The notes under the pieces are model-generated. The model made no database searches. It saw only the letters and a program-made list of their open reading frames with translations, and had not been told where the DNA came from. A stretch of DNA of 64,000 nt from Methanobrevibacter millerae (GTDB taxonomy: Archaea > Methanobacteriota > Methanobacteria > Methanobacteriales > Methanobacteriaceae): contig NZ_FMXB01000002.1 in NCBI RefSeq assembly GCF_900103415.1, positions 82,257 through 146,256 of the forward strand, written 5' to 3'. Of the stretch, positions 1 through 64,000 are shown piece by piece. Position 1 is the first letter of the stretch; each line of letters begins with the position of its first letter. The position numbers were made by a program, and so were the translations under genes.

Positions 1-26
1 ATTGATGTCTCAGAGATAAATTGTGA
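1..26 (+). repeat. Inverted repeat, left arm, in hsdS 3' coding region
   Basis: Bases 1-26 are identical to the reverse complement of 1257-1282. The match ends at base 27 on the inner side and is cut by the window edge on the outer side, so the true repeat is probably longer. It lies in the conserved C-terminal coding sequence of both hsdS copies and encloses the recombinase gene. Homology or site-specific exchange between the arms would invert the segment between them. Confidence 0.8.
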
Positions 27-108
27 CATGCATCTAATAATTCATCAAGCCTATATAAATATTTTTACATTAACATTTCACAATAACATAATGGAGGTAT
101 TAATATGA
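1..108 (+). CDS. hsdS: Type I restriction specificity subunit, 3' end only (truncated by window edge)
   Basis: Frame 1 is open from the window edge to a TGA at 106-108. The first residues, IDVSEINCD, are identical to the C-terminal end of the inverted hsdS at 1247-2476, so this is very probably the tail of a second specificity subunit that chooses the DNA target of a type I restriction-modification enzyme. After the shared part the two proteins diverge: this copy runs on about 26 residues, whereas the other stops after DLE. The TGA overlaps the ATG of the recombinase (ATGA at 105-108), so the two genes may be translationally coupled. The bulk of the gene, and presumably hsdM and hsdR, lie to the left. 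Confidence 0.65.
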   Translation: MDVSEINCDMHLIIHQAYINIFTLTFHNNIMEVLI

Positions 109-1091
109 AAACTAAAATTATTTCTAAAATACAAAATCAAATGAAACCTTACTTGAATCAAGGACAATATATAAAATTAACAAACTCTTTATTAAATTCG
201 TTGCAAGATATAGATATTATTGATAATAACAATGAATTAAATGAAGTAGATAATTTTAAATTACTAAACCTTTTTTTATCTGCTAAACAGGTCGAAGGAT
301 GTTCCGAGAAAACAATCAAATATTACAAATCCACTATCGAAAAAATGCTGAAAAAAATTAAAAAACAGGTTTATAACATCAGTACTGATGATTTAAGAAA
401 ATATCTTTTTGATCATAAAAATGAAAAACAATCCTCAAAAACAACAATAGACAACATTAGAAGAATTTTTTCAAGTTTTTTTTCTTGGTTGGAGGATGAA
501 GATTATATCATAAAAAATCCTGTAAGAAGAATTCATAGAGTTAAAACTGGTCGTGTAGTTAAAGAGGTATTGACTGATGAAAATTTAGAAGTCCTTAGAG
601 ATAACTGTGAAGAAATTAGGGATTTAGCAATGGTTGAAATATTAATATCAACAGGAATACGGGTTGGGGAATTAGTAAGACTAAATGTAGAAGATATAAA
701 TTTCTATGAACGTGAATGCATAGTATTTGGAAAAGGAGAAAGTGAAAGGGTGGTATATTTTGATGCAAGAACAAAAATACATTTAATTGAATATTTACAA
801 TCAAGAGTAGATGAAAATCCTGCTTTATTTGTTTCACTAAATAGCCCTTATGATAGGTTAGGAATTAGTGGAGTAGAAACTAGACTTAGAGAACTCGGAA
901 ATAAATGCAATATAAATAAAGTTCATCCACATAAATTTAGACGAACTATGGCAACAAATGCAATTGATAAGGGAATGCCGATAGAACAAGTACAGAAATT
1001 ATTAGGTCATGTGCAAATTGACACAACAATGCAATATGCAATGGTAAACCAAAGCAATGTAAAACTAGCACATAGAAAATTCATTGGATAA
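105..1091 (+). CDS. Tyrosine recombinase/integrase (XerC/D-like), likely hsdS invertase
   Basis: 328-residue tyrosine recombinase that cuts and rejoins DNA through a 3'-phosphotyrosine. The N-terminal SAM-like core-binding region (about 50-145) is followed by the catalytic domain with the full residue set: R186 (STGIRVGEL), K210 (FGKGE), H276 and R279 (HPHKFRR), H302 (LLGH) and nucleophile Y311. The ATG at 105 is supported by GGAGGT at 93-98 and overlaps the hsdS stop. It sits between two hsdS copies in opposite orientation, which is the usual place for the invertase of phase-variable type I restriction loci. An integrase of a decayed mobile element is the alternative, but no attachment site or phage genes are visible. 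Confidence 0.9.
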   Translation: MKTKIISKIQNQMKPYLNQGQYIKLTNSLLNSLQDIDIIDNNNELNEVDNFKLLNLFLSAKQVEGCSEKTIKYYKSTIEKMLKKIKKQVYNISTDDLRKYLFDHKNEKQSSKTTIDNIRRIFSSFFSWLEDEDYIIKNPVRRIHRVKTGRVVKEVLTDENLEVLRDNCEEIRDLAMVEILISTGIRVGELVRLNVEDINFYERECIVFGKGESERVVYFDARTKIHLIEYLQSRVDENPALFVSLNSPYDRLGISGVETRLRELGNKCNINKVHPHKFRRTMATNAIDKGMPIEQVQKLLGHVQIDTTMQYAMVNQSNVKLAHRKFIG

Positions 1092-1228
1092 ATTCTTGTT
1101 TAGTTTTGTGACAATTTTATAAAATAGTAATATAACAGTGTTATTATTTAAGTAAAAAAAGTCCAAATTAATGTTAAAATCAAAAAATAAGAACAAATAG
1201 CTATTTTTCAATTGAGAATATAAAAAGA

Positions 1229-1253
1229 AGAATAACAGTTAAACTGCTATTCT
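1229..1253 (-). terminator. Stem-loop at the 3' end of the inverted hsdS
   Basis: Arms 1229-1239 and 1243-1253 pair over 11 positions with one mismatch and a TAA loop. The stem spans the hsdS stop codon, and on the minus strand it is followed by a T-rich stretch (CTTTTTAT). It could terminate either convergent gene. It also lies only a few bases from the inverted-repeat arm, so a role in recombination is possible. Confidence 0.5.
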
Positions 1254-2476
1254 AAATCACAATTTATCTCTGAGACATCAATCTCTCCAGACATTAACTT
1301 AGGCAGTAATGTATCTCTTAATTTAGTCAAATTTGTTATTTCATCAGATATTTTATTTTTATAATTAAATATTGGTGAAATAAACTCATTAAATTTAATT
1401 ATCACTTCATCATCAGGCATTATTAATTCTAATGATTTAAATTCAGTTTTATTAAATTTACTTTGTACAGAACCTGCAGTAATTGTACTTATTAAATACT
1501 GTCCAAAATTTGATCTAAATAATAAAAACAAATAAAAATTAAGGTAAATAGCATCATCATTAGATTTAACTAAAATCATGTTATTTCCCAAAGTCATTGG
1601 TTTATCTAAGAAAGGACATAAGAATACGGATCCAACATCACCCACATTAGATATTATTATTTCATTACCATATAATGAAGATTTCTTTAGAAAATCATAA
1701 GAATGCTTGTTGACAAATTTTTCAAAGCATTTGGCTTTTAAATCTGTGTTTCTTATAAAATAAGCATAATCTTCATAATCTAAAATAGACACATTTTCTT
1801 TTAATGATGCAAAACTACCATTTGCCACATAATCTGTGATAATTAAGGGTAATTCGCCAATTTTTTTAATTTTCCAATTAGTGTCTGCATTGTCAAATTT
1901 ATTTATAAAATACTCCTTAAATAATAAATCTAATAAATCATCTAAATTTTTATTTATTCTTATATTGGTTTCAATTTTATCATCAATTGTTGATAATATA
2001 TTTATAATTTTTTCCTGTATTTCTAAAGAAGGTATTTTAATTTCAAAATCCTTTATTGTCTGTGAATTTAAATTTTGTTGAGCTGCTCCTGATGCTAAAT
2101 TCATTAATTTTTCAAAATTATTATATAGATGATAATAAACAAATTTTGGCTTTGCAATTTCTTCATTAATGGTTAAATTACAGCAAGCTTGATTTGTAGT
2201 TAGATCAACCATGTTCATTGCAACTTTTGCTGCTGTTGCACCATACATTGCAACTATTACAGAATTCTTTTTAACCCATTTAGCAGCACTATTTTGAAAG
2301 CCTAATTCACTTATATGTTTTTCAGTATCATATATTCTATTAAAATTAATTTCTTTTGTATTTAACCAAGGAATATCTCCACCATAATAATCTTCATTTG
2401 TACTTTTTGGTGTTCCTCCACTTGAAACTTTTGAACATACATCATCTATTGTTCTACTAGACCATTCTAAACTCAA
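1247..2476 (-). CDS. hsdS: Type I restriction specificity subunit, inverted (probably silent) copy
   Basis: 409 residues with the two-target-domain layout of HsdS. The first target recognition domain starts with SGGTPKS and GGDIPWLNT (residues about 19-40), and a central conserved helix follows near 150-185. The second target domain begins near 205, and the C-terminal helix carries LRDTLLPKLMSGEIDVSE. Full-length HsdS proteins are about 400 residues, so this copy is intact in length. It faces the recombinase and the other hsdS. The only start that gives full length is a TTG at 2476 inside a palindrome, with no ribosome site or clear promoter, which fits a storage cassette that is expressed only after inversion. 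Which half or halves are exchanged cannot be decided because most of the partner gene is outside the window. Confidence 0.88.
   Translation of the reverse strand: MSLEWSSRTIDDVCSKVSSGGTPKSTNEDYYGGDIPWLNTKEINFNRIYDTEKHISELGFQNSAAKWVKKNSVIVAMYGATAAKVAMNMVDLTTNQACCNLTINEEIAKPKFVYYHLYNNFEKLMNLASGAAQQNLNSQTIKDFEIKIPSLEIQEKIINILSTIDDKIETNIRINKNLDDLLDLLFKEYFINKFDNADTNWKIKKIGELPLIITDYVANGSFASLKENVSILDYEDYAYFIRNTDLKAKCFEKFVNKHSYDFLKKSSLYGNEIIISNVGDVGSVFLCPFLDKPMTLGNNMILVKSNDDAIYLNFYLFLLFRSNFGQYLISTITAGSVQSKFNKTEFKSLELIMPDDEVIIKFNEFISPIFNYKNKISDEITNLTKLRDTLLPKLMSGEIDVSEINCDLE
1257..1282 (-). repeat. Inverted repeat, right arm, in inverted hsdS
   Basis: Exact reverse complement of bases 1-26. It encodes the end of the conserved C-terminal segment of this hsdS. 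The distance between arms is about 1.2 kb and contains the recombinase. Confidence 0.8.
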
Positions 2477-2493
2477 ATTTAAATTTGAGTTTA
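2468..2493. repeat. Perfect 26-bp palindrome at the 5' end of the inverted hsdS
   Basis: Each half is 13 bases (TAAACTCAAATTT and its complement) with no spacer and no mismatch. The palindrome contains the first codons of the inverted hsdS and, read the other way, gives the same TTG-AGT-TTA start to the small frame at 2485. It may be the crossover or binding site of the neighbouring recombinase, or a cruciform left by past inversions. The function is inferred, whereas the symmetry is directly visible. Confidence 0.85.
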
Positions 2494-2706
2494 TTATGTA
2501 AAATTTTAATATGCATTATTCTGATAATTATTGAAATAAAATTATTCTTTACATCAAAAGACATATATTTTATCAAATTAATCATTATTGAGTTGATTCT
2601 ATTAAGAATTTATAAATTAAAAGACATACAATCAATAAATAATAATGAATTAAAAAGAGATTTAATACAAAATATTCTATCAATATTAATTAATTTATTA
2701 AGTTAA
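2485..2706 (+). CDS. Possible small hydrophobic protein, doubtful
   Basis: 73-residue frame that would encode two membrane-spanning stretches (about residues 5-22 and 27-43) and a short polar tail. Its only start is a TTG created by the palindrome at 2468-2493, with no ribosome site. The region is extremely AT-rich, which favours chance hydrophobic frames. It may be a remnant or simply spacer DNA between the inverted hsdS and the helicase gene. Confidence 0.25.
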   Translation: MSLLCKILICIILIIIEIKLFFTSKDIYFIKLIIIELILLRIYKLKDIQSINNNELKRDLIQNILSILINLLS

Positions 2707-2738
2707 ATTTATAACAAAATTACAACAAAATAAGTTTA

Positions 2739-5141
2739 ATGAAACAAAATGCTTTTACAGGAAATAACAAAGATTTCTATAATAATATCAAAGAAAGTAT
2801 TGATAATGCCACAAGCATAGACATTATTGTTTCATTTCTGATGGAATCTGGTGTTAAACTAATCATTAATGATTTAAAAAACACGGATTGTAAAATTCGT
2901 ATTCTAACGGGAAATTACCTAAACATCACACAACCTGAGGCTCTTTATTTACTGAAAAATGAATTAAAAGGCAAACTGGATTTAAGATTTTATAATGTTT
3001 CACATAAAAGTTTTCACCCCAAAGCCTATATTTTCCACAATAATGAAGACAGTGAAATCTACATTGGATCTTCCAATCTTTCAAAAGGAGCCTTAACCGA
3101 TTCTATAGAGTGGAATTACCATTTCACCAAATCTGAAAAAGAAAATGACTTTTATCACTTTTACAATAATTTTCAAGACCTTTTCTATAATCAGGCAGTA
3201 ACAGTAACGGATGAAGTCTTAAGACAGTACTCAAAATCATGGATTAGGCCGAAATATGCAAAAATGCATGAATTCAAACCACAGAAAGATTTTGAACCTC
3301 GAGGCCCTCAAATTGAAGCGTTATACGCTTTGGACAATAGCCGTGAGGAAGGTTTTGACAAGGCTTTGGTTGTTGCGGCTACAGGTGTTGGGAAAACATA
3401 TCTTGCAGCATTTGACTCAAAAAACTATAAAAATATTTTGTTCGTTGCCCACAGAGAGGAAATTATTAAACAGGCTGCTGAAAGCTTTAAAAATGTTAAT
3501 CCAGATAAATCAATTGGATTTTTCTACGGTTCACATAAAGAAACCGATAAAGACATTACCTTTGCATTGGTTCAGACTCTCGGAAAAAAACAATACCTTA
3601 ACGAGAATTACTTTAAAAAGGATTATTTTGACTATATCATTATTGACGAGTTTCACCATGCCGTTGCAAACAATTATAGAAATATTCTATATTATTTTAA
3701 GCCAGAATTCCTGCTGGGATTAACCGCAACACCTGAGAGACTAGATGCAAAAGACGTTTTTGCATTGTGTGATTACAATAATGTGTATGAAATAAGGCTT
3801 AAGGAAGCAATTAACAAAGGATTCCTGGCACCATTTAGATATTATGGAATTTTTGACGATACGATTGATTATTCAACCGTAACCATGCGTAACGGCAGGT
3901 ATGATGAAAAGGATTTGGAAGAAAAGCTGATGATTAATCATAGGGCGGAATTAGTTTATAATCATTATTTGAAGTATAAATCAAGCACCACCATCGGATT
4001 TTGTGCATCCAGAAATCATGCCGAATATATGGCTAAATTCTTCAATGAAAACAATATCCCATCAGCTGCCGTTTACAGTGGAGAACAGGGTGAATTTACA
4101 CAGGAAAGATCCGAAGCTATTGAAAAATTAAAAAATAACGAATTAAAAATATTATTCACAGTCGACATGTTCAATGAAGGGTTGGATATTCCTTCCGTCG
4201 ATATGGTGCTCTTTTTAAGACCAACACAATCCCCAACGATATTTTTACAGCAATTGGGTAGAGGCCTGAGAATCAGTGAAAACAAGAAATATTTAACTGT
4301 TCTTGATTTTATTGGCAATTATAAAAAAGCCAATTTAGTTCCATTTTTATTGAGCGATAATACTTATGATACTAAAACGCTTATTAATGAGTCAGTTTTA
4401 GAGTTTGAATACCCTCAAGACTGTTTTATTGATTTTGATTTTCAGTTAATTGATTTGTTTAAATATCAGGCAAGAAATGAATTGAAAGTTAAAGATAGGA
4501 TTATTTTGGAATATAATTCGATTAAGGAAGACATAAATCATCGCCCGACAAGACTGGATTTATTCCTGCGTATGGATGATACTGTTTATACTGCAATGAA
4601 ACAATCTGCAAAAATTAACGTGTTCAGGGATTACATTGGATTTTTAAATGAAAATAATGAATTGACAAAAGAAGAAAACTCATTGGTTGATAGTGTAGCA
4701 CATGACTTCTTAAATACCATAGAGACAACAAACATGACCAAATCATATAAGATGCCGATTTTGAAAGCATTCTATAATGATGGTGACATTAAGATGACCA
4801 TTACCGATGATGACGTTTATAAATCCATGAAGGAATTTTATGAGTATAAATCCAATGGAGTGGACATGATTCGACATAAAACTACTAAAGATTATTTATC
4901 TTGGGATAAGAAGAAATACCTTTCACTGGCTAAAAGAAATCCAATACGTTTTCTTCAAAAATCGGCTGGCGAATTTTTCCAGGAAAAAGACGGTTATGCT
5001 TTATCACTGAATGATGATTTAAAAAATTATATTAATTTAGATAGTTTTAAAAAGCATTTTGAAGATATAATTGAATATAAAACCTTGTCTTATTACAAAG
5101 ATAGATTTGAGAAAAAAGGTAGTGAAAATGAATTATTATGA
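2739..5141 (+). CDS. PLD-type nuclease / superfamily 2 DEAD-DEAH helicase fusion
   Basis: 800 residues. The N-terminal domain (about 1-150) is phospholipase-D-like, with H93-x-K95 (SFHPKAY) and a downstream GSSNLS. The helicase core carries Walker A ATGVGKT (214-220), DEFH (303-306), TATP (329-332) and motif VI QLGRGLR (505-511). The C-terminal 280 residues are unassigned; similar proteins often carry DUF3427-like regions there. Proteins of this build occur in bacterial and archaeal defence regions as DNA translocase-nucleases, and here it lies beside a type I restriction locus. The stop overlaps the next gene by 14 bases, so the methyltransferase is translated with it. A role in restriction is inferred. 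A repair function is the alternative. Confidence 0.85.
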   Translation: MKQNAFTGNNKDFYNNIKESIDNATSIDIIVSFLMESGVKLIINDLKNTDCKIRILTGNYLNITQPEALYLLKNELKGKLDLRFYNVSHKSFHPKAYIFHNNEDSEIYIGSSNLSKGALTDSIEWNYHFTKSEKENDFYHFYNNFQDLFYNQAVTVTDEVLRQYSKSWIRPKYAKMHEFKPQKDFEPRGPQIEALYALDNSREEGFDKALVVAATGVGKTYLAAFDSKNYKNILFVAHREEIIKQAAESFKNVNPDKSIGFFYGSHKETDKDITFALVQTLGKKQYLNENYFKKDYFDYIIIDEFHHAVANNYRNILYYFKPEFLLGLTATPERLDAKDVFALCDYNNVYEIRLKEAINKGFLAPFRYYGIFDDTIDYSTVTMRNGRYDEKDLEEKLMINHRAELVYNHYLKYKSSTTIGFCASRNHAEYMAKFFNENNIPSAAVYSGEQGEFTQERSEAIEKLKNNELKILFTVDMFNEGLDIPSVDMVLFLRPTQSPTIFLQQLGRGLRISENKKYLTVLDFIGNYKKANLVPFLLSDNTYDTKTLINESVLEFEYPQDCFIDFDFQLIDLFKYQARNELKVKDRIILEYNSIKEDINHRPTRLDLFLRMDDTVYTAMKQSAKINVFRDYIGFLNENNELTKEENSLVDSVAHDFLNTIETTNMTKSYKMPILKAFYNDGDIKMTITDDDVYKSMKEFYEYKSNGVDMIRHKTTKDYLSWDKKKYLSLAKRNPIRFLQKSAGEFFQEKDGYALSLNDDLKNYINLDSFKKHFEDIIEYKTLSYYKDRFEKKGSENELL

Positions 5142-5697
5142 TAAAAATGCTCAGGAATTCTTTGATGGAACAGTTGATGCAGATATGAGTTCACACCACG
5201 AAAAATTCATTAAATATATTCCTGAAAACGGCCATATCCTGGATGCGGGCTGCGGTTCCGGAAGAGACACGTTAATGTTTAAATCTCTCGGTTTTGAAGT
5301 GACTTCCATTGACGGGTCTGTCGAAATGTGCAGGCTGGCAAGTGAATATGCGAAAACTGAAGTTTTACACATGCAATTTCAGGAAATTGAATTCGAATCT
5401 ATTTTTGATGGAATATGGGCATCAGCATCACTTCTTCATGTTCCAAGCGATGAAATTGAAATGGTATTGACCCGATTGAAAGATTCCATGAAAGACAGCG
5501 GCGTGCTTTATGCCTCATTCAAATACGGTGACTTTGAAGGAATGAGAAACGGCAGATTTTTCAATGACTTAACCGAAAAAACTGCAATAGAACTATTCAA
5601 AAAAGCTGATTTTAAGGTAATTGATACATGGATTACCAGCGATTCCAGAAAAGGCCGTGAAAATGAAAAATGGGTTAATATCCTTGTAAGAAAATAA
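5128..5697 (+). CDS. Class I SAM-dependent methyltransferase coupled to the helicase
   Basis: 189 residues. Motif I is ILDAGCGSGRD (about residues 35-45), and an acidic residue at the end of the next strand (TSIDGS) would bind the S-adenosylmethionine ribose. The fold resembles TehB- and UbiG-type small-molecule methyltransferases; no DNA-methyltransferase DPPY or NPPF motif is seen. I chose the ATG at 5128 because it follows AAGGTAGTG, although the frame is open further upstream inside the helicase gene. The 14-base overlap with the helicase suggests a joint function. It is not obviously the protective methylase of a restriction system. Confidence 0.8.
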   Translation: MNYYDKNAQEFFDGTVDADMSSHHEKFIKYIPENGHILDAGCGSGRDTLMFKSLGFEVTSIDGSVEMCRLASEYAKTEVLHMQFQEIEFESIFDGIWASASLLHVPSDEIEMVLTRLKDSMKDSGVLYASFKYGDFEGMRNGRFFNDLTEKTAIELFKKADFKVIDTWITSDSRKGRENEKWVNILVRK

Positions 5698-5720
5698 TGG
5701 AGTATTACTTTTCAAAAATA

Positions 5721-5753
5721 TTTATATATAATAAAATATATAACAATTGTTAT
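5721..5753 (+). promoter_or_regulatory. Promoter with 14-bp palindrome before the amidotransferase operon
   Basis: TATA-like TTTATATATA lies at 5721-5730, and a perfect palindrome, ATAACAATTGTTAT, lies at 5740-5753, about where transcription should start. The start codon is 20 bases further on. Near-identical copies (one mismatch each) occur at 15291-15304 and 22967-22980, also next to gene starts, so a common regulator or promoter element is possible. Confidence 0.5.
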
Positions 5754-5773
5754 TAAAATATGGGAAAGGTAAT

Positions 5774-6577
5774 ATGTGCGAAATATTTTGTTTTAACTCA
5801 AATCAACCAAAAGAAGTTAACGAATGTCTGGAATGTTTTTACAATCACTCCGAAATGCATCCTGATGGCTGGGGACTTGCAAATATGGAAAACAACAAAT
5901 TTATGATAGATAAAGAACCTGTAAAAGCATCATGTAGCCCGCATTTAAAAGATATATTATCAAACCCAGTAATCGGAAAGAACGTTTTCGCCCATATCAG
6001 ACTGGCTACCGTCGGCGAAATAATATCTCCGAATTGCCATCCATTCATTGAAGCGGATGACAATAACCGTTCCTGGATGCTGATTCACAACGGAACCATC
6101 TTTGATTATCCCGAACTCGATGAATACAAGCAAAAAGAGCATGGAGATACCGATTCAGAGCGAATACTATTTTACATTATAGACAAGGTCAATGAGTTTG
6201 AAGCTAAAAAGGGATCCGTTTCAACGATAAAAGAGCGATTTAACCTTTTAAATGGAATAATAACCGATTTAGCTAAAAACAACAAGCTTAATTTAATGAT
6301 TTACGATGGAGATTTAACATACATCCACTCCAACATGAAAAACTCTTTGTATTATCTGAAAAACGAAGAGGGCTTTCTGGTTGCAACCACTCCATTAACC
6401 GATGACGAAAACTGGAAGCCGGTTGAGCTCAACAAGCTGTTCGGACTGATTGACGGAAATATCATTTTTGAAAGCGAAGAGCACGATAATGAATTTATTT
6501 TGACAAGCGAGCATGAAAGGGCAATTGAAGAATATCAATACTCAATTAAGAGGGATGAATCCGATGATAAGCTATGA
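5774..6577 (+). CDS. Class II glutamine amidotransferase (YafJ/EgtC-like)
   Basis: 267 residues of the N-terminal-nucleophile hydrolase type. The ATG at 5774 is chosen because it places the catalytic cysteine at position 2 (MCEIFCF) and follows GGGAAAGGT. Supporting features are a HPDGWG segment near residue 28, the FAHIRLATVG strand near 77 and the HNGT segment near 105. These enzymes release ammonia from glutamine or cleave gamma-glutamyl amides. There is no synthase domain, so it acts alone or with a partner. It is the first gene of an operon with two glutamate-cysteine-ligase-like enzymes. This recalls the ergothioneine pair EgtA/EgtC, where the amidohydrolase removes glutamate. The substrate here is unknown. 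Confidence 0.85.
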   Translation: MCEIFCFNSNQPKEVNECLECFYNHSEMHPDGWGLANMENNKFMIDKEPVKASCSPHLKDILSNPVIGKNVFAHIRLATVGEIISPNCHPFIEADDNNRSWMLIHNGTIFDYPELDEYKQKEHGDTDSERILFYIIDKVNEFEAKKGSVSTIKERFNLLNGIITDLAKNNKLNLMIYDGDLTYIHSNMKNSLYYLKNEEGFLVATTPLTDDENWKPVELNKLFGLIDGNIIFESEEHDNEFILTSEHERAIEEYQYSIKRDESDDKL

Positions 6578-7952
6578 AAAGATAAGAAACAGATTATATG
6601 AGGAATTTATTAAACCCACCGATAAGGAAAAGAACTTCATCGGCGTTGAAATCGAAATTCCAATCATTAACCTTGAAAAGGAAGCTGTGGATTTCAGCGT
6701 TGTCCATAAAGTCACGGACCAGTTCCGCAAGCAGTTCGGTGATTTCAAGGCGGAGGGAATAGACTATGAGGGCAACGTCTTTTCCATGGAAAATAATAAA
6801 ACGGAAGATATCGTCTGCTATGACTGCTCCTACAACAACATCGAATTTGCAATGGGCCGTGAAAAGGATTTATTCTCAATAAACGACCGCTTTACAGAGT
6901 ACTACAAATTCACAAAGGAATGCTTTGAAGAATATAACCATACATTAACGGGAATGGGAATCAATCCATACAGGAAATACAACAAAAACGTACCCATTCC
7001 GTCAGAGAGATATTTAATGCTTTATCATCATTTGAAATCAACTGACGATTACGAAAACGTTCCGATGCGCTTTCACGAATATCCCGAATACGGAATGTTT
7101 TCATCAGCCTCACAGGTTCAGCTGGACGTTGCAAAGGAGGATCTTGTAAAAACGATTAACGTTTTCTCAAAAATAGAGCCTATCAAAGCTTTACTCTTCT
7201 CCAATTCAGTCCTGATTGATGAAAACGACAACATTACATGCTTCAGAGACATTTTGTGGGAATACTCAACCCACGGAGTCAATCCGCACAACATCGGAAT
7301 GTATAATGTGGAATTTGAAGACATCAATGACCTGCAGGCATATCTGGAATCATTGAACATCTACTGCGTAATGCGTGACGGAGCCTATATCAACTTCCCG
7401 TCCATGAACCTGTTTGAATACTTCGGCACGGACTCAGTTGAAGGCGAGGTCTACTGCGGAGGGGAATACAAGAAAATCAGCGTCAAGCCATCAATCGACG
7501 ATATTGACTATTTAAGACCCTTCAAATTCATTAACCTGACATTCAGGGGAACGGTTGAGTTTAGAAGCGTTTGCACCCAGCCGATTAAGGATTCAATGTC
7601 TGTTGCGGCATTCCATCTGGGCCTTAAAAACAGACTGAACGAACTGGATGAACTGATTAGCAATGATGATGTAATATATCATAAGGGATACACTGCAAGC
7701 GAACTTAGAAAACTCCTGATAAAAGAGGAAATACCTTCATTCATTGACAAAAACGACATATGTAAACTATCAAAAGACATTGTTGATTTGGCCAGTGAAG
7801 GCCTTAAAGACAGAGGAATCGGAGAGGAAATTTTCCTAAAGCCATTATATGAACGCATTAAAAACAGGACCAATCCCGGAAAGGAAATAATAAAACTGAC
7901 AAACAACAATATAAGCATAGAAGAGATAATTGAAGATTATGGAAATATTTAA
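6564..7952 (+). CDS. Glutamate-cysteine ligase-like enzyme (GCS2/EgtA-like)
   Basis: 462 residues from the ATG at 6564, which has GAGGG 9 bases upstream; the in-frame ATG at 6555 is too close to that site. An early IGVEIEIPI strand supplies the glutamates that bind magnesium and ATP in the glutamine-synthetase-like fold, MRFHEYPEYG and SSASQVQLDV resemble the central part of GCS2-type ligases, and FRGTVEFRS lies near the end of the core. These enzymes join glutamate through its gamma-carboxyl to an amine such as cysteine. It overlaps the amidotransferase by 14 bases and precedes a second, unrelated-looking ligase, so the pair probably perform successive or alternative gamma-glutamylations. 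The acceptor cannot be read from sequence. Confidence 0.75.
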   Translation: MISYEKIRNRLYEEFIKPTDKEKNFIGVEIEIPIINLEKEAVDFSVVHKVTDQFRKQFGDFKAEGIDYEGNVFSMENNKTEDIVCYDCSYNNIEFAMGREKDLFSINDRFTEYYKFTKECFEEYNHTLTGMGINPYRKYNKNVPIPSERYLMLYHHLKSTDDYENVPMRFHEYPEYGMFSSASQVQLDVAKEDLVKTINVFSKIEPIKALLFSNSVLIDENDNITCFRDILWEYSTHGVNPHNIGMYNVEFEDINDLQAYLESLNIYCVMRDGAYINFPSMNLFEYFGTDSVEGEVYCGGEYKKISVKPSIDDIDYLRPFKFINLTFRGTVEFRSVCTQPIKDSMSVAAFHLGLKNRLNELDELISNDDVIYHKGYTASELRKLLIKEEIPSFIDKNDICKLSKDIVDLASEGLKDRGIGEEIFLKPLYERIKNRTNPGKEIIKLTNNNISIEEIIEDYGNI

Positions 7953-7974
7953 TTTAAGAAGGGGGAGAATTTAA

Positions 7975-9363
7975 ATGAATTTATTAAATATATCCAAATT
8001 AAGTACAGAAGAAATCCTCGAAGGTTCATTTGGAATCGAATGGGAAAGCCTGAGAGCAAAAGGTGACGGAGAGCTCTCATTAACGCCCCATCCGGAAATC
8101 TTCGGAGACAAGTTTACAAACCCTCTGATTACAACGGACTTCTCGGAAAGCCAGATTGAAATAATAACTCCTACGTTCAACACAATTGACGAGGCATTCG
8201 ATACATTTTCAATATTGTCCGACCTGGTCAATTCATCACTTCCCGATGACGAATATCTCTGGTTTCAGTCAATTCCATGTATCCTGCCGTACTGGGATCA
8301 GATTCCAATAGCCCAATACCCGGAAGAGGGCAAATCCTCCCAGAAATACCGTGAAGACCTGGCCAAAAAGTACGGGGTCAAAAAACAGATGATTTCAGGC
8401 GTGCATTTCAACTTTTCATTTTCCGAAAATTTCTTAAAAAAGCTTTACGAGCTCGAAAATAGTGATAAAAGCTTTAAGGAGTTTAAAAATGACGTTTATC
8501 TTAAAATCACCAGAAATTACCTGAGATACTGCTGGCTCATCATTTATCTGACGGGCTGTTCCATAGGCTCACACAAGACATTCTCGAACGACTGCATTCA
8601 CCTCATGGATGCCAAGGACGATTACGGCAGCTATTATTCGACAAGAGGCCCTTCATTTAGAAACGCGTCCTGCGGATACAAGAACTTAAAGGATTTGTAC
8701 CCGTCATACGATTCCGTTGAAGAGTTCACAAGAGACGTTGAGAAGTTCATTGAAAACGGGGACTTGTCAGAGGCCAAAGAGCTCTACACCCAAATCAGAC
8801 TGAAGCCTAAAAACCCTAAGGATTTATTGAACTCCCTAAAAGAAGACGGAATCGAATATATTGAAATCAGAACCTTGGACATCAATCCATTCTATCAGTG
8901 CGGCCTTGTAAGGCATGACATGAAGTTCCTGCACCTGTTTTTGATTTATCTTTTAATCAAGGACGAAACGGATTACGCCGACTGGCAAAGGGAAGCTAAA
9001 ATCAATGAGGAAAATACTGCAGAGCTTGCATATACAGACTCAATGAGACTTTTAAGGGATGGCGAGGAAGTTACGCTTAAAAGCTGGGCTGCAGAAATAA
9101 TCAATGAAATTTATGGAATGAGTGAAGTTTTAAGGATAGATGAAAGCCAAACCTTGAATCTGATGCTTAGACGCATTGCAAATTCTGAATTTACTTACGG
9201 AAAAAGGCTTTTAATGTTAATTAAGGAAAACGGCTACATTAATACTCATATCACATTATCAAAAAACAATAAAAATACCAGCATTGAAAAGATAAAAAAC
9301 ATTGATATGAAGAAATGCGAGAAGTATAAGAAATACTTCAGCATTGCGCTTGCGGGGAAATAA
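7975..9363 (+). CDS. gshA: Glutamate-cysteine ligase, GshF N-domain type
   Basis: 462 residues matching the ligase half of bifunctional glutathione synthases (GshAB/GshF): FGIEWESLR near residue 19, GELSLTPHP near 33, NPLITTDFSESQIEIITP near 46-63, SGVHFNFSFS near 141 and a TRGPSFR loop near 222. The family makes gamma-glutamylcysteine from glutamate, cysteine and ATP. The ATP-grasp glutathione synthetase half is absent and no separate gshB is visible, so the product may stay as gamma-glutamylcysteine or be passed to the neighbouring enzymes. It is 22 bases downstream of the other ligase, with AAGAAGGGGGAG as ribosome site. Such genes are uncommon in methanogens, and exchange with gut bacteria is plausible but not tested. 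Confidence 0.85.
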   Translation: MNLLNISKLSTEEILEGSFGIEWESLRAKGDGELSLTPHPEIFGDKFTNPLITTDFSESQIEIITPTFNTIDEAFDTFSILSDLVNSSLPDDEYLWFQSIPCILPYWDQIPIAQYPEEGKSSQKYREDLAKKYGVKKQMISGVHFNFSFSENFLKKLYELENSDKSFKEFKNDVYLKITRNYLRYCWLIIYLTGCSIGSHKTFSNDCIHLMDAKDDYGSYYSTRGPSFRNASCGYKNLKDLYPSYDSVEEFTRDVEKFIENGDLSEAKELYTQIRLKPKNPKDLLNSLKEDGIEYIEIRTLDINPFYQCGLVRHDMKFLHLFLIYLLIKDETDYADWQREAKINEENTAELAYTDSMRLLRDGEEVTLKSWAAEIINEIYGMSEVLRIDESQTLNLMLRRIANSEFTYGKRLLMLIKENGYINTHITLSKNNKNTSIEKIKNIDMKKCEKYKKYFSIALAGK

Positions 9364-9364
9364 T

Positions 9365-10195
9365 ATGGAACTTTTAAACGAAATTGAAGTAATACAATGG
9401 AAAGACGGCGAATCTGAAAAAATTAAAGAGCATACGGTAAACGATGAATACACTTATCTATTCATTGATTATCTGCCTGCGAGGAAGTTTTCAACCTATC
9501 CTCAGGATCTGGAGGATTTTGCAATAGGATACTGCCTCGGTGAAGGCCTGATAAAGGATTATTCAGATATTGAATATATTAAAACGGACGGAAACCAGAT
9601 TTTAGTTTCCACTACCTTAAAACATGACCCTCATGAGGATCTGGAGCAGGATGGAATCGTTCAGGAGCGAAAAGGCGACTGTGAACATGCATGTGTGTGC
9701 AGGCTTCTTGAATATCAGGGCGTTAATTCAGATAATGCGGGCGGAATCAGATCCGAGCTTAAGACAATAGAGCCGAACAATTCCGATTTGAAAATCAATG
9801 CCACCCAAGTAATAAAAGACATCAGGCATTTAACCGATGAGGCTAAAATATGGCAGAAAACCGCAGGGGTTCATGTAGCACAATTAAAATACAAGGACAA
9901 AATTATCATCCGGGAAGACGTAAGCCGTCACGTTGCAGTTGATAAGGTGATTGGAGCTGCTTCAAAGGAAGGCTATGACTTCAGCCAGTGCTATATCTCA
10001 TACAGTGGCAGAATGCCAGCAGACATGCTTATTAAAGTAATCAGGGTTGGAATTCCAATAATAATTTCAAACGCCGCTCCCGCCACTTCAGGAATTGACG
10101 TGGCTCTTGCAGGAAACATTACAATGATTGGTTTTGTAAGGGACAACAGATTTACTGTTTATACCGCACCGGAAAGGGTTGATTTGGAAAAATAA
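9365..10195 (+). CDS. fdhD: FdhD-like sulfurtransferase
   Basis: 276 residues. FdhD proteins carry persulfide sulfur from a cysteine desulfurase to the molybdenum or tungsten cofactor of formate dehydrogenase. Recognisable parts are the early LPARKFSTYP region, FAIGYCLGEGLI, AGVHVAQL, REDVSRHVAVDKVIG, YSGRMPADML and NAAPATSGIDVA. The usual CxxC sulfur loop is replaced by a C-x3-C-x-C arrangement (CEHACVC, about residues 105-111). It starts one base after the ligase stop with GGGG ahead of the ATG, so it belongs to the same operon. No formate dehydrogenase gene is in the window. It may serve that enzyme from a distance or supply sulfur to the operon's product. Confidence 0.85.
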   Translation: MELLNEIEVIQWKDGESEKIKEHTVNDEYTYLFIDYLPARKFSTYPQDLEDFAIGYCLGEGLIKDYSDIEYIKTDGNQILVSTTLKHDPHEDLEQDGIVQERKGDCEHACVCRLLEYQGVNSDNAGGIRSELKTIEPNNSDLKINATQVIKDIRHLTDEAKIWQKTAGVHVAQLKYKDKIIIREDVSRHVAVDKVIGAASKEGYDFSQCYISYSGRMPADMLIKVIRVGIPIIISNAAPATSGIDVALAGNITMIGFVRDNRFTVYTAPERVDLEK

Positions 10196-10197
10196 CC

Positions 10198-10812
10198 CTA
10201 TTTTTTCCCTATTACCACCAAAAGATAGGTGCCTTCTTTTTTAAATATTTCAACGCTTTTAAATCCGGCTTCAAGTAAGTAACTTTCCAGTTCATCGGCC
10301 GTGTAGACATTAATTCCTTTTATGGTGTCAATCCATTCCTCATCCAAAGGATTGGTTCCGTCGGTTCCCTGGGCAATCATGAACTCGCCTCCGGGTTTGA
10401 CAATCCTTAATACTTCCTTAAAGGTTTCAGTCAGATTTGGCCAGAAGAATATGGTTGAAAATGCCGTTGCCAAATCATATGAATCGTCTTCAATGGGCAT
10501 ATCTGTAACGTCTGCACAGATAACATTACATTTATTGTTATCTACGGCATTCTGATTCCTTTTAATTGATTGCGCCACCGCAACGTCGGAGTAATCAAGG
10601 CCGTCCACATTGTTTTTTGTCAGTTCAAGAAACCTTTCGATGTTAACTCCTCCGCCGCATCCAAGGTCAATCACTTTCGCTTTTTCATCAACGTCAACGC
10701 ATTCAAGCGCAAAGTCCCCGATGTACCTGTGTTCGTCATTCATTTCCTCGATTACTAGAATTCCTTCATCGCCGTGAGGCTTCATGTACTGGTCTGGTTC
10801 ATATGATTCCAT
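10198..10812 (-). CDS. Class I SAM-dependent methyltransferase
   Basis: 204 residues of Methyltransf_11/25 type. Motif I is VIDLGCGGGVN (about residues 47-57), the acidic strand end is GLDYSD near 75, and motif IV is DLATAFSTIFFW near 118. LRIVKPGGEF is the conserved post-motif strand. Such proteins methylate small molecules and the substrate is not predictable. It converges on fdhD with only two bases between the stops. An inverted repeat lies 11 bases upstream of its ATG. Confidence 0.8.
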   Translation of the reverse strand: MESYEPDQYMKPHGDEGILVIEEMNDEHRYIGDFALECVDVDEKAKVIDLGCGGGVNIERFLELTKNNVDGLDYSDVAVAQSIKRNQNAVDNNKCNVICADVTDMPIEDDSYDLATAFSTIFFWPNLTETFKEVLRIVKPGGEFMIAQGTDGTNPLDEEWIDTIKGINVYTADELESYLLEAGFKSVEIFKKEGTYLLVVIGKK

Positions 10813-10822
10813 GATTATTACC

Positions 10823-10850
10823 TTAATACTTTTCTTAATATAAGTATTAA
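10823..10850. promoter_or_regulatory. Inverted repeat before the methyltransferase
   Basis: Perfect 9-base arms TTAATACTT (10823-10831) and AAGTATTAA (10842-10850) with a 10-base AT spacer. It lies at the expected transcription start of the minus-strand gene beginning at 10812, and may be an operator for a dimeric regulator. Confidence 0.45.
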
Positions 10851-10883
10851 TTTTGACAGATAAATACCTGTCGAATATGGAGT

Positions 10884-11160
10884 CTGTAAAATTTTATAGG
10901 CCCATTTGATTTTAAATTTTTTACAGTTGAAATTTCACTTCGATGAAAATTCGTTCTAATTTTTCTTTAATTTTAATTTTAATGGTTTAAAAATAGTAAA
11001 TTACTTAAATGGGTGAGGACAAATAATAATTTCAGAAAGAGTAAATAAAACACCTAATTTTGAAAATACTAATCAAAAACTATTTTTAGATGAAAATAAC
11101 GCATTTAAATAAGATGTTCCAATTTGTCCTAATTGTGGTGCACATAAAGACTTTGTATAA
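10884..11160 (+). pseudogene. Remnant of an insertion-sequence transposase N-terminus
   Basis: This stretch lies in the 370-base gap between two genes. From 11032 one frame reads SERVNKTPNFENTNQ, continues to an internal TAA after NAFK (11113-11115), then gives DVPICPNCGAHKDFV before a final TAA at 11158. The CPNCGxxK zinc finger is typical of the N-terminus of transposases in this genus. Upstream, CTGTAAAATTTTA and AAATTTTTTACAG (about 10884-10926) look like inverted ends or leader of the same element. The catalytic part is gone. The identification rests on a short motif, so it is tentative. Confidence 0.45.
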
Positions 11161-11169
11161 GAAAAAAAT

Positions 11170-11191
11170 AGTTGAGAAATTAATCTCAACT
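11170..11191 (-). terminator. Terminator of the papain-domain surface protein gene
   Basis: AGTTGAGA and TCTCAACT pair perfectly around a 6-base AATTAA loop, spanning the stop codon at 11186. On the minus strand the stem is followed by ATTTTTTTC. Confidence 0.65.
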
Positions 11192-14100
11192 TCTTATGGT
11201 TATTTTGTTTGAAATTGCTGCACCGTTTTCATACATTGATGTTATTATGTATTCACCGGCCATCAGGTTAATGTTCAGCCTGGCCTGTCCTGAACTGTCT
11301 GTAGTTCTGTTGTAGAATACTCCGTTAACGTTAAAAGTAATGTTTTGCTTTGCATAAGCTTTTCCTTCACCATCAATGAGTGTAGCAACAAATTGGGTTC
11401 CGTCCCGGTATTTCATGGTGATGTCTTCAGCAGTTAAAACAGACAGAACTGTAATGTTATATGATCTCTGAAGTCCTGTTAAAGGATCAATAGCTGTTAA
11501 TACATATTCGCCAGGGTTTAAATTGATGTTTAGCTTGGCCGTTCCGTTTTCATCGGTTGTTCTGTTATAGAAAACACCATTGACGTTCATGGTAATGTTA
11601 ACGCCGGATACTGATTTACCTTCACCGTCAATCAATGAAATAAAGAATTGTGATTCGTTCCTGTAGTATTTAACTAGATTTTTGCCAATCAGCGTAGGTA
11701 AAACTTCAATATTATTTTCAATGCTTCTGTTACCGTATGAAGTTTTAATGGTGTAGTTTCCAGGGTTTAAATTGATGTTTAGTTTAGCTGTTCCGTTTTC
11801 ATCGCTTAAACGAGCATAATTAATGCCGTTAACTTCAAAAGACACGAATTCATTGCTTTTGCCGATATTGGCTTCAAACTTGGAATCATTTTTATAGATT
11901 TTAACCATATCTTCTGCATATATGTCCAAATCGACAGTAAACGCTTTTAGACAAACACTGACATTTGAAAATTTATTGTAGGTCACAAATCCATCTTTTT
12001 GATATAGATTTTCATGGGCATAATATAAATCTATCCAGTTAACTCCGTCAGGACTTATGAAAGACTGATTTGGGGATGAATGTACGTTGGCAATCCAGCC
12101 GTCAACATCACAGGCAACAGGAATCGGATATGTGCAGTTAGGGGTAGTTAATTTGATGATTATCTTAAAGACATCATTTTCATTCAAATTAACATAATTG
12201 CTTAAGCGGATTGTATTGTAACCCGGATTGTGGATAACTCCGCTTTGTGTGAGGGCAAGCCTGTCATTCACATAAATATATGCATCATATGCTGAATCGA
12301 CTCCAAATGAATATAGGCTAAATGCGGCGAGACGGGAGCTGTTGTTTGAAATGAACTGGTTGAAAAACCATGCAGTCTCATTGTTAAAGCCTAAATTAAC
12401 AAGTGTTCCTGTAGGGTCATAATAATAATTCTTATTGTAATTGTCAACATCCTCCACATTTACTATTGCAAAGGGAACGTTTTCTTTTGAAAGCGTCACG
12501 TCATAATATGAAATGTAGTTAAAACCATTGACTTCACGATATACGGTTTTATTTAGTTTTTCATCATAATAACTTTCACCAAAACTGTTTTTCATTATGA
12601 ATGCTCCATCAGGAATGTCTTCACCAAATGTGTAACCCGGATAATTGTCATCCCATCCGATAATGTCAACCACATGGGAGGAATATCTCGGAATCATATT
12701 TATCGGTGAAATTTCACTTCCAAATGTTGTTCCATTAATTTCAAATTGTTCAGGGTCAAAATATTTATATCCCATAACAACAGAGCCATATTTTAATATT
12801 GCGAGCTTTAATTGGGTATTATCCATTACAGGCAAATATACGACGTCCTGTACATGCTTAACGGCAGTTAAATTGGTTGGAGATATGATGGATTTATCAT
12901 TATACGGATCATCGCTTTCATTAATCGGCCCGGACCAGCGCGCCCAGTATGCAAGAGTTTTACCTGTTCCTCCACCTCTGTTCGGGTCAAGTGCCCATCC
13001 GTCCTTTGTATATGAACCCATTACATTTTTCTGATTATTTTCTGAAAAGTCATATAGTTTATTTTCATTTATTAATAAGTATGATTCCATAGCACCGATT
13101 GCGGCAAAAGCCCAGCAGGAACCTGAATCCTTTTGATCTTTAATTGGGGAGATGTAGGATATGCTGCTGCCGTTTTCTAAAGTAATGTTTCTCAAATCAT
13201 ATTTTGCGGGAATGATTATGTTTTCATCCAGTACCTTGTCAAATACCATAGGCCAGAATAGAGCATAAATTATATCCTCATCACCGCTGCAGGTATTATT
13301 TTCAATAATTGTGTTTTCAATATTGGTCTTTCCGATTATTGTGTAAACACTATTGTCAATTTTGTTTTTGGTATTCTGTCTGTTGTTGGCTATTGTGGTG
13401 TTGTTTATGTTTAAAATACCGTAATTGAAAATTGAACTTCCATAACCGTATTCCCCATTGATTGAGTTGTTGATGAATCTTGAATTGCTTATATTGTTTT
13501 CATATTGATAAAAAGTAACCGCTCCACCATAAGGGGTCTTTCCGCTGACCAGATTATTGATAAAGTCACAGTTGTCAATTGAATTCATTGAAACTGCACT
13601 GTGGATTGCGCCTGAAGCATTAGTTGCTTTGTTATTGATGAATGTTGTATTGACAAATTGGGCAATTGAACTTCCAATATGTGCTGAACCTCCATGAATT
13701 GCAGAATTGCCCGTAAAAGAACAGTTTATAATGCTTACAGAGGATAATTGTGTGTTAATGGCTCCGCCCAAAGTCCCAGCGGTATTGTCTATAAATTTAC
13801 AGTCAATAAAAGAAACATTTAATGCGCTTTTAAGAGATGCTGCACTGCCTGAAATTGAATTTCCGTTTTTAAATGTCAATCCTCTGATGAGGACATTTGA
13901 AGCATAAATTTCAAATATCTGACTTGTATTTTCACCATCAAATATCACATCAGGACCTTGGGCTTCAATTCTGACAGATTTTTCAATAGCCAGATATACA
14001 TTTCCTTCATCAACATATCTTCCAGGTGCAATAAATATTCTGTCCCCATCATTTGCACTGTCCAGTGCTTTTTGCAAGTTGCTGTAGGGATTTTTTATTG

Positions 14101-14287
14101 AACCGTTTTCCACTCCTGTGGCACTGGCATTAACGTACCATTCGTTAGTTTCTGCACTGGCCAAATCATGTTCTTCGACGATTATTTGTGAGGTAATGGT
14201 TTCATTCTCATTTTCCGCTGCACTTGCGCATGAAATGATAAGAAAAGAGAAAAGTAGAATCAAAAGTAAATATCTTTTTTTAAGCAA
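11186..14287 (-). CDS. Adhesin-like surface protein with beta-helix and papain-type protease domains
   Basis: 1033 residues from a TTG at 14287 that follows GGAGGG, giving a standard signal peptide (LKKRYLLLILLF, cleavage near CASA). Upstream codons would add an unlikely extension. About residues 60-320 form a polymorphic right-handed beta-helix with many NN and FINN turns. A C1A peptidase follows: Cys near 390 in DSGSCWAFAA, His near 536 in SSHVVDIIGW and Asn near 565 in MKNSFGES, so the triad looks complete. A C1-associated lectin-like domain spans about 600-760. The C-terminus has three Ig-like repeats, each with a VNGVFYNRTT-type strand and LNINL. It is probably anchored on the pseudomurein wall, cutting or binding partner proteins. 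It may be self-processing. Confidence 0.85.
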   Translation of the reverse strand: MLKKRYLLLILLFSFLIISCASAAENENETITSQIIVEEHDLASAETNEWYVNASATGVENGSIKNPYSNLQKALDSANDGDRIFIAPGRYVDEGNVYLAIEKSVRIEAQGPDVIFDGENTSQIFEIYASNVLIRGLTFKNGNSISGSAASLKSALNVSFIDCKFIDNTAGTLGGAINTQLSSVSIINCSFTGNSAIHGGSAHIGSSIAQFVNTTFINNKATNASGAIHSAVSMNSIDNCDFINNLVSGKTPYGGAVTFYQYENNISNSRFINNSINGEYGYGSSIFNYGILNINNTTIANNRQNTKNKIDNSVYTIIGKTNIENTIIENNTCSGDEDIIYALFWPMVFDKVLDENIIIPAKYDLRNITLENGSSISYISPIKDQKDSGSCWAFAAIGAMESYLLINENKLYDFSENNQKNVMGSYTKDGWALDPNRGGGTGKTLAYWARWSGPINESDDPYNDKSIISPTNLTAVKHVQDVVYLPVMDNTQLKLAILKYGSVVMGYKYFDPEQFEINGTTFGSEISPINMIPRYSSHVVDIIGWDDNYPGYTFGEDIPDGAFIMKNSFGESYYDEKLNKTVYREVNGFNYISYYDVTLSKENVPFAIVNVEDVDNYNKNYYYDPTGTLVNLGFNNETAWFFNQFISNNSSRLAAFSLYSFGVDSAYDAYIYVNDRLALTQSGVIHNPGYNTIRLSNYVNLNENDVFKIIIKLTTPNCTYPIPVACDVDGWIANVHSSPNQSFISPDGVNWIDLYYAHENLYQKDGFVTYNKFSNVSVCLKAFTVDLDIYAEDMVKIYKNDSKFEANIGKSNEFVSFEVNGINYARLSDENGTAKLNINLNPGNYTIKTSYGNRSIENNIEVLPTLIGKNLVKYYRNESQFFISLIDGEGKSVSGVNITMNVNGVFYNRTTDENGTAKLNINLNPGEYVLTAIDPLTGLQRSYNITVLSVLTAEDITMKYRDGTQFVATLIDGEGKAYAKQNITFNVNGVFYNRTTDSSGQARLNINLMAGEYIITSMYENGAAISNKITIRS

Positions 14288-14520
14288 AATAGTCCCTCCA
14301 ATAGAAATTATATTTATAATTTTGTTTAGATTGAATATAAATTTTTGTAAAAAAATCTGTAAAAGAGCAAATTTAAGATACCGCATCTACATTAACGAAT
14401 CCCCATCAATGAAATTAATCCATTGAATTAATTAAATAAAAAATTCATCTAATAATTATGAGGGTTATTAATTTATGTTACATTTTAATTAATCAAAAAT
14501 GTAAAATAAATGAAGGAAAA

Positions 14521-15276
14521 TTAGAGTTCCTCCACGGAAAAAGAACCCAAATCCAGCAGGTCAAAGGTTAGAATCTTAGGGGCCACAGTAACCTTTCCGA
14601 CACCCGTCAGTATCTTATAGGCCTCGAAAGCTTCAAGACAGCCGATTAAATTTGGAGTCGGTCCGATTACCGGAGGAACGCCTGAAGTAACATTTTTCAA
14701 AGCTTCAATGACATCATCATCTAATTCCTTGCCCAGTGAAGGGAGATTAAACATCTCCTCATATGTCTTGTCGCTGTTCGGCAGGAACACGGTAATCTGG
14801 CCCATGGTTCCGTGGATTGCGCCGTGAATATATGGAATATTCTTTTCCTTGGCCTTTCTTGATACGATAACCCTGGTCAGTACGTTATCCAAAGCGTCAA
14901 TCACCATATCCGAATCACCGATGACCTTATCGATGTTGGTCCGGTCAACATGTTCATTGAATGTCGTGACCTTGACGTAAGGATTGATTAATCTAACTTT
15001 CTCCTTGGCAACAGCACTTTTGTCAAGACCTAAATCGGCTATTGAAGCCAATGTCTGTCTGTTTAAATTTGATAAGTCAAAAGCATCCTTATCGACTAAA
15101 ACCAGCTCACCGATACCCATTCTTGCAAGCATTTCTATAGTTTCACCGCCGATTCCTCCACAGCCAATAACGGTTATCTTTGCGTCTTTAAATCTTTCCT
15201 GCTCGCTTCTTGTAACTATACTCATTTGACGGGAAGCTATTTCCCAATATCCATCTCCAATAAATCTTGTCGGCAT
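14521..15276 (-). CDS. E1-like adenylyltransferase, ThiF/MoeB/HesA family
   Basis: 251 residues with a Rossmann ATP site (VIGCGGIGGE, about residues 35-44), the Asp of VLVDKD near 61 and the NLNRQ arginine finger near 68-72, followed by DALDN near 128. The family adenylates the C-terminal glycine of sulfur-carrier proteins (ThiS, MoaD, SAMPs) for thiamine, molybdopterin or tRNA thiolation. It lacks the paired CxxC zinc cysteines of many MoeB proteins, and no conserved catalytic cysteine is obvious. The ATG is preceded by AAGGTGAAA. A carrier-protein gene is not adjacent, so the pathway cannot be assigned. Confidence 0.8.
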   Translation of the reverse strand: MPTRFIGDGYWEIASRQMSIVTRSEQERFKDAKITVIGCGGIGGETIEMLARMGIGELVLVDKDAFDLSNLNRQTLASIADLGLDKSAVAKEKVRLINPYVKVTTFNEHVDRTNIDKVIGDSDMVIDALDNVLTRVIVSRKAKEKNIPYIHGAIHGTMGQITVFLPNSDKTYEEMFNLPSLGKELDDDVIEALKNVTSGVPPVIGPTPNLIGCLEAFEAYKILTGVGKVTVAPKILTFDLLDLGSFSVEEL

Positions 15277-15290
15277 CTTTTCACCTTAAT

Positions 15291-15304
15291 ATAACAATAG
15301 TTAT
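15291..15304. promoter_or_regulatory. ATAACAAT-type near-palindrome between thiF-like and nadK
   Basis: ATAACAATAGTTAT differs at one base from the perfect palindrome at 5740-5753. It lies 15 bases upstream of the minus-strand start at 15276 and about 40 bases upstream of the nadK TATA box at 15336-15344 (ATATATAAG). Confidence 0.4.
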
Positions 15305-15391
15305 TTTTTCTACAAATAATATTAATACCCAATGATATATAAGCTTTTTGAAAAGCAAAACTTTAAAACAAAAAGCAACTTAAATCATATC

Positions 15392-16174
15392 ATGAAATTA
15401 ATCATTTTTCATGACACTTACAGAAAAGAAGCTTCACAGACAAAAGAAAAACTGATTGAAATCACAGAAGAGCTGAAAATTGAAATAACCGATAACATTA
15501 ACGATGCGGACATTGTAATTTCAATCGGAGGTGACGGAACATTTCTGAAATCAGCAAGACTTTCTGAAGGCAAGCCGATTTTAGGAATTAATACCGGAAC
15601 GTTAGGCTTTTTAACTGAAGTTTCACCTGAAAACATCAAAAAGGCACTCCAAAAGATTTCAGAGGGAAACTATGAAATTGAAAATAGAATGATGCTGGAA
15701 GGCGAAATAATTAAAGAAACTGGAGAAAGAATTGAAATACCGGAAAGCCTCAACGAAATAACCATATCCAAAAACACCATAGGAGTTGTCAGATTCGATG
15801 CAATAATTAACGGAAAAGTAATCAATTCATATACGGCAGACGGCATATTGGTATGCACACCAACGGGCTCAACCGCATACAACCTGTCCTGCGGCGGACC
15901 GATAGTGGATCCCACAGCACAAATCATGACATTAACGCCGATTGCTCCGCACACCATACTAAACCGAAGCGTAATCCTTTCAGACGATTCGACTGTTGAA
16001 ATCAGGATAACTGAACTCAGGGAGAATACCACCTCACATGTCCTCTATGACGGAAAAGCCATTGAAGTATTCAGTGGAGATACTGTAAGGATTAAAAAAT
16101 CAGATAAAATCACCAAAATAATCAAGCTGGAAGAGAGAAGCTTTATCGACAATATTCGTGAAAATATTAAATAA
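15392..16174 (+). CDS. nadK: NAD kinase
   Basis: 260 residues. NAD kinase phosphorylates NAD to NADP in the cytoplasm. The GGDGTFLKSA motif lies near residues 45-54, followed by GINTGTLGFLTE near 65, and the second half carries TPTGSTAYNLSCGGPI and ITPIAPHT-like segments. I chose the ATG at 15392: the upstream in-frame ATG lies inside the TATA box (ATATATAAG, 15336-15344), which would place transcription near 15368. There is no clear ribosome site. It overlaps the asparagine synthetase gene by 8 bases at the 3' ends. Compared with the usual 270-290 residues the N-terminus is short, which is common in archaeal versions. Confidence 0.9.
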   Translation: MKLIIFHDTYRKEASQTKEKLIEITEELKIEITDNINDADIVISIGGDGTFLKSARLSEGKPILGINTGTLGFLTEVSPENIKKALQKISEGNYEIENRMMLEGEIIKETGERIEIPESLNEITISKNTIGVVRFDAIINGKVINSYTADGILVCTPTGSTAYNLSCGGPIVDPTAQIMTLTPIAPHTILNRSVILSDDSTVEIRITELRENTTSHVLYDGKAIEVFSGDTVRIKKSDKITKIIKLEERSFIDNIRENIK

Positions 16175-17612
16175 ACTCTTTCAAATCCATTTCATTTATT
16201 ATCCTTTTTCTTAAAATTTTATCTATTCCCGTTCCGTACTGGGCTGCCTTTTTTGGCCTGTAGGCGATTTCCGTGTCAAGCCCTTCATTGAATGCGAATT
16301 TCCTCAAGACGTTTTTACGCAAGACATCACCAGGACCTGAAATCTTGTTTTTAACCGGCAGGTTGATTGCATATTCAACCAGACTCTTGTCAAGGAAAGG
16401 AAGTCTCACTTCAACGCTGTTGAGCATTGCGCAGGCGTCGTCACGTTCCAGATTGACGTGATACATGTTGGAGATGTCCTGTCTCAGTTCCCACTGCAGG
16501 TCGCCCGTTTCATAGCTTTTAAGATACCTGTTGTATCCTCCAAAAAGCTCGTCTGCGCCCTGGCCTGAAATGGCTACCTTCAATCCGTCCTCGTGAATCA
16601 TTCTTGTTGCAAAATACGTTGTAAGTCCGACGCCGACCTTCATAAGGTTATCGTCTCCAATTGCATGAACTACACGGCCGATATGTTCCTTAATCAGGTC
16701 TTCGGTTAAAACTTGAACCTTCAAAGGCAAATCCATGTATTCTGCAGCATATCTTGCGCCTTCAAGGTCCTTTGAGCCTTCAACACCGACGGCGTACAAC
16801 GTTATATCCAGCTTTTTGTTGAGGGATATTTCCTGAAGAAGGGCTGCTAAAATCGAACTGTCAACACCCCCTGAAAATATTACGCCGAGCTCGTCTAATC
16901 CTTCAACCCTTTTGGAAACGCTTAACTTTAAAAGCTTGGCCAGCTTAGATGCGTCGACTTCCATAATCTTTTCATATATTGCCTGCACCGGAGCTACATC
17001 ATCCCAGTTAAAAAGTATGTGTTCGGGCTTTAACGTGAGGATTTCGGTAAATCCGACTTCATACAAACTGTCACGGGAGGAGGCGAAACCGCACAAATCA
17101 TCGCTTACTGCAAAAAACAGAGGCTTTACGCCAAGAGGGTCACGTGCAATAGCCAGATTCTCACCGTCCCAAACCGCAAAAGCGTAATCTCCGTCAATAA
17201 GACGCAATGCTGACTGAACAGCTTTAAGCAAGTCGCCTTTATTGTAAAAGTCAATCAGATGAAGAAGAGCCTCACTGTCGGATTTTATTTCAGCCCCGAC
17301 ACCTACCTTTGAGAGGAAGTTTCTTATTGTGCTGAAATTATAGAGCTCCCCATTGAAGACTAAAACCAGATTTTCGCTTTTTACCGGCTGAGAGACTGAA
17401 ATCCTGTCGTACATGTCATAAATAGAAAGCAGGTTATGGCCAAAACCGAAATCATATTCATTATCGTCACTGAAAGTATCCAAATCTATGTTTAAATTTA
17501 TTTCATTTAAATAAAGGCCTGATGAATCGGGTCCACGACTTTTAGACACCTTCAACATATTAATCAAATCATTTCCTTTAAAATTGCCTTGAAGACCAAC
17601 AATTGAACACAT
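16167..17612 (-). CDS. asnB: Asparagine synthetase (glutamine-hydrolysing)
   Basis: 481 residues. The start at 17612 is chosen so that the nucleophilic cysteine follows the initiator methionine (MCSIVGLQG); a longer frame would add a false membrane segment. The amidotransferase domain (1-190) has SRGPDSSG, FNGELYN and YAFAVWD. The synthetase domain has the pyrophosphatase loop FSGGVDSS (near 245), SGQGADELFGGY and the C-terminal LPFLDKSLVEYA. It makes asparagine from aspartate with glutamine nitrogen and ATP. No ribosome site is seen, so the message may be leaderless. Confidence 0.92.
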   Translation of the reverse strand: MCSIVGLQGNFKGNDLINMLKVSKSRGPDSSGLYLNEINLNIDLDTFSDDNEYDFGFGHNLLSIYDMYDRISVSQPVKSENLVLVFNGELYNFSTIRNFLSKVGVGAEIKSDSEALLHLIDFYNKGDLLKAVQSALRLIDGDYAFAVWDGENLAIARDPLGVKPLFFAVSDDLCGFASSRDSLYEVGFTEILTLKPEHILFNWDDVAPVQAIYEKIMEVDASKLAKLLKLSVSKRVEGLDELGVIFSGGVDSSILAALLQEISLNKKLDITLYAVGVEGSKDLEGARYAAEYMDLPLKVQVLTEDLIKEHIGRVVHAIGDDNLMKVGVGLTTYFATRMIHEDGLKVAISGQGADELFGGYNRYLKSYETGDLQWELRQDISNMYHVNLERDDACAMLNSVEVRLPFLDKSLVEYAINLPVKNKISGPGDVLRKNVLRKFAFNEGLDTEIAYRPKKAAQYGTGIDKILRKRIINEMDLKEFI

Positions 17613-17845
17613 AATAATAAATATAAAAATGATTAGTAAAAAAATATTCGTTTTTCTGAGTCGGGACAATTTTACTCACCCATTAAAATTTTACTCTGCT
17701 TTTGTTTTATTCTAAAAAGGAATTAAAATTGTCTGAATTAATAACAAAGAATTTATAAACCAGTAAAATCAATATTATAGTGTCTATCATTTTTTTATGA
17801 TAATCTGAAAGATTTGATAAAAAATAGGATAGGGGGTAAAAAGGA

Positions 17846-18790
17846 ATGAAAGAAGAAAATTATGAAGAAATAAAAGAATTGGTTGAAATAATGGTGGAAG
17901 AATCCATTCATAACCCCACCGATTACTGCAGCAATTTCATATATTCACAATACCCCGAATCAATTCATATATTATTTGAACATCCAGGAATATTTCTCGA
18001 CAAATACGGGAGAAAAGTCTACAGAGAAGACGGAACTGAATTGGAATTGGATGTAGCCGAATTAGTAGGTCCTGATGATTTCATTACTCAAAAATCAACA
18101 ATTAATGTTGAATATCAAACAACACCTCTCGAAAGAGGGAAAATAGATGCAATCTTTGATTATAAACTTTATCTAATCCACAAAACCAATTTGCCTTCCC
18201 TTTCAGTAGTCATATCAAATCTCGAAAGAGGAAAGAAGATGAAATGCTATGAATCCCGCAATAATATATTCAATGTTCTTCACATTGGCAAAGGCGAAGA
18301 AGAGGATGTTCGAAAAAAAATAAATATCTTGAAAAACAAAATTGAAAGTGAAGAAGAAATTTCCGAAATAGAAGGATTATATTTCTCATATATCGCTATT
18401 TTCGTAAAACCCCACATAAGAAAAAAAGTAATGGAAGAACTATCCCATATTTTCAAAGAAATTGAAATAAGGGATCATAATCTTCGGTTAAACACCCATC
18501 ACGTTCTTAAAGTTATGATTAAAGCAACTTTTAAGGATGATGAAGAAAAAACACGCGAGCTGTTGACTATGATAACACAAGGATTAAATAAAGAAGACTA
18601 TTCCAAATTAAGCATTTTCGAACGAATGGCAGAGGAAATAAGGGTGAAGGATGAGATTAATGACAATAATATAAATATCATATTCAATAAGAACAATGAA
18701 ATCTCAGACTTACATGAAGAACTCTCCAATTTGCGTAAAGAAAATGAAGAATTAAAGCTTCAATTAAAAAATCAAAACACCGGAGGATAA
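17846..18790 (+). CDS. Possible Rpn/PD-(D/E)XK-type nuclease with coiled-coil tail
   Basis: 314 residues. Residues about 60-200 recall the PDDEXK_2 nucleases (Rpn and related transposase-like proteins): an INVEYQTT strand that could carry the E-x-Q metal ligands, then ERGKIDAIFDYKLYLIH, and a predicted alpha/beta core. I do not see every catalytic residue with certainty. Residues 260-312 form a heptad coiled coil ending LKLQLKNQ. The ATG is preceded by AAAAAGG. The coiled-coil tail is duplicated as a separate gene downstream. Proteins of this kind are common, multicopy and of unknown role in Methanobrevibacter. A DNA-recombination nuclease is a guess. Confidence 0.55.
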   Translation: MKEENYEEIKELVEIMVEESIHNPTDYCSNFIYSQYPESIHILFEHPGIFLDKYGRKVYREDGTELELDVAELVGPDDFITQKSTINVEYQTTPLERGKIDAIFDYKLYLIHKTNLPSLSVVISNLERGKKMKCYESRNNIFNVLHIGKGEEEDVRKKINILKNKIESEEEISEIEGLYFSYIAIFVKPHIRKKVMEELSHIFKEIEIRDHNLRLNTHHVLKVMIKATFKDDEEKTRELLTMITQGLNKEDYSKLSIFERMAEEIRVKDEINDNNINIIFNKNNEISDLHEELSNLRKENEELKLQLKNQNTGG

Positions 18791-18988
18791 ATCTTATTTT
18801 ATCCTTATTTTAATTTTTTAAAAAAATTAACCCCCATATTAAACATTGAACCATTTAAACAATTATATCTCTCATTAAATAATATTAAATCAACAATATT
18901 GAAAATTAATTATTTTTGTTTTAAAACCCGATTAAATTCAAAATAAAATAAACCTAGAAACAATTAATGATATTTTTAAAGTGATAAA

Positions 18989-19390
18989 ATGACAAAAAAT
19001 ACAGAGAAAAAAGAGCAGAATGGATTAAATAATATTTTCAGAATAATGGAAGAAGAAATACGAATAAAAGATGAGATTATTGCCAATAGAGATAGAATTA
19101 TCTATATAAAAAATAAAGAACTCATAAAATTAAACAAAGAAGATTTAAAAAACTATAAAGAAAAAAAACTACAAGAGAAAATAATCTTTAAAGAAGATAA
19201 AAAAATAATAAAAGAAAATAAAAAAATCTCAAAAAATGATAAAGAAATAGCACAACTGGACAAAGAAATCACCCAACTAAATAAAGAAATAGCACAACTG
19301 GACATAGAAATTATCCAACTAAATAAAGAAATTATCCAGTTAGATAAAGAAATCAAAGAATTAAAATTCCAATTAAAAAATCACCAATAA
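18989..19390 (+). CDS. Coiled-coil protein derived from the tail of the upstream gene
   Basis: 133 residues, almost entirely charged heptads. Its start region, [15 protein letters not shown], and its end, LKFQLKNHQ, match the C-terminal part of the 17846-18790 protein (IFERMAEEIRVKDEI and LKLQLKNQ), so it is a duplicated tail without the nuclease-like core. Between these ends the coiled coil is lengthened by in-register KEIxQLx heptads encoded by 21-base tandem repeats. AGTGAT lies just ahead of the ATG. A protein that pairs with, and perhaps inhibits, the larger relative is a reasonable inference. It could also be a decaying fragment. Confidence 0.6.
19241..19353 (+). repeat. 21-bp tandem repeats encoding coiled-coil heptads
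   Basis: Five 21-base units (19241, 19262, 19283, 19304, 19325) and part of a sixth. Units 1 and 3 are identical and alternate with a variant, so the array looks like a 42-base duplication. Each unit adds one coiled-coil heptad, so copy-number change would alter rod length without shifting frame. Confidence 0.85.
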
Positions 19391-19419
19391 ATAAATATAA
19401 CAATGACTTAAAAAAATTA

Positions 19420-19437
19420 TTGTATACAAATATACAA
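19420..19437. promoter_or_regulatory. Inverted repeat in the metY promoter
   Basis: TTGTATA and TATACAA are perfect 7-base arms around CAAA, 12 bases upstream of the metY ATG. The position at or just before transcription start fits a repressor operator; the regulator is unknown. Confidence 0.5.
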
Positions 19438-19449
19438 CGGGTAATTAAT

Positions 19450-20730
19450 ATGAAAAGAGAATACAGACAAAGAACGTTGGAAGTTCATGCGGGCGAAATG
19501 CCGGATCCCGTAACGGGCGCAAGAGCAACTCCAATTTATCATACAAGTTCATACGCATTCGAAAGTGCCGATAAAGCCAAGAAACTATACGCTTTAGAAG
19601 AGGAAGGACATATCTACACAAGGATTTCCAATCCGACCTCTGAAGTTCTGGAAAAACGTGTGGCCGCCATCGAAAACGGCGTTGGAGCGCTGGCGCAGTC
19701 AACAGGAATGAGCGCAATACTGGTGGCTATACTCAATATTGCAGGTAACGGCGATGAGATTATATCATCAAACAATCTATACGGAGGAACCTACACATTA
19801 TTTAAAAATACGATGCCCAACTGGGGAATCAAGGTTAATTTCGTAGACACCCATGATTTGGACGCATACAGAAACGCAATCACAGAAAAAACAAAGGCGA
19901 TATACTGTGAATCAATCGGAAATCCTCAGCTTGACATTCCGGATTTTGAAGCGATAGCCGATATTGCACATGAAAACGGCATTCCCCTAATCGTTGACAA
20001 TACCTCAGCCATTACAATGGTAAAGCCATTGGATCATGGTGCAGACATTGTCGTTCACTCAGCAACCAAATTCCTCTCCGGAAACGGCACAAGCATGGGC
20101 GGAATCATCGTTGACGGAGGAAAATTCGACTGGACAAACGGCAAGTTCCCTATGTTTACCGAACCGGACGAATCATATCACGGACTTGTCTATTCAGAAG
20201 CCTTCGGCGAAAAGGCATACATCATGAAGGCAAGAGCCCATCTAATGAAGGATCTGGGAACGGTGATGAGTCCGATTAACGCATTTCTCATTATTCAAAG
20301 CTGCATGACGCTATCACTTAGGGTCAACCAGCACTGCGCAAACGCATTGAAAATAGCTGAATTCCTTAAAAATCATGAAGCGGTCTCATGGGTGAATTAT
20401 CCCGGACTTGAAGATAATGAAAACCATGAAATGGCTGAAAAGTATCTGAACGGCAATTACGGCTGCATCGTGAGTTTCGGCATTAAGGGCGGAATCGAGG
20501 AAGGAAAAAAATTCATTGAAAGCGTTGAGCTTTTAAGCCACGTCGCAAATATCGCAGACGCCAAGACCCTTGTCATTCACCCTGCAAGCACAACACATTC
20601 CAACATGACCGAAGAAGAACAGCTGTCAAGCGGAATAACGCCGGATTTCATAAGAATGTCTGTTGGAATTGAAGACGTTAATGATTTAATAGAAGACATT
20701 GACCAGGCACTAAAAAAAGCTATTGATTAG
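19450..20730 (+). CDS. metY: O-acetylhomoserine sulfhydrylase
   Basis: 426 residues of the Cys/Met-metabolism PLP family. It forms homocysteine from O-acetylhomoserine and sulfide. The N-terminus has the typical [11 protein letters not shown] and [18 protein letters not shown]-like TRISNPT, and the PLP lysine in [11 protein letters not shown] (near residue 210). The length matches MetY (about 430) rather than MetB (about 380). The ATG at 19450 follows a GGGT box. It converges with metX, which makes its substrate, across a shared stem-loop. Confidence 0.92.
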
Positions 20731-20746
20731 AGGTTTTTTAACCTCT
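20729..20746. terminator. Bidirectional stem-loop between metY and metX
   Basis: AGAGGTT and AACCTCT pair perfectly around TTTT. It contains or touches both convergent stop codons and can serve both genes. Confidence 0.6.
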
Positions 20747-22220
20747 ATTTAATATCATAATATGGATTGTTAACCTGATCTGAAGTAATCATTCCCCTTA
20801 CAACGAAATCATCATCAACTACAGGCAAACAGGAAATGTCATGTTTCCTCATCAATACGGAAACGTCCTCAATAGAATCGGAAGCGTGACAGTACTTGAC
20901 CGTTGTAGTCATTATGTCGCTCAGCTTTTCACTGTTGATTGCGATTGATTTTGATACGTCCCAGCTGGTAACAATACCTATCAGTTTGTTGTCATCGGTA
21001 ACAATAGGAATATGGGTCACATTTTTATCAAGCATCAGAATGGCTGCTTTTTTAATGCTGTCCTCTTCCCTGATTGTTGGGACATCTTCAGTCATTAAAT
21101 CCTCAACGATGGTATCGGACAGGAATTTTGACAACAGGTAATGCAGCTGACCTTTTTCAAGCAGAAACGCGTCATGTCCATAGCTGGATTTTATTTCGGA
21201 AAATGAAACTTCAACGTCATTTGCGTTAAGGGCTGCAACGATTTCAGTACTCTGTTCGGTCGGATAGAGCCAGTCTGAGTCAACGGAAATAACCTCTATT
21301 TTGGCTTTGACATCCTTGAATCCTTCAACGACCGAATTGTTGACGGCAACGTCAAACAGGTCAACCGCTTTTGTAATGTAGAGATAGCTGTTTGCGTCAA
21401 ATCGCTTTACAAAGCTTTCCCCCTGATGGTGGAGGTAACTTTCAACCTGGAAATCCAGTGAAAAGTCATAGCTGATTTCATCCTTGTCCTGAAGGTCACG
21501 GCCGAATTTGAGATACATTGATTCGTCGCTCAGATAAGTGATGTGGGCAATCATGCGCGCCAGGGACAATCCGTTTCTGGGAATCTTTCCCGTGCCGTAA
21601 TAGTTTCCGCCGTTCCAGCAAGGATCTGAAAATATGGCCTGACGGCCGACCTCATTGAACGCAATCTGCTGAGGGGATGATCTTGCGGTCGTGGCTATCG
21701 GAATTGCCTTTTTCATCATGTCTGGATAGCTGATGGCCCATTGTATTACCTGCATTCCTCCCATTGAGCCTCCGATAACCGCATATAACTGCCTGATGCC
21801 AAATGAGTCGACAAGCACCTTTTGAACGTCAACCATGTCTTTAATAGTGATTACAGGAAAATCAATGCCGTATTCATGGCCTGTTTTTGGATTGATTGAA
21901 CTCGGGCCGGTAGTTCCCTTACATCCTCCAAGAACGTTGGAACAGATTAAAAAGTACTTTTCGCTGTCCAGTATCTTTCCGGGACCTATGACTATTTCCC
22001 ACCAGCCGGGCTTGTCTGCTCCTTTATGCCAGCCTGCAGCGTGGGAGTCTCCGGTCAATGCATGACATATCAGTATTGCATTGCTCTTATCGCTGTTGAG
22101 CTCACCATATGTCTCATATGCTACGGTGATGTTTTCCAACGTTTTGCCGCTTTCCAATATAAAAGGTTCATCAATATCAAAATATTGCGTTTCAACAATA
22201 CCGACAGAATCCTTATCCAT
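20745..22220 (-). CDS. metX: Homoserine O-acetyltransferase with C-terminal CBS pair
   Basis: 491 residues. The alpha/beta-hydrolase part (1-370) has [11 protein letters not shown] near 55, the nucleophile elbow GGSMGG near 150, and Asp and His in SDWLYP and GHDAFL near 305-340. It transfers acetyl from acetyl-CoA to homoserine. Residues 375-490 are two CBS motifs ([24 protein letters not shown]), probably a ligand-sensing module binding an adenosyl compound such as SAM. The ATG at 22220 follows AGGTGATT inside the end of rnc, so the two genes are linked. The product feeds metY on the opposite strand. Confidence 0.92.
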
Positions 22221-22225
22221 TAAAA

Positions 22226-22894
22226 TCACCTAATCAAATGTAAATTTTTCATAGCTATTTTTGCAGCCGCCTGCTCGGCCTCTTTCTTGTTCTTTCCTAT
22301 TCCTTCACCCATCTTGATGTCGTCAAGATATATTGCCATTACAAATGTCTTGTCATGAGGAACTCCATGCTCTTCAAGGAGTTCATAGTGGATTTTGGTT
22401 TCCTGAGCGTCACAGAACTCTTTTATTGATGATTTATAGTCATAGAAGAATATCTTTTCTTCATCGATATATCTGAATATTATTTTAGCGACAAACCTTT
22501 TTGTAAATGCTAAACCCTGATCCAGGAACAGCGCTCCCAGAAATGACTCGAAGAGATCTGATGTTATTGAAACCACTTCATTGTCCGTTAATTTCATTTC
22601 ATCCACAGATACTTTCAAATAATCCTTTAAACCTAGTTCATGAGAGTATTGAATCAAAGCTGATTGGCATACGAAGTTTGCCCTGAGTTTCGTCAGCTTG
22701 CCTTCACCGTATTTCGGGTACTTCTTGTAGAGATACTCGGAAACAAGCATGTTAAGGATTGAATCCCCTAAAAACTCCAAACGTTCGTAATCGTACTTGA
22801 GTCCATGCACTGTCGCATAGGAACCGTGAGTAAACGCCATTTTGTAATAATCTTTATTATTCGGTTCAATAGAAAATTTTTCAAATAAATTCAT
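22226..22894 (-). CDS. rnc: Ribonuclease III
   Basis: 222 residues. The catalytic domain has the signature [11 protein letters not shown] (near 38-48) and the second acidic cluster [13 protein letters not shown] (near 112-124). The double-stranded RNA-binding domain (about 150-220) ends [12 protein letters not shown]. It cuts double-stranded RNA, for example in rRNA processing or antisense pairs. RNase III is rare in Archaea, and most use other enzymes, so its presence is notable and probably reflects old transfer from bacteria. It stops five bases before the metX start and is divergent from an unknown gene at 23059. Confidence 0.92.
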
Positions 22895-22966
22895 GTTAAA
22901 GCCTTAATTATCATTTAAATATTATATAATAATTATGACTTTTAATTTATATAAACTTCATCATAT

Positions 22967-22980
22967 ATAACAATTGTGAT
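22967..22980. promoter_or_regulatory. ATAACAAT-type near-palindrome between rnc and the 23059 gene
   Basis: ATAACAATTGTGAT differs at one base from the palindrome at 5740-5753. It lies in the divergent promoter region of rnc and the small gene at 23059. Confidence 0.35.
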
Positions 22981-22988
22981 AATATTAC

Positions 22989-23022
22989 TTATCAGACGCT
23001 CTTACTCTTTGCTTATATATAA
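22989..23022 (+). promoter_or_regulatory. Promoter with TTATCAGACGCTCT box
   Basis: The box at 22989-23002 is followed by TATA TTATATATAA at 23013-23022. The same box with one change (TTATCACACGCTCT, 25012-25025) stands at almost the same distance from the TATA of the gene at 25073, so the two genes may share an activator or repressor. Confidence 0.45.
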
Positions 23023-23058
23023 GGAAAATTAAAAAAGCAACTAAAGGATTTGGTAATT

Positions 23059-23406
23059 ATGATATTAAACTGGAAAGAAGAAATAACAAACATCGACCCA
23101 GACATAAAATTCAGAGCCCAGGGCGGCTGGCTGAAAACAGTAGAAGAGCTTGATAAAAGTGTAACCAATGGATTTTCCCTTGTTGGAGACTTCATAAAAG
23201 CCGGAGACTTTGAAGGAGAATACAGCGAAGGAATATATCTTGACTGCAACAAGGAAGGCACCGCCAAAAAGCCGCAGACAGACTACAGACTATTCAGATT
23301 CAGAGACGGTAAGGTAAGGCTGCTTGACTTGGTAATCGACGCTCAAAACGGCTGGGCACAGGTATTCTGGGACGCCGTTGAAGATGAAATTGAAAAGGAG
23401 TATTAA
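23059..23406 (+). CDS. Small conserved-looking cytoplasmic protein of unknown function
   Basis: 115 residues, acidic, no membrane segment. The start at 23059 follows AAAGGA. Recognisable features are an FRAQGGWLKTVEELD stretch near residue 14 and a tryptophan-rich end, NGWAQVFWDAVEDEIEK. The layout suggests one compact mixed alpha/beta domain. I do not recognise the family. It converges with 23403-23777 with a 4-base overlap, and its promoter shares a box with that of the Panacea-domain gene at 25073. Confidence 0.7.
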   Translation: MILNWKEEITNIDPDIKFRAQGGWLKTVEELDKSVTNGFSLVGDFIKAGDFEGEYSEGIYLDCNKEGTAKKPQTDYRLFRFRDGKVRLLDLVIDAQNGWAQVFWDAVEDEIEKEY

Positions 23407-23777
23407 TCGGAAGTCTTTCGAGGTTTGCACTTAGATACCCTTTTAAATTCCCTTTTAATCTGACAGCGGGCTTCCTCAAGCAGCAATAGCTTGTGGTCCA
23501 AATTTTGGGAGAAGTTCTTTTCCTTTCCGTCAATAAGTCCCCTGAATTTAACCTCAAAGTTACCCGTATCACAGATATTAACCATTAACCTTTCAGAAGC
23601 ATTAAATCCATCAAAAAACCTTTCGATATCTTCGGTTTCAAAAATAGGAGCCTTGATATTGAAAACCATCAGTTTCTTTTCGTTTTCACGTATTCTGACG
23701 TAATCTTCATGGATTTCAATGGATTCCCCACCATCTTTTTTTGATATCTTGATATAGTGCTCATCGCCGAACTGCAT
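23403..23777 (-). CDS. Unknown protein, tandem paralogue A
   Basis: 124 residues, preceded by AAGGGGGA. It aligns along most of its length with the next gene upstream on the same strand (23793-24203): KKDGG versus TKDGG, DYVRI versus DFVGI, ERFFDGF versus DEFFSDV, and a T-G-F-xx-x-RG segment. So the two arose by duplication. No catalytic motif is evident. The C-terminus is strongly basic (KREFKRVSKCKPRK). The function is unknown, and I infer that the pair act together as a heteromer. Confidence 0.7.
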   Translation of the reverse strand: MQFGDEHYIKISKKDGGESIEIHEDYVRIRENEKKLMVFNIKAPIFETEDIERFFDGFNASERLMVNICDTGNFEVKFRGLIDGKEKNFSQNLDHKLLLLEEARCQIKREFKRVSKCKPRKTSD

Positions 23778-23792
23778 AGTGAAATCCCCCTT

Positions 23793-24203
23793 TTAGTATA
23801 TGTGATGAAGGCTGCAGCATGCGCAGGTCGGATCGAAGTAATTGTCCTTCGGAATGCTCTGTGCAGGCTCAATCAACAGAGTAACTTCAAAAATCGCATC
23901 GGACTCTGTGCTGGGCTTTCTTGTGATGTTGGACATCCCCCTGTAGTTGACCGGAATGAAACCAGTCTGGGAAATGTCATAATACAATAATTCACCGGTT
24001 TTGACATCGGAGAAGAATTCGTCCAGCTGCTTTACCTGTGCTGGAGACATTGCGAAATTAACGCCCATCATCTTGTCCTGTCTTTGCTTGATGCCTACAA
24101 AATCAATATTGACGGCCAGATTGTCCCCGCCGTCTTTTGTAAAGACAATGCATTCTTCCAAATTAATGTTTTCCTTTAAAGCTAAATCGTTTAATTCTGA
24201 CAT
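23793..24203 (-). CDS. Unknown protein, tandem paralogue B
   Basis: 136 residues from the ATG at 24203, which has GAGGGTGT upstream. It is the diverged duplicate of the adjacent 124-residue protein, with a different, cysteine-containing tail (CACCSLHH) that could bind metal. The two genes are 15 bases apart and probably form one transcript. I do not recognise the family. Confidence 0.7.
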   Translation of the reverse strand: MSELNDLALKENINLEECIVFTKDGGDNLAVNIDFVGIKQRQDKMMGVNFAMSPAQVKQLDEFFSDVKTGELLYYDISQTGFIPVNYRGMSNITRKPSTESDAIFEVTLLIEPAQSIPKDNYFDPTCACCSLHHIY

Positions 24204-24339
24204 TAAAAACACCCTCAAAGCTAATTTTGAAAAAATAAGTATATAAACGTTAAGTATTGATGGAAATCTTTTGTGATAATTAAAAAAAGTGGGTTTGAAT
24301 GAAGATTAATTTAATAATCTCCAATAACTTTATACCAAC

Positions 24340-24528
24340 TTAAACCAATCTTTGTCTGGTAGTTGGTTTTTTATTTTGCCAGCTGTATCTTCTTAATTTG
24401 CTGGATCTACCGAATCCACAAGAAGCACAGACTTTCTTACGTACGTGGTAAGTATTTCTACCACATCTTCTGCATCTAATATGGGTCTTTTTATTCTTCT
24501 TACCCATTGATGGAGTTCCCTTGGACAT
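24340..24528 (-). CDS. rpl37e: Ribosomal protein L37e
   Basis: 62 residues, very basic, with the zinc ribbon CRRCG and CASCG typical of archaeal and eukaryotic L37e, a large-subunit protein. The start follows AGGAGGTG. The LSm gene lies 61 bases upstream on the same strand, the arrangement usual in many Euryarchaeota. Confidence 0.95.
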
Positions 24529-24589
24529 TGATACACCTCCTAATCATTTTAAAATATTGCAGTTATCTTAAACAATTATTGAATAATAT

Positions 24590-24829
<240 letters not shown>

Positions 24830-25011
24830 TTATATTACCATTAATTGTATTTTTTATAAATTTTTTAAAAAAGTAATCGTTTTTTGAACAATTACATGTA
24901 TTAGAAATAATATAATCAAGTTTAGATAAGACAAAACCTAATTAAAACTAATAATAAATTATATAATCAAACTAATATATAAAGGTTGTTATTTTCAAAG
25001 GAAAAAAATAG

Positions 25012-25046
25012 TTATCACACGCTCTCTTACAATTTCCTTATATATT
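25012..25046 (+). promoter_or_regulatory. Promoter with TTATCACACGCTCT box before the Panacea-domain gene
   Basis: The box (25012-25025) is followed by TATA TTATATATT at 25038-25046. Transcription would begin about six bases before the ATG at 25073, giving an almost leaderless message. See the matching box at 22989. Confidence 0.45.
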
Positions 25047-25072
25047 ATTCGGATTAATAGATTAAAAATGCT

Positions 25073-25576
25073 ATGCGTTTCAACGAATCCGAATACAAAA
25101 AACTCCTGATTTACATACTGGCGAACTGCTACGACAAGCCCCATGTAGGAAAAACCGTGATAATAACATCCCTATATTTCATAGATTTCAATTATTATGA
25201 GATATACGGCCATTCCCTCACTCATGAATCCTACATCAAGTCAAAAAAAGGTATTCAGTCCAAGCACTTCTCCAAGATTACCGAAGAGCTGATAGAAAAA
25301 AGGAAAATACACTTCAAAAAGCAGGCATACTACAACACCACGCTGCACAAATACTATCTGACCCAGCTTCCCGACGTCAAGTTCCCAAAAAAGAAGGAGG
25401 AGCTGATTGATTTAAGCATCAGACACATAATCACAAAAAACGCAACAACACTACTGAAATACGTAAGCAAGGATCCTCCATTTAAAATAGCTGATTTCAA
25501 CGACGAAATAGATTACAATTATGTATATTTCAGGAATTCGAGATATTCGATTAGAAAAAAACTTATTAATTTATAA
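25073..25576 (+). CDS. Panacea/SocA-like antitoxin-domain protein
   Basis: 167 residues. KTVIITSLYFIDFNYYEIYGHSLTHESYIK (seen as consecutive short motifs near residues 25-55) matches the DUF4065/Panacea domain, which in bacteria neutralises many different toxins and in Caulobacter is SocA. No toxin gene is adjacent: the neighbours are LSm and a PUA protein. So it may be an orphan, may have a partner elsewhere, or may be used for another protein-binding role. No ribosome site, consistent with a leaderless message. Confidence 0.7.
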   Translation: MRFNESEYKKLLIYILANCYDKPHVGKTVIITSLYFIDFNYYEIYGHSLTHESYIKSKKGIQSKHFSKITEELIEKRKIHFKKQAYYNTTLHKYYLTQLPDVKFPKKKEELIDLSIRHIITKNATTLLKYVSKDPPFKIADFNDEIDYNYVYFRNSRYSIRKKLINL

Positions 25577-25614
25577 ATCCATAGTATTAATTAATAAAAC
25601 TAACAGGGAAAATC

Positions 25615-26097
25615 ATGGCAATTAAAGTGAAAAAAAGAAATTTTCTAAAAAAGAAAAAAATAAAGCAGATAAAAAGCGAACTGGGAGAATATGGAGGATT
25701 GCTTGAAAACAAGAAAAAAGTAGAAATCCTTGAAGCCGAACCAAATTCATTCATTCTGGTCGACGGTGAACCTTACATCATAATGATTGATGACAAGGCA
25801 TTTCCAACACTCAAGGCAGCTCTTGCCAATGAAATAGACGGGAAAAAGGTTACCGTGGACATGGGAGCCATACGCTTTGTAACTAACGGCGCAGACATCA
25901 TGAGTCCAGGAATAGTAGCTGCAGATGACGGAATCGAACCGGGCGACATCGTTTTAATCATTGATGAAACTCACGGCAAGCCCCTGGCCGTTGGAGTCAG
26001 CCTTATAACCGGCGAAGAAATGGTTGAAAACGATTCCGGAAAGGCTGTTGAAACCAAGCACTACGTTGGAGACGACATCTGGAACTTTGAAGTGTGA
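25615..26097 (+). CDS. PUA-domain RNA-binding protein
   Basis: 160 residues. A lysine-rich N-terminus (KVKKRNFLKKKKIKQ) leads into a pre-PUA region, then a PUA domain (about 75-150) with VTNGADIMSPGIVAADDGIEPGDIV, the signature seen in archaeal MCT-1-like and tRNA-modification-associated proteins. It probably binds tRNA or rRNA. AGGGAAAATC precedes the ATG. It ends 10 bases before the ArfB gene and likely shares its transcript. Confidence 0.85.
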   Translation: MAIKVKKRNFLKKKKIKQIKSELGEYGGLLENKKKVEILEAEPNSFILVDGEPYIIMIDDKAFPTLKAALANEIDGKKVTVDMGAIRFVTNGADIMSPGIVAADDGIEPGDIVLIIDETHGKPLAVGVSLITGEEMVENDSGKAVETKHYVGDDIWNFEV

Positions 26098-26107
26098 AGG
26101 TGATTTG

Positions 26108-26800
26108 ATGGCTGAATTAAGATATAGGGCAGGAAATGTCAGAAATCCCGGAGTCCACAAGATTGGAATAATTGCCCTCGGATCACACCTTGAAAACCAT
26201 GGCCCGGCACTGCCGATTGATACAGACGCAAAGATAGGCGCACACATCGCATTTCAGGCGTCACTCAGGTGCGGAGCCAAATTTTTGGGAGTCATATTTC
26301 CTGCATACGAACTGGACGAAATTGACCATGGAGTGCACGTTTCCCTTGACACACTGAAAGAGAACGTTATCGAAACATTGAACTCAGCTAAAAAGTTTTT
26401 AGACATTGAAAAGGTCGTAATTGTAAATTCACATGGTGGAAACCTGCCGTTAATGACCGAATTATGGGAAATTGAGGACAAAACCGATTTATCAATAATA
26501 TTCAACAATAAAATAATATCAACCGAAGGCCCTCATGCCGGAAGCGGCGAGCTGTCAATGGGGAAGGTTTTAGGCATTTTAAATGAAGATGAACTTAAAA
26601 ACCAGGCCGACGTGAACAAATACGTTGAAGTGGGTCTGCACGGATTTAAACAGGCACGTGAAAATGATCCGAACATCGAAGAAGGCGCAAGGGACGTTGA
26701 GGAAAACGGCGTCTATGTCGATGAAGAATACGGACAGCAGCTCTTTAACCTTGCAATCGATACGGTAATCTTTGACGTTGAAAAGCTGCTTGATTTTTAG
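26108..26800 (+). CDS. arfB: FAPy deformylase, creatininase family
   Basis: 230 residues from the ATG at 26108 (AAGGTGATTTG upstream). Creatininase-fold metal sites are visible: LGSHLENHGPALPIDTD near 20-36, NSHGGN near 103, and EGPHAGSGELS near 138. In methanogens this branch is ArfB, which removes formate from the formamidopyrimidine intermediate made by ArfA, in F420 and riboflavin biosynthesis. The assignment to ArfB over other creatininase enzymes rests on the organism group and length. Confidence 0.8.
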   Translation: MAELRYRAGNVRNPGVHKIGIIALGSHLENHGPALPIDTDAKIGAHIAFQASLRCGAKFLGVIFPAYELDEIDHGVHVSLDTLKENVIETLNSAKKFLDIEKVVIVNSHGGNLPLMTELWEIEDKTDLSIIFNNKIISTEGPHAGSGELSMGKVLGILNEDELKNQADVNKYVEVGLHGFKQARENDPNIEEGARDVEENGVYVDEEYGQQLFNLAIDTVIFDVEKLLDF

Positions 26801-26805
26801 GTTAA

Positions 26806-27204
26806 TTAACCGGATGTTGTGACTACTGGGCCATCACTGCTACTACCGCCACCATTACTACCACCCTCTTGGGATTGGCCACCATCAGATGAACCACCAC
26901 TTTCAGGAGGATTAGCCTCACCAGACTGCTGCTGAGCACTGTCCTGGGAACTGCTGGACTCGGAACTTGAACTGGAGCTTGTATCCTCATAGGTCTGAAC
27001 GGAACCGCTGCCTGAGCTTGGAGCATTACCGCCGCCATTGAACTCCGTTAAATTCCCAAAGAATCCACTTTCACTACTATTATTGTTTCCAAAATCTAGA
27101 TTTAAGTGATATGTTCCAGTCATTGATGCAAAAACTCCCGCAAAGCAAAATGCAATGAGGGCTACTGCCAGAACAACTAAAACAACCGCAGGACGACTTG
27201 TCAT
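26806..27204 (-). CDS. Small secreted or membrane-anchored Ser/Gly-rich protein
   Basis: 132 residues from the ATG at 27204 (AGGTGTT upstream). One hydrophobic segment (residues 7-28) acts as signal or anchor, and the rest is a low-complexity region of Ser, Gly, Gln and Asn ending GPVVTTSG. Such tails are flexible and probably glycosylated linkers on the cell surface. No domain is recognisable. It converges with arfB with five bases between stops. Confidence 0.7.
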   Translation of the reverse strand: MTSRPAVVLVVLAVALIAFCFAGVFASMTGTYHLNLDFGNNNSSESGFFGNLTEFNGGGNAPSSGSGSVQTYEDTSSSSSSESSSSQDSAQQQSGEANPPESGGSSDGGQSQEGGSNGGGSSSDGPVVTTSG

Positions 27205-27275
27205 TTTTAACACCTTTAGAAAAAAATTAATAACAATAATATGTATAACCATTTATATAAAGTTATAGGATTATT

Positions 27276-27872
27276 ATGAAAACGATAGCAAAAGCGGTTC
27301 AAAGTGAAATAAATGTCAAGAAATCACAGTTCATATGCCATTTGTTTCCAACCAAAACCAAAAAGGAAAGCAAGGAAATAATATTGAAGGTCAATGAGAA
27401 GTATAACGATGCCACCCATAACTGTACGGCCTATATCGTTACTGACGGCGAAGGCTTTGACGATGACGGCGAGCCTGGCGGAACGGCCGGAAAACCTATG
27501 ATCAATGTCTTGAGAAAAAACGAACTGCATAATGTGACCGCTGTCGTTACACGTTATTTCGGCGGAATCAAGCTTGGAGCGGGAGGGCTTGTAAGAGCAT
27601 ATTCCAAATCTGTTCTTGAAGCAATTAATGAAGCCGAAATCCTTGAAGTGGATTTGTATGATGTCTATACATTAGTTTTCGAATACTCAGAAATCAAAAC
27701 TATTGACGGTGAAGTGAGAAACAACCAGCTGGAAGTCATTAACAAGGAGTATTCAGACAAGGTCATCTATGATGTCGTTTCCAAGGACAACAGGGACATT
27801 GAAAAGATATTTGAAAAATACGGCGATAAAATCATCATTGAATTCAAGGACAAAGAGGTTCTGGTTAAGTAA
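27276..27872 (+). CDS. IMPACT/YigZ-family protein
   Basis: 198 residues. The N-terminal UPF0029 domain has CTAYIV, DDGEPGGTAGKP (near 68-79), VVTRYFGGIKLGAGGLVRAYS (near 90-110), all hallmarks of YigZ/IMPACT. The C-terminal part (130-198) is the ferredoxin-like DUF1949 region. The eukaryotic relative restrains GCN2; the bacterial and archaeal role is not established, but nucleic-acid or ribosome binding is suspected. Divergent from the Ser/Gly-rich gene. Confidence 0.88.
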   Translation: MKTIAKAVQSEINVKKSQFICHLFPTKTKKESKEIILKVNEKYNDATHNCTAYIVTDGEGFDDDGEPGGTAGKPMINVLRKNELHNVTAVVTRYFGGIKLGAGGLVRAYSKSVLEAINEAEILEVDLYDVYTLVFEYSEIKTIDGEVRNNQLEVINKEYSDKVIYDVVSKDNRDIEKIFEKYGDKIIIEFKDKEVLVK

Positions 27873-27890
27873 TTAAAAAAAAATTAGATT

Positions 27891-27914
27891 GAAGAACAAA
27901 ATCTATTGTTCTTC
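27891..27914 (-). terminator. Terminator of the rubredoxin cluster
   Basis: GAAGAACAA and TTGTTCTTC pair perfectly around 6 bases, spanning the stop of the first rubredoxin. On the minus strand a run of nine T follows. Confidence 0.75.
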
Positions 27915-28013
27915 GAAATTGCTTGCGTCAACGCCACACATTGGGCAGGTGAAATCTTCTGGTAATTCATCTGCTTCATGAACGTATCCGCATACTTTAC
28001 AAACAAATGCCAT
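27903..28013 (-). CDS. Miniature rubredoxin (36 residues)
   Basis: Reads MAFVCKVCGYVHEADELPED then FTCPMCGVDASNFEEQ. The two CxxCG iron knuckles are present, but the loop between them is only about 14 residues, against some 29 in classical rubredoxins. This is the size of rubredoxin-like domains in rubrerythrins. It carries one electron at a single iron and probably works with peroxide- or oxygen-reducing enzymes. It is the last of three tandem rubredoxin genes on this strand. GGAGG-type sequence lies just upstream. Confidence 0.88.
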   Translation of the reverse strand: MAFVCKVCGYVHEADELPEDFTCPMCGVDASNFEEQ

Positions 28014-28025
28014 TTATTAGCCTCC

Positions 28026-28163
28026 TTATTCTACTTTAGAGAACATATCTTTGGAAGCACCGCACATTGGACATTTGTAGTCATCTGGAAGGTCTTCAAA
28101 AGCAGTTCCTTCTGCATCATCGTCATATACGTATCCACACATATTACATTTCCATTTAGCCAT
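28026..28163 (-). CDS. Short rubredoxin (45 residues)
   Basis: 45 residues beginning [20 protein letters not shown], with the second iron knuckle [11 protein letters not shown]. The central loop is intermediate in length. The N-terminus MAKWKC is shared with the next rubredoxin, so they are duplicates. AAGGAGATGAT precedes the ATG. Likely an electron carrier in oxidative-stress defence. Confidence 0.9.
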
Positions 28164-28239
28164 GATATCATCTCCTTTAATAATAATATATCATTTTTGT
28201 TTTTCAGTAATTTAATTTATAGTATAATTCCTATATAAA

Positions 28240-28401
28240 CTATTCTACTTGCTTGAACATTTTTTTACCAACACCACATTTTGGGCATTTAAATGCGTCA
28301 GAAATTTCAGAAAATGGAGTTCCAGCATCAATTCCACGATCAGGTAATCCTTCATCTTCATCATATTCAAATCCGCAAAGTTTACATTTCCATTTAGCCA
28401 T
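28240..28401 (-). CDS. Rubredoxin, classical length (53 residues)
   Basis: 53 residues, beginning MAKWKCKLCGFEYDEDEG and containing GIDAGTPFSEISDAFKCPKCGVGKKMF, the standard rubredoxin layout with both CxxCG pairs. AAGGAGACTG precedes the ATG. It is the most upstream of three tandem rubredoxins. The 77-base gap to the next gene has its own TATA-like stretch, so it may also be transcribed alone. Confidence 0.93.
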   Translation of the reverse strand: MAKWKCKLCGFEYDEDEGLPDRGIDAGTPFSEISDAFKCPKCGVGKKMFKQVE

Positions 28402-28476
28402 AAAAAACAGTCTCCTTTGTTTTGATATAGTTATATCTTTAAAAAAGATGGTATAAATAGTTAATAGAAAAAAAGA

Positions 28477-29265
28477 TTATAATTTGTTTGGAACCTTCAA
28501 ATGGTCCGGAAGCGGCTTGATACGTGCCGGAGTTCCAATGGCCAGATAAAACGGCGGAACGCTATGAATTACAATAGCTCCGGCTGCAACGATTGATCCT
28601 TCACCAATCTCGACGTTTGATAGGAAAGTAGTGTTTCCTCCGATTGAAGCACCTCTTCTTATGCGAGGTCCCTGAAGCTCATAATTTATTCTGACAGGAT
28701 ACTTGTCATTTGTAAAACAGGCGCATGGGCCTATAAACACGTTATCCTCAATAACGGAGTTGGTCGGGATGTATACGTTGGACTGGATGCTTACGTCGTT
28801 TCCTATGATTACGTCACCTTCGATTACGGTGTTGGTTCCGATTAAGACGTCGTCTCCGATGTTGGTGTTTTCCCTAATCACCACATTGTGTCCGGTTCTG
28901 AAATTGTCCCCGATAACCACGTCATTATAGATAATTGAGTTTGACCTTATCGTGTAATTGTTTCCGATTACCGGAGGCTTGGAATCGGGTGCGTATTCAA
29001 CGCCGAAGTGGATGTTATCCCTGGGATTGAACTGTAAAGGTTCTCTTACCTGTGGTTTTTCATCCATAATCAATGTATCGTAGTCATTTGACCTTTCGAT
29101 TACCTGAGGCTGCCTTTCAACGTAGCGTGGCGGTTCCTGTTGATATACCGGCCTTTGAGATTGTCTTTCAGCTAACCTTGAATACTCCAATTCGAAGTTA
29201 TCTGGAATTTGTTTTTCTCTCCTCTCCGTTGGTTTATCCTCAAGTGATGATGAAAATCTTACCAT
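28477..29265 (-). CDS. Left-handed beta-helix acyltransferase-like protein with disordered N-terminus
   Basis: 262 residues. Residues 95-245 are hexapeptide repeats ([LIV]-G-x4: [30 protein letters not shown]), as in WbbJ/GlmU-type O-acetyl- or N-acyltransferases; the late segment [10 protein letters not shown] is typical. The first 90 residues are rich in Arg, Gln, Glu and Pro and look unstructured, an unusual addition. It may modify surface sugars or pseudomurein. The substrate is unknown. Confidence 0.8.
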
Positions 29266-29354
29266 AATATCAAACCTTTATGTAATTTAATTGACTATGT
29301 TAATGATTTAATTTATATCGTTCATTAGTATATATATTAATTGGTTCAGATTCA

Positions 29355-32300
29355 TCAAAATCTTCGAAGTTTCAGCATTTCCTTCAAATCATCATTGTTC
29401 ATTTCGGTGATGAATGACTCTTTTGAATCGATTGCGACTTCAGCCAGCTCTATCTTTTCGGAAAGTATCTGGTTAATTCTCTCCTCAAAGGTTCCCGTCG
29501 TGATGAACCTGTATACCATGACATTGTTTTTCTGGCCTATCCTGTATGCACGGTCGGTTGCCTGGTTTTCAACTGCAGGATTCCACCACAAATCATAATG
29601 GATGACGTTTTGGGCGGCTGTCAGATTAAGTCCCGTTCCTCCGGCCTTAAGGGACAATACCATTATCCGGTTTTCATCGCCGTTCTGGAACTTGTCGATC
29701 ATTTCGTCCCGTTTCTTGCGTGACAGCTGTCCGTGGAAGAACAGCACCTCCTCATCGAAGTGCCTTTCTATCAGTTCCTTGAGTATTTCACCCATCTGGA
29801 CGTATTGGCTGAATATTAACACTTTTTCATCATTATCTAAAATGTTTTCCAGAATGTTGACGAGGACTTCCATCTTGCCCGATTCGCCAACAGACATCTT
29901 TTTCGATTTGGAAAACTGCGCCGGATGGTTGCAAATCTGTTTAAGGGAGGTTATTAGCTTTAAGACAAGTCCTTTTCTGGCTATTCCCTCGCTGTCTTCA
30001 ACATCTCTTAATAATACGTTTAAAGTCTCCTCATACATTGCAGCCTGCTTTAGGGTCAGATTGCAGTAGATGTCATTGACGAACTTGTCCGGAAGGTCCT
30101 TTATGATGTCCTTATCGGTTTTGTGACGCCTTAAAATGAATGGGGAAGTAATCTTTTTGAATGTATCAAGAGCCTCCTGGTCATGATAGTTCTCAATAGG
30201 CTTTATGAAGCGTTCATTGAACATGTTTAAGCTGTAGAGATAACCCCTATTAATGAAGTCGAATATTGACCAGTACTCGGCGAGGCGATTTTCGATTGGA
30301 GTTCCTGACAGGGCGATTTTGTGTTTGGCTTCAAGTGCCTTGATGGCCTTTGTCTGTTTTGCGCTTGGATTTTTAATGTTTTGGGCCTCGTCAACGACAC
30401 ATAAATATATGTCCAAATCCTTTAAAAGGTCAAAATCCTGGCGTGCAATGCCATATGATGTCAATAATATGTCCACGTCATCATCTGGAAGATTCCTGTT
30501 TGGTCCGTGGTATATGAATGAGGTAAGGGACGGTGTGAATTTCTCAATTTCCTTTTGCCAGTTTGTAAGAAGGCTCGTGGGAGCTATTACCAGAACATCT
30601 CCATCAAGCAAATCATTTTCCTTAAGGTATAATACCGTTGCAAGAACCTGTATCGTTTTTCCAAGCCCCATATCATCGGCCAAGATGGATCCGAATCCTA
30701 TTTTCATATTCTGATAGAGCCATGAAAATCCGACCTTCTGATAATTCCTCAGCTCTCCGTTAAGCGAATCCGGCACATCAACGTCCTTGAACTCCAGCAA
30801 ATCATCTATCATTTCAGAGAGCTTATCGTTAATACCTATATCGAGTTTTTCGATATCTCCGCTCAGTATGAAATGCATCAGGTCATTCTGGGTAGGGTTG
30901 ACCGGTATCAAATCAGTCTGTCTGTCAATGGCTCTTAAATCATCAGGATTTATTCTGACGTACTTGTTATTTAACTTTACAAGGCCATTGTAATTTTGGG
31001 ATAAATCCTCAAATTCGGATAATGAGAAGCTTTCATCACCGATTGCTACCTTCCAGTCAAACCTGTTTAAATCATCAAGGGTCAGTGAGGTTTTGGAGGA
31101 TATGTTTTCATCGCTTACCAGAGATAATTTTGCACTTTTGGTGACTGTAAGCTCATCCGGCAATACAACTTCGATGCCCATGTTCCTGAACCCGTAAACA
31201 ACTGTTGAGTTGAAAAAGGTAAAGTCGGCAATGTCCATCTTTATTTCATCAGTTAAATCAACATCCCACCGATATCTAGTGAAAATGTCAGTGATTATTC
31301 TGGAGCTTCTGACAATGTTCGGGTATCCGCCGGATTCAAGGATATCACTTAAAATGAACATTTCATCGTCAATGATGACTTTTGGAGTGATTAAAAACAT
31401 TTCATCTTCCTGCGTGACCTCCAGAAGGAACTTGAAGTCTGATTCATTTTCATATAAAGGCGCAAGCCAGTTGCTTATTGCCTTTTCATCACCCTTAACG
31501 TGAAATACCTGGCTTTTGAAGAAAAACAGCTGATAATAGATATTGCTTTTCATGGAATCCATTAATGAGGACTTTGCGTTATACGATGCATAAGCTGCAA
31601 ATCCGCTGAAAAACAATGAAATGGCTACGACAACCTGTTCGTATTTGCCTAAAGGCTTGCCTTCATAGGATATCAAATCATCAGGGCATTTGTATGCAAG
31701 ATTGTCAATCAGCTGTGAAACCGTGTCATTGAATGATGGTATCCAGCGTATGGCATATTCACCGTTTTTAAGCTTGAAAAACTGAGGTATCAGTGCATTT
31801 TTGGATATTAATCTTGACGTTAAAAGATATATCTCATAAAGAAACTTCAAATCGGAATTGTAGTAATTAATATCGCTGTATTTGAATTCGGCAAAGAGCG
31901 CAAAAAGCGCATGCTTGAGGTTTTTTAATCTGAAATTCAGTGCCCTACCCGTTTCAAAATTGGTGGGATTGTAATTGCCGTCAAGGTTAATGTGGAATTT
32001 CTCCCAATTTTCAGGATGATGCCATTTTTTCCGGAAAATGTAATCTAAGTCATCTGTCCTGAGCTTGAAGGAATCTCCGAAGTTAATGTAGTGAACATAA
32101 GTGGAATGGAAAACATGAAAATTATTGACTCTCTGCACCAGAATGCCGAAAGTCTTTAAGGTGTCGATTAAAATTTCCTTAAATGATACCGTATTGCTTG
32201 AAAAGAATCCTGCATGATTATTTAACCGGAATTTCAGGTCGTTAATCAAAAGCGGAACGTCATCGGCGTCAATGTAATCATGCATCGTGAATTTCCTGTT

Positions 32301-32819
32301 CTCGGATAAAAGGTCATCTATTGAGGCAATCGGATTCTTTCCGGATTCAAATAACTTATCTACATGATAATCCCTTAATGTCAGCAATAAATAGGGATTC
32401 TTATCTATCTCTCTTGAAAGATAATGAAATACAGCAGCCTTATGTTTACAGAACAAACCAGTATTTTTGCAGTCACATGACATTTTAAAGTCACTCAATG
32501 AATCCGGAATGATTTTAACATCACTTAAAAACAAATCCCTTGGAAGGCCATCATTTAAAATGATTGTCTGCAACTGACGATTATCCTTAATCAATTTGTT
32601 TAATTTTCCCTTATCTCTAGGGGACAGCTTTTTGAATTCGATTTTGACCTTGAAAAAATCCCCAGGGATTCCTTCAACACGGGCCTCAACCATATTGTCA
32701 TCAATCCTGAAATCCCTGACGCTTCCGTCCTTGGAATAGATTTCACCGTGTTTGAGGTGATTTTTATTATCCAATTTCTTAATGCTTTCCAGCCAGATGT
32801 CTGCAAACTCCGAACTCAT
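29355..32819 (-). CDS. SWIM zinc-finger SNF2-family helicase
   Basis: 1154 residues. A SWIM finger lies at C115-x-C117-x6-C124-x-H126. The middle (200-640) is a long helicase-associated region. The SNF2 core has Walker A DDMGLGKT near 715, VVDEAQNIKN near 810 (DEAQ box), SGTPIENR, and in lobe two GGTGLNLTAAQ and QATDRAYRIGQ. Such proteins translocate on double-stranded DNA to move or remove bound proteins. The bacterial and archaeal SWIM/SNF2 type is not well characterised; roles in repair or transcription recycling are likely. It is a single gene with no operon partner. Confidence 0.92.
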   Translation of the reverse strand: MSSEFADIWLESIKKLDNKNHLKHGEIYSKDGSVRDFRIDDNMVEARVEGIPGDFFKVKIEFKKLSPRDKGKLNKLIKDNRQLQTIILNDGLPRDLFLSDVKIIPDSLSDFKMSCDCKNTGLFCKHKAAVFHYLSREIDKNPYLLLTLRDYHVDKLFESGKNPIASIDDLLSENRKFTMHDYIDADDVPLLINDLKFRLNNHAGFFSSNTVSFKEILIDTLKTFGILVQRVNNFHVFHSTYVHYINFGDSFKLRTDDLDYIFRKKWHHPENWEKFHINLDGNYNPTNFETGRALNFRLKNLKHALFALFAEFKYSDINYYNSDLKFLYEIYLLTSRLISKNALIPQFFKLKNGEYAIRWIPSFNDTVSQLIDNLAYKCPDDLISYEGKPLGKYEQVVVAISLFFSGFAAYASYNAKSSLMDSMKSNIYYQLFFFKSQVFHVKGDEKAISNWLAPLYENESDFKFLLEVTQEDEMFLITPKVIIDDEMFILSDILESGGYPNIVRSSRIITDIFTRYRWDVDLTDEIKMDIADFTFFNSTVVYGFRNMGIEVVLPDELTVTKSAKLSLVSDENISSKTSLTLDDLNRFDWKVAIGDESFSLSEFEDLSQNYNGLVKLNNKYVRINPDDLRAIDRQTDLIPVNPTQNDLMHFILSGDIEKLDIGINDKLSEMIDDLLEFKDVDVPDSLNGELRNYQKVGFSWLYQNMKIGFGSILADDMGLGKTIQVLATVLYLKENDLLDGDVLVIAPTSLLTNWQKEIEKFTPSLTSFIYHGPNRNLPDDDVDILLTSYGIARQDFDLLKDLDIYLCVVDEAQNIKNPSAKQTKAIKALEAKHKIALSGTPIENRLAEYWSIFDFINRGYLYSLNMFNERFIKPIENYHDQEALDTFKKITSPFILRRHKTDKDIIKDLPDKFVNDIYCNLTLKQAAMYEETLNVLLRDVEDSEGIARKGLVLKLITSLKQICNHPAQFSKSKKMSVGESGKMEVLVNILENILDNDEKVLIFSQYVQMGEILKELIERHFDEEVLFFHGQLSRKKRDEMIDKFQNGDENRIMVLSLKAGGTGLNLTAAQNVIHYDLWWNPAVENQATDRAYRIGQKNNVMVYRFITTGTFEERINQILSEKIELAEVAIDSKESFITEMNNDDLKEMLKLRRF

Positions 32820-32940
32820 TACATTAATATATGAATTTTCTTTATAATAAGAAATAAGGTTGCACCCGAGTAACCCTTGAAAAGTTACAAAATCTTTAAA
32901 TAACTTTCAATTCAAACTAATATTAACGAAGGTGTTAATT

Positions 32941-33231
32941 ATGCATTTGAAAGAATTACTTGACGATTTGGACTTAAGGCTGAAACTGCCGCAGCACTGG
33001 TACTCAACAGATATCAGCAATGACTTTGAAGATGGAAAGCTCGTTGAAAACGGAGACGTTACAGTAATCGAAGCAGAAAGCGGAGACAACATTAAAAGAA
33101 TCACAATTGACGTTGATGACGGAATGTCTATAATAACCCGTTATCCCGACGGAAAGGAAATAGGCGTCAAATACCTTGACAACAAGGATGACTTCGAATA
33201 CATCGGAAAAATCAGCGACTTAAGGGACTAA
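32941..33231 (+). CDS. Small acidic protein of unknown function
   Basis: 96 residues from the ATG at 32941 (GAAGGTGTTAATT upstream; TATA-like TTTAAATA near 32892). It is acidic, with alternating strands such as GDVTVIEAES and RITIDVDDGMSIITRYPDG, suggesting a small beta-rich fold. I do not recognise a family. It overlaps the convergent PAP2 gene by 12 bases. Confidence 0.7.
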   Translation: MHLKELLDDLDLRLKLPQHWYSTDISNDFEDGKLVENGDVTVIEAESGDNIKRITIDVDDGMSIITRYPDGKEIGVKYLDNKDDFEYIGKISDLRD

Positions 33232-33789
33232 AATTTCCTTAACCCTCACCAACAAATCAAATATCTTATCTTCATATTTATAGACAAGATAAGCGGTCAA
33301 TACTCCAAGAATCATTCCCGCTATAACGTCGAGAGGATAGTGGACTCCAACGTAGATTCTTGAAAATCCTATGATAAGAGCGAATAATATTAATATAACG
33401 CTCCATAGCTTATTTCTTAACTTAAATACAAGAAATCCCACAACGGCAAAGGTTGATGTGGCATGGCCTGATGGGAATGAAAATGGATCGTCTTCCACCA
33501 CAAGCAGATGAACATCGCCAAAGGTGATGAATGGCCTTGGCTCAAATATAAGGGTTTTTAAAACTAAAGCAATGCCGTCAGCAATCAGAAGTGAAAGCAG
33601 ACACATCAGAGCTATTCTTTTAATAGTCTGCTTTTTGAAAACAATTGACAGTATGATTACAATAACGCAAATCGCAAGCATTGCAACAAAGCTTCCAAGC
33701 TCAGTTACGAAAGGCATTACACTGTCAAATAATGGATTCTGCAGACTGTGATTAATAAAATAAAATAAATCGACGTTAATGCTGGACAA
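33220..33789 (-). CDS. PAP2-family membrane phosphatase
   Basis: 189 residues with five to six membrane segments. The three phosphatase motifs are present: K-(x)-EPRP near 77-84, PSGH near 108-111 and R-IYVGVH-YPLDV near 145-156, so the acid-phosphatase triad is intact. It probably hydrolyses a lipid pyrophosphate, such as the polyprenyl carrier used for pseudomurein or glycan assembly. A single gene. Confidence 0.88.
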   Translation of the reverse strand: MSSINVDLFYFINHSLQNPLFDSVMPFVTELGSFVAMLAICVIVIILSIVFKKQTIKRIALMCLLSLLIADGIALVLKTLIFEPRPFITFGDVHLLVVEDDPFSFPSGHATSTFAVVGFLVFKLRNKLWSVILILFALIIGFSRIYVGVHYPLDVIAGMILGVLTAYLVYKYEDKIFDLLVRVKEILVP

Positions 33790-33872
33790 ATTAAAAACCT
33801 CATATTAAAGTTAATACTTCATGATATTTAAATTTATAACAGAAAAGAAACAGATATGATTTTGGTGAGAGA

Positions 33873-34892
33873 TTGTACGACAAGGAATTTATATTGAGTG
33901 AAGTTAATGCCATCAGGCGTGAAATAGGCCATGACGAAGTCAACATCTACATAGAAGAGATTTACTTTGATGAAAATACAAATGAAATGTGGATAATAAC
34001 CGAAGACAGACCTGACAAGTCCGCCATCATCGGAAAGGGAGGTTGGGTTGTCGGCAAATTAAAGGAAAAACTTGGTCTTGAAAGCATTCATGTCGAAAGC
34101 TACGGTGATTTTCTTCAAAAGGAATACAAATTGAAATTATCCCTGAAGACAATCAATAACCTTGATTTGGATTTAATCGGCATTAATAACTTATCTGAAG
34201 CTATTGAGGATAAATTAAAAAATATTTATAGCTTCAACTTTGAAAATTACCTTAATAACAACCATTTCAAGCAGTCCGAAAGCACCGATGCCGTTGTTGC
34301 ATTGTCAGGCGGCGTCGACAGCAGCTTTTCACTTATTTTAGCCAAATCATTAGGATTCAATCCGATAGCGGTTACGGTCGATCCGGGAACGATTATCCTT
34401 CCGAACCAGTATAAAATAAACATTAAAACGATAACGGAATCTCTGAACGTAAAGCATGAATATTTAAAGGCGGATTACGCAGACGTTATCCGGGAATCCT
34501 TGGAAGGCAAGCTGCATCCCTGCGGAAGGTGTTCCAAAAACACTTCACAGATTGTAAAGAATTACGCAATTGAAAACGAAATCCCAATAATTATATTCGG
34601 AGATATGCTTGCAACAGGTACACAATGCATAAATAAACAGGACGATTCATTATATCGCTTGAACCTTCCAGCAAGTTTATCAGCAGGCAAGCAAGAGATA
34701 AAATCCTTAATCAGAAAGTATGATTTAAGAGAGTTTAAAGGATTCGGATGTCCGCTTCTTTATGAGGTTCACAGAAAATATCCTTCAATGAAGAAATATT
34801 CCATACAAAGAATCCTAAGAGAAACCCGTTCCCAGGCACTTGAACCCGGCGAGGCATTAGATTTAATATGGAGTTTCTACAAAACAAAATAA
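33873..34892 (+). CDS. KH-domain PP-loop ATP pyrophosphatase
   Basis: 339 residues from a TTG at 33873 with GGTGA just upstream. Residues 20-90 form a KH RNA-binding domain with IIGKGGWVVGKL (GKGG 54-57). The PP-loop SGGVDSS is at 145-151, as in enzymes that adenylate tRNA bases or carbonyls before sulfur or nitrogen insertion. HPCGRCSK (Cys 217 and 220) and a later C near 297 (GFGCPL) could bind iron-sulfur or zinc. The combination suggests a tRNA- or rRNA-modifying enzyme such as a thiolase. The exact base is unknown. It is one base ahead of a zinc-ribbon gene. Confidence 0.8.
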   Translation: MYDKEFILSEVNAIRREIGHDEVNIYIEEIYFDENTNEMWIITEDRPDKSAIIGKGGWVVGKLKEKLGLESIHVESYGDFLQKEYKLKLSLKTINNLDLDLIGINNLSEAIEDKLKNIYSFNFENYLNNNHFKQSESTDAVVALSGGVDSSFSLILAKSLGFNPIAVTVDPGTIILPNQYKINIKTITESLNVKHEYLKADYADVIRESLEGKLHPCGRCSKNTSQIVKNYAIENEIPIIIFGDMLATGTQCINKQDDSLYRLNLPASLSAGKQEIKSLIRKYDLREFKGFGCPLLYEVHRKYPSMKKYSIQRILRETRSQALEPGEALDLIWSFYKTK

Positions 34893-34893
34893 C

Positions 34894-35121
34894 ATGATAT
34901 TCAAAATGTGCCCAAGATGCGGCTCCAGAAAAGTGAAATGGATTATTCCTCAAAACTGGTCAACCTGGCAATGCTTTGACTGCGATTACACAGGCCCTAT
35001 CATCGAAGGCGATGAGGAACTTTCAGCCGAAATCCATGAAGCATACGTCAACGGAGATTATGAGGAAATTCCAGAAGAAGAAGATTTTGAAGATGATGAC
35101 GATTTAGATGAATTGGATTAA
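34894..35121 (+). CDS. Small zinc-ribbon protein with acidic tail
   Basis: 75 residues. CPRCGSRK (near residue 6) and CFDCDY (near 27) make one zinc ribbon. The last 35 residues are strongly acidic (EEEDFEDDDDLDELD). It starts one base after the PP-loop gene, so it is co-translated. It may be a partner or substrate-recruiting subunit of that enzyme. No ribosome site of its own is obvious. Confidence 0.8.
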   Translation: MIFKMCPRCGSRKVKWIIPQNWSTWQCFDCDYTGPIIEGDEELSAEIHEAYVNGDYEEIPEEEDFEDDDDLDELD

Positions 35122-35216
35122 TTAGTAATAATCAGTATCAACGGAAGCTGAGCCTTACTTGAATCAGATTCAAGTAATTCCGTTAATTCAGAATAATTAC
35201 TAACCAATCTTAGCAT
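35118..35216 (-). other. Candidate DtxR-regulated small protein or small RNA
   Basis: Downstream of the operator-promoter at 35245-35273 the minus strand offers a 32-codon frame starting ATG at 35216, about 10 bases after the predicted transcript start (MLRLVSNYSE... ending LPLILIITN). The same DNA forms three nested inverted repeats: 35122-35129 with 35196-35203, 35140-35146 with 35178-35184, and a 23-base perfect palindrome at 35155-35177. Thus it could be a tiny, nearly leaderless gene, or a folded RNA of about 100 bases. Comparison with relatives would decide: silent-site changes indicate protein, compensatory pairs indicate RNA. It overlaps the stop of the zinc-ribbon gene by four bases. 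Confidence 0.4.
35122..35203. repeat. Nested inverted repeats (long imperfect hairpin)
   Basis: Outer arms TTAGTAAT/ATTACTAA, middle arms AACGGAA/TTCCGTT and a perfect inner palindrome at 35155-35177 (TTACTTGAATC either side of A). The order is strictly nested, so the whole can fold as one long hairpin with bulges. It lies between convergent genes, where it may also act as terminator for the zinc-ribbon gene, but no T-run follows. Confidence 0.8.
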
Positions 35217-35244
35217 AACAATGCCAATACTATTTTTGTAATAA

Positions 35245-35273
35245 TTAATATATAAAGTTTAGGTAAACCTAAA
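35245..35273 (-). promoter_or_regulatory. DtxR-type operator abutting a TATA box
   Basis: TTTAGGTAAACCTAAA (35258-35273) is a 7-base perfect inverted repeat with two central bases, like operators of DtxR/MntR/IdeR metal regulators. On the minus strand it is followed directly by CTTTATATATTAA (35257-35245), a good TATA box. The same order and spacing, with 14 of 16 operator bases the same, occurs upstream of the DtxR-family gene (50541-50566). No known gene starts here, hence the candidate at 35118-35216. Confidence 0.6.
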
Positions 35274-35291
35274 AAAATAAGTTAAAGGAAT

Positions 35292-36722
35292 TTAAATTCC
35301 TTTTTTCTCGAATTCTTCGTTTAAAAATATTTTGATATTATCCCTAGCCAGTTCAACCATTTCCGGAGCCGGTCCGCCAAGAACACGTCTGATTTTAACG
35401 TTTTCCCTAGGATTTAAAGCGTTTTGAATTAACTCATCATCCAGTTCAAGTTTATCAAAGCCCAGTTCAACTGCAATGTCGTCGATGAACTGTGAAGTGA
35501 TGTCCTCTTCAGCCATGTCGCTTGCAGTGGCTTCGTTAACTATACGGCCAACGATTTTATGTGCTGTCCTGAACGGAATATTCCTTTCCCTGACCATGAT
35601 GTCTGCCAGATCTGTGGCAGTTGCAAAATTGCGGCCTGCCAGCTCGGCGCATCTTTCGGTGTTGAATTCAACGGAAAGAAGCATTCTGGTGACAATTGAC
35701 AATGTGTCTTCACTTACCTTAAGGGCATTCCATAAATGAGGAGTGATTTCCTGCAAATCCCTGTTGTAAGTATAGGGAATGGCCTTGAGAATTGTTAAAA
35801 TGGTTACGAGTTCCCCATTGACTATGGTTGATTTTCCACGTGCCAGCTCTGCAACGTCAGGGTTTTTCTTCTGAGGCATGATGGATGAAGTGGATGAATA
35901 CTCATCAGCCATTTCTATAACACCGAACTCGTATGTGCTCCACAATATCAGCTCTTCACAGATTTTGGATAATGTGGTACATAAACTGGTTAAATCGAAA
36001 ACAGTTTCCGCAATAAAATCTCTTGCTGAAACGCCGTCCATTGAGTTTTCAAGATAAGCGTCAAAGCCCAGTAATTTGGTGGTCAATTCCCTGTCAATCG
36101 GAAAGCTGGTGGTAGCCATAGCTGCACAACCCAAAGGATTTAAATTAACGCGCTTGTAAGTGTCTTCCAAACGTTCATAATCCCTTTTAAGAGCCTGAGC
36201 GTGAGCCATCAGATGATGTGCTATCGTAATCGGCTGCGCATGCTGCAGGTGAGTGAATCCGATGAAAACGTCTTCCAAGTGTTCGCCCGCCATTTCAACA
36301 ATGCCTTCAATGAACTCCAGAATTCCTATCTGGATTCCGATGATTCGCTCCCTTAAAACAAGCCTGATATCGGTTGCCACCTGGTCGTTACGTGATTTTG
36401 CAGTGTGCATGTATCCGGCCTGAGGTCCGATTTTGGAGGTCACATAGTTTTCGATTGCCATGTGAACGTCTTCAACTGACGGATCAAATACTAAAGCACC
36501 GTATCCTTCATCCTTAAGTTCATCAAGGGCGCTTAAGATATTGTCTGCAATGTCCGCATCGATTATTCCCGTATGCTTGAGCATTGAAGTGTGCGCAAAA
36601 TTAGTTTTAATGTCAGCTTCAAAAATCTCCTTGTCAGCTTCCAGAGAAGAGGTATACTCAGCAGCCTCATCAGTCATTCCTGTTTTAAATCTGCCGTTTC
36701 TTATATTATCCACAAGAATCAC
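35292..36722 (-). CDS. argH: Argininosuccinate lyase
   Basis: 476 residues of the fumarase/aspartase superfamily. It splits argininosuccinate to arginine and fumarate. DVHMAIE (near 93), [13 protein letters not shown] (near 112), [10 protein letters not shown] (near 165) and the signature [11 protein letters not shown] (near 288) are all present. The start is a GTG at 36722 without ribosome site, or the GTG three codons later. It follows the ribosomal operon terminator, so it is probably transcribed from its own promoter or by readthrough. Confidence 0.95.
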
Positions 36723-36750
36723 AACTTAAAAAAAATTAAAAAAAAGAAAA

Positions 36751-36770
36751 AAGATTTAGTTAAAAATCTT
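36751..36770 (-). terminator. Terminator of the ribosomal/transcription operon
   Basis: AAGATTT and AAATCTT pair perfectly around 6 bases, overlapping the S27ae stop. On the minus strand it is followed by two long T-runs. Confidence 0.7.
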
Positions 36771-36921
36771 ATTTTTTCATTTCAGTGTATCCGCATTTAC
36801 CACAAGCTACCCTGTCACCATGGTCTGCCATGAATACACCTTCACCGCAACGAGGACAAATTTGGTTTTTCCTTTCAATTTTGTCTCCATCCACTTTGTA
36901 AAGATCAGATTTTCTTACCAT
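36769..36921 (-). CDS. rps27ae: Ribosomal protein S27ae
   Basis: 50 residues, starting [19 protein letters not shown], with zinc ribbon CPRCGEG and CGKCGYTE. This is the archaeal S27ae (the ribosomal half of the eukaryotic ubiquitin fusion). It follows S24e by eight bases and is the last gene of the operon. Confidence 0.95.
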
Positions 36922-36929
36922 AAAATCAC

Positions 36930-37238
36930 CTATTCTTCTTCATCTTCAGTTTCTTCAACAACTTCAGTATTCTTAGCAATCACATGTTTGGTTTCAATGT
37001 ATTCCAAATCTTCTACGGTATCGTAAACCTTGGCGTATCCTAATGCTTTAGGTTCACCGTAGTGTGGTTGTACATTGTCTACAACGATTAAATCTTTTTT
37101 AGTGTTTAATAAAGCTACTAATTTGGATTTAACGTCTAAGACTTTAGGAGTAGCTTCTCCATCATAATCAACATAGAATTTGATTTCCTTTCTATTAAAC
37201 AATTTGTTTTCTTTTTCTTCAAAAATGTCAATTTCCAT
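36930..37238 (-). CDS. rps24e: Ribosomal protein S24e
   Basis: 102 residues: [18 protein letters not shown], then [26 protein letters not shown] in short blocks, matching S24e. The acidic end, EEETEDEEE-like, is usual in this genus. AAGTGAGG precedes the ATG. Part of the long minus-strand operon. Confidence 0.95.
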
Positions 37239-37258
37239 AATTAAGCCTCACTTAATTT

Positions 37259-37768
37259 TTATTCTTCAATAAATGCATCAATAATCTTTTGAGCTTTTAT
37301 AATATTATCGGAAACATTTAAAACAACCAGGCCCTCGTTAGGCTGACCATACAAGATGGTCGCATCCTCTCTGGCCATCAGGATACAAGGAAGAACTGCA
37401 AGATCTTCTTCCCCCGCTACATCAATCACGTAACATTCGCCACTGTCACACAATCGAAGAGCCTTGCCTATGGTTTCCCATAGATCCTCCGTAATGGTTC
37501 CGGCAGGATTATTGGCTTTTAAAATGTTTTCCGTATGTATAACATCATGATCATAATTTTTTCTCTGAACCAAGTTATCTATAATTCCCAAATTAGGATA
37601 AATATCATGATTGATGAGATTGGTAAAAGTCGCATCACCTACAGAAATTAAAAATTCGGAAGATTTTATTCTTTCAATAGCATCTTCAAAATCCGGATAT
37701 AACTGACCTAAAGGTTTTTTAAGTTCCGCAATTATATCTTTGTTTAATTCTGCATCTAAACGTAACAC
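37259..37768 (-). CDS. GTP-dependent dephospho-CoA kinase
   Basis: 169 residues of the DUF359 family, shown to be the archaeal dephospho-CoA kinase, the last step of coenzyme A synthesis. Signatures: SVGDATFTNL near 43, GIIDNLVQRKN near 61, NPAGTIT near 88 and DVAGEEDLAVLP near 117. The GTG start at 37768 follows AGGTAGTGG just after the spt4 stop. The location between spt4 and S24e is conserved in Euryarchaeota. Confidence 0.93.
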   Translation of the reverse strand: MLRLDAELNKDIIAELKKPLGQLYPDFEDAIERIKSSEFLISVGDATFTNLINHDIYPNLGIIDNLVQRKNYDHDVIHTENILKANNPAGTITEDLWETIGKALRLCDSGECYVIDVAGEEDLAVLPCILMAREDATILYGQPNEGLVVLNVSDNIIKAQKIIDAFIEE

Positions 37769-37775
37769 TTAACCA

Positions 37776-37952
37776 CTACCTAACTCTTAAACAGTATTCT
37801 CCAGGAATTTGGATATTCAATTCACGAGCCAATTCGGATTCTTCAGGATCAGTGATAATCAAAAGGCCGCTCCAGTTGTCTGAAGTCGGATTACCACATG
37901 ACGGACAACGATCTTTACTTGATAACATTTTACAAACAGTACACGCTTTCAT
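37776..37952 (-). CDS. spt4: Transcription elongation factor Spt4 (RNA polymerase subunit E'')
   Basis: 58 residues starting MKACTVCKMLSSKDRCPSCG, with the zinc ribbon CxxC/CPxCG and DNWSGLLIITDPEES. Spt4 binds Spt5 and makes RNA polymerase processive. It starts two bases before the Rpo7 stop and so is coupled to it. Confidence 0.95.
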   Translation of the reverse strand: MKACTVCKMLSSKDRCPSCGNPTSDNWSGLLIITDPEESELARELNIQIPGEYCLRVR

Positions 37953-37954
37953 TT

Positions 37955-38515
37955 TTAAGCCTTCTTACTTTTTCGTTTAGCATCTTCAATCCATTCAAAT
38001 TTACCTAAATTATTTTGTCTCATGGTAAGACCAATTTTAGTATCTTTAACAGAATTGTCCTTAAGACTGATAGCTACAGTTCTTGTTCTAACCAAGTCTC
38101 CTTCATCTAAACTTTTATTAGATTCCTTTGCGAGAAGAGCTCCCCTTTTCGCGTCATAAGTAATGTAGTCATCGGTTACTTGTGACACGTGGACTAAACC
38201 GTCCATAGGACCAATCCTAACAAAAGCGCCGAACTCAGCTATTTCAATAACTTCACCGTCAATAATCTCCTGCTGTTCAGGCTTGAAGAATATTGAATTA
38301 AAAACTACATTATGGTATGAAGCACCGTCACCCATAATGAGCTTACCTTCACCAAGTTCTTCAATTTCATTGACACAGATGAATAAACCCAGATTCTTGT
38401 CAAGACGACCGTTGTAGGTCTCATTTAAAGTTTCTATAGCAACTTTAATGCGATCTTCATCGAATCTGCGAGGAGGTATTCTTACCGTGTCTTCAATTTT
38501 GATCTTGTAGTACAA
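37955..38515 (-). CDS. rpo7: RNA polymerase subunit Rpo7 (E')
   Basis: 186 residues. The N-terminal RNP-like domain has [10 protein letters not shown] near 9, and the C-terminal S1/OB domain (about 80-165) has [26 protein letters not shown]. It forms the polymerase stalk with Rpo4 and binds nascent RNA. The start is a TTG at 38515 with GAGGGATT upstream. Confidence 0.95.
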
Positions 38516-38581
38516 AACAATCCCTCATTTTCTTATATATTCTTTATGAATTTTCATTAATTTAATAAGTTTAATATAATC

Positions 38582-38974
38582 TTATATCTTGCCGTCAACA
38601 GTTATATAATTTTTTTGCCTTAAATAAACAACTGTAATTCCCTTGGCCTTTGCACGTTTTTTCAATTCTATATCATTTGTAGCTAAAACTTCTGAAACTC
38701 TCAGTAACGCATCATCCACAGTTTCGTTTTCAAGCAATGAAATATCCTTTATTTCAACTTTTGAAGAATTAGCTAACTTTAAGGCCAAATTAGCATTTAA
38801 ACGTATTTTACCTTTGTTATTTCTTTTCAAACCCTTCAATTCATTGATAACAAAGCTTGGAGTAGTTAATTTGTAAGAAGGTAATACTTTTTCCAGTTCA
38901 TCGATTATATCGACATTGAACTGAAAAGGAACCATAAAAAAATTGGTATCAATTACAACTTCTTTTATGCTCAT
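38582..38974 (-). CDS. PIN-domain ribonuclease (Fcf1/VapC-like)
   Basis: 130 residues from the ATG at 38974 (GAGGGCAAT upstream). PIN-domain acidic residues are in VVIDTNFFM (Asp near 8), INELKGL (Glu near 45), DDALLRV near 90 and ATNDIELKKRA near 103, so the metal site looks complete. A stand-alone PIN protein at this spot, between aIF2 gamma and Rpo7, is widespread in Euryarchaeota. By position it is thought to act in rRNA processing rather than as a toxin, and no antitoxin gene is present. Confidence 0.88.
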   Translation of the reverse strand: MSIKEVVIDTNFFMVPFQFNVDIIDELEKVLPSYKLTTPSFVINELKGLKRNNKGKIRLNANLALKLANSSKVEIKDISLLENETVDDALLRVSEVLATNDIELKKRAKAKGITVVYLRQKNYITVDGKI

Positions 38975-38989
38975 TATTGCCCTCAAACA

Positions 38990-40204
38990 TTATTTAATAA
39001 TACCGTAACCGATTAATCTCCAACGTGCACCTACACGACGGGACAATGCAACCCTATCGCCCGGACTAGCGCATACAGGCAATTTGAGGTCAACTTCGAC
39101 ATCGCCTTTTTTAGCTGCAGTCACAACGCCTATTGTTGTTGTGGTACCACAATTAATCATTAAAGGCTCTTTGATTTTAATCGGAGCAACTTCACGTTCC
39201 TCTTTGGTACCTACTACCCTGTCAAGCAAATGGGATTCCATGGTAAAGCTATCCAGAACGTCCGGCAAAGTACCTTCCTCACCGGCAACTGAACCTGAAA
39301 GTGAATCTGACTTGGTTAAAGACGGATCCAATTTGGTTGCGATACCGACAAGTCCGCCCGGACCAATCTCTTCAACCTGCTTGCCGTTTGCTTCAAGACC
39401 AATAATCTCTGAGGTCAGATAGATTCTCTGATTATTGTTGTTGATTCCCGGCCTGATTTCAATGGTGTCGCCAAGCTTCAACTTACCCTGAACAACGGTT
39501 CCGCCGATAACTCCTCCCTTGATTTTATCAGCGCCGGAACCCGGCTTGTTGATATCAAAGGATCTTGCAACGTGCATTAAAGCGCTGCCGTCAAGCTTTC
39601 TTTCAGGAGGTTCGATATTCTCATACATAGCTTCAATTAATATATCCATGTTAGCTCCTTGCTGAGCAGATACAGGTATTATTAAAGCGTCTTCGGCACA
39701 AGTACCTTTAACAAACTCCTTAATTTCATTATAGCTTTCAATAGCTCTTTCTTTTGAAACGATATCGATTTTATTTTGAACTACGATAACGTCTTTAACA
39801 CCAATAACATCAAGTGCCATTAAATGTTCTTTTGTTTGTGGTTGTGGACAATGTTCGTTTGCAGCAATAACCAAGACTGCTCCATCCATTATAGCAGCAC
39901 CAGATAACATAGTAGCCATTAAAGTCTCGTGACCTGGAGCATCAACGAAAGAGACCTTTCTAATTAATTCAGTTTCGCTACCACAGATTTCACAAACGTC
40001 TGAAGTGGTAAAGCATTCAGGCTCATCGCATTTTGGACATTTCTTGAATTCGATGTCCGCATAACCCAAACGGATTGAAATACCCCTTTTGGTTTCCTCA
40101 CTGTGAGTATCTGTCCATACTCCGGACAATGCCTTGGTAAGAGTAGTCTTACCGTGGTCTACGTGACCGACCAAACCTATGTTAACCTCTGATTGTACTT
40201 TCAC
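38990..40204 (-). CDS. eif2g: Translation initiation factor aIF2 gamma
   Basis: 404 residues. GTPase G1 is GHVDHGKT (13-20), G3 DAPGHE near 90, and G4 NKID near 143. The zinc knuckle [20 protein letters not shown] lies near 56-76 (seen as two CxxC groups). It brings initiator tRNA to the ribosome with the alpha and beta subunits. The GTG start at 40204 follows AAAGGTGG. Confidence 0.96.
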
Positions 40205-40269
40205 AGATAACCACCTTTTTTTAATAAATTTAATTCAACATAAAAGTAAAAGTTAGAAAAATAGTAGAA

Positions 40270-40653
40270 CTATTCTTCCTCTTCTTCACCAGCACCAAGA
40301 ATTTCAGCTATTGGTTTTGCTCCTTCATTAACAACAACGCTGTTAATCTGTACTATATCATCAGCAATGGTGTTACCCCTTACGGTTTTTCTTCTTTTTA
40401 CACCATCAGCTTTAGGGTGATATCCGATACCACCGGTCAATAAACTTTTGATTCTTCTAGTACCAGGAACATCTTTTTTCATGGTAAAACCATTCTTATC
40501 ACTGCCGCCAGTGATTTTTAAAGTATAACCATCTAAACCAACAAGTCCACCATCAAATTCGTCACCGATAACTAAACCGTTTAAAGCTTTAGTGTCGTCG
40601 ACTTCCATTTGATAAGTTTCTGCTTTATTAGAAACAACTACTTTGAATGCCAT
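40270..40653 (-). CDS. rps6e: Ribosomal protein S6e
   Basis: 127 residues: MAFKVVVSNKAETYQME, LVGLDGYTLKITGGSDKNGF in part, and MKKDVPGTRR and RRKTVRGNTI, typical S6e. AAGGAGG precedes the ATG. Lies between aIF5B and aIF2 gamma, as in many Euryarchaeota. Confidence 0.96.
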   Translation of the reverse strand: MAFKVVVSNKAETYQMEVDDTKALNGLVIGDEFDGGLVGLDGYTLKITGGSDKNGFTMKKDVPGTRRIKSLLTGGIGYHPKADGVKRRKTVRGNTIADDIVQINSVVVNEGAKPIAEILGAGEEEEE

Positions 40654-40695
40654 GGTATTCCTCCTTATTTTTTATATATTCCATAATCCTAATTA

Positions 40696-42486
40696 TTATT
40701 CAAAAAGACCAAAACGTCCCCAATCAGGGTCCTTTTTACGTTTGATTTCCACAAATTCGTATAAGGTTTCAAATTCATCTTCGGTCAGCTTATCCTTAAA
40801 CTCCCTTTCAATGAACTTGTAATGCTTTTCCGGAATGTCAATGAACAGTTCGTCACCTTCATCGAAATCCTTTCCGACTACGGCATTGTCGATTGCCATA
40901 GCAACCCTTTGACCCCTTGAAATATCAGGTAATGTTTCGCCCTTGTCTTCCATACTTGCAATAACGCCAACGAAATCCCCGTTCTTATTGATAACATTTC
41001 TTCCCTGCTTGACCGTTCCGCTTAAAGCTTCAACACCGATAATTGCCGGTTTGCTTTGACGGAAAACAAGCTTAGGAAGGGACATGAATTTAGCCGGCTT
41101 GATAATCGCATCGTAAAACGCTTTCTTACGGGCTTCCTCTTTCTCTTTGATCCATTCTTCGTAATCCTCTATGATTTGATAAATGACGTCACCTTCAAAG
41201 AGTTCAACTTCGGAATTGTTCAAATCCTCAAGCGAATTCGGATGAACGCCCACATTAAATGCTATGATTGCGCCGTGTGCGTCGTCTTCCTTTAAAGCGA
41301 TTGAAGAATTGATGATATCCCTGCGGTTTACATCACCGATGTCCGCTTCCCTGATAGGAATGTCCAACTCTTTCAGCAGTTTGACGATAGCTTCAAGTGA
41401 ACCGAGAGTATCGGCCTTGACAAGAATTCCTTCATCATCAGTGCTTATTGTAATGTCCTCAATTTCCTTTAAGATTTCCTCTTCCACGTTTTCCTTATCG
41501 TTTAAAACCCTTAAAGGAGAACCGGAAACAACATCGTCCAGATTAGGGGCAGCTATCTTGATACCTGCAGCCGCAACAACCTCATCGAACTTTTGGAATT
41601 TCTTTTTGGAGTCTCTCATTTCCTCTAAAGGAAGAGGTCTTAAAATGGACCTGATTTTGGTAGTCAAAACTTCGTTTGAAGAAGTCATCAAAGCTATTTC
41701 ATCATTGGTTCTTAAAACGCCGTCATAAATGATGCTGTCGACAGTTAATCCTAGTCCCGTTTCTTCCTTAATCTCTAAAACGGTACCTTTTGCCGGAGCG
41801 TCCTCATTTATTTCGAGCTGTTCGGTCAGGTATTCCTGAGCAAGACCCAAGAGCATGGCCAGAACCTCAATGATTCCTTCGCCTGATTTCGCACTGATTG
41901 GAATTATCGTAATCTGTGAAGCGAAATCGCTGATCCTATCAAACCTTTCGGACTGGAAACCTTCCTTGTGAAGCGTGCCTACAATCTCATAGACCTTGGT
42001 GTCCAGAGCCTGCTTGACGCTTTGCGCCTGCTGATTAAAGGATTCCTTAAATGAAGCGCCTTCATGGGTTTCCCATCCAAAAATCATATCGATTTTGTTG
42101 GCTACGACAATGAATGGAGTCCTATACATCTTAAGAATGTTTAAAGCCTCATAAGTTTGTGGTTTAAATCCATCATTAATGTCGACAATTAAAACGGCCA
42201 AGTCAGCCAGCGCTCCACCACGTTTTCTCAGGCTGGTGAAAGCGGCGTGTCCTGGAGTGTCAATGAAAAACAAACCTGGAATAAGGTCCTTAATTGTCAA
42301 TGCAGAAATGAAGCTTCCACAAATTTCATCTATTGTATCGTTCGGAATTTCAGTAGCCCCGATATGCTGAGTGATACCGCCCGCTTCCTTATCGGCGATA
42401 GTACTGCCTCTGATATAATCTAACAATGTAGTTTTTCCATGGTCTACATGTCCTAAAACGGATACAATAGGGGATCTGATTTTCAT
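40696..42486 (-). CDS. infB: Translation initiation factor aIF5B
   Basis: 596 residues. G1 [12 protein letters not shown] at about 12-23, switch [14 protein letters not shown] near 76, NKID near 130. Domains II to IV follow, ending in [13 protein letters not shown]. It joins ribosomal subunits during initiation. Some archaeal infB genes carry an intein, and none is present here. AGAAAGATATT precedes the ATG. Confidence 0.96.
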
Positions 42487-42516
42487 AATATCTTTCTAAA
42501 CAATAAAATTTTAAAT

Positions 42517-42969
42517 TTATTCGTAAATTAAATCGTTATCAACAATCTGATAATCGCAAATTTCATCTTCATTAAAGAAAAGACCAATTTCTCTTTCTGC
42601 AGAAGCCGGAGAGTCTGAAGCGTGAATAATGTTTCTTCCAGTATTCATACCGTAATCTCCTCTGATTGTTCCAAGATCTGCTTCTAAAGGATTAGTTGCG
42701 CCAACTAATTTCCTGATAGTAGTAATAGCTTCTTCCCCTTCAATTACCATTGCAAGAGCTGGTGAAGAAGTGATATATTCCACTAAACTTGGGAAAAATG
42801 GTTTATCAGCATGTTCTCCATAATGAGTTTTTGCTAATTCTTCATCAATTTGCATTAATTTAACAGCTACAATTTGAAGACCTTTTTCTTCAAAACGGGA
42901 CATTATCTTACCCATAAGACGTCTTTGGACAGCGTCTGGTTTCATCATTACAAAACTTTTTTGAATCAT
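42517..42969 (-). CDS. ndk: Nucleoside diphosphate kinase
   Basis: 150 residues. Starts [20 protein letters not shown]. The active histidine lies in [16 protein letters not shown] (near residue 115). It balances nucleoside triphosphates using ATP. Its ATG overlaps the L24e stop (ATGA), so translation is coupled. Confidence 0.96.
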
Positions 42970-43127
42970 TCTTTAACCCATTTAACTTTTCTTGGAACTC
43001 TTCCGAGTTTAATCATATTCTTTTCACATTTGCTGCTACAAAAGAAATAAATTGAACCGTCTCTTTTGACGTACATCTTTCCAGTACCTTCTTCTATTTC
43101 TTTATGACAGAATGAACAAGTTCTCAT
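42966..43127 (-). CDS. rpl24e: Ribosomal protein L24e
   Basis: 53 residues beginning [20 protein letters not shown], with zinc ligands CSFC and [20 protein letters not shown] precedes the ATG. Between S28e and Ndk, the standard archaeal order. Confidence 0.95.
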
Positions 43128-43141
43128 GTTCTTACACCTTC

Positions 43142-43348
43142 TTAAGGAGTTCTAATTTCCTTAGCTTCTCTGATTGTATCAAGTAACATTAAAATGTCGC
43201 CTTCTCTTACAGGACCCATAATGTTTCTTGTTAAAATTCTTCCTTTATCTCTACCATCGAGGATTCTGCATTTGATTTGCATAACCTCACCAGTCATACC
43301 GGTTCTTTTTAAGACCTGAATGACTTCAGCAGGAGTTCCTTCTTCCAT
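43142..43348 (-). CDS. rps28e: Ribosomal protein S28e
   Basis: 68 residues from the ATG at 43348 (GGTGATTTAC upstream): [41 protein letters not shown] and LRETERE-like [12 protein letters not shown]. Matches S28e. Confidence 0.95.
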
Positions 43349-43382
43349 GTAAATCACCGTATGATCGATTAAAAGAATTTAT

Positions 43383-43754
43383 CTATTCTTTTAATTCAGC
43401 AACTTTTTCAACAATTTCGTTAACAGCAGCTTCAGCATCACCAGCGTCTACAATACAAGCGGATGCGGTACCAACAGTTAAACCTGCAGCTCCACCGACT
43501 TGTTCTTTGGTAGGTAAGTAGACGTATGGAATTTCTTTTTCTTCAGCGAGAACAGGAATGTGAGCAACGATTTCAGCAGGATCAACATCTTCTGCGATAA
43601 CAACGAGAGCTGCGTCTCCTCTTTCGATAAATTTAGTTACTTCGTTAGTTCCTTTTGCTACTTTACCGCTTTCTTGTGCGATTTGTAATGCTTCTTCAGC
43701 TTGGTTAGCTAATTCTTCAGGTGTATCAAATTTTACATAAATTGCTTTTGCCAT
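43383..43754 (-). CDS. rpl7ae: Ribosomal protein L7Ae
   Basis: 123 residues from the ATG at 43754 with AAGGAGG upstream. KGTNEVTKFIERGDAALVVIAEDVDP and EEKEIPYVYLPTKEQVGGAAG (in short blocks) are the L7Ae K-turn-binding core. Besides the ribosome it is part of box C/D and H/ACA RNPs and of RNase P. It is the first gene of the operon. Its leader contains two competing hairpins that could mediate autoregulation. Confidence 0.96.
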   Translation of the reverse strand: MAKAIYVKFDTPEELANQAEEALQIAQESGKVAKGTNEVTKFIERGDAALVVIAEDVDPAEIVAHIPVLAEEKEIPYVYLPTKEQVGGAAGLTVGTASACIVDAGDAEAAVNEIVEKVAELKE

Positions 43755-43770
43755 AAATAAACCTCCTTTT

Positions 43771-43801
43771 TCATCGGGCATTAAGCCCATCCATCGGCTT
43801 A
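43771..43801 (-). promoter_or_regulatory. L7Ae mRNA leader with two mutually exclusive hairpins
   Basis: On the minus strand TAAGCC (43801-43796) can pair with GGCTTA (43787-43782), leaving a GATGGATG loop. Alternatively GGGC (43788-43785) pairs with GCCC (43779-43776), followed by GATGA just before the ribosome site. The two share bases, so only one can form. A TATA box, CTATATAAT, near 43831-43839 puts the transcript start near 43811. L7Ae is known to repress its own message through K-turns in other archaea. A complete K-turn consensus is not proven here. Confidence 0.45.
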
Positions 43802-44173
43802 CTATAATTCATTGAATTATAATAATTGTAATTATATAGTCATATTATTTTTTTTTAACTATAAAATTACTCAAATTATTCAAATAACGAATAATCTAAT
43901 AGTTTTAATAATACTAATTCTTGAATAATTCATATATCACTAAATATAACTCCATTAGAAAAAACAAGAGGAGTTAAACTTTCAATACAAATACTTCTGA
44001 ATTTTTATATAATTTTTAGCAAAACTAAAAATAAAAATTTAGTAATTAATGAAATATATTCTAGAGAACTAGACATTTATTATTTTATGTTTTCATTACA
44101 TATAAATGTTATTAAAAAAAGCGTCAAAAATGGTTAAAAAAAAGTTTTTAAAAAAAAAGATTTTAAGAAAAAA
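43802..44173. other. Non-coding, very AT-rich spacer
   Basis: Contains the L7Ae operon promoter at its left end and the far side of the histone terminator at its right end. An 8-base inverted repeat (ACATTTAT at 44073, ATAAATGT at 44102) is the only other structure I see. No frame or RNA gene is convincing. Confidence 0.6.
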
Positions 44174-44197
44174 GATAGTAATTATAAAATTACTATC
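44174..44197 (-). terminator. Histone gene terminator
   Basis: GATAGTAATT and AATTACTATC pair perfectly around ATAA, 23 bases after the histone stop. On the minus strand a TTTTTTCTTAAAA tract follows. Confidence 0.75.
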
Positions 44198-44219
44198 CAC
44201 TCTTAAATACAGAATATAT

Positions 44220-44417
44220 CTATTTAATTGCTAATTTGATATCTTCTGCTTTTACAGTTTTTCTGCCAGCGTGGCGTGCGAATCCGACAGCTTTTGCTGC
44301 GATTTCGTTACCGTAATCTTCGATTGCTTCTGCTAATGCTTCTTTAGCGTCGTCGCTTACTCTAGCTGCACCAGCGTTTTTTAAGATTCTTCCGACAGGA
44401 GCAATTGGTAATTCCAT
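44220..44417 (-). CDS. Archaeal histone
   Basis: 65 residues, a single histone fold: [20 protein letters not shown], a long central helix, and [16 protein letters not shown], as in HMf. It wraps DNA as dimers and longer assemblies. GAGGTGAAA precedes the ATG. Transcribed alone, with its own terminator. Confidence 0.96.
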
Positions 44418-44646
44418 ATTTTCACCTCATTTTTTTATACTAATACTTTAAACTTTCCCATATATAAATCTATTGGTAAAAAATGGCTAAATTTTGATAA
44501 ATTCACTCCACTATACTAAACTTTTCAAACATTCATAAGTCAATAATTGAAACATAATATATTATTCAATAAGTAAGTTATACTAAAAACTAGAAAAAAA
44601 ATTTCAAAAAACTAAAGAATAAAGATTAAATATGAGAGATGAAAAA

Positions 44647-45843
44647 TTATTCTCCCATTAATATTTTCCTTAAAGTGTCAATGTCTGCATCGACCTGCGT
44701 TGGCTGAGTACATGCATCAATTGCAGTATTTGGATCTTTAAGCAAGTGTCCGGTTACGACACAGGTAATGGTTTCTCCTTTGTCGATTACGCCCTGATCG
44801 ACCAGTTTCTTAAGACCGGCAATTGAAGCTGCTGAGGCCGGCTCGACACCGATACCTTCGGTTCTTGCAAGAAGTTTTTGAGCATCGAGGATCTCTTCGT
44901 CTGTAACCGTTTCAGAGTATCCGTTTGAATCGTAAATTGCATTCAAGGCCTTGATGTCACTTACAGGTGCGCCTATACGGATAGCTGTTGCAATCGTTTC
45001 AGGGTTTTCAACAGGCACCACTCTTCTTTCGCCCTTTTTAAACGCATTTGTAACAGGACATGCGCCTTCTGCCTGAATACCAGTCATCATAGGCACATCC
45101 TTAACAAATCCTGCATTGTAAAACTCAGATATTCCTTTCCAGATTGCTGAGATGTTACCGGCATTGCCGACAGGCAAGATGATCCTGTCCGGAGACTCCC
45201 AGCCAAGGTCCCTTAAAATTTCATAACCGATTGTCTTTTGGCCTTCAAGCCTGTAAGGGTTGATTGAATTCAATAGGTAAAGATGCTTTTCCAAAGCAAG
45301 GGCAGTCATCGCTTCGAGTGCTTCATCAAAGTTACCGTTAATGGACATTACTTCAGCGCCGTGAAACATTGCCTGAGCCAGTTTTCCCAGTGCAACCTTT
45401 CCTGAAGGTAAAAACACGATACAGCGCAGTCCGGCACGGGCAGCATAAGCCGCAAGTGATGCTGAGGTGTTACCTGTTGATGCGCATCCTACGGTACTGA
45501 CGCCCAGTTCCATTGCCTTTGTCATACCTACAGTCATTCCACGGTCCTTAAAGCTTCCGGTAGGGTTTGATCCTTCAACCTTAACGTATAGGTTAACGCC
45601 CAGTTCATCGCCTAACTTGTCACATTTGCAGAATGGAGTTCCTCCTTCATCAAGAGAAACGATTTTTGAATCGTCTACCGGAATGCATTCCTTAAATTTC
45701 CACAAATTATCTCTTCTGCCATCAAATATATCTTTGGAAACATCAATATCACAGACGAGCTCAAGAACGCTACCGCATTTCTCACAGGTGTAGATTACTT
45801 CGTCGTCGTCATATTCTGCTCCACATGAAACACAACGTATCAT
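44647..45843 (-). CDS. thrC: Threonine synthase
   Basis: 398 residues from the ATG at 45843. An N-terminal zinc ribbon (CVSCG, CEKCG) leads into the PLP domain with the lysine in NPTGSFKDRG (near 115), CASTGNTSASLAAYAA near 140 and the PLP phosphate loop LPVGNAGNISA near 240. It converts O-phosphohomoserine to threonine. The surrounding genes do not form a threonine operon. Confidence 0.94.
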   Translation of the reverse strand: MIRCVSCGAEYDDDEVIYTCEKCGSVLELVCDIDVSKDIFDGRRDNLWKFKECIPVDDSKIVSLDEGGTPFCKCDKLGDELGVNLYVKVEGSNPTGSFKDRGMTVGMTKAMELGVSTVGCASTGNTSASLAAYAARAGLRCIVFLPSGKVALGKLAQAMFHGAEVMSINGNFDEALEAMTALALEKHLYLLNSINPYRLEGQKTIGYEILRDLGWESPDRIILPVGNAGNISAIWKGISEFYNAGFVKDVPMMTGIQAEGACPVTNAFKKGERRVVPVENPETIATAIRIGAPVSDIKALNAIYDSNGYSETVTDEEILDAQKLLARTEGIGVEPASAASIAGLKKLVDQGVIDKGETITCVVTGHLLKDPNTAIDACTQPTQVDADIDTLRKILMGE

Positions 45844-46000
45844 AAATATCACTAAAATAAATTAAAATTCTATATTAATAAATTTAAATTAAATGATATA
45901 AAAAATTATCCTAAAACAAAAAGAAATGTAGATTTATTTTTAAAAATTTTAAATTACTAGTATTTTAGATTTAATTGCTAAAAAAGTAAAAAAAATAATG

Positions 46001-46206
46001 TTAATCAAAGCCTAATGCTTCACTAACATCATTTAAGAATTTTTCGGAATGTAATTTCTTGAAAACATCCTCATTCCAGCCATCACCCATTAATCCACGA
46101 TTAATGTAAGCCCAAATTTGCTGATCAACAGTTATATGATTTTCTTTAGCCTTTTTTCAAGCATATATCTTAATCTCTTATCTTTAACTTCAAAATGGAA
46201 ATCCAT
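46001..46206 (-). pseudogene. Frameshifted small gene (about 68 residues if intact)
   Basis: An ATG at 46206, preceded by GGTGATATT, starts MDFHFEVKDKRLRYMLEKR. Near 46148-46157 (a run of six A then GGC on the minus strand) the frame must shift by one base to continue KENHITVDQQIWAYINRGL and on to EALGFD and TAA at 46001. The distance is not a multiple of three, which confirms the break. It looks like a small helical, possibly antitoxin-like or ribbon-helix-helix protein. The break lies at a homopolymer, so slippage, a sequencing error or true decay are all possible. Confidence 0.6.
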
Positions 46207-46397
46207 AATATCACCAACACTTACATGCTAGAAATCAATGAATTTTTAATTGTTTAATTTATTAGTTTAGATAAATAAATAAAAAAAAGTATGATTTCAA
46301 ATGTAAATTTAAATTAAAAATTTAAATAAAATTAAATACAAAAAAAAAACATAATTTCCATTTTTACTGGAGTCCCTATACCTTAGGAGATTAAATA

Positions 46398-47153
46398 ATG
46401 AAAATCTTTGGTTTATTTGATTTAGATATTGACGGAAAGTACTTTCAAGACAAAGAAACCGTGAAAAAGCGGTTCATAAAGATATTTGGAATATTGCTGA
46501 TACTTGCAATAGTCATGTCAAGCTTTACGCTATTTGGATTTTTATTCTTCTTCCTGCTTCTGTTTGCATTTGGAGGAATATATCTGGTGGAGTATTACAG
46601 TGATGAACTTGACGAAAAATACGGCCTTTATAACTTCAATAATTTAAGGGGATACTCCAGACAAATTGGAGCGTTTACTTTTCTTGGATATTCAACAACA
46701 TCCTTATCCGTACTTCTAATATGCCTGTGTGCTGAAATTAATACTGTAAAATCAATTTTAATCGCAATTATCTTTGCATTACCATTTTTAGCAATTGGCC
46801 TTAGATTTAAAACATTTAATGACAGCAGTCTGGAAGAAAACGGGGAAATAGTCTTTGATGCTGGCTATGAGCCTAATTATTATTTTCCTGTGCTCGCCAT
46901 CTGCTGTTATTTGGGTTATATACAGGGATTTTTCGAAACATCCCAAATAAATACTATTGCTTTAATATTGTCAACAACCTTTTGTTTTATCTGGATAGTA
47001 TTTCCTGACAAGTTTAACAAAATCATACCCTTTGAAAACAGGACAAAAAAGGGCGAGGCATTATATCTAGCCATTGCACTAATCGTGTTTTTCATATTGC
47101 TTAGTCAATTCACTACGGTGCCCTTCGTAAAAGTGATGGGATTCATCGAGTGA
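46398..47153 (+). CDS. Multi-pass membrane protein of unknown function
   Basis: 251 residues. A polar start (FGLFDLDIDGKYFQDKETVKK) is followed by about seven membrane segments in three pairs with short loops. No transporter or enzyme signature is recognised. TTAGGAG precedes the ATG. The 73-residue membrane protein 18 bases downstream is probably a partner. Confidence 0.7.
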   Translation: MKIFGLFDLDIDGKYFQDKETVKKRFIKIFGILLILAIVMSSFTLFGFLFFFLLLFAFGGIYLVEYYSDELDEKYGLYNFNNLRGYSRQIGAFTFLGYSTTSLSVLLICLCAEINTVKSILIAIIFALPFLAIGLRFKTFNDSSLEENGEIVFDAGYEPNYYFPVLAICCYLGYIQGFFETSQINTIALILSTTFCFIWIVFPDKFNKIIPFENRTKKGEALYLAIALIVFFILLSQFTTVPFVKVMGFIE

Positions 47154-47171
47154 AAATAAGGGAGAATTGAA

Positions 47172-47393
47172 ATGAATGCAAAGGAAATAGTAATTCTCAT
47201 TACGCCAATAGCCATTTTCATCTTAAAAAGATATATTTCAATTTTCATAACAATTCCTCTTTTAATAATATTTTCCACCATAACCTATTATTTATACGTT
47301 AAATCAGGAAATAAATACTTTAAAAGCGCATTAGCGTTATTTGGACTGGATTTCCTTTTTATCATTATTGGTATCTTATTTCATTATTTATGA
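47172..47393 (+). CDS. Small membrane protein
   Basis: 73 residues with two to three membrane segments and no polar domain. AGGGAGAATTG gives a good start. Same transcript as the preceding membrane protein. It overlaps the convergent SpoIIM-like gene by six bases. Function unknown. Confidence 0.6.
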   Translation: MNAKEIVILITPIAIFILKRYISIFITIPLLIIFSTITYYLYVKSGNKYFKSALALFGLDFLFIIIGILFHYL

Positions 47394-48017
47394 AAAAAAC
47401 CCTAAAACAAAACGGGCTATGGGAACAGTCAGATACACTTCAACAAAACCTGCAATTATCATGAGGATTACGGAAATGAAAAATATCAAAACTGCCTGCT
47501 TTAATTTAATGGAATTATCATGAAATGAATCAGTTAATGACAAATCCACTATCAGATAGCTTTTAAAGAAGTTGAAAAGGAAATTAAATAAAACCAGACC
47601 TGATGAACATGCCAGAAAACATGACGTGAGTTCAAATATCCCGTGGGGAAGAAGCATTAATACCACCCTGAAGAAATCATCCTGAATGGCTACATAATAT
47701 CCTACGAAAAATCCGTTATATGCCAGAAGAAAGACAGATAAGCAAAATAATATCCCATAAATAAACATCTGGAAAATTATGGCAATGTTATTGAGAAAAA
47801 TATCCTTAAAAGTAAGCTGCACCACTCCCGTTTCGACCTTTTGTGTCAAATCGTCAACGGCAGGCTGCAGATAGCTAGAAAAATAAGATTCGAAAATGTA
47901 TCCTGAAATTAAAGATAAAATAAGAATAATTAAAGAAAGATAAATAGCTAATTTGTTTTCCAAAAAAGCAAATTTAACTTCCCTATAGAATTGTTTGAGC
48001 AATTTCTGCTGCCTCAA
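47388..48017 (-). CDS. SpoIIM/DUF95-like membrane protein
   Basis: 209 residues, about five membrane segments. NNIAIIFQMFIYGILF, GFFVGYY near 120 and LLPHGIFELTSCFLA near 140-155 match the DUF95 family that includes the sporulation protein SpoIIM and many archaeal proteins. The archaeal role is unknown, perhaps in membrane or cell-wall organisation. It starts inside the end of trpS (TTG at 48017, or the TTG at 48004 with an AGGCAG site), so the two are coupled. Confidence 0.75.
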   Translation of the reverse strand: MRQQKLLKQFYREVKFAFLENKLAIYLSLIILILSLISGYIFESYFSSYLQPAVDDLTQKVETGVVQLTFKDIFLNNIAIIFQMFIYGILFCLSVFLLAYNGFFVGYYVAIQDDFFRVVLMLLPHGIFELTSCFLACSSGLVLFNFLFNFFKSYLIVDLSLTDSFHDNSIKLKQAVLIFFISVILMIIAGFVEVYLTVPIARFVLGFFS

Positions 48018-49071
48018 CCTGTTTATCCTTTAAATCATCAAAGTATTCCTGCATCAACTCTGCAGTTTTTGCCTTACAGTCTCCGCAGCGCAAAGTACCG
48101 CTTAAGCATTCTTCACGAATCTTTTCAAGTTCGCTGTCATCATCAATTAAATGATAGAGAAGCATTTCATAAATTACGCATTTGTCCACTTCTCCGCCAA
48201 GTTCCTCCTGTTCCTTGAGGGTTTCCCTTCCACCTGTTTTGGCGGTCTTTACCTTTTTGGCTGCAACTTCAGGAGCTTCATTCAAATAGATTGCAGTGTT
48301 CGGCTTTGAACTGCTCATCTTATCCCCTGTCAAGCCGGTTAAAAACCTGTGATAGGTGGATGCCGGAGGAATAAAGCCCAATTCCTCGTTTAACCTGTGG
48401 GCAATATCTCTTGTAAGTCTGATATGAGGATCCTGGTCGACTCCAACGGGAACTACAACCTTTTTCGGGCCTCCGAATTCCTCGATTTGCGGAAGCAATA
48501 TATCGGCCACCTGCATTAATGGCGCCTGAACGTGAGCGATATTGGTTGACTTGTCAAATCCGTAGATTGCGTTCAATTGGGAAAAGTTGGTTTTACGGGA
48601 AGCCTTGAATTCCAAATCAAAGAGTGACTTGTTCTGGGACTGAAGATAAACGTTGACATTATCCCTTTCCAGGTCAAGCCCTAATGCTATCCAGTTTGTG
48701 AGATATTCTTCAATAGCTATCTTTCTTCCTTTCTCAAAGCTCATGTCCCTTGCTGCATAGGACTCCAGATCTGCTATCGGCAAAGATAACATGGCTCCCT
48801 TCTGCTGATACCAAATCAATTGGTCAACCACCATCTTGTGGCCTATGTGCATCTGGCCGCTCGGCATCATGCCAGTGACGACTGCAAAGTCTTCCTTTTT
48901 ATTGATTAAATCATTGATTTCATTAAATTCCCTGTGTCCAAAGACCACACCCCTTTTCATCAGCCTTTGAGGTTCCTTAATGTCATCCAAAATGTCTGAA
49001 ATTTTCTTTATTCCAAATTCATTGATTAACTTGTCATAATCTACGCTTGTTGATGTCCATGGATCAATCAT
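47983..49071 (-). CDS. trpS: Tryptophanyl-tRNA synthetase
   Basis: 362 residues from the ATG at 49071 (AAGGTGAAG upstream). Class I motifs: MPSGQMHIGHKM near 70 and the KMSSSKPN loop near 255. The archaeal/eukaryotic form has the long N-terminal extension seen here (MIDPWTSTSVDYDKLI). It charges tRNA-Trp. Confidence 0.95.
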   Translation of the reverse strand: MIDPWTSTSVDYDKLINEFGIKKISDILDDIKEPQRLMKRGVVFGHREFNEINDLINKKEDFAVVTGMMPSGQMHIGHKMVVDQLIWYQQKGAMLSLPIADLESYAARDMSFEKGRKIAIEEYLTNWIALGLDLERDNVNVYLQSQNKSLFDLEFKASRKTNFSQLNAIYGFDKSTNIAHVQAPLMQVADILLPQIEEFGGPKKVVVPVGVDQDPHIRLTRDIAHRLNEELGFIPPASTYHRFLTGLTGDKMSSSKPNTAIYLNEAPEVAAKKVKTAKTGGRETLKEQEELGGEVDKCVIYEMLLYHLIDDDSELEKIREECLSGTLRCGDCKAKTAELMQEYFDDLKDKQVEAAEIAQTIL

Positions 49072-49177
49072 ATTCTTCACCTTATCCCATATAACTACAT
49101 TAAATTAAATAACCTATTGATAATCATAATAGTAATAACATTAACTTATCAAAATATAATAGCTTTCTTTGATTAAA

Positions 49178-49693
49178 TTATGGCCTTGTCCATTCCACAT
49201 TATAGTATGTTATGTCAAAGTCATCGTCGACAATCGCCAAAAGAAGCTTCTTGTTGACTCCGTGGGAAACCCGGACATAGCTTGCAAAATCCAAAACGTT
49301 GATGTCGAAATTCTCATAAACGATTTTAACCAAAAAGTCTGAATGGCCTTTTCCCGGAGACCTTCCACGATCATATAATCTGAAATCGGAGCCGTATTTA
49401 AAACCGGTTTTAATGACATATCCCCTATCTTTTAAATCACGATAAACGACATATTTTCCATATAATTCCCTTTCCTTCAATAAATCAATGAAATAGGACA
49501 GGCTGCATTTAACATCGTCTTCATAAATGTCCAAACGGTCCTTTTCCAGAAGATAACATGCCTCAATTAATGAGAGGTTTAACGTGTCCTCTTCGATTTT
49601 ACCGAAAAAGCTTTTTTCATGCAAGGCTATAGGCCTTTTGCTGCCTTCTTCTATTTTAACTGATACTATTTCATTAGATAAATTTCCACGCAT
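49178..49693 (-). CDS. endA: tRNA-splicing endonuclease
   Basis: 171 residues. C-terminal catalytic region: the tyrosine in FRLYDRG near 105, histidine in GKGHSDFLV near 115 and a lysine in the NKKLLLAI segment near 146 form the triad. The N-terminus is the normal EndA domain for a homotetramer. It removes bulge-helix-bulge introns from tRNA and rRNA. Confidence 0.93.
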   Translation of the reverse strand: MRGNLSNEIVSVKIEEGSKRPIALHEKSFFGKIEEDTLNLSLIEACYLLEKDRLDIYEDDVKCSLSYFIDLLKERELYGKYVVYRDLKDRGYVIKTGFKYGSDFRLYDRGRSPGKGHSDFLVKIVYENFDINVLDFASYVRVSHGVNKKLLLAIVDDDFDITYYNVEWTRP

Positions 49694-49787
49694 TAAAACA
49701 CCTAAAAAGAAAAGAGTTATAATTAATTATGATATTGATGTTATATAAAACATTTGTTTTATATTAAAAAAAGAGAGATTTAGGGGT

Positions 49788-50492
49788 TTAGACCCTAATG
49801 AAAATGTTGTTGGCCATTTCCCTTGAAATGATGAAATCCTCATCTTCAATGTTGAGGGAAAATTCATTGCCGTCATTATTATAATAATGGAGCTTATCGC
49901 CGACTGCTATTCCCAAATTGGCTATATCGTCCAGCAAATCATCATTTCCACGGATGAATGAAATGATACCTTCGGATTCGGGATTCAATTCGGAAATTGA
50001 AAGCAGATTGAATTGCCTGTTGATTACGTCATCAAAATCCTTTACTGAGAAACATTCCTGACAGCTTCCGAAATCCAAATCGCATGCAGGAATGACGTTG
50101 TCGTCGGGACATAAATCAGGATGCTGGAGCATGTTGCACAGTGCCCTTTCCGCTTCATCGGACAGAGTATGTTCCATTTCGCAGGCCTGTTCATGCACGT
50201 TTTCATGCTTTACCTTCAAGACCTCCAGGAGGAATTTCTCCAGAATTCTGTGCTTTCTTGTGATTTTTTGAGCTATTTTCATTCCTTCGTCGGTTAAAGA
50301 AGCACCTCTGTAAGGAGTGTAATTAATATAACCTAAAGCTTCCAATTTTTTAAGCATTTGGGTAACGCTTCCAGGCGCAATGCCCAACTCATTGGAAAGA
50401 GTAGTAGTTGATACCTGTTCTTTATTGCTTCCGTTTCTATAAAGAACTTCCAAGTATTCTTCAATATTTTCACTAATTTTATCATCAGCCAT
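49788..50492 (-). CDS. DtxR/MntR-family metal-dependent transcription regulator
   Basis: 234 residues from the ATG at 50492 (AAAAGGTGGA upstream). The winged helix (8-65) has VSTTTLSNELGIAPGSVTQMLKKLE. The dimerisation and metal domain (70-150) has HRILEKFLLEVL, HEQACEMEHTLSDEAER and CDLDFGSCQECF. The C-terminal part is FeoA/SH3-like. The family represses iron or manganese transport when metal is bound. Its own promoter carries a matching operator. Confidence 0.92.
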   Translation of the reverse strand: MADDKISENIEEYLEVLYRNGSNKEQVSTTTLSNELGIAPGSVTQMLKKLEALGYINYTPYRGASLTDEGMKIAQKITRKHRILEKFLLEVLKVKHENVHEQACEMEHTLSDEAERALCNMLQHPDLCPDDNVIPACDLDFGSCQECFSVKDFDDVINRQFNLLSISELNPESEGIISFIRGNDDLLDDIANLGIAVGDKLHYYNNDGNEFSLNIEDEDFIISREMANNIFIRV

Positions 50493-50540
50493 GAAAAATC
50501 CACCTTTTACATACAAATAATAATATATTTATTTTAAGAG

Positions 50541-50566
50541 TATAAAAAAGTTTTGGTTAACCTAAA
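50541..50566 (-). promoter_or_regulatory. DtxR-type operator and TATA box of the dtxR-like gene
   Basis: The plus strand reads TTTTGGTTAACCTAAA at 50551-50566, a palindrome with one mismatched pair. On the minus strand it directly precedes the TATA box CTTTTTTATA (50550-50541), about 50 bases upstream of the start codon. This suggests autoregulation. Compare with 35245-35273. Confidence 0.65.
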
Positions 50567-50644
50567 TATTTGGCGGGTTTTTTAAAAAAAATAGAAAAAT
50601 AGTTAATAAAATTAATTATTAACCAGTTTAATTCGTTTTTGAAC

Positions 50645-53600
50645 CTAATAAGGCAAGACGTCGAAAGTTCCCCTGTTAGTATATGACGCTGTATTCCAGT
50701 TGTTGATTACACCGAAGGAGTTTCTTGTACTTGTAGGGTCTGCATTAATCCAGCTTCCGCCGATATTGAATTGAGCCCATACGTGTCCATATGTGGAACC
50801 GCTTGAGAACGTACAGTATCCGGTTGCAAATCTCGCCGTCAATCCGACCGCCCTTGCCATTGCAACTAAGAGTTGTGCCTGGTCACAGCAGTTACCTGTT
50901 CCGGCAGCCAGGGTACCTTCAGCACCTTTTTGGGTATTGTAATAGAATGAATAAGAGATGGAATCTCTCACATAGTTATACAATGCGACTGCCTTGTCCC
51001 TATCGGAAGTCAATCCCTTGATAAGTGACTGGGCAAGCTCGGATATTGATTTTGAAGATCCGCTCTTGTAGATAATATGGACTGAAGTAGGCAGCGCTCC
51101 ATGATTGGAATAATAATCCAGAATGCGTGAGAATGAATCCAGCAATTCTGAGTATGCAATCTTACCCAAGGTTGATGAAGCGTAATTCGGAATCCAGTTG
51201 TTTGATGAAATGAAGTTTGCAACCCTATTCACAACATCCATATAATCCGTTTTTGATAAGGTTCCGTCAATAACGTCACCGGACGGAGTGGAAGGACCGC
51301 CGATTTCAATAAGGGTTACCGGATTGGTATTTGACGCATCAATCTGAACGATAGCTCTGCTCATCATGTATAGGAAGTCCTGCAAGGAATATTTACCTTC
51401 TTTAAGTACAATATAATCTGGGAAATCCTCATTTTCCTTGAAATATGCTGCCAAATAGCTGGCACCGGCAATGATGCTTGACAATGCAATCTTATCGCCG
51501 ACTTTTCCTTCAGCTACAGGAACGGATTCGGACAGTCTTACCAATTCATAAGTTGAATTTAAAATTTTATCATGACCTGTAACGCCGCAGAAATCAGCAT
51601 CACAATAATAACAGGTCAGTTCGCCTTCAACAGTGCCTTTAGGATTAATAAGCAATGTACCGTAATGTTCACAAATCGGACAGTAGTTGAGCCAGGTTGT
51701 AGTGTAGTTTACATACTGATAATCGGTAGTTGAATAGCTCGGAAGCATGTTAACCGTTAATGTTGGGTTATCAAGGAAATTGTTGACCAGTACGAATGCA
51801 GGCAATACTGATTCTGTTGCATAAAAGTCTAAAATCCTTGAATACATGTAAACCAAGGTTTCATACTTGATGTCTCCAACTGAAGATGTGGCATTGTCCG
51901 GAGCCTGATTGTTTGAAACGCAATATGCGTAAACCACATGGTTAATCTCCAGATATTCCTCATCAAACAGCACGTCATAAATGACATCACCGCGATTCTT
52001 TTCCGGTTCGGCCACAAGGAATGAAACGATATCGCCAGTATAAACGCCTTCAATCATCAATAAGGCCTGATTCATTAATGCCAGGAATTGAGGAACTGTG
52101 TATGCGCCATCGCCGACATAGACTTTCGAAGGCAATGTCCAATTCTTCTCAATATACAATTTCAAGTCAGAAGCTGCATCCAGGACATCTGAAAGGGAAA
52201 CCACATCATCATATGATGGATCCTCCAAGTCTTTGAAGTTCAGGAAGTTGGATATGCCGAATCTGAATAACATTACTCCATCAGCACCATTGTCAACAAC
52301 AGTCTGTGCATCACCGAAAAGTTCCGTGTATGTTAATTTGGTCGGATTGTCATCAGACAGATATGCCTGCAGTCCTGACCAGACCTCAGCGCCCTGTGAG
52401 TTCTGTACATACCATCTGGTTGTTGAAGCAAGCCAGTCTGTTCCGGCATTATAATTTCCTTTATACTGCATCAGAACGATTACGTCCAGATACTGGCTGA
52501 TGGCAGAAATGTCCTGACCGTAATAATAAATGTCATTGGTAGTTTCAGGCATGATTGAAGCAGACATTATAATGCTAGGATTTACGGCACGGCAAGCAGC
52601 AGTAACCTGTTTTACAAATTCCGTAATGGCTTCAGTTCCGCCTGTGGTTTTATATGCATTTCCAGGATATCTCAGGTAATCAAGATGAACACCTGCAACG
52701 CCAGGTATAGTAGCATAAGATTTAGCCTCATCGATTAACTCATTGAATAATGCCTGATTTATGGATCTTCCAGATACAGGATTAAGCCATTCTCCATCAT
52801 AGAAACATTGCATCCAGATATGGACGTTAATGCCGTATGATTTAGCAGACTGAATCCATGAAGTGACTTTAGATTGGCCATGTAAGGATAATGAGTAGAA
52901 GTTCAGGAATATGTCTGTTGTTCCAAGTGAAGCTAACTGAGAGAGGTTAACGTTTTCCATATCCCTTCCGAAAACCCAATAGCCGTATCCGCTTGAATCA
53001 TGTGCGGAAGCTACAGTAATTACTGTTGATACTTCAGATTGAATATAATCTCCATCTCCAGCAAAGGAAGCCGTAACCACATACGTTCCTGAAAAGAGGC
53101 TTCTGGATAAGGTAGCTATACCTGAGGAATCAGTTTTAACAGGATATTCTTTTGAAGATATTGTAAATACAACATCCTTGGATGCAAGCGGCTTATTTGA
53201 TGAATCAACCAGAGAGACTTTCAAATCGGCAGTAATGCCTGATATGAATGTGGTGGAAGACAGCCATTTCATTGAAGTTGCGGTTCTTGGCTTTACGGTA
53301 ATGTAAGCCTGTCCGCTTGAAGGCTCTACCCTTGATTCACCAAGATAATAATACTTAACAGGATACTTTCCTGCTGCAAGGTTGATAGTGATTTCAGCCA
53401 CACCGAAATCATTTGTTGTACGGGTATAGTTTACGCCATTGATGTTTATTATAACATCCCTGTACGGCATTCCAAAGTCATCGACTGTCAAAAGAATTGG
53501 GAATTTTTCACCTGCACCTTCACCAACTGTCGTATCTTGAGCACTTAGTATAGATGTATTGGTGTCGATTACCATAAGTAGTGAAGACTCTGTTAATTCT

Positions 53601-55141
53601 TTAAATTTCGTGCTATTAAATTTATATGAAATGTCATAGACTCCAGGATATAAGTTGATAGTCAACCTTGCAGTGCCCGTTTCATCAGTGATCCTTGTAT
53701 ATGAAGCACCATTGATTGAAAGGTACACAGGCTGATTGACAACAGGAACATTATTGTCAGTCAATACGGTAACGTCAAATGTTTCCTTCTTGTTATAATA
53801 TATAACAGTATTGTTGACAACAAATGTTGTATCATACTTATCCCTAATCTTAAGGGTACCCGTTGCACTTGATGATTTATATGGAGCAATACCATTATAA
53901 GTATAAGTTACATTATAAACACCGACAGGCATATTGGCTTTTATAGTAGCCTTACCATTTGCATCAGTAACAGCAGTATTAGAAGTACTGCCAATATTAA
54001 TCACAATAGTCTGATTAGCAACAGTATAACCAAGTTCATTATACAATGTAGCCTCAATATACTGAGTATCACCTATCATATAGCTATAGTCACTAGTAGT
54101 AATACTGGTCTCTGATGTACCTAATACTTTAATAGTATTGGATAATCTTGATTCATCACCAGGATGGTATGCAGTCAATACATAAGTACCTTCAAGCAGG
54201 TTTATATTAAGTCTTGCAACACCACTTGCATTAGTCATACGGCTATAAAATACTCCATTAATGTTATATGTAACATTGGTATTGGCTAAAGGAGAACCTG
54301 TACCATCCACAAACTCTGCATAATACTGGTTTGAATCCCTATATACCTTAGTTAAATTATCGGCATATATGGTGTATAATACAGTAACATTATTTGAGTA
54401 CATGTACCCGGTATCCGGGTGAATTGCAGTCAATACATAATCATTAGGCGGCAAGTTAATATTCAGTCTTGCAACACCACTTGCATTTGTAACGCGAGTA
54501 TAGAAAACACCATTAATATTAAAAGTAACGTTTGCATTGGCCAATGGAGAGCCGGAAGCATTTAAAAACGTTGCATAATATTGTGTAGCGTTCTTATAAT
54601 ATTTAACTATGTCATTACCGGAAACGGTAGGATAAACAGTAACTTTTGAAGTTACCTTATTGCTTGAGTAAGCGTCGCTACCATTATAATATGTAATAAA
54701 ATCATAAGTTCCTGGAATTAAGTTAATCGCAATTGAAGCAGAACCGTTCACGTCAGTGGTTCTCGCATAATCAACTCCAGAAATTGTAAATAATAAAGTC
54801 TGATTAGCTAACTTGTTTCCATCAACATCACTTAAAGTAGCTATAAATCTTGTTCCATTCCTGTAATATAAATTAACATCAGGTGCATCAATCGTGACAG
54901 CTTTCTTTGCTGAATCTTCACTTGCACCAATAATACTTTCATCTAAGATTGTATCAACGTTGTTAATTGATAAATTATTTGAATTATCTGATCCTACACC
55001 CCCTTGGTCAACAGCCAAGAAATCAGTATTTGAATCCTGTACTGCGTAGGTATCATTAACATCTATTTCACCTGCACTGACAAAACCAATCGATAGAACA
55101 GCGATTAGCAATAACAATGCTAAAAATATTCGTTTTTTCAA
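50645..55141 (-). CDS. Giant surface protein: Ig-like repeats, glycosidase-like domain, pseudomurein-binding repeats, transglutaminase-like domain
   Basis: 1498 residues, from a TTG at 55141 preceded by GGAGGT. The signal peptide is MKKRIFLALLLLIAVLSIGF. Six to seven Ig-like repeats follow (about 85-700), each with strands like NGVFYTR and LNINL. About 715-1000 is a glycoside-hydrolase-like TIM barrel (VFGRDMEN..., INVHIWMQCF, DYLRYPGNA). Residues 1005-1370 contain pseudomurein-binding-type helical repeats (SLSDVLDAASDLKLYIE, SLQDFLYMMSRAI). The end is a transglutaminase-like domain with Cys near 1417 (GTGNCCDQAQLL), His near 1453 (YGHVWAQF) and Asp near 1467 (NADPTS). It is probably a cell-wall hydrolase or remodelling enzyme displayed on the surface. 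Confidence 0.88.
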   Translation of the reverse strand: MKKRIFLALLLLIAVLSIGFVSAGEIDVNDTYAVQDSNTDFLAVDQGGVGSDNSNNLSINNVDTILDESIIGASEDSAKKAVTIDAPDVNLYYRNGTRFIATLSDVDGNKLANQTLLFTISGVDYARTTDVNGSASIAINLIPGTYDFITYYNGSDAYSSNKVTSKVTVYPTVSGNDIVKYYKNATQYYATFLNASGSPLANANVTFNINGVFYTRVTNASGVARLNINLPPNDYVLTAIHPDTGYMYSNNVTVLYTIYADNLTKVYRDSNQYYAEFVDGTGSPLANTNVTYNINGVFYSRMTNASGVARLNINLLEGTYVLTAYHPGDESRLSNTIKVLGTSETSITTSDYSYMIGDTQYIEATLYNELGYTVANQTIVINIGSTSNTAVTDANGKATIKANMPVGVYNVTYTYNGIAPYKSSSATGTLKIRDKYDTTFVVNNTVIYYNKKETFDVTVLTDNNVPVVNQPVYLSINGASYTRITDETGTARLTINLYPGVYDISYKFNSTKFKELTESSLLMVIDTNTSILSAQDTTVGEGAGEKFPILLTVDDFGMPYRDVIININGVNYTRTTNDFGVAEITINLAAGKYPVKYYYLGESRVEPSSGQAYITVKPRTATSMKWLSSTTFISGITADLKVSLVDSSNKPLASKDVVFTISSKEYPVKTDSSGIATLSRSLFSGTYVVTASFAGDGDYIQSEVSTVITVASAHDSSGYGYWVFGRDMENVNLSQLASLGTTDIFLNFYSLSLHGQSKVTSWIQSAKSYGINVHIWMQCFYDGEWLNPVSGRSINQALFNELIDEAKSYATIPGVAGVHLDYLRYPGNAYKTTGGTEAITEFVKQVTAACRAVNPSIIMSASIMPETTNDIYYYGQDISAISQYLDVIVLMQYKGNYNAGTDWLASTTRWYVQNSQGAEVWSGLQAYLSDDNPTKLTYTELFGDAQTVVDNGADGVMLFRFGISNFLNFKDLEDPSYDDVVSLSDVLDAASDLKLYIEKNWTLPSKVYVGDGAYTVPQFLALMNQALLMIEGVYTGDIVSFLVAEPEKNRGDVIYDVLFDEEYLEINHVVYAYCVSNNQAPDNATSSVGDIKYETLVYMYSRILDFYATESVLPAFVLVNNFLDNPTLTVNMLPSYSTTDYQYVNYTTTWLNYCPICEHYGTLLINPKGTVEGELTCYYCDADFCGVTGHDKILNSTYELVRLSESVPVAEGKVGDKIALSSIIAGASYLAAYFKENEDFPDYIVLKEGKYSLQDFLYMMSRAIVQIDASNTNPVTLIEIGGPSTPSGDVIDGTLSKTDYMDVVNRVANFISSNNWIPNYASSTLGKIAYSELLDSFSRILDYYSNHGALPTSVHIIYKSGSSKSISELAQSLIKGLTSDRDKAVALYNYVRDSISYSFYYNTQKGAEGTLAAGTGNCCDQAQLLVAMARAVGLTARFATGYCTFSSGSTYGHVWAQFNIGGSWINADPTSTRNSFGVINNWNTASYTNRGTFDVLPY

Positions 55142-55534
55142 AATACTTTACCTCCTTATAACGTATTTTACAACAAAGGGAAATTAAAATTTCCATTATG
55201 TTTATACTATATTAAGAATATCTTATATAAAGTTATTTATTTAATTAAACCTCTAAAACAAGAGGAATCATTAAAATTAATACTTAAAATAAGTGAAAAT
55301 AATGAATAAAGCAAAAATATATGTTAATATTAACTTAAAAAGCTAAAAACAATCGATTTTATAATCAAGGATAAGGCACTTTATGAAATGTTAAAAAATG
55401 AGTATAATAGCTATTAAATGCGATTTGATGGATAAACATCAAGTAAAATCAAAAATAAAAATTTTAGATGAATATTTGATAAAAATTAATAACGTTAACT
55501 TAAAAAATAAAAAAATAAATGATGTAGATTGAGT
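55142..55534. other. AT-rich intergenic region
   Basis: Holds the promoter of the giant surface protein (TATA TTATATAAAG at about 55223-55232, minus strand; leader about 60 bases) at the left and the thermosome terminator at the right. Nothing else is convincing between them. Confidence 0.6.
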
Positions 55535-55543
55535 TTACATCAT
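55519..55543 (-). terminator. Thermosome terminator
   Basis: ATGATGTA and TACATCAT pair around the stop codon with a 9-base loop, followed on the minus strand by TTTATTTTTTTA. Confidence 0.7.
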
Positions 55544-57184
55544 TGGAGGCATACCGCCCATTCCGCCCATACCAGGCATTGGAGGCATACCGCTGTCATC
55601 ATTTCCTGACTCGTCAGCACCGGTTGAGTTGAGTGCGTTTCTTGCTGCAATCATGTCATCGATACGTAAAATCATTTCAGCAGCTTCGCCTGCAGACTGA
55701 AGAGCCTGAACTTTAACCCTTAAAGGTTCAATTACTCCGGCATCCTTCATGTCGACGACTTCACCTGTGAATACGTTGATACCGATTGCGTTGGAGTCTT
55801 CATGAGCAGCCTTCAAATCAGCAATTAAGTTAATGGTGTCCAAACCTGCGTTTTCAATCAGGGTTCTTGGAATGACTTCCAAAGCTTCAGCGTATTTTAA
55901 GATAGCTAACTGTTCCCTTCCGCTTACGGATTCACCATAATCCCTTAACTGTTTTACCAAATCGATTTCACATGCTCCTCCGCCGATGAGGACTTTTCCT
56001 TCTTCGATAGTGGCAGCAACTACTCCTAAAGCATCGTCAAGAGCTCTTGCGATTTGCTCGGTTACGTAACGGGTACTTCCCCTAAGTACAATGGAGGATG
56101 CTTTCGGATTTTCACATTCTTCAATGAAAGTCAATTTGTGGTCGAAGACCTTTTCAAGGTAAACTTTGCCTGCATGACCTAACTTGTCTTCGGACAGGTC
56201 TTCAATGTCTGTTACAAGTTTTGCACCGGTTGCTTTTGAGATTCTTTCAATATCAGATTTTTTAACTCTCTTATAGGTCATGATGCCTGCCTTTTTAAGA
56301 TAATGTTCAGCCAGGTCATCGATTCCTTTCTGACAGAAGAATACGTTTGCGCCTGAATCGACGATTTTGTCAACCAAGTCCCTAATCATCTGCTCTTCAT
56401 TGTCCAGAAATGCCGCAAACTGATCAGGAGAGGTAATGTCGATTTTAGTATCGGTATTGAGGTCTTTTAACTCAATAGGATATTTCATGATTGCAATTTT
56501 TGCATCTTCAACGACTTCAGGCATGTTTTTTGAAACCGGAGTCTTGTCAATGACAATGCCTTCACATAAGAATGAATCTTCCACGGAATCTCCGGAAACC
56601 CTTTGAATGTTGATGTTGTCGATTTCAGATACACCGTCCTCTTCGATTCTTAAAGCTGCTTCTACAACAAGGTTTGCAAGATGTTCTTTTGCATAATCTG
56701 ATCCTTTACCACTCATTGCAGTGACTGCAACATGCTGAAGGGTTTCCTTATCGTCAGCATCGATTGCAATTTCATTCAATAATTCAACAGCTTTTGCGGT
56801 TGCGTTTCTAAATCCTTTAACGACAACGGAAGTTGCGATTCCATCTTCTAATAATTCTTCAGCTTTAGCTAATAATTCACCAGCAATAACAACGACAGAA
56901 GTGGTTCCGTCTCCGACAATTTCTTCTTGCTTTTTAGCTGTTTCTACAAGCATACGTGCAGCCGGCTGTGCAATATCCATTTCTCTCATTATAGTTGCAC
57001 CATCATTAGTTACGGTAATATCTCCCATACCACTAACTAACATTTTGTCCATTCCTTTAGGACCAAGAGTAGTTCTTACAATGCCTGCCAATACTTTAGC
57101 GGCCGTAATATTCATTCTTAAAGCATCTCTTTTAGAATATCTTTCAGTCCCTTCAGGAAGAATAAATATTGGTTGATTTGCCAT
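55535..57184 (-). CDS. thsA: Thermosome (group II chaperonin) subunit
   Basis: 549 residues. [11 protein letters not shown] near 40, [10 protein letters not shown] near 62, [10 protein letters not shown] near 90 and GGGACEID near 405 are the ATP-binding signatures of the group II family. It ends in the flexible [10 protein letters not shown] tail. It folds proteins as a double ring. The next gene upstream on the same strand is a surface protein, not a partner. Confidence 0.96.
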
Positions 57185-57303
57185 ACTATTTTCACCTTTA
57201 AAATTAATTTATAATACGATATAAAAATTAGAATTTTTTATACATTAAATATATTGATTTGTGATAATATAAAAATATTACCTAAAAAGAAAAAAAATAA
57301 ACA

Positions 57304-57319
57304 AAGCCTAAAAAGGCTT
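57304..57319 (-). terminator. Terminator of the pseudomurein-binding surface protein
   Basis: AAGCCT and AGGCTT pair around AAAA, 12 bases after the stop at 57331. On the minus strand TTTGTTTATTTTTTTT follows. Confidence 0.7.
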
Positions 57320-57330
57320 GTTTTATGATA

Positions 57331-59532
57331 TTATCTAATCATGGAAGTTGAAAAACCGCCATTTGCAAACTGATACATGATTCCTTCAGTTGTAGGGTAA
57401 GTACAATATTTAATGTTGTTTGCTGCCAGATACTGGGCAACATTGGAAATTGAAGGATCAGTTATGCTGAAGTTATCGTCCCATGCCCTTTTTGCGGAAT
57501 ATCCGCTGAAGTCACCGTAACGATACGGTCCCATTCCATTAGGATTTGTCCAATCGATACTGTCCCAGACAGGAACACAGACACAGTTTTTAGACCTCAA
57601 TACATTCTGAATATAGCTTGAAGCCAGTTCCCTTATGGTTCCGGCACAGAAACCGTTATAGACAGTTATAAGCACGTAATTGCTTGGAACATTGAAGTAG
57701 TCTTCATAATGGGCATTGCTGTGCGTTTTTCCTACTTTTACATTCCATCCTGCGGCAGCAAAAGCTCTGGCTAATTCCCATTTCTTCTCATCAGATCCTC
57801 CGTCAGCATCAATATAGACATTCTTGCCGGTTAAACCAAATGGATTACTATTCATACCAAAATTAAAGTTGGATGCAACCTTATTTGAAACGAAAGTCAC
57901 ATAGTCTGCTAAAGAATAGCTATAATCATGATAGAATGACATGATTTTTGAAGCGATAATTGCATAGTCATTGTAGCTGACTACGCCGGAACTTGTGGAA
58001 ACACTATCCGGAACCTGCTTATTTTTGGAAATTTTTGAAGCGATGTCTTTTGCAATGTTTACAAACTCGTCTTTTTTAATTAAGCATGATGTGATTGTAT
58101 TGTCCGGTGAATTAACACCCTGTACGCCATGGATAATGGCTACATTATTTCTATTGGAACTTCCCAGCTGTTCAATGGCCTTATTCATTAAATAATAAAA
58201 TTCAGCCAAGGTATATGTATGAACAGGAGCATTAAGCGTTGCAGGCAAGACCCCATGAGTCTCATAATAACATCTAAGGTAATATGCACCGTCTGCAATA
58301 TCGCTGATTGATATTTCAATAGGAATAACTTCAATATTGTTTGATATTGACAGTCCGTTGAAAGTTGAAGTTATGATATATTTATTCGGATGTAAATTAA
58401 TGTTAAGCTTTGCAACACCATTGCTGTCAGTTGTTCTGTCATAATAAACTCCATTGATATTGAAAGTCACGTTTTTATTGGCATATGGCTTTCCCTGACC
58501 GTCAAGCAGAGTGGTCTTGAACGCATCGGCAGTCTTATATAACTTATTTAAATCATTGGCGAATAAAATCTGATTGACTTTAATGCTGTTGGAGACAATT
58601 GAATCCTTATGCTCGGCAGTGATTATGTAATCTCCCGGAGCCAGATTGATATTGATTTTAGCATGCCCGGATGAGTTTGTAACCCTATCATAGTAAACTC
58701 CATTAATGTTGAACTTTACGGTTTCACCGGCACCGACAGGCTTTGCATTATCGCCCAATACCCTAACGACATACTGGGAACTGTTCTTATAATACTTGAC
58801 CAAATCGCTGTTTTCAACGATTCTTGAAATGACAGTGATTACATTTGAAGTTCTCTCGCCGTTTTCGGTATTGTATGCGGTAAGAACGTATTCTCCAGGT
58901 ATCAGATTAATGTTAAGCCTGGCAAGACCCTTATCTCCACTGACCTGACGGGTATAGAAAACGCCGTTGATGTTAAAGGTGACGTTGCTTCCGGAAGCCA
59001 GATATTTGCCCTCGCTGTCACGGAATGTGGCATAATACTGAGTTCCGTTCTTATACATTTTGGAAATATCAGTTCCGTTGAGAGTAGCTAAAATGGAAAC
59101 ATTACAGTCAGCATAATTATCATTATAGGATATCTTTACAGGATAATCCCCTGCAATCAGATTCAATGCCAGAGAGGCAGTACCGTTCTCATTAGTAACC
59201 CTGTTATATGTTACGCCGTTTATTGTAATTCCTACGCTTTGATTTGAAACAGGTTTTCCGTCGGATTCGACAAGGACGCTTAACCTTTCAGATCCCCCAT
59301 AATATTTAACGACGTCTGGCGCTGTAATGACAACGCCGGAAGTGTTTGAACTTTCTTCGGATGCTGATAAAACATCACCACCTACATTTTCCGATAAAAC
59401 AATATCCGAATAGGATATGGATAATGTATCGGTACCATTATAGTTTTCTTGATTAAAATCATCACTGGCGCAAGCGCCAGAAATGGATAAGATTAAAATT
59501 AAAGAAAAAATAATTAAAAATCGTTTTTTCAT
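57331..59532 (-). CDS. Surface protein: Ig-like repeats, pseudomurein-binding repeats, unknown C-terminal domain
   Basis: 733 residues from the ATG at 59532, with signal peptide KKRFLIIFSLILILSISGAC. Five Ig-like repeats (about 65-410) with NGVYYDRTT and LNINL-type strands. About 415-570 are two pseudomurein-binding repeats (SISDIADGAYYLRCYYE..., TLAEFYYLMNKAIEQL). The last 150 residues begin KNVYIDADGGSDEKKWELA and include VLITVYNGFCAGTIRELAS. That domain occurs, as I recall, with pseudomurein-binding repeats in Methanobacteriales but has no known function. It probably binds the cell wall. Its catalytic role is open. Confidence 0.82.
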   Translation of the reverse strand: MKKRFLIIFSLILILSISGACASDDFNQENYNGTDTLSISYSDIVLSENVGGDVLSASEESSNTSGVVITAPDVVKYYGGSERLSVLVESDGKPVSNQSVGITINGVTYNRVTNENGTASLALNLIAGDYPVKISYNDNYADCNVSILATLNGTDISKMYKNGTQYYATFRDSEGKYLASGSNVTFNINGVFYTRQVSGDKGLARLNINLIPGEYVLTAYNTENGERTSNVITVISRIVENSDLVKYYKNSSQYVVRVLGDNAKPVGAGETVKFNINGVYYDRVTNSSGHAKININLAPGDYIITAEHKDSIVSNSIKVNQILFANDLNKLYKTADAFKTTLLDGQGKPYANKNVTFNINGVYYDRTTDSNGVAKLNINLHPNKYIITSTFNGLSISNNIEVIPIEISISDIADGAYYLRCYYETHGVLPATLNAPVHTYTLAEFYYLMNKAIEQLGSSNRNNVAIIHGVQGVNSPDNTITSCLIKKDEFVNIAKDIASKISKNKQVPDSVSTSSGVVSYNDYAIIASKIMSFYHDYSYSLADYVTFVSNKVASNFNFGMNSNPFGLTGKNVYIDADGGSDEKKWELARAFAAAGWNVKVGKTHSNAHYEDYFNVPSNYVLITVYNGFCAGTIRELASSYIQNVLRSKNCVCVPVWDSIDWTNPNGMGPYRYGDFSGYSAKRAWDDNFSITDPSISNVAQYLAANNIKYCTYPTTEGIMYQFANGGFSTSMIR

Positions 59533-59651
59533 AAATCTAACACAACCTTTCAATAGTATAAAAATTTTTATTTTTAATAATATTTAAGAATTTTTATTAA
59601 AAATGTGAATTCGGTTACTTTTATTAAACAAAATATTTATAATATTATTAT

Positions 59652-60680
59652 ATGTATCAGAAAGTCATTGAGGACATTAAAAAAAATCTTGGAGAAAACA
59701 AGGATTTGAATCGCAAATACCTTATATCACAAATTGAAATCTACAAGACTCATGAATACTCCACAGAAATAATCAAAGAGATTTCCAAAATGATTTGGGA
59801 TTGCTTAAGTCCTGAAGAGCAGGAAGAGTACGAAAGGATAATCAGCGAAGAAAATCCCATAAAGGACCTGATAATTGAAGCGGAGTTTTACATACAGAAC
59901 AATGACTATGAAAAGGCGCTGGAAATCTATGATGAATTCATGAATACCTTTCCGGGGATGTATGAAAACGATGAGGTCAATGAATACCACAGCTTTTCAG
60001 ACCCTTTAGAAGAGCTGATATTTCATGAATTCATCGGCTGTGAAAAGGAACTTCAATACATTCCGGACAATCAGCCTCTGGAAGACCTGTATTACGGTTA
60101 CGGATTTCTCCTGAGGGACGCTTCAAGGCTTGATGAAGCCGAATCCGCACTTAAGGAATCATTAAGGATCAATCCCGTTTCAACGAGAGTGATTCTGGAG
60201 CTGTGTGACATCTACAAAATGCGTGCACCTACATTCAACAGATTCTACTTCCATAATATGGATGCCTTAAAATACGCATATACCGGTTCTGATTTGGCCA
60301 GAATTTACAATAACTTCGGATTTTACTATTATGAGGAAAACAACCCTGAACTGTCAATAGCATGTTACAGATACAGCCTGAAGTATGAAAATGATCCGTT
60401 TACTGAAGACAAAATCAAATCAATAGAGAAAAAATACGGCATAGAGTTGACGGATGGGGAATGTGAAGCGTTAATGACAAGCAAACACATCCGGGTTGGC
60501 GTTAATCCGTTCGTTCTTGAAAATCTGGAAAGGCTGGCTAGGGACTATGAAAAGGACAATATGCTGAACCAGTCACTCTTTTTCTACAGGAGGCTCTACA
60601 GCGTCAACAAGAATGAACAGACATTCAACAAAATAAAAGAATTGGATTTCAAAACAAGACGTCAAAAAAGAAAAATTTAA
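59652..60680 (+). CDS. TPR-repeat protein
   Basis: 342 residues, mostly helix pairs. Recognisable TPR-like units: YIQNNDYEKALEIYDEFM near 82, GFLLRDASRLDEAESALKESLRINP near 148-172 and YENNPELSIACYRYSL-like near 235. Such proteins scaffold protein complexes, and partners are unknown. The ATG follows an AT-rich stretch with TATA TTTATAATAT and has no ribosome site, so it may be leaderless. Confidence 0.75.
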   Translation: MYQKVIEDIKKNLGENKDLNRKYLISQIEIYKTHEYSTEIIKEISKMIWDCLSPEEQEEYERIISEENPIKDLIIEAEFYIQNNDYEKALEIYDEFMNTFPGMYENDEVNEYHSFSDPLEELIFHEFIGCEKELQYIPDNQPLEDLYYGYGFLLRDASRLDEAESALKESLRINPVSTRVILELCDIYKMRAPTFNRFYFHNMDALKYAYTGSDLARIYNNFGFYYYEENNPELSIACYRYSLKYENDPFTEDKIKSIEKKYGIELTDGECEALMTSKHIRVGVNPFVLENLERLARDYEKDNMLNQSLFFYRRLYSVNKNEQTFNKIKELDFKTRRQKRKI

Positions 60681-60719
60681 TTATATATAAAATATATAAA
60701 TATTTTTAGGTGATTTAAT

Positions 60720-60875
60720 ATGTGTTCTGCTGGTGGCCCAATGGCCGATATTGACTTAGGAAAATTAAAGACAAAAAGATACAGATGTTTAGACTGTGGA
60801 AATGAATTTAAAGGGCTTGGTAAAAAAGTCGTTTGTCCTTCTTGCCAAAGCGACAACGTTGAATGCAAAGAATAA
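60720..60875 (+). CDS. Small zinc-ribbon protein
   Basis: 51 residues beginning MCSAGGPMADIDLGKLKTKR, with CLDCGNEF and CPSCQSDN forming one zinc ribbon. AGGTGATTTA precedes the ATG. A T-rich tract after the stop can terminate. Function unknown. Confidence 0.75.
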   Translation: MCSAGGPMADIDLGKLKTKRYRCLDCGNEFKGLGKKVVCPSCQSDNVECKE

Positions 60876-60915
60876 TTCCTAATTATTCTTCTTTTTTTAT
60901 TTTTTAGTGGTTAAT

Positions 60916-61368
60916 ATGGATATTGACTTCAGTTATGATGAGATTCTTTTTTTGGAAGGTGAAAGCGGTCTTGTTGGAATAATTAAGGTCGCTAAAGACA
61001 ACAAGATGCTCTTTATAGCCACACAGGACAATGAAGAGATAGTTCAGTTCCTTGAAAAGGATGACATTATAGCGGTATCCAACTTCAAAAAGGACAAAAG
61101 AGCGATAAGGTCACAGGCATACCTGACCAGAGAGGAAGACTCACCTATAGTTATCTTAAATAAGGATCATCCGTCCGTCAAGAGGCTGTCACAGGTATTG
61201 TCCGTAGGCGAAAGGGTGAACCTGAACTGCAATATCGTTAGGGGAACACACCCGGAACAGGACGTCTTATGCTCATGCGACTCATTATCCGGAATATCCA
61301 TCACTAAAACGAAAAGCGGCGTCAGATTAAACCGGGTTCATGAAAATTACACTATCGAAGAGTTTTAA
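60916..61368 (+). CDS. Unknown protein, operon with DUF116 gene
   Basis: 150 residues from the ATG at 60916; a GTG nine bases earlier is the alternative. Two beta-rich halves are suggested: LFLEGESGLVGIIKVAKDNKM and, later, VLSVGERVNLNCNIVRGTHPEQ. Three cysteines (CNIV, CSCDS) may bind metal. I do not recognise it. It ends two bases before the DUF116 gene and is probably co-transcribed. Confidence 0.65.
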   Translation: MDIDFSYDEILFLEGESGLVGIIKVAKDNKMLFIATQDNEEIVQFLEKDDIIAVSNFKKDKRAIRSQAYLTREEDSPIVILNKDHPSVKRLSQVLSVGERVNLNCNIVRGTHPEQDVLCSCDSLSGISITKTKSGVRLNRVHENYTIEEF

Positions 61369-61370
61369 GC

Positions 61371-62015
61371 ATGAATTTTGATTTTAATTTCCTGTATACC
61401 TTGCTGGGACAGCTGGTAATTATAATTGCAGTTCTGATTATAATACTGTTTATAATATATCTGACCATCGGAAAGCTCCTGATTAAAAAGGAAATTGTCA
61501 TCTTTCCAAAATTCATTTTATTCATTACAGACTTACTTTATTCACCGTTCAAATCAATAGCTAAACTGTTAAAGCTCGATGATAACCTGATAGACTCAAT
61601 CAGCATTCAGACAAGAAATGACATCAATAAAAAGAAGTTCAAGAAAATACCTGCGGATAAGACGCTTATTTTCCTGCCTCATTGTTTAAGGCACAAGGAC
61701 TGTCCCGCCACGCTTCAAAAGGAAGGCGTGAAATGTACATGCTGTGGATTATGCTCAATTGGTGTCATCAAGAAAAAGGCCGAACCTATGGGCTATAAGA
61801 CATATATTGTGCCTGGATCAAGCTTTGTTAAAAAAATAGTAATGGAAAACAAGTTCAAGGCAGTCATAGGCGTTGCATGCCATGAGGATTTGAATCAGAT
61901 GATGATGCTTCTTTCGGATTTTTGCCCGCAGGGCGTATTGCTTAAAAAAACAGGATGCTTTGAAACAAGGGTGGATGTCGGTGAAGTATTGAAAATAATC
62001 AATTCCAAAGACTAA
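61371..62015 (+). CDS. DUF116-family membrane-anchored protein
   Basis: 214 residues. One N-terminal membrane segment (about 11-36), a linker, then the DUF116 domain (90-214) with LPHCLRHKDCPA, CTCCGLCSIG and VIGVACHEDL and a late CFETRVDVGE. The cysteine groups likely bind an iron-sulfur or metal centre. The family is widespread in Methanobacteriales and anaerobic bacteria without known function. It overlaps the convergent small gene by four bases. Confidence 0.85.
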   Translation: MNFDFNFLYTLLGQLVIIIAVLIIILFIIYLTIGKLLIKKEIVIFPKFILFITDLLYSPFKSIAKLLKLDDNLIDSISIQTRNDINKKKFKKIPADKTLIFLPHCLRHKDCPATLQKEGVKCTCCGLCSIGVIKKKAEPMGYKTYIVPGSSFVKKIVMENKFKAVIGVACHEDLNQMMMLLSDFCPQGVLLKKTGCFETRVDVGEVLKIINSKD

Positions 62016-62215
62016 TCAAAATACTTCATGAAATCCAGAGATTCAGGCGTTTGGCTGAATTCCTCTATGAAAGCTTTCAAATCATTAATGAATTCTTCTT
62101 TTCTTTCCTGTAAATCTTCAATTTGGGAATAATCCTTTTTTATTGCGATATTCATTATGATATCATCAGTTTCCAAGTTAATTTCAGGCAAAAGCAAAGT
62201 GTCAATTTCATCCAT
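62012..62215 (-). CDS. Small acidic protein downstream of hmgA
   Basis: 67 residues from the ATG at 62215, with GGAAGGGG inside the hmgA end as ribosome site. Acidic and helical (DLQERKEEFINDLKAFIEEF). It is read from the same transcript as HMG-CoA reductase. Family not recognised. Confidence 0.6.
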   Translation of the reverse strand: MDEIDTLLLPEINLETDDIIMNIAIKKDYSQIEDLQERKEEFINDLKAFIEEFSQTPESLDFMKYFD

Positions 62216-62219
62216 TATT

Positions 62220-63422
62220 TCAACCCCTTCCAAGTTCCTTATGAGCTCTTGCCAAGTGTCCGGCAGCCAATGCACCGATAAGGGACAATTCCCCTGCAAG
62301 AACCGTACTTGCAACGATTTCGGCAAATTCATGGGCTTTGCCTGAACCGGCAACACCTAAAATATTCAATCCTTCATTTGCAGCTTCAAGACTTGTTCCT
62401 CCGCCTACAGTGGCAATAGGCAAGTCAGGCAAGTTAACTGAGAAGTATAAATCTCCGTCACGAGCTTCGGCAGTCGTAATGCCCAGAGAACCTTCAACGA
62501 CATGAGCCGCATCCTGGCCCGTAGCCAAAAAGATTGCTGCAACCATGTTTGCATAATGCGCATTGTATGCGTGAGAAGCACTGACAGCTGAGCCTATAAG
62601 GTTTTTGGCTATATTAACCTCTTCCATGGCTTCCGCCGTGGTTTTAAGTTTCTGATTAACGATATCCTTAGGAATCAGGATGTCTGCAACAACGCTTTTT
62701 CCCCTTCCTTCAATGATATTGATTGCCGCAGGCTTCTTATCGACGCAGGCATTTCCGCTTAAGGCAATGTGTCTGGCAGTCGTTTCGCTGGCCATCTTGT
62801 CGAGAATCTTTTCGGTGGCTATCGTGACCATGTTCATGCCCATACTGTCTCCTGTGGAATATACGAAGCGAGGATAAACATAAACGCCCGCAATTAATAT
62901 CGGATCGATTTTAAGGAGTTTTCCGTGTGATGTTGTGGATTCGGCAATTTCTTTAAGTTCAGCGAAATTATCAATAAACCATTCCTTAATCCTTATGGAC
63001 TCTGATGCGTTTTCGGTTTTGATTACCGGAGCTCTGGTCATGATGTCTGATATGACGTGTGCATTGACTCCGCCTGATGCAGTAATGGTGGAAGCTCCCC
63101 TGTTTATTGATGCGACAAGCGCTCCTTCAGAGGTTGCAAGAGGAACGAAAACTTCCCTTTTGCATTTATCCCCATTGATTTTTAAAGGACCTGCAATACC
63201 CATAGGCAATTGCAGAACTCCGATTGAATTTTCAATGTTTCTGGCGGAAGCCCTTTCCATATCCAGAGAATAATTGGCTATATTGTCCAGTTTAATTGAA
63301 TATTTCCTTTCAAGGAATTCCCTTCTGATGTCTGTGGCTTCACTGGCTGAAACTTCCCTGTCGACCTGGTAAAGTTTCATTTCACCGTTCAAAAGTTTAT
63401 CAATAATTTCTGAGTGATTCAT
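62220..63422 (-). CDS. hmgA: HMG-CoA reductase (class I)
   Basis: 400 residues. It reduces HMG-CoA to mevalonate for archaeal lipid synthesis. ENSIGVLQLPMGIAGPL near 68, VPLATSEGALVAS near 90 (catalytic Glu), GDSMGMNMV near 190 and the GTGQDAA-like ATGQDAAHVVEGS near 305, with the His of SGKAHEFAE near 360. AAAGGGAAA precedes the ATG. It begins right after the sucD stop. Confidence 0.95.
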   Translation of the reverse strand: MNHSEIIDKLLNGEMKLYQVDREVSASEATDIRREFLERKYSIKLDNIANYSLDMERASARNIENSIGVLQLPMGIAGPLKINGDKCKREVFVPLATSEGALVASINRGASTITASGGVNAHVISDIMTRAPVIKTENASESIRIKEWFIDNFAELKEIAESTTSHGKLLKIDPILIAGVYVYPRFVYSTGDSMGMNMVTIATEKILDKMASETTARHIALSGNACVDKKPAAINIIEGRGKSVVADILIPKDIVNQKLKTTAEAMEEVNIAKNLIGSAVSASHAYNAHYANMVAAIFLATGQDAAHVVEGSLGITTAEARDGDLYFSVNLPDLPIATVGGGTSLEAANEGLNILGVAGSGKAHEFAEIVASTVLAGELSLIGALAAGHLARAHKELGRG

Positions 63423-63423
63423 C

Positions 63424-64000
63424 TTAAATTTCCCTTTTAATTAATTCAACGATTTCTGACGGCATTTTTGCAACTTCAACGCCGGCGTCATTCAATGCTT
63501 CGGTCTTGCTTGCTACGGTACCGGTATTACCCTGAATGATAGCTCCTGCGTGACCCATTCTTTTTCCAGGAGGTGCAGTTCTTCCTGCGATGTATGAAAC
63601 GACAGGCTTGGTCATTTCATTTTTAATGTATTCCGCTGCGTTTTCCTCTGCGTTTCCTCCGATTTCACCTATTAATACAACTGCTTCAGTGTCAGGGTCG
63701 TTTTCAAACCTTTCAAGAATGCCTATGTAGTTTGTACCGATAACAGGGTCTCCTCCGATTCCGACACAGGTACTCTGGCCGATTCCCGCACGGGTAAGTT
63801 CGCTGGCTATTTCGTAGGTTAACGTACCGCTTCTTGAAATTACGCCCACATTTCCTTCAGCAAAGATGTGTGTCGGCATGATACCAAGCTTTCCGACACC
63901 AGGTGAGATTACTCCAGGAGTGTTCGGGCCGATGACGGTAGTTCCCATCTGATCGGCATATGCCATTATGTCCAGTGAATCGTGGACAGGAATGTGTTCG
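63424..64000 (-). CDS. sucD: Succinyl-CoA synthetase alpha subunit, C-terminal part (truncated by window edge)
   Basis: The frame is open to the window edge and the reading [13 protein letters not shown]-like at 63961-64000 continues the protein, so the 63966 ATG is internal. [28 protein letters not shown] and [10 protein letters not shown] carry the phosphohistidine (in GHAGA). It makes succinyl-CoA, part of the partial reductive TCA cycle of methanogens. It precedes hmgA by one base on this strand. Confidence 0.94.

Follow-up and report, generated by a model that had tools for sequence, protein, structure and literature searches.

A putative invertible hsdS locus with its own tyrosine recombinase and three position-specific site classes in a methanogen

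Can a methanogen change its methylation and restriction specificity by inverting DNA within its hsdS genes? The question is raised by the left edge of a 64,000-nucleotide stretch of the Methanobrevibacter millerae genome (the window; G000:C2:82257-146256). Inverting hsdS systems have so far been characterised in bacteria, while this host genome encodes methyl-coenzyme M reductase (two mcrA genes). An earlier note on the same DNA had read the locus as an invertible hsdS switch and had placed the switch in specificity at a 26-bp repeat shared by the ends of two hsdS genes. The first part of that reading stands – there is good support for an invertible hsdS locus that has a recombinase of its own. 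The second part does not: recombination between the end repeats would flip only the recombinase and the tails of the genes, so the stress on the 26-bp repeat was misplaced. A change of specificity would go through sites at the start and in the middle of hsdS, which the note had missed. The features of the locus, in window coordinates, are as follows.

1–108, plus strand: tail (3' end) of the hsdS next to hsdM, presumably the active copy, reading IDVSEINCD-MHLIIHQAYINIFTLTFHNNIMEVLI and a stop; the rest of the gene falls in the assembly gap that precedes the window
1–26, plus strand: left arm of the 26-bp inverted repeat, an end site (core at 17–26, TAAATTGTGA; right arm degenerate, CATG)
52–98, plus strand: putative control region of the recombinase, with TATA-like TATATAAA (52–59) and ribosome site GGAGGT (93–98)
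105–1091, plus strand: tyrosine recombinase, 328 aa, with catalytic R186, K210, H276, R279, H302 and Y311 all present
1089–1102, plus strand: putative fourth core, TAAAT-TCTT-GTTTA, spanning the stop codon of the recombinase gene, in the closest relatives only
1247–2476, minus strand: silent hsdS, complete, 409 aa, TTG start, two target-recognition domains (ORF and family search)
1253–1266, minus strand: end-site core TAAAT-TGTG-ATTTA of the silent hsdS
1257–1282, minus strand: right arm of the 26-bp inverted repeat, a perfect match to 1–26
1943–1956, minus strand: middle site TAAAT-AAAA-ATTTA, between the two target-recognition domains
2468–2481, minus strand: start site TAAAT-TTGA-GTTTA, with the TTG start codon inside it; its counterpart is at G000:C2:81003-81016, behind GGAGGG
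2480–2493, plus strand: second, outward-facing copy of the start site, overlapping the first to form a 26-bp palindrome (2468–2493)

This layout confirms much of the earlier description: two hsdS genes do face each other around a complete recombinase, and their inverted repeats are perfect over at least 26 bases. The tail codons beyond the repeat also differ, as had been reported, one copy ending in CDLE and the other in CDMHLIIHQAYINIFTLTFHNNIMEVLI; the stop codon of the CDMHLIIHQAYINIFTLTFHNNIMEVLI copy overlaps the recombinase ATG. The silent 409-aa HsdS contains two Methylase_S stretches by family search. The last 35 codons alone of the hsdM-proximal gene lie within the window, and the leftward extension that the note had proposed recovered what precedes them. 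The order there is hsdR, hsdM, a GGAGGG ribosome site, an hsdS start (TTGAGTTTA) and a gap; AAATGGAGGGATAAATTTGAGTTTA follows hsdM, and 1,240 N then run up to window base 1, about the length of one hsdS. The left hsdS is a real gene with its body inside the assembly gap, and hsdR, hsdM and this hsdS form one operon. Reading frames are intact in hsdR, hsdM, the recombinase and the silent hsdS. The missing body was sought across the assembly by family search and was not found. Other hsdS genes were rejected as candidates for it because they are part of separate systems on contigs C4 and C10. The starts of these two contigs (G000:C4:1-7209 and C10:1-530) code for the same hsdS stretch; joined, they give hsdR-hsdM with three tandem hsdS genes and no recombinase, and their junction is a further assembly break inside hsdS.

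The recombinase matches the Pfam family Phage_integrase (1.5e-35), and its six catalytic residues are invariant among 78 aligned recombinase sequences. The recombinases of the Methanobacteriaceae form one clade (SH-aLRT 100), which includes a single contig titled Bacteroidota, probably a binning error. Because it has its own TATA-like sequence and ribosome site, the recombinase should be expressed whichever way it points. In three relatives (L024 8699–10984, L025 541–2391 and L135 9531–11822), the hsdS gene adjoining the recombinase continues in frame into it, making one HsdS-recombinase open frame of 617–764 codons. A functional fusion was rejected, since the tail frame is not conserved.

Inverted repeats were found at three fixed places in hsdS in about 13 related Methanobacteriaceae loci – the beginning of the gene, the stretch between its two recognition domains, and its end. 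All three site classes have a common core, TAAAT-N4-(A/G)TTTA, with a 4-bp centre that depends on position: TTGA at the start, AAAA or a variant in the middle, and TGTG at the end. The TTG start codon sits within the spacer of the start site. The three sites lie in one reading frame, encoding IN-xx-LE (xx is Met-Ser at the start), and this placement holds across the hsdS copies of the clade. Across the 2.72 Mb of the genome, the start core has three occurrences, all of them at the two hsdS starts (reversed control, 0). In the first 5 kb of the window, no other inverted-repeat pair near the quality of 1–26/1257–1282 was found. The candidate fourth core is common only to L024, L025, L026, L132 and L133 besides the window.

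In this strain, the right arm is missing from the end site next to the recombinase, with TGTGACATG where TGTGATTTA is expected, so end-end exchange may be weak or impaired here. The outward start site repeats the active one in direct orientation, which makes excision of the whole cassette through it conceivable. The silent hsdS begins within the palindrome that the two opposed start sites form; at a comparable place, L026 has two silent hsdS genes head to head.

Two further observations concern the range of sites. A segment of another contig, G000:C30:2626-2794 (L010), is 93% identical to window 1096–1266, the segment from the recombinase stop to the hsdS end. One border of this copy is a complete end core, and an adhesin-like ORF is interrupted; removing 165 bp restores a single continuous frame (...GLLENNLTKYYKNDSQYY...). 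The copy looks like an off-target insertion by the recombinase; a clean empty site matching it was sought in relatives and was not found. There is also a second Methanobrevibacter recombinase clade (L035, L138, L139, L143), of 66–70% identity, that adjoins hsdS genes. These hsdS genes have few or no TAAAT-N4 cores and have other repeats in common (CAACAAATGTTTGTT; TTCGCACAGAAATTAAGA), which suggests that the second clade uses a different recombinase site.

Taken together, the locus is very probably a working hsdS switch with four specificities that keeps its recognition domains in register. The recombinase would recognise the TAAAT and (A/G)TTTA arms at all three positions in each hsdS. Because the 4-bp centres differ by position, exchange would be restricted to start with start, middle with middle, and end with end, always between inverted copies. 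A start-start inversion would swap the whole gene behind a fixed ribosome site, a middle-middle inversion would swap the second recognition domain, and an end-end inversion would flip the recombinase alone and change the C-terminal tail. Two hsdS copies would thus give four HsdS proteins, and a clonal population would then have four specificities of methylation and restriction. A more specific reading seems slightly favoured over its negation: that the three site classes, having the same arms and different centres, are insulated from each other and serve one archaeal recombinase as an address code, giving a methanogen four specificities in the first such archaeal switch. Such a code would keep the recognition domains in register and in frame, with the start codon doubling as a spacer.

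The GGAGGG ribosome site lies just outside the invertible part, and the inverted hsdS has no ribosome site, in agreement with the earlier note; the absence of a promoter, which the note had also claimed, is not demonstrable from such AT-rich DNA. Within the clade, GGAG, GGTG or GATG precedes 10 of 11 hsdM-side start sites. The starts of the silent copies have no such ribosome motif, with the exception of one copy in L026 (TAGGTG).

A comparison set of about 80 loci, found through the recombinase, shows how closely the sites follow hsdS. Within 150 bp of hsdS the core density is 1.11/kb, against 0.044/kb elsewhere (254 and 46 sites), so that cores are about 25-fold denser at hsdS. The bacterial loci typically have 2–4 sites with a single spacer class per locus, while the Methanobrevibacter clade of the window has three spacer classes.

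The relatives also differ in ways that inversion would produce. In the window and L028 the recombinase runs in the same direction as hsdM; in L023, L024, L026, L027, L029 and L132–L136 it runs the opposite way. Its orientation is a parity record of inversions, so opposite orientations count as a sign of activity; the two loci that point with hsdM are not sisters in the tree (fork support 82). Among relatives, the two recognition domains have been reassorted independently of each other: domain 1 of the silent gene resembles that of an hsdM-side hsdS of L135 (79%) and of a silent hsdS of L027 (82%), and its domain 2 resembles the silent gene of L024 (91%) and also L136 (75%). The same holds for other pairs, in every case domain 1 with domain 1 and domain 2 with domain 2. 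A search of the clade for exchange between domain 1 and domain 2 gave only short or ~30–36% matches, and the domains therefore appear to stay in register. In 7 of 12 two-copy loci both genes agree exactly over the last 24 bp before the end core, compared to 4.6% of between-locus pairs, which is only suggestive of activity given the relatedness of the loci. Uniform concerted evolution over 40–60 bp was not found – mean identity is about the same within and between loci, and only exact identity over the 24 bp beside the core separates the two kinds of pair.

Assembly breaks give a further, indirect sign of switching. Seven of the 15 contig ends inside hsdS fall 0–4 bp from a core, where the density of sites predicts less than 1%. 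The assembly gap next to the window opens on the final base of the start core and closes where the 26-bp repeat has its edge, and a gap in Prevotella (L090) has a core at both edges. A 14-bp repeat alone would not be expected to break an assembly, but two different continuations beyond it would.

Some of these observations could be read in other ways. The locus may once have switched and now be frozen in this strain, with the recombinase silent or the sites decayed and the second hsdS a relic. The lost right arm of the end site beside the recombinase and the orphan outward start site flanking the silent hsdS would both fit such decay, but the recombinase and silent hsdS are full-length intact frames, both copies have a perfect start core, the end repeats agree over 26 bp, and the assembly breaks at the edge of the start core. 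A frozen locus is improbable on this evidence. Alternatively, general homologous recombination or gene conversion might exchange the repeats with the integrase-like neighbour uninvolved; switching at the long pneumococcal repeats is partly independent of the locus recombinase (PMC7096588). The shared tracts here are 14–26 bp, far below the 85–298 bp of those repeats. The cores stand at fixed positions, 25-fold enriched near hsdS, in loci defined by this recombinase, and the S. suis homologue with 14-bp repeats depends on its recombinase, all of which makes this explanation very unlikely.

It is hardly credible that the locus is two independent, expressed hsdS genes with a recombinase from an unrelated integrated element. 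The SsuCC20p system of S. suis does have an hsdS at a distance from hsdM that is both transcribed and active (PMC10790761), but in this locus the inverted copy has no ribosome site, nor have nearly all silent copies in relatives, while 10 of 11 hsdM-side starts have one or a near match. The recombinase family accompanies hsdS in most of the ca. 80 loci, and no other element genes were seen beside it.

A working switch would mean that methanogens of the gut and rumen use programmed inversion to vary their antiviral defence, and possibly also their gene expression. Control of whole-genome expression, as claimed in the earlier note, is an extrapolation from bacteria and is unsupported. The site grammar, common to many phyla, predicts the position at which the recombinase would cut, and the one-class bacterial and three-class archaeal loci offer a direct test of spacer limits on domain exchange.

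None of the six archaeal datasets in a survey based on sequencing reads showed inversions (PMC5903667), and a pneumococcal paper mentions archaeal homologues, naming none (PMC4948785). The searches, which covered open-access journal papers, yielded no account of a functioning inverting hsdS system from an archaeon or methanogen.

Among known systems, the locus resembles SpnIV tvr of S. pneumoniae in the shuffling of hsdS by a recombinase (PMC6265443). That system works by excision and reintegration via direct repeats, whereas inverted pairs dominate here; the outward start site would permit excision as in tvr. The layout – hsdR-hsdM-hsdS, inverted hsdS copies and a tyrosine recombinase – is like that of the PsrA/CreX cod locus (SpnIII) of S. 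pneumoniae (PMC4948785, PMC7096588). Both have three separate repeat classes, with an IR1-like sequence required in each, and inversions at the two longer pneumococcal repeats depend on such internal sequences (PMC7096588). SpnIII has three hsdS genes, and its repeats measure 15, 85 and 298 bp; here there are two genes and the tracts are 14–26 bp.

The likeness to SsuCC20p includes the recombinase itself, which shares 66% identity with the enzyme of Streptococcus suis 10581, a named SsuCC20p carrier without TRD2 and TRD3 (PMC10790761). Switching in SsuCC20p, with repeats of TAAATCATCATTTA, stops on deletion of its recombinase gene (PMC10790761). The two systems have the same 14-bp site form and the same hsdM/hsdR with an extra hsdS around the recombinase, and sites of the form TAAA(T/C)-N4-(A/G)TTTA are present at hsdS, as for SsuCC20p-type recombinases. 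SsuCC20p has identical sites at all locus positions, with one spacer class, and its TRDs change places. Here the spacers fall into three position-specific classes, so the locus would work like SsuCC20p yet is not classed as that system; the sites at start, middle and end, the whole inverted second gene and the archaeal host also set it apart. The kind of system is known in bacteria, and what is new is that the host is an archaeon, that its site map can be tested, and that it has three putatively insulated site classes.

Follow-up and report, generated by a model that had tools for sequence, protein, structure and literature searches.

The stretch of DNA analyzed here (the window, 64,000 nucleotides) lies on contig 2 of the 2.72 Mb genome of Methanobrevibacter millerae, and contains a 170-base gap between two converging genes, a 75-aa gene on the plus strand (34894-35121) and argH, which ends at 35292 on the minus strand. 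Along the minus strand of this region, reading from 35273 to about 35113, one meets a perfect DtxR-type palindrome, a TATA box and then nested inverted repeats that extend over about 115 bases. The palindromic operator (TTTAGGTAAACCTAAA, 35258-35273) is abutted by the TATA box (TTTATATAT, 35248-35256, minus strand), which points into the intergenic region, and the BRE/TATA region of the predicted promoter (ACTTTATATAT, 35248-35257, minus strand) contacts the operator. Since argH is transcribed toward the operator and the 75-aa gene ends before reaching it, no annotated gene can make use of it; a preliminary description of this block had noted that none starts here. The 75-aa gene, which stays next to argH in many relatives, specifies an acidic protein with a zinc-ribbon-like CPRCGS...CFDCDY pattern, and a search of this protein against Pfam returned no match.

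The operator motif TTAGGNNNNCCTAA is intact and in the same place in all 48 orthologous copies inspected (33 of them from outside the set used for model building), and because it is perfect throughout, its association with the locus is above chance. The four central bases vary freely (TATA, TTTA, CATA, TATT, AATA and others), and the TATA box begins at most a couple of bases past the operator, a geometry shared by every copy. Placed next to the TATA box in 48/48 copies, the operator also covers part of the BRE, and a repressor bound to it would obstruct TFB. In silico, the promoter thus carries the same TTAGGNNNNCCTAA motif as the feoB operators, as a member of a DtxR regulon should, and in each of the 48 copies the motif is placed so that an iron repressor could close the promoter of the RNA.

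The regulator is presumably the DtxR-family repressor encoded at 49788-50516 on the minus strand, which has a FeoA-like C-terminal domain (PF01325, PF02742 and PF04023; Fe_dep_repress, Fe_dep_repr_C and FeoA). Its own gene is preceded by a degraded copy of the operator (50551-50566). The two blocks had been described as matching in sequence, order and spacing; the order is indeed the same, but in the block of the DtxR gene (TTTAGGTTAACCAAAACTTTTTTATAC) one half-site is degenerate and the TATA box is shifted by about 2 nt. Operators of the same type are found at feoB (three in the M. millerae genome) and at a ferredoxin gene in the relative G029, and these neighboring genes suggest that the metal sensed is iron rather than manganese.

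The transcript predicted from this promoter would be a small RNA on the minus strand, starting near 35228 and ending near 35113, with both ends placed by the distance from the TATA box and by the conserved structure. At the predicted start is a 5' hairpin (35210-35227), which is found in nearly all copies even though its sequences are very different. It is followed by a long main hairpin (35116-35209), with outer arms at about 35196-35209 and 35116-35129, inner arms at about 35178-35185 and 35139-35146, and an apical hairpin at 35155-35177. The nested inverted repeats reported earlier downstream of the block are readily seen in the sequence, with ACGGAA/TTCCGT around TTACTTGAATC/GATTCAAGTAA, within TTAGTAAT/ATTACTAA. 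Between the inner and apical stems lies a bulge (GGCUCAGC, 35147-35154, minus strand) that is unpaired in the model, and whose GCUCAGC is identical in 48/48 copies. The apical loop displays UUCCUC, an anti-Shine-Dalgarno sequence, in 25/48 copies, although not in the window copy, which also has no clear U-run at its 3' end.

Compensatory, two-sided changes occur at 19 of the 21 modeled pairs of the main hairpin in a covariance-model alignment of 49 rows, one of which is the chance match G075 (see below). In the same alignment 87.1% of the cells are paired, compared with 70.5% after shuffling and 38-44% when the partners are slid; having been fitted to the structure, the alignment is biased toward pairing, but the contrasts with the controls are still large. 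The 48 copies have a mean folding z-score of -4.7. The Rfam covariance models gave no significant match to the window copy or to those of five relatives, and readings as a box C/D, H/ACA or k-turn RNA were dropped, as inspection by eye revealed no consistent motif.

Besides an RNA, the preliminary description had proposed a small protein of the MntS type, encoded by a 32-codon ATG frame. The frame does exist (35118-35216, minus strand), it starts about 12 nt past the predicted transcript start, and the nearest relative (G022) has one of 31 codons; however, the latter is shifted by one base ahead of GCTCAGC, and no other relative matches it. Across the 48 copies, frames start elsewhere, are short or are absent, and no conserved short reading frame was found. 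The silent positions of GCTCAGCT are invariant, while the structure covaries. Comparison of the relatives, which had been suggested as a means of distinguishing codon from base-pair conservation, thus came out in favor of the pairs (19/21), the reading frame not being kept. Judged by these alignments the frame is a product of chance, and an MntS-like protein of about 32 residues is hardly credible as the product of the locus. Of the earlier idea of an unannotated unit behind a DtxR operator, the operator (48/48) and the RNA, with its covarying hairpin, stand, and the small protein does not. With covariation, no conserved frame and no sense gene downstream, the element has the properties of a stand-alone, structured, non-coding RNA, and we have little doubt that the locus represents an uncatalogued, genus-wide structured RNA under DtxR control.

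A search of relatives with the bare DNA sequence gave full-length matches in four genomes of the genus and a match in two pieces in a fifth, and alignment of the region downstream of argH showed that most relatives share the architecture, slightly displaced in G024. A first covariance model, for which 16 sequences of the main hairpin were used, detected one copy in each of 48 genus genomes, 33 of them outside the seed; its match in G075 was without an operator and was rejected as a chance match. The refined model found 49 strong copies among 138 genomes of the family, that is, one copy per genome in 49/67 genomes of the genus, or 50/67 with the addition of G036, which was found by a DNA pattern. 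Matches in other genera were near chance level (the best being G096, at 1.3e-4), and the covariance model revealed nothing convincing in 83 other genomes of the order. The DNA pattern (operator, TATA box and GCTCAGC) occurred in 19 genomes, all members of the genus, while a reversed control of the pattern matched none; exact matches to the element pattern in named genomes were all from Methanobrevibacter, mostly rumen MAGs, and included M. millerae and M. thaueri. Seventeen genus genomes appear to be without the RNA, for example G034 (1,853,160 bp), G011, G004, G020 and G021. Conservation of the operator and downstream sequence, on which the earlier proposal depended, is therefore evident in 48/48 perfect operators and a structure that has been kept.

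Given its position between converging genes, and a sequence palindromic enough to match its own opposite strand, the element could be nothing but a bidirectional terminator or a mobile repeat next to a coincidental operator. The single copy per genome excludes a mobile repeat, and this explanation as a whole is highly improbable in view of the same promoter in all copies, the invariant unpaired bases and the 48/48 operators. It is also quite improbable that the RNA, although under DtxR, acts locally on the converging 75-aa gene, either as an antisense or as a terminator structure. In the window, the 3' end of the RNA does meet the end of that gene (35121), but the neighbors differ between genomes, with a PP-loop gene across from the RNA in several, and G024 retains an intact promoter and RNA despite a rearranged gene order.

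The reading that we favor, with some reserve, is that iron-loaded DtxR represses an RNA that acts in trans, as an antisense on the mRNAs of iron proteins. Iron-loaded DtxR would occupy the operator that overlaps the BRE beside the TATA box, excluding TFB and TBP; when iron drops, DtxR would leave and the RNA would be made. It would then fold into the 5' hairpin and the long hairpin that displays single-stranded GCUCAGC (plus the UUCCUC loop in half of the species), and could pair in trans with the translation-start regions of mRNAs, so lowering the synthesis of iron-rich enzymes, as an archaeal iron-sparing RNA. Searches for targets centered on the relative G029 (2.27 Mb), which carries the RNA. 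GCUGAGC sites were not enriched at gene starts in the whole of G029, and a pattern search for antisense pairing via GCUGAGC in 14 genomes plus the whole of G029 gave no enrichment and recurrent strings that look like coding sequence. Duplex energies in G029 do not favor iron-sulphur genes beyond what Shine-Dalgarno strength would give, which also accounts for the slight bias of the UUCCUC loop toward such genes. One of the genes starting with ATGAGC, a start that would pair with GCUCA, is fdhB, but by inspection these genes are not enriched in iron proteins. A strong single match to sepF in G029 was dropped, as the sepF start differs in M. millerae, and the searches made gave no convincing target.

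As no target enrichment was seen, the antisense step is one that we infer, and binding of a protein is a serious rival. The DtxR-controlled RNA could serve as a sponge or as part of a ribonucleoprotein, binding protein via the GCUCAGC bulge without any mRNA pairing; the bulge is invariant while the flanking stems covary, a bulge within a long hairpin resembles a protein-binding site, and the antisense searches came out empty. We consider this somewhat unlikely, as the apical loop is an anti-Shine-Dalgarno sequence in half of the copies and no known protein motif was recognized. Most likely the RNA works like a bacterial iron-sparing sRNA, although it could be assigned to no known family.

In G029 and in M. 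millerae (G000), operators often occur in pairs spaced by about 70 bp and are followed by no clear reading frame. Such loci share homology, both inside one genome and from genome to genome, and form a second predicted family of structured RNAs that is unrelated to the window RNA and has no Rfam match. By a strict pattern it is present in 46/67 genomes of the genus, at 1-4 copies each, with zero matches for a reversed control and zero outside the genus. An operator lies upstream in 27/28 inspected copies, and more than one in 20. Examples are G000:C5:155178 (L070), G000:C6:19262 minus (L073) and G000:C10:98638 (L075), and, on G029:C1, 399682, 456724 minus and 744527 minus. Among genomes without the window RNA, the pattern detects the second family in G011, G004, G020 and others, but not in G034 and G021. 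A Cys-rich microprotein of 34-38 residues ending in FFFGCNC(H/G) was noticed downstream of leaders that are under operator control and related to this family (L076 minus near 1761; L174:13893; L033 minus near 1738; in G000, beside feoB), and as a metal-regulated small protein it is a stronger candidate than the frame in the window.

The conserved segments of the second family are AAUCUCC, CACAAUUUUCUAAUU and UCUGCCAAA, with the tail UCUCUUUUU, and a further one, AAUCUCCAAAA, shows complementarity in G029 to the Shine-Dalgarno regions of fdhA, hypC and a gene for a polyferredoxin. For a second-family segment, one of several tried, the top 30 hits included seven iron-sulphur genes, with 3.65 expected on average under the null (empirical p ~0.04), which is suggestive of targeting of iron-sulphur mRNAs. 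The start region of fdhA (TTTGGAGATTATAAAATG) hardly differs among 49 genus genomes, whereas variation is seen at the third codon positions that follow it directly, and the same holds for the fdhA 5' leader (TTTGGAGATTATAAA, e.g., G000:C8:40233-40267 minus). The start region is, however, conserved as well in genomes where the strict pattern detects no second-family RNA, so its conservation may have other reasons. Tentatively, we suggest that the genus may run a DtxR-controlled iron-sparing program of two unrelated small-RNA families, in which the multicopy, usually dual-operator family would silence formate dehydrogenase and other iron-sulphur enzymes. The genus, which lives in the rumen and gut, is a major producer of methane in ruminants, and much iron is contained in its hydrogenases and formate dehydrogenase.

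Regulation by iron-controlled RNAs is a familiar feature of bacteria, and a limited search of the literature found no such RNA in archaea. Archaea of this genus may likewise manage iron by regulatory RNAs, and a conserved, single-copy, operator-tagged RNA makes archaeal RNA-based iron sparing directly testable. The bacterial RyhB, PrrF and FsrA are iron-repressed sRNAs that are made once the iron repressor leaves and shut off iron proteins; the same logic is proposed for the window RNA, which has no homology to them and comes from another domain of life. MntS of enterobacteria resembles the window locus in being small and subject to a metal repressor of the DtxR family, but it is a protein, and the locus has no conserved reading frame. 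Within the archaea, sRNA162 and sRNA154 of Methanosarcina mazei offer a comparison as intergenic regulatory RNAs of a methanogen, although genus, regulator and sequence are all different, and neither is linked to iron as far as we know. For sRNA162, action on mRNAs in trans is described (PMC3510493). IsrR of Staphylococcus is a Fur-controlled iron-sparing sRNA with two Fur boxes that pairs with the Shine-Dalgarno sequence and start of fdhA (PMC9410917). Like IsrR, the window RNA is stand-alone and structured, with an iron-repressor operator and conserved unpaired segments that are rich in pyrimidines; in place of the C-run of IsrR, the invariant element here is the GCUCAGC bulge. The archaeal promoter, DtxR instead of Fur, and the lack of sequence or structural homology set it apart, and a target has been demonstrated for IsrR only. 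The second family, with its two DtxR operators and a segment complementary to the Shine-Dalgarno region of fdhA, parallels IsrR without being homologous to it. If true, the two-RNA program would be an archaeal counterpart of IsrR and RyhB, reached independently, that ties the electron metabolism of methanogens to iron supply.
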